From an uncultured Chitinophagaceae bacterium (GTDB lineage Bacteria; Bacteroidota; Bacteroidia; Chitinophagales; Chitinophagaceae): a stretch of DNA of 9,337 nt. The stretch covers positions 1 to 9,337 of the forward strand of contig CAKSVK010000142.1 of NCBI GenBank assembly GCA_934502905.1, read 5' to 3'. The notes below the pieces were generated by a model that saw only the letters and a list, made by a program, of their open reading frames with translations, was not told the origin of the DNA and ran no database searches. How positions within the stretch are numbered: position 1 is the first letter of the stretch; each line of letters begins with the position of its first letter. A program made the translations under genes and the position numbers. This document shows, one piece after another, positions 1-9,337 of the stretch.

Positions 1-1
1 T

Positions 2-1090
2 GATTTAATGCAGTTTTCCTTTGGTGTTCCGTCTGGCAATCTGTTACCATTGGCAAAACTGAAAAAAGAAATCGTACTTGCCACAAGAGAACTAAAAGAA
101 GGTGGAACGGAATACGAACCATTGCAGGGCAATGTAAAACTGCGAAGAATGGTATCGGCTCGTTCATTGGCTTGGAAAGGTAATTTGAAAGAAAGCGATT
201 TGATAACAACTAACGGCTGTATGAATGCTTTGGCTCTGTGCCTTATGGCATTAACCAAACGTGGTGATACCATAGCATTAGAAAGCCCTTGCTATCCAGG
301 TATTCTGCAACTTGCCGTTAGTTTAGGTTTAAATGTGTTGGAAATTGCAACACACCCTGTTAGCGGAATTGATATTGATGCACTGAAAAAGTTATTGCCT
401 AAAATAAACGTTTGTCTTTTAGTGCCAAATTTCAACACGCCTTTGGGATATTGTATGCCCGATGAAAGCAAAAGAGAAATAGTAACCCTTTTGTCAAGAC
501 ATAATATTCCGCTTATTGAAGATGACACCTATGGCGACATTCATTTTGGCTCTGAACATCCAAAATGTTGTAAGTCTTTTGATACGGACGGAAATGTTTT
601 GTGGTGCGGTTCTGTTTCAAAAACACTTGCTCCGGGTTATCGTGTCGGTTGGGTTGCTCCGGGAAAATATAAAGACCAAATACTAAAATTAAAACTCATA
701 CATTTTTTATCTGCTACCTCTGTAATTCACGAAGCCGTTGGGAATTTTCTGATGACAGGCAGGTATGAAAATCATCTTCGCCATTTCCGAAAAACATTAC
801 AGGAAAATTATCAGCATTACGCCCTTGCCATAGCCGACTATTTTCCACAGGGAACTAAAATAAGCCAACCGCAAGGCGGACTTGCCCTGTGGGTAGAGCT
901 TCCGAAAGAAATAGATACAACGGAACTGTATAATTATGCTCTTAAAAAGCGTATCAGCATTGCTCCGGGTAGAATGTTTACTTTGCAAAATCAATTTCAA
1001 AATTGTATGCGTCTTTGTATAGGTTTGCCTTGGACTGAGGATTTAAAGTTGAAATTAGGACAACTTGGAAATCTTGCTAAGATGATATAG
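2..1090 (+). CDS. MocR/GntR-type regulator, aminotransferase-like domain (5' partial)
   Basis: This is a fold-type I PLP aminotransferase domain of the kind fused to a GntR winged helix in MocR regulators. Numbered from the ATG at 8, visible residues are the substrate-side NFNTPLG (N143), EDDTYGD (D172/Y175, PLP ring contacts), SVSKTLAPGYRVGW (K205, Schiff-base lysine) and CMRLCIG (R335, carboxylate-binding arginine), so the PLP site looks intact. The opening EYEPLQGNVKLRR and 'TTNGCMNALALCLMAL' segments match the MocR style. The frame is open to the window edge (Asp-Leu precede the ATG) and no start signal is seen, so the ATG at 8 is probably internal and the DNA-binding domain lies outside the window. 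MocR proteins usually control a neighbouring divergent gene, often in vitamin B6, amino-acid or transport functions; the target is not visible. A stand-alone aminotransferase is the alternative. A hairpin follows the stop. Confidence 0.85.
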   Translation, partial: DLMQFSFGVPSGNLLPLAKLKKEIVLATRELKEGGTEYEPLQGNVKLRRMVSARSLAWKGNLKESDLITTNGCMNALALCLMALTKRGDTIALESPCYPGILQLAVSLGLNVLEIATHPVSGIDIDALKKLLPKINVCLLVPNFNTPLGYCMPDESKREIVTLLSRHNIPLIEDDTYGDIHFGSEHPKCCKSFDTDGNVLWCGSVSKTLAPGYRVGWVAPGKYKDQILKLKLIHFLSATSVIHEAVGNFLMTGRYENHLRHFRKTLQENYQHYALAIADYFPQGTKISQPQGGLALWVELPKEIDTTELYNYALKKRISIAPGRMFTLQNQFQNCMRLCIGLPWTEDLKLKLGQLGNLAKMI

Positions 1091-1097
1091 CTTAATA

Positions 1098-1134
1098 GTG
1101 AAAATGTTTGTTACGATTAAACAGACATTTTCAC
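1098..1134 (+). terminator. Strong hairpin after the MocR-type gene
   Basis: The arms at 1098-1112 (GTGAAAATGTTTGTT) and 1120-1134 pair over 15 bp with one G-T wobble and a 7-base loop. The hairpin starts 8 bases after the stop at 1090. It is not followed directly by a T-run, although a pyrimidine-rich tract lies at 1145-1163, so it is either a terminator of an atypical kind or a 3'-end stabilizing hairpin. Confidence 0.6.
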
Positions 1135-1141
1135 AACCTCC

Positions 1142-1207
1142 TGCCTTTCTTCTTTTTCTTCTTACGAAAGGCACAAGAATAGCACTGACTAAAAAAGGGG
1201 TGCCTTT
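1142..1207. repeat. Three alternating copies of an 8-mer forming competing hairpins
   Basis: TGCCTTTC (1142-1149), GAAAGGCAC (1166-1174) and GTGCCTTT (1200-1207) are the same word in alternating orientation. The middle copy can pair perfectly with either the left arm (8 bp) or the right arm (8 bp), giving two mutually exclusive stems. It lies between convergent gene ends (MocR-type gene on plus, small gene on minus, whose stop is at 1209-1211), so a bidirectional terminator is the simplest reading. There is no gene in 1091-1208. Confidence 0.45.
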
Positions 1208-1208
1208 G

Positions 1209-1490
1209 CTATTTTATATTAAGTGCCTTTAGCTTTTCACTCAGCTCTGTTAAGCCTGCTTTTGCGAGATAATCGTCAGCAACTTTCTGTAATTCTTCCA
1301 GGGTTTCGGCTGGAATGCTTTCAAGCAATTTATCCTCGTCTTTGGAGATCAACCCTCTTTTGATAACACCATGCAGCAGCAATACGTTTTTTCGGGAGAT
1401 CTTCATATCAATTTTTACTGTTTCGTTCATGCCAGGGATACTTAAAATAGTATCGTAAACTTTGGCTACGTCATTTGTTGTCATCATCAT
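1209..1490 (-). CDS. Small conserved-looking protein of unknown function
   Basis: The product is about 93 residues, beginning MMMTTNDVAKVYDTILSIPG. It is acidic/lysine-rich with no membrane segment or signal peptide, and the C-terminal half (SIPAETLEELQKVADDYLAKAGLTELSEKLKAL) reads as amphipathic helices. The frame extends to a TTG at 1526, but that codon overlaps a TAnnTTTG promoter box (1524-1531), so translation more plausibly starts in the ATG cluster at 1490, 1487 or 1484. I recognise no named family. Its divergent position next to the primase and mobilization genes suggests an element-borne gene, but no function can be assigned. The homogeneous codon use and clean stop make it a likely real gene. 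Confidence 0.65.
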   Translation of the reverse strand: MMMTTNDVAKVYDTILSIPGMNETVKIDMKISRKNVLLLHGVIKRGLISKDEDKLLESIPAETLEELQKVADDYLAKAGLTELSEKLKALNIK

Positions 1491-1523
1491 CACACATTTA
1501 CTTTTTAAACAATCTTCATGCTG

Positions 1524-1531
1524 CAAAGATA
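1524..1531 (-). promoter_or_regulatory. Bacteroidota -7 box for the small minus-strand gene
   Basis: On the minus strand this reads TATCTTTG, a perfect match to the TAnnTTTG -7 consensus of Bacteroidota primary-sigma promoters. Transcription would begin a few bases downstream and leave a leader of roughly 25-30 bases before the ATG at 1490. No good TTTG/TTG -33 element is seen at the usual spacing, so the call rests on the -7 box and position. A GGATATCC palindrome lies just upstream at 1546-1553. Confidence 0.5.
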
Positions 1532-1642
1532 AGTTTAGCGGGTGCGGATATCCCCATTAAAATATGATGAGGATGGGTAAATCCCGTACCACCTGTTTAA
1601 ATTCGCAATGAGAACTGAATTGTGTGTTTGAAAAATGTGGTT

Positions 1643-2545
1643 ATGAATTTCAGGAACAACAAGATTTCCCTCAACGAGGCCAGGGACATAGATATGGTTC
1701 AATACCTTACCGAATTAGGATATGAACCGTCAAAGATCAGGAATAATGATTACTGGTATTTGTCTCCGTTACGAAATGAAAAAACAGCTTCGTTCAAAGT
1801 CAACCGAAAGCTGAACCGCTGGTATGATCACGGTATGGGCAAGGGTGGTAACCTGATTGATTTTGCTGTCATGTACCACAACTGCACCGTAGCAGAATTG
1901 CTTGAGCATTTAAACGGTAGTCTTTCTCTTCAAAAGTTTACCACCGGGCGACCTGTCATAAAAAATGAACCGGAAAACCAGATCAAAATTTTAAGTGATT
2001 CCAATCTTTCCTCCAATGCACTTCTGAACTACCTAAAACAGCGGCGTATACCTTTTGATATTGCTAGCCGCTATTGCAGGGAAGTCCATTATGAAATCAA
2101 CGGAAAAGTCTACTATGGTATCGGTTTCCGGAATGATTACGGGGGCTTTGAAATACGCAACCCTTACTTCAAGGCAAGCAGCTTTCCAAAGGGTATTACC
2201 AGCTTTAATAACGGTGCCGATGAGGTTATCGTTTTTGAGGGCTTTATGGATTTTCTTTCCCTAAAAGCTATCCATAAAAATGAGCCCGAAGACCGATTTG
2301 ATTTTGTAGTGCTTAACTCTGTATCCTTCTTTGAAGTGGCCCGTCCGTTTATGGAAAAACATAAGGCTATCAGGTTATACCTGGACAGGGATACCACCGG
2401 ACAAAATTGCAGTCATCGTGCGCTTTCCCTAAGCGATAAATATAAAGATGAAAGCAGCCTGTATAAAAACTATAAAGACCTCAATGACTGGCTATCAAAT
2501 TTCGGACAGTCTCAGAGTAAGCGCAGGGACCAAAAATTAAGGTGA
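1643..2545 (+). CDS. Toprim/CHC2-like DNA primase-type protein of a mobile element
   Basis: The product is 300 residues from the ATG at 1643; the frame also permits a GTG at 1622. The N-terminal third (NDYWYLSPLRNEKTASFKVNRK ... WYDHGMGKGGNLIDFAVMYHNC) has the layout of the CHC2 zinc-binding primase domain (DnaG-like) but lacks its zinc ligands. The C-terminal part is a toprim domain: EVIVFEGFMDFLSL supplies the conserved Glu, and RLYLDRDTTGQ supplies the DxD metal-binding pair, followed by the usual K/D-rich 'KDLNDWL' end. DnaG-like primases make RNA primers; proteins of this build are common in Bacteroidota conjugative and mobilizable elements, where a role in element replication or second-strand synthesis after transfer is inferred. 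It is 258 bases upstream of the mob genes and reads the same way. No helicase-binding domain is evident. Confidence 0.85.
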   Translation: MNFRNNKISLNEARDIDMVQYLTELGYEPSKIRNNDYWYLSPLRNEKTASFKVNRKLNRWYDHGMGKGGNLIDFAVMYHNCTVAELLEHLNGSLSLQKFTTGRPVIKNEPENQIKILSDSNLSSNALLNYLKQRRIPFDIASRYCREVHYEINGKVYYGIGFRNDYGGFEIRNPYFKASSFPKGITSFNNGADEVIVFEGFMDFLSLKAIHKNEPEDRFDFVVLNSVSFFEVARPFMEKHKAIRLYLDRDTTGQNCSHRALSLSDKYKDESSLYKNYKDLNDWLSNFGQSQSKRRDQKLR

Positions 2546-2559
2546 TGTATGCGACATCA
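2543..2559. repeat. Small inverted repeat overlapping the primase stop
   Basis: TGATGT (2543-2548) and ACATCA (2554-2559) form a perfect 6-bp stem with a 5-base loop. The stop codon TGA of the primase-like gene is within the left arm. It lacks a T-run, so it is a weak terminator candidate or part of the palindromic intergenic region. Confidence 0.3.
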
Positions 2560-2647
2560 GCAGCAGAAGTTAATGCCAGTTACAGGTGTTTTCTTTATGA
2601 GCAGCTGAAACGGGTTCCAGTTTTCTTGAGCCTTTAGAAGCTTCAAA

Positions 2648-2731
2648 GATTGCATGTTTCCTGCAATCGGCAAGATGAACGGTTGTTTAACAACCGATTT
2701 TATAAGCCCTCTACTCGGAACTCGTGGGCTT
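2648..2731. other. Candidate origin of transfer (oriT): three inverted repeats
   Basis: The 207-base gap between the primase-like gene and the mob genes holds no convincing ORF but three successive perfect inverted repeats. These are GATTGCA/TGCAATC (2648-2654/2662-2668), CGGTTGTT/AACAACCG (2680-2687/2689-2696, one-base centre) and AAGCCC/GGGCTT (2704-2709/2726-2731). The last loop contains the direct repeat ACTCG at 2713-2717 and 2720-2724 region. oriTs commonly lie just upstream of relaxosome and relaxase genes and carry such repeats as protein-binding sites beside the nick. The nick site itself cannot be placed from sequence alone. Alternatives are an operator/attenuator for the mob operon or a terminator of the upstream gene. 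Confidence 0.5.
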
Positions 2732-2803
2732 TGTGAATAAAGTGAATCTATTGTGTTTGATAACGTTTTCTGCTACATGGGCAGGTGTAAAAAAGAAATG
2801 GTG

Positions 2804-3193
2804 ATGGAAAAGAAAAGTGTAAAGAGAACACGTATTATCGGATTGCGGCTGACACCTGATGAATATGCAAAAATTGAAAAGAAATGGAAAGCAACAACTT
2901 GCCGGAAGCTGAGCGATTATGTACGCCATAGCCTGTTCAATAAACCAGTAGTTACTACTTACCGCAACAGCTCCCAGGATGACTTAATGGCAGAACTTAC
3001 CCGGCTGCGTGGCGAGCTAAATGCCATCGGAAACAACTTCAACCAAGCAGTAAAAAAGTTGCATACGCTCGATAAGATAGCTGAATTCAGAAGCTGGTTG
3101 ATTACTTATGAGCTGGAGAAAAAAATCGTCAGCAATAAGATTGAGGAAGTTCGCAATAACGTGAAAAAAATGGTAGAGATATGGTTACAGTGA
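2804..3193 (+). CDS. mobA: Ribbon-helix-helix relaxosome accessory protein (MobA/MobC-like)
   Basis: The product is about 129 residues from the ATG at 2804; the frame also has ATGs at 2777 and 2798 and a GTG at 2753. I prefer 2804 because the recognisable domain starts at MEKKSVKRTRIIGLRLTPDEY. The N-terminus is a basic ribbon-helix-helix motif (IIGLRLTPDEYAKIEKKWKATTCRKLSDYVRHSL), followed by LMAELTRLRGELNAIGNNFNQAVKKLH, a signature of Bacteroidota mobilization accessory proteins (the MobC/NikA-like group, called MobA in CTnDOT-type elements). Such proteins bind oriT and help the relaxase melt and nick it. The 3' end overlaps the relaxase start by 13 bases, implying translational coupling. 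The candidate oriT is directly upstream. The symbol follows CTnDOT convention and is tentative. Confidence 0.85.
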   Translation: MEKKSVKRTRIIGLRLTPDEYAKIEKKWKATTCRKLSDYVRHSLFNKPVVTTYRNSSQDDLMAELTRLRGELNAIGNNFNQAVKKLHTLDKIAEFRSWLITYELEKKIVSNKIEEVRNNVKKMVEIWLQ

Positions 3194-4488
3194 TTAGACC
3201 AAGCCATTCAATGCATCGTATTTTTAATTATAACGAGAACAAGGTTAAAGAAGGTGTGGCAGAGTGTATTGGTGCAGAAAATTTTCCCCTGGATGCACAG
3301 GAAATGAGCCTTAAAATAAAGTTAGGCTACCTGCTGAAAAGAACGGCGCTGCGCAAAGATATTGCCCGGAAGCATGTACATATTTCCCTCAATTTTGACC
3401 CTTCTGAAACACATCTGAGCAAGGAAAAGCTGGCGGGAATTACCAAAGTCTATATGGAAAAGTTAGGCTTTGGTGAACAACCTTATCTTATTTACCAGCA
3501 CCACGATGCGGGCCACCCCCACCTGCATATTGTTACTACTAATATTCTGGCCAATGGTAATCGTATAGATCTGCATCACCTGGGCATACGAAAATCCGAA
3601 CCTGCACGTAAGGAGATTGAAAAAATGTTTGGCCTTGTGGTAGCGAATACCCGTGCCAGGCGTGAGGTATTCCAGCTGCAACCAGTTAATGTAAAAAGAG
3701 CGCAATACGGGCGCACAGAAACAAAAAGAGCTATCACAAACGTGCTCGATGCAGTACTGTACAAATATCGCTACACCAGCCTGCCTGAGCTAAACGCGGT
3801 GCTGAAACAGTACAACGTGATGGCTGACCGGGGCGATGAAGATTCAAGGATTTTTAAAACTGGCGGTCTGGTGTATCGCATACTCGATGAAGAGGGCAAA
3901 CCTATTGGTGTACCTATAAAAGCCAGTGATTTTTACAACAAACCCACCTGGAAATTTCTAAAGACAAAATTTGGTGCAAATGAGCCGAAGCGCCAGCCAC
4001 ATAAAGCGCGCATCAAAAATGAAATAGACAAATTACTCCTACGTCATGCATCTACACTCAATGAGCTGCAAAAACAACTTGCTGCTAAAGGTATAGACAT
4101 GTTCCTGCACCAAAATGAAGCCGGTCTGATCTACGGCGTCACATACGTGGATCACAAAACCCTATGTGTATTTAACGGCAGTGCGTTGGGTAAACCCTAC
4201 AGCGCAAAGGCCATACAACAACGATGCCTGCAAAAAGAAGTTTCAACGCCGGATTTGCTTCCGCCGCATCCCGCGTTGAAACCTTCTATTGGGTTACCGC
4301 CGCAGCCTACCGTTGCGGCCGAAACCAAGGCTTTCAAGGCTGATCCACAGCCTGCAACTAATGCAGGATCCTCCGAAAATGTACTGGGTATCCTACTACA
4401 ACCGGAATCTGCTTCCGACTATGTCCCACAACAGTTGAAAAAGAAGAAGAAAAAGAAAAAAAAGAAAAATTTATTCAATAACCGATGA
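3181..4488 (+). CDS. mobB: Relaxase/mobilization nuclease (PF03432-type, MobB-like)
   Basis: The relaxase nicks oriT and stays bound to the 5' end through a tyrosine while the strand is transferred. The 435-residue product starts MVTVIRPSHSMHRIFNYNENKVKEG, and Tyr17 in FNYNENK is the likely nucleophile. KHVHISLNFDPSE (residues 64-76) is the second motif. HHDAGHPHLHIVTTN (107-121) is the HxDxxHxH metal-binding motif with all histidines present. The C-terminal half is a less conserved helical region with a repeat-like primase- or coupling-interaction look, ending in ten consecutive lysines (420-429) and NLFNNR. All catalytic residues appear intact. Its start lies inside the accessory gene and the coupling-protein gene follows after 12 bases, so the three form one operon. 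Confidence 0.92.
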   Translation: MVTVIRPSHSMHRIFNYNENKVKEGVAECIGAENFPLDAQEMSLKIKLGYLLKRTALRKDIARKHVHISLNFDPSETHLSKEKLAGITKVYMEKLGFGEQPYLIYQHHDAGHPHLHIVTTNILANGNRIDLHHLGIRKSEPARKEIEKMFGLVVANTRARREVFQLQPVNVKRAQYGRTETKRAITNVLDAVLYKYRYTSLPELNAVLKQYNVMADRGDEDSRIFKTGGLVYRILDEEGKPIGVPIKASDFYNKPTWKFLKTKFGANEPKRQPHKARIKNEIDKLLLRHASTLNELQKQLAAKGIDMFLHQNEAGLIYGVTYVDHKTLCVFNGSALGKPYSAKAIQQRCLQKEVSTPDLLPPHPALKPSIGLPPQPTVAAETKAFKADPQPATNAGSSENVLGILLQPESASDYVPQQLKKKKKKKKKKNLFNNR

Positions 4489-4500
4489 AATGATACGATC

Positions 4501-5283
4501 ATGGCTATACAGACAGGAGAGAACGAACAGGCGTTGAGGAAAATTCTGGATATGACCAGGCTAATCAGCATTGTTATTCTTATTATTCATTTTTATTATT
4601 ACTGTTACATAGCGTTCGCCGGGTGGGGGCTTGTCAGCCAATTTTCAGACCGGCTGCTGGGTAATATCTATAACACGGGGCTGTTTCGGAGTTTTCATCA
4701 TTCCAAGCTGATTGCCTTAGGTTTTTTGGCAATTTCCCTATTAGGAGCCAAGGGACGTAAAGATGAAAAGTTAAGTTATAAAACCGCTTTTGCCTATATC
4801 ATCACAGGATTGCTGCTTTATTTTTTCAGTTACCTGTTCATGTTGCTACCAACAGATATTTCTTCTAAAGCGGCTCTTTATATGAGCCTAACTTCCATCG
4901 GTTTCTTGCTAGTGATTTCAGGCGGCACCCTACTGTCACGTATTATTAAAAACAGGCTCAATACGAAGGATATTTTCAATAGGGAGAATGAAACATTCCC
5001 CCAGGAGGAAAGGCTTTTGGAAAACGAATATTCCATTAACCTGCCAGCACGTTACCGGCTTAAAAATAAAATCCGTTATTCAAAAATTAATGTAATAAAT
5101 CCGTTCCGGGGGTTGCTCTTGCTGGGCTCCCCCGGATCCCGATGGGGAGGAGAAGAAAATCCGGAAAAAGCTATTTTGTTATTCGCCACGTCATCACGCA
5201 GCATATCAGCAAAGGTTTTGCAATGTTCGTATATGACTTCAAGTTTGATGATCTCTCAAAGATTGTTTACAACACCTGGTTAA
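4501..5283 (+). pseudogene. mobC: MobC/TraG-type coupling protein, N-terminal half (frame broken)
   Basis: These are the membrane and first P-loop residues of a type IV coupling protein (VirD4/TraG superfamily; 'MobC' in Bacteroidota), the ATPase that links the relaxosome to the conjugation pore. Hydrophobic stretches at about 20-42, 70-84, 96-117 and 127-149 make a four-segment membrane domain. FPQEERLLENEYSINLPARY and INPFRGLLLLGSPGS (to residue 213) lead into Walker A. After GSPGS, frame 1 runs through 47 unrelated residues to the stop at 5281. The missing continuation (GKSYFVIRH) lies in another frame from 5163, separated by 23 extra bases. The start ATG (4501) is 12 bases after the relaxase stop. 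As written the protein would have membrane anchors but no ATPase. Confidence 0.85.
5140..5162 (+). other. 23-base extra segment inside the Walker A motif
   Basis: Frame 1 gives G-S-P-G-S up to 5139 and the other frame gives G-K-S from 5163. The 23 bases between them (cgatgggg ... aaaatcc) are the only interruption of a perfect GSPGSGKS P-loop. The segment is bounded by a 4-base direct repeat ATCC (5136-5139 and 5159-5162), so its exact placement can slide by up to 4 bases. It sits in two alternative hairpins, CTCCCC/GGGGAG (5127-5132/5144-5149) and CCGGAT/ATCCGG (5132-5137/5159-5164). I see no longer copy of it elsewhere in the window. Confidence 0.85.
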
Positions 5284-6518
5284 AGCAGCGGCATAAATAC
5301 TCCAAGCCACCGACTTTCTACGTCATCAATTTTGACGATCTGACGCGCACCCATCGTTGCAACCCGTTGGAGCCATCGGCTATGACCGATATTACCGATG
5401 CAGCAGAATCTGCACGCACTATTCTGATGGGATTAAACAGGGAGTGGTTGAAACGTCAGGGGGACTTTTTTGTCGAATCACCAATAAATTTTGTTACTGC
5501 AATAATATGGTATCTCAAAAAGTTTAACGATGGTGCATACTGCACATTACCCCACGTCATAGAGCTAATGCAGGCAGACTACGATAGCCTGTTCACTCTT
5601 TTCAGGACTGAAGCCGCCAAAGAATGCGAGGTATTGATTAATCCGTTTTTGAATGCCTATCTCAATGATGTAATGGAGCAATTGGAAGGGCAGATCGCTT
5701 CTGCAAAAGTAGCGATGGCAAGGCTTGCTTCACCACAATTATACTATGTCTTATCCGGCAATGATTTCAACCTTGACATCAACAATCCCGATGATCCAAA
5801 GCTGGTCTGCATGGGCAATAACCCTCAAAAGATACAAATATACGGAGCAGTATTATCCCTGTATGTGAATCGTTTAGTGAAGCTTGTGAATAAAAAAGGA
5901 AAAGTAAAATGCAGCCTTGTTTTTGACGAGTACCCTACTATATATACGCCACTGGATACCGTTGTCGCAACCGGCAGAAGTAATTTAATATCGACAACCA
6001 TTGGGGTGCAATCAATAGAACAGATAAGAAGAGATTATTCGAGAGAACAGGCGGAAGTGCTGATCAATATATGTGGTAATATTATTGCCGGCCAAAGTTC
6101 TGGCGACACCGCAAAACAGGTGTCAGAAAGAATTGGCAAGATCATGCAGGACAGGGAAAGTTACTCCATAAATAGTGGGGATACTTCCATCAGCCGCTCT
6201 AAACAACTGGAAACAGCTGTACCACCGTCTAAAATTTCTGCGCTAAGTTCCGGTGAGTTCGTGGGTTTGGTCGCAGATAATCCGGATAATAAAATAGACC
6301 TGAAAGCCTTTTACTGTGAAATTCTTAATGACCATGCAGCACTGAAAAAAGAAGAAGAAAACTATAAGGAGATACCTGTAATCCGCAAGTTGGATAATAA
6401 TATGATCCAACGGAATTACTTGCAGATCAAGCAGGATATACAGTATATTATTCAGTCGGAAATGGAACGTCTTATTAATAATCCGGCATTGAGCCATTTA
6501 GTAGTCAAAAAAGGATAA
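5142..6518 (+). pseudogene. mobC: MobC/TraG-type coupling protein, C-terminal ATPase half (frame broken)
   Basis: This is the continuation of the coupling protein in another frame. The true homologous segment begins at GKSYFVIRHVITQHISKGFAMFVYDFKFDDLSK (5163 onward, 451 residues). Walker B is LVFDEYPTIY with D262/E263 counted from the ATG at 5142. NLISTTIGVQSIEQIRRDY and NICGNIIAGQSSGDTAKQVSERIGKI form the VirD4-type sensor and C-terminal parts, and the end (NNPALSHLVVKKG) looks complete. The ATG at 5142 falls inside the 23-base extra segment and has no evident ribosome signal. A product from it (MGRRRKSGKS) would lack the first glycine of GxxxxGKS and all membrane segments. Joined with the upstream half minus 23 bases, the protein is 664 residues, which fits the family size as I know it. 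Confidence 0.85.
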
Positions 6519-6533
6519 AAACATATTCTGAAA

Positions 6534-6596
6534 ATGGATCTTCAAAATGAGTACTTACGAAGACTTTTAGATACACCTCAGGACGGACAAACTTGA
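6534..6596 (+). pseudogene. 20-codon ORF, possible truncated remnant after mobC
   Basis: An ATG 16 bases after the coupling-protein stop opens a 20-codon frame encoding MDLQNEYLRRLLDTPQDGQT, then TGA. Its position, close spacing and plausible amphipathic opening suggest the start of a further operon gene that has been cut off, but it is too short to identify and may be chance. The rest of 6519-6687 shows no convincing gene; a 54-codon plus-strand frame from about 6618 overlaps the caspase gene antisense and is not supported. Confidence 0.25.
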
Positions 6597-6687
6597 TCTT
6601 GTCAAAAACTAAAACAGCATGCCTTTAAGACGTTTCGATCCACTGGTTATCGCTTGCATCGGTACAGAAAGGAAGTTCAAAGTTATT

Positions 6688-9337
6688 TTACCAAATATTC
6701 CAGTCAAAGCGTTGCAACTCGCGTCTGTGAATGGGTCGCTGCTTACCTCCCGATTCGCGGAAAACTTCGTCAGATAAAAATTTCGCCAGTGCGCCAACAG
6801 TCATCGTTGGAAACCTTTTTTGAGCCGTTAACAGGCATTTGGTAAAATAGCTGTTTTCATTGCGCTCATCTTCAATTGCGTATTCTAAGGCGCTAGAAGC
6901 CGCAATTATAGTGCTACCGGTGAAATTTGACATATCTGTGAAAAGCTCTTTCATTAAATCATATCGGCTAAGCATTAATGCCTGAGCACTAATTTTAGAA
7001 AGCAAATTATTATCCGAAATACGGCTTTGCGACTTAGTGCTATCTTCAGATTGCTTGTTTGAAAGATCATCGCTATTGAACTCAGCGCTGTGACAGGCGT
7101 CAATTAGTATTAGTTTCTTTCGAGCGGGAATACCGTCCAGCAATGCTTCGAAATTTTCATAAAGTATTGAATTTTGATCCGGCTGTTTAAAGTTGGTATT
7201 GTACGAGCTGAGATAATATTTCTTTTCAAAGATGACACCATGCCCAGCATAAGCTATTATAACTTTGTCATCAGGCTTTGTGTTTTTGAGTAAGTGTTTA
7301 AGTGACAGAATATTTTCTTCAGTTGCGCTGTCATTATAGAGCGTTTTTAAAACTATTGAATCCTGGTATATTCCTTTAAACATCTTTGCAAGATCCTGAA
7401 CGTCTTTTTGGCTGAAAGTTAACGAGTCTTCGAGATTTTTAAATTTATTAATGCCAATACCAATGAAATATAATTTTGATTTTTGAAGCTTTGATTCATT
7501 TTCGACAACATAATTAATGCGCGCACTTTGTATCTGATTAACGTCAACCGCTTCTGCTTCAATAAAGTTCTCCCCGGAAGATAAATTTACTGTAATAGTT
7601 GTGTCTATATGTTTACGATGGATATTTCGAATATCAATTCCTTCTTTTCCATATAACGGAACATCATTTACCCAAACATTAATTTTAGATAAAAGCGAAT
7701 TCCCGGTGGATGCCCGAATTGCTAGCTGAATGGTACTAACGCCATCGGTTTGAGTTGAGCCTCCTTTCTTTTTTATTGTAATCTCTGGAAAACTGACTTT
7801 TGCAATATCCAAAGATGTGTCAATATTTAAATATTTTACCCGCTCAATCCATGCATTTTTATGCGCCAGAATTATTGAAGTATCATATTTACCTGCTAAA
7901 TTGAAAACTGTTTCCAGTACCAGGTCCGGGCGGTTTAAGTAATTGTCAAATTGGCTAAGAGATATCGATTGAAGACTTTGGACAAAATAACATCGTTTAA
8001 GAACATCCTTGCTGGCGTAGTAATAGTTCCCCGGAATAATATAACTCAACGTGCTATCTGGGCTGGCAATAATGGTGAGCAACGGTTCGGGAAAATAGTT
8101 GTGTGTCTTCCAAAAATCAAACCTGTATAATCTAAATATTCCTTCATCGTTACCCAAAATCATGTATTGATTATCCGCAGAAATGTCAATATGACTGAGC
8201 CCCGGCAACTGAACACCAAAGCTGCCGCCTGTAGCAAAACCATTCTTTAAATCTACTAACTCTACACCAAAAGTACCGTAGGAGCATATTAAGAAATTTC
8301 CATCTTGACTTAAACAAACCGCATCGATGCCCAGCCCGAGAGGGATCTTTTGATGAATTATATTTTTATACCGACTGCCTTTGGAAACTTCTTTTATTTT
8401 TTTAGGATATTCATAATAATCACTGGCTATGGTTGGTTTTGGAAGTTTGATGATATATTTCCCAGTAGATCCTAATACAGAATCCTTTTTATTCTCTTTG
8501 ATATTCCTGATAGAATCCAAATAATTGGGGTCAAATTCCGGACTTTTTATATCCACATCAAAATATCTTGTATTGCCAAATCCCGGATTATAATAGCTTA
8601 CCAAGACAGTGTCACCTTTTGAATTCCACGCCTCATAGGTATACCCATCAACGTCAGTCTCTGAAGGTATTGATTCTAATGATTTAAAAGAGGCTGTTTT
8701 ATCCGTTATCCTGAGTCCAGTATGTCCATCAAATCCAACACTAAACGCTATTTGTTTTTGCGTAGCTTTGGTTCCTTCAAATGGAATTACTGATTGCCTG
8801 AGGTTAATGCTGTCAAGCAATTGTCTCCTGGTTCCAGAGTAGATAAGTATTATGCTGTCTCCAATTGCCTCAACTTTGTAATTTTCATTATGCGTATGAA
8901 AGAGCTTGTTAGTTTCCGGATCCCTTGACAGTTCTACGTTGCTTTCTGTTGGCCTTGGGTAGATCCCAACAAATTGATCTCGATTATTCCAAATTATAGT
9001 GCTTTCCAAAATATCAGAATACAGGAAAAAAAAATTTTCTTTATTGCTGAATCCCACTTTGCCCATGTCTCCCAAAGGATCTTCAGCCCCGACAAACAAT
9101 CTTCCTTCTTTTTTTTTAAAATCAACCTTAGTAAGCTCTCCTTCCAGGTTACCAACCAGCATTACAGTATTATTTCTATTTAGTACCACGTTATTAATAC
9201 CACCTTGAAATTTAGTATATCGATTCGAAAACACTTTTCGTTCCGTTGATTTTTCCCAAAGCTCAACAGATTGATTGTTAATGCTGATCAGATATGCAGA
9301 ATCCTGGCTTAGGTAGCCCTCGGGCAGCCCTGGAGAT
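6688..9337 (-). CDS. Beta-propeller/WD40-like + caspase-family protease (5' partial)
   Basis: At least 882 residues are visible; the frame is open to the right window edge with no start codon in the extra 34 codons, so the GTG at 9234 is only the first candidate start and the real N-terminus lies outside. Numbering from that GTG: residues 1 to about 440 are beta-strand-rich repeats (for example GIDAVCLSQDGNFLICSYG, HIDISADNQYMILGNDEGIFRLYRF) resembling a degenerate WD40/propeller sensor. About 490-575 is a beta-sandwich-like linker (INVWVNDVPLYG ... LSSGENFIEAEAVD). From about 587 comes a caspase-like peptidase C14 domain: LYFIGIGINKF, AYAGHG with H665, LIDACHS with C714, then ASSALEYAIEDE and a complete end RRELQRFDWNIW. 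The His-Cys dyad is intact. Bacterial proteins of this type are signalling proteases, sometimes linked to regulated death or defence; the role here is unknown. It is convergent with mobC. Confidence 0.88.
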   Translation of the reverse strand, partial: SPGLPEGYLSQDSAYLISINNQSVELWEKSTERKVFSNRYTKFQGGINNVVLNRNNTVMLVGNLEGELTKVDFKKKEGRLFVGAEDPLGDMGKVGFSNKENFFFLYSDILESTIIWNNRDQFVGIYPRPTESNVELSRDPETNKLFHTHNENYKVEAIGDSIILIYSGTRRQLLDSINLRQSVIPFEGTKATQKQIAFSVGFDGHTGLRITDKTASFKSLESIPSETDVDGYTYEAWNSKGDTVLVSYYNPGFGNTRYFDVDIKSPEFDPNYLDSIRNIKENKKDSVLGSTGKYIIKLPKPTIASDYYEYPKKIKEVSKGSRYKNIIHQKIPLGLGIDAVCLSQDGNFLICSYGTFGVELVDLKNGFATGGSFGVQLPGLSHIDISADNQYMILGNDEGIFRLYRFDFWKTHNYFPEPLLTIIASPDSTLSYIIPGNYYYASKDVLKRCYFVQSLQSISLSQFDNYLNRPDLVLETVFNLAGKYDTSIILAHKNAWIERVKYLNIDTSLDIAKVSFPEITIKKKGGSTQTDGVSTIQLAIRASTGNSLLSKINVWVNDVPLYGKEGIDIRNIHRKHIDTTITVNLSSGENFIEAEAVDVNQIQSARINYVVENESKLQKSKLYFIGIGINKFKNLEDSLTFSQKDVQDLAKMFKGIYQDSIVLKTLYNDSATEENILSLKHLLKNTKPDDKVIIAYAGHGVIFEKKYYLSSYNTNFKQPDQNSILYENFEALLDGIPARKKLILIDACHSAEFNSDDLSNKQSEDSTKSQSRISDNNLLSKISAQALMLSRYDLMKELFTDMSNFTGSTIIAASSALEYAIEDERNENSYFTKCLLTAQKRFPTMTVGALAKFLSDEVFRESGGKQRPIHRRELQRFDWNIW

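What the first reader, a model, noticed from the sequence alone, without database searches (positions are those of the whole stretch)
5125..5171. Coupling ATPase split precisely inside its Walker A loop by 23 bases
The frames on either side read GSPGS and GKSYFVIRH. Removing 5140-5162 gives one continuous 664-residue MobC/TraG protein with a perfect GSPGSGKS. The break falls on the most conserved motif of the protein, while the rest of both halves is undamaged with no other stops or frameshifts. That suggests a recent event, an assembly error, or a tolerated or functional split. The 4-base direct repeat ATCC at both ends is compatible with a small insertion or repair-type event.
Basis: seen in the sequence. 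Interest (0 to 1): 0.75.

Follow-up and report, generated by a model that had tools for sequence, protein, structure and literature searches.

The report
Ribosome-hop cassette inside conjugation ATPase gene
The 23 extra bases that split this DNA-transfer motor gene are not a stray error: related bacteria carry similar short gaps at exactly the same spot, just after a conserved RNA hairpin, and in those relatives both halves of the gene stay under selection, so the ribosome likely jumps over the gap to make the whole protein.

Summary
In detail: mobC (MobC/VirD4-type coupling ATPase of a Bacteroidota mobA-mobB-mobC module) is split at GSPGS|GKS by 23 out-of-frame bases (5140-5162). "Recent event or assembly error" does not hold. 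In 12 distinct genes (window plus 11 from other genomes) a gap of 8, 11, 13, 22, 23 or 25 nt sits between the same two codons. A compensatorily varying stem-loop (window 5105-5136) abuts the UCN codon before the gap in 12 of 12; none of 181 gap-free relatives has all 7 outer pairs. Within two split clades both halves show dN/dS 0.02-0.13, and bases after the gap evolve as codons of the downstream frame (8-nt clade, first 20 codons: 10 synonymous, 0 nonsynonymous). One gene (L227) cannot be joined by any single frameshift; nine of 11 genes examined lack an ATG/GTG/TTG from which the downstream frame could start before GKS. The codon before the gap resembles the triplet ending it (2.25 of 3 bases versus 0.22 elsewhere in gaps).

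Best reading: programmed translational bypassing, like phage T4 gene 60, with the 5' hairpin as motor. Product and hop are inferred, not measured. My searches of open papers listed nothing like it for MobC.

The parts
2753..3193 (+). mobA-like ORF (relaxosome accessory, NikA-like/MobC_2 domains), first gene of the mobilisation module; start codon not determined
   Evidence: Pfam NikA-like E 2.7e-15; NCBIfam Bacteroid_MobA E 1.7e-11, below its cut-off
3181..4488 (+). mobB relaxase gene (MobA/VirD2-type nuclease), open throughout
   Evidence: Pfam Relaxase E 1.3e-25; NCBIfam Bacteroid_MobB E 1.4e-81, 274.6 bits, below its cut-off of 400
4501..5139 (+). mobC, upstream part: YWFCY membrane domain up to GSPGS of the Walker A loop; its frame runs on to a stop at 5281-5283
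   Evidence: NCBIfam Bacteroid_MobC profile positions 2-210; ORF list
5105..5136 (+). Conserved stem-loop directly 5' of the predicted take-off codon: outer stem U5105 CCGGGGG 5106-5112 with CCCCCGG 5129-5135 A5136; inner stem GCUC 5115-5118 with GGGC 5124-5127
   Evidence: 11-pair structure 98.5% paired in 12 distinct split genes, covariation 0.296 versus 0.096 shuffled, 0 of 500; outer 7 pairs complete in 12 of 12 split, 0 of 181 gap-free genes; U-A closing pair in the predicted folds
5137..5139 (+). Predicted take-off codon UCC (Ser)
   Evidence: Ser UCN in 12 of 12 split genes; 73 of 182 rows of the gap-free set have Ala; role inferred
5140..5162 (+). 23-nt out-of-frame gap, containing an SD-like purine run (GGGGAGGAG 5144-5152)
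   Evidence: Absent from 79 of 79 assessable close relatives; similar gap in L161 and L173
5160..5162 (+). Predicted landing triplet UCC, identical to the take-off codon; decoding would resume at GGA 5163
   Evidence: Take-off/landing match 2.25 of 3 on average versus 0.22 at 138 other gap positions; role inferred
5163..6518 (+). mobC, downstream part: GKS of Walker A, ATPase/TraG-like domain, C terminus
   Evidence: NCBIfam Bacteroid_MobC positions 210-655, Pfam T4SS-DNA_transf, TraG-D_C; 0 of 186 columns invariant in relatives are changed

Best explanation
The 23 bases are a short coding gap that ribosomes likely hop over: mobC belongs to a recurrent family of coupling-ATPase genes split inside the Walker A codons, each of the 12 seen at DNA level with a conserved hairpin directly before the gap. 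Predicted steps: the ribosome reads the membrane domain up to GSPGS and pauses on the Ser codon UCC (5137-5139); the peptidyl-tRNA lets go; the mRNA behind it zips into the stem-loop 5105-5136, which pulls the message through and stops back-sliding; the tRNA re-pairs at the matching UCC (5160-5162), and decoding resumes at GGA AAA AGC, giving one protein with a normal Walker A loop. Shown here: the gap family, the hairpin with compensatory changes, selection on both halves in two split clades, the take-off/landing similarity, and that no single frameshift can join the frames of L227. Inferred: that translation, not RNA or DNA processing, skips the gap; that the window's own gene works as its relatives do; efficiency; and any regulatory use.
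For: (1) Recurrence at one codon boundary: inserts of 8, 11, 13, 22, 23, 25 nt in 11 further distinct genes from 12 genomes; 32 of 120 listed N pieces leave MobC after S213. (2) Function kept: NG86 dN/dS 0.095-0.118 (N) and 0.022-0.037 (C) in the 8-nt clade, 0.10-0.13 and 0.051-0.076 in the 11-nt clade where dS is finite. First 20 codons after the gap, pairwise sums: downstream frame 10 synonymous/0 nonsynonymous (8-nt clade) and 32/15 (11-nt clade); the same stretch in the upstream frame 0/10 and 4/46. (3) Hairpin tied to the gap: outer 7 pairs complete in 12 of 12 split versus 0 of 181 gap-free genes; both-side changes at 4 pairs, covariation 0.296 versus 0.096 +- 0.026, 0 of 500 shuffles. 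(4) Codons pinned by the stem: CGG and CCC 12 of 12, GGA 11 of 12, the one GGG forming U-G. (5) Take-off/landing match: at least 2 of 3 bases in 10 of 12, versus 0.7% of 138 other gap positions. (6) L227: upstream-frame TAA before, downstream-frame TAG after, frames do not overlap (-10 nt); L172 overlap 8 nt. (7) No ATG/GTG/TTG in the downstream frame between its last stop and GKS in L157, L201, L202, L159, L163, L167, L161, L172, L227 (9 of 11 distinct genes). (8) G-U pairs at several stem positions suit RNA.
Against: No expression or protein data. Take-off and landing are identical in only 5 of 12 (UCC/UCC); L163 and L167 match 1 of 3 unless read in the shifted register GGG to GGC/GGT, and L201 and L227 would land on UAG. 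The window lacks the stop codon directly after take-off that T4 gene 60 has. The codon after take-off is not rare except CGA. Bacteroidota ribosomes are thought to make little use of SD pairing (recalled). Some gap-free genes have near-complete hairpins: 23 of 181 form 6 of 7 pairs, and L224 folds at -22.5 kcal/mol. L173 has the hairpin and gap but a large deletion in the C part, so not every copy is alive. The 23-nt type itself (window, L161) is saturated at synonymous sites, so selection was measured in the 8- and 11-nt clades only. The window is on the high side of change: 2 of 48 invariant N-half columns altered (mean of relatives 0.24) and 23 changes at 95%-conserved C-half columns, a number that only 1 of 79 relatives reaches, although L001, intact, has 20.
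Confidence: 0.72

Rival explanations
1. The gap is a recent inactivating insertion or an assembly error; mobC is a fresh pseudogene.
For: Both halves of the window gene are otherwise undamaged, no exact second copy of the 23-mer was found, and the nearest genome relative L001 is intact. The window's gene shows more changes at conserved columns than most relatives. L173 shows that some split copies do decay.
Against: Gaps at the same codon boundary in other genomes, inherited through clades with dS of about 0.5-3 while dN/dS stays at 0.02-0.13 in both halves; full hairpin seen only with the gap; the window's broken protein is recorded on 3 contigs.
Confidence: 0.03
2. A programmed +1 or -1 frameshift joins the frames and the gap is translated as extra residues in the P-loop.
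For: In 11 of the 12 rows (10 of 11 distinct genes; L168 repeats L167) the two frames overlap by at least 8 nt; the window has an A5 run at the border; dnaX-type SD-stimulated -1 shifting is known (recalled).
Against: Impossible in L227 (frames do not overlap) and confined to 8 nt in L172; gap lengths need -1 in some genes and +1 in others; the A-run is not kept (GGTAAGAGT in L167); products would carry extra residues of no common sequence inside the Walker A loop.
Confidence: 0.06
3. Two separate proteins are made: a membrane part ending at GSPGS and an ATPase part started internally, which assemble.
For: 17 of the 32 N pieces end right after GSPGS; the window has an ATG at 5142 in the downstream frame, and P0222 begins MRRRKRTGKS.
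Against: No canonical start between the last downstream-frame stop and GKS in 9 of 11 distinct split genes; the codons from GKS on are conserved in the downstream frame, so that frame is read from at or before GKS; a P-loop built from two chains would be very unusual (recalled).
Confidence: 0.06
4. The gap is cut out of the mRNA (an unusual small intron or nuclease-ligase event directed by the hairpin).
For: Explains L227 and all frames; a hairpin next to a fixed border is what an RNA-processing enzyme could recognise.
Against: Gaps of 8-25 nt with no internal sequence common to all are too short for known introns (recalled); the codon-like match of take-off and landing triplets has no role in such a model; Rfam has no match in the window at the gathering threshold (the other loci were not searched).
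Confidence: 0.08
5. The hairpin plus ATCN is a DNA target of a mobile element or recombinase, and the gaps are scars or a phase switch.
For: Insertion point at a fixed distance from a palindrome, direct repeats at some of the ends, scattered distribution with at least 13 changes on the N-half tree. Group IIC introns insert beside hairpins (recalled).
Against: A target should also occur unoccupied, but 0 of 181 gap-free genes have the full outer stem, though 23 come within one pair; scars would kill the gene, yet both halves stay selected; G-U pairs point to RNA; the strict hairpin pattern was found at no other kind of site in 254 loci.
Confidence: 0.05

Closest known systems
Bacteriophage T4 gene 60 translational bypassing (PMC5009743, PMC11194080; passages read)
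   Same: Non-coding gap between a take-off and a matching landing codon; a stem-loop 5' of take-off proposed as a motor; SD-like sequence before landing in the 23-nt type; many relatives (17 of 32 N pieces) end right after the take-off residue, as if a stop followed.
   Different: Gap 8-25 nt, not 50; take-off UCN (Ser), not GGA; the stem abuts the take-off codon; landing is often only 2 of 3 matched; in a conjugation ATPase of bacterial mobile elements; the window has no stop after take-off; nascent-peptide role untested.
Translational bypassing in Magnusiomyces capitatus mitochondria (named in PMC5009743 passages)
   Same: Short inserts that split genes and are tolerated through bypassing; imperfect take-off/landing match in some.
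   Different: Those lie at 81 positions and seem independent of mRNA context; here one site in one gene family with a strong conserved hairpin.
Prevotella loescheii adhesion gene, reported 29-nt hop (mentioned in PMC5009743; original not read)
   Same: Same phylum, short translational hop in a bacterial gene.
   Different: Single reported case that proved difficult to get to work in E. coli; no link to MobC or to this hairpin was tested.
Bacteroid_MobC coupling protein family, NCBIfam NF041326
   Same: Same protein: the pieces match profile positions 2-210 and 210-655.
   Different: The 181 gap-free members compared here have an uninterrupted Walker A codon run and no complete outer stem.

Membership tests
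Programmed translational bypassing (T4 gene 60 type) | Coding gap that cannot be joined by re-pairing at an overlapping codon | tested here: met
   L227 frames do not overlap (-10 nt), L172 by 8 nt only; in the window itself the frames overlap by 190 nt, so for the window alone this is not decisive
[quoted passage not shown]
   Window UCC/UCC; family: identical in 5 of 12, at least 2 of 3 bases in 10 of 12
Programmed translational bypassing (T4 gene 60 type) | Stem-loop 5' of take-off | tested here: met
   Covarying 11-pair stem-loop abutting the take-off codon
Programmed translational bypassing (T4 gene 60 type) | Stop codon directly after take-off | tested here: not met
   CGA follows in the window; none of the 12 genes seen as DNA has a stop there, while L159, L161 and L227 have TAA one codon later. 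17 of 32 N pieces end exactly there as proteins. A stimulator rather than the definition
Programmed translational bypassing (T4 gene 60 type) | Nascent-peptide signal (basic KKYK motif about 25-30 residues before take-off) | tested here: inconclusive
   RYRLKNK lies 23-29 residues before S213 in the window, but gap-free L001 has it too
Programmed translational bypassing (T4 gene 60 type) | Joined protein product that lacks the gap's residues | not testable with these tools
   Needs mass spectrometry or a reporter
MobC/VirD4-type coupling protein | YWFCY membrane domain, Walker A, TraG/TraD C-terminal domain in order | tested here: met
   Pfam YWFCY, T4SS-DNA_transf, TraG-D_C; NCBIfam MobC on the two pieces, each piece below the curated cut-off for a whole protein; Walker A codons only across the gap
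Pseudogene | Relaxed selection after the break | tested here: not met
   dN/dS 0.02-0.13 in both halves within two other split clades; in the window 0 of 186 invariant C-half and 2 of 48 invariant N-half columns changed, the latter on the high side

The most novel reading that the evidence does not exclude
A hairpin-driven ribosome-hop cassette has been gained repeatedly at the Walker A codons of conjugation coupling ATPases across Bacteroidota, making production of the DNA-pumping motor depend on a programmed jump: a translational gate on gene transfer and the first broad family of programmed bypassing in bacterial genes.
Probability: 0.45. Interest if true: 0.95.

Novelty: new variant of a known kind. 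Interest (0 to 1): 0.86.

Why it matters
The passages read of the review PMC5009743 speak of a paucity of known bypassing: T4 gene 60, one yeast mitochondrial lineage that changed the count, and a few suspected bacterial or phage cases. A conserved family with a dozen members seen as DNA, gaps of six lengths and a covarying hairpin would turn bypassing into a comparative problem: what sets take-off, how far the ribosome slides, how strict landing is. It would also mean that some conjugation motors that gene finders report in two pieces are working genes, and that some mobile elements carry a recoding step in the most conserved motif of their transfer ATPase.

Tried and rejected
Search for the 23-mer: no exact hit in genome contigs or viral contigs. 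Templated-insertion idea: no second copy with up to 3 mismatches in the window; the direct repeats listed in 4501-6518 are two-copy families of at most 15 nt, and I saw no source for the gap among them. Recombination breakpoint at Walker A: the high C-half identity to L001 comes from a shared allele further downstream, not from a junction at the gap. Plasmid records: matches under 60% identity at protein level; none was followed as a split case. IMG/VR: no relative of the C part, three distant ones of P0005, not followed. -1 slippage on the Lys codon, transcriptional slippage on the A-run, and initiation at ATG 5142 are not conserved across the split genes. 'Hungry codon' after take-off: not supported except CGA. 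The N-half tree (FastTree, P-loop-side columns not left out, several weakly supported nodes) is used only to say that the split state is scattered and that the window groups with P0002-P0005, P0007-P0009 and P0021 (support 87). mobB was found by the window's own mobB in 4 of 8 split loci tried (L157, L161, L172, L173), not in L158, L159, L163, L167.

Rows dropped before counts: L029 (contig edge) from the first 80, 8 of 128 loci without the strict GKS motif. For the hairpin comparison, of 254 loci 1 had no N half, 1 was too short, 2 had no motif; 236 rows were called gap-free and 14 split. L167 and its copies were among the 236 because their upstream frame reads GGG AAA AGC; after removing duplicates there were 182 gap-free and 11 split rows (window included), and I moved L167 by hand, giving 181 and 12. 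L168, L209-L213 and L106/L157 are repeats of counted genes. The match lists were cut by the tool, and I fetched 20 of the places with short frames, so the number of split genes is a lower bound. The pair L158-L159 was left out of the dN/dS table. Split N proteins known only as proteins (such as P0002-P0005, P0007-P0009, P0093, P0094) were not seen as DNA, so 'stop after take-off' there is read from protein ends.

Papers: the searches listed nothing that looked like bypassing or a split Walker A in MobC; they cover open PMC papers only and several lists were capped (for example 10 of 102, 8 of 46, 8 of 398). PMC5009743 and PMC11194080: passages only. The others: search listing only.

Full report
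What was checked. The window holds a Bacteroidota mobilisation module: a toprim/primase-like gene (1622-2545), a mobA-like ORF (2753-3193), the relaxase gene mobB (3181-4488) and mobC (4501-6518), followed by a caspase-domain gene on the other strand. No drug-resistance gene was seen among the eight proteins scanned. mobC is split as described: GSPGS ends at 5139, GKSYF starts at 5163 in another frame, and 23 bases lie between. The pieces, searched apart, match the MobC family at positions 2-210 and 210-655 of 655.

Is it a lone accident? In the 80 nearest genome loci 79 have the halves directly adjoining and in frame; the other is at a contig end. The first impression is therefore a private insertion. 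The protein search with the broken N piece changed the picture: of the 120 relatives listed (of 702 matches), 32, the window's own included, leave MobC homology exactly after the residue equivalent to S213, while no other position has more than 4. Seventeen of the 32 end right there and two one residue later; nine carry tails that fit an 8-nt gap (TGPAKV type), two tails that fit a 23-nt gap like the window's (P0075 RCGGEEEPEK, P0077 RCGGKEKPEK against the window's RWGGEENPEK), and P0105 has another tail. The window's own pieces are recorded on 3 contigs each.

DNA of other split genes. Whole-genome searches (14, 399, 394, 222 and 149 genomes, partly overlapping; the 399 and 394 again with other queries) and 20 fetched stretches gave 11 further distinct split genes in 12 genomes: gap 8 nt in L157 (=L106), L201, L202; 11 nt in L158, L159, L163, L167 (=L168, two genomes); 13 nt in L227; 22 nt in L173; 23 nt in L161; 25 nt in L172. 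The gap lies between CCC GGR UCN and GGN AAR in all of them. L161's 23-mer resembles the window's; so does L173's 22-mer, but L173 has lost most of its C part and looks dead.

Are they alive? Within the 8-nt clade dN/dS is 0.095-0.118 for the N half and 0.022-0.037 for the C half; within the 11-nt clade 0.10-0.13 and 0.051-0.076 where dS is finite, at synonymous distances of about 0.5 to 3; one N-half pair is saturated. There are no stops in the N halves, and the downstream frames are open for 448-486 codons (L173 not included). Directly behind the gap, the first 20 codons show 10 synonymous and 0 nonsynonymous differences in the 8-nt clade and 32 and 15 in the 11-nt clade when read in the downstream frame; the same stretch read in the upstream frame gives 0 and 10, 4 and 46; over 85 codons of the 8-nt clade 76 and 8 against 4 and 80 (pairwise sums, so shared changes count more than once). 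The GKS side thus evolves as coding sequence of the downstream frame. In the window, none of 186 C-half columns invariant in relatives is changed and 2 of 48 N-half columns are, the latter more than in most relatives (mean 0.24); at 95%-conserved C-half columns the window has 23 changes and intact L001 20; the two share a divergent allele further downstream.

The hairpin. Aligning the split genes showed a stem-loop directly 5' of the gap: UCCGGG(G/C)G ... C(C/G)CCCGGA, then the UCN codon, then the gap (window 5105-5136). All 7 outer pairs form in 12 of 12 distinct split genes and in 0 of 181 distinct gap-free ones, where 23 reach 6 of 7. With the inner helix the 11-pair structure is 98.5% paired; four pairs change on both sides, covariation 0.296 against 0.096 +- 0.026 in shuffles, 0 of 500 as high, and slid versions fall to 28-60% paired. 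For the same peptide with random synonymous codons the full outer stem would arise with a chance of 0.004-0.019 per gene (11 genes). The stem fixes codons that are free elsewhere: Arg CGG 12 of 12, Pro CCC 12 of 12, Gly GGA 11 of 12, the one GGG still pairing as U-G. The 38-nt fold energies are -17.7 to -24.5 kcal/mol in split genes and have a median of -8.6 in gap-free ones, though gap-free L224 reaches -22.5. The strict hairpin pattern hits 14 of 254 loci, each time at a split mobC; it misses L106/L157 and L159/L213, whose stems use a U-G pair.

How the frames can be joined. Gap lengths leave remainders of 2 (8, 11, 23) or 1 (13, 22, 25), so no one kind of frameshift serves all. In L227 the upstream frame ends at TAA three bases into the gap and the downstream frame is closed by TAG just before GGA: the frames do not overlap, and no single frameshift can join them; in L172 only 8 nt are left. 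Nine of 11 distinct split genes examined have no ATG, GTG or TTG in the downstream frame between its last stop and GKS; the window (ATG) and L158 (GTG) do. What all share is that skipping the gap would give a normal Walker A loop. The UCN before the gap agrees with the last triplet of the gap at 2.25 of 3 bases on average, against 0.22 at 138 other gap positions; identical in 5 of 12, at least 2 of 3 in 10 of 12; L163 and L167 match GGG to GGC/GGT one codon later. Matching take-off and landing codons and a 5' stem-loop are marks of T4 gene 60, where the 5' stem-loop is thought to pull the mRNA as it zips up, and where a stop stands next to take-off (PMC5009743 and PMC11194080, passages). I therefore commit to programmed translational bypassing. 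That translation does this, rather than RNA or DNA processing, is inferred.

Distribution. On an N-half tree of 223 rows the split state needs at least 13 changes; the window falls with eight proteins (P0002-P0005, P0007-P0009, P0021) that all end directly after GSPGS (support 87), so the window probably descends from a split ancestor (inference). Whether the cassette moves or arises repeatedly is open.

Limits. No expression data; the 23-nt type itself is too diverged for a dN/dS of its own; landing triplets vary, including UAG in two genes with UCG take-off (L201, L227); near-complete hairpins exist in some gap-free genes; the host of the window is unknown. The literature searches covered open PMC papers only, with capped lists.

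Noticed in passing
window 5880-6150 (mobC C half, residues about 240-330 of the C-half alignment): The window and L001 share an allele of the segment after DEYPTIY (TPLDTVVATGRSNLISTTIGVQSIEQ) that differs strongly from the one in L002, L012 and L034 (LNNMDSLIATARSN...), which suggests recombination or two functional types.
   Followed up: partly
window 6688-9336, minus strand: Large protein with a C-terminal caspase (Peptidase_C14) domain directly behind the mobilisation module, convergent with mobC.
   Followed up: no
window 1209-1526, minus strand: 105-aa ORF beside the primase-like gene without any Pfam or NCBIfam match.
   Followed up: no
window 4438-4467: mobB ends in a run of 10 lysines shortly before its stop.
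   Followed up: no
L201 2131-2138 and the 13-nt gap of L227 (minus strand): Both genes with a UCG codon before the gap end the gap in TAG, a stop in the downstream frame right before GGN; the other ten end it in TCC, TCA, TCT, ACC or CCG.
   Followed up: partly
L224 and L204: Gap-free mobC genes with very stable folds at the hairpin site (-22.5 and -19.3 kcal/mol); possible precursors or revertants of the split state.
   Followed up: no
L173 4266-4650: A split mobC with hairpin and 22-nt gap but with most of the ATPase part deleted: a decayed copy.
   Followed up: no
   Followed up: no
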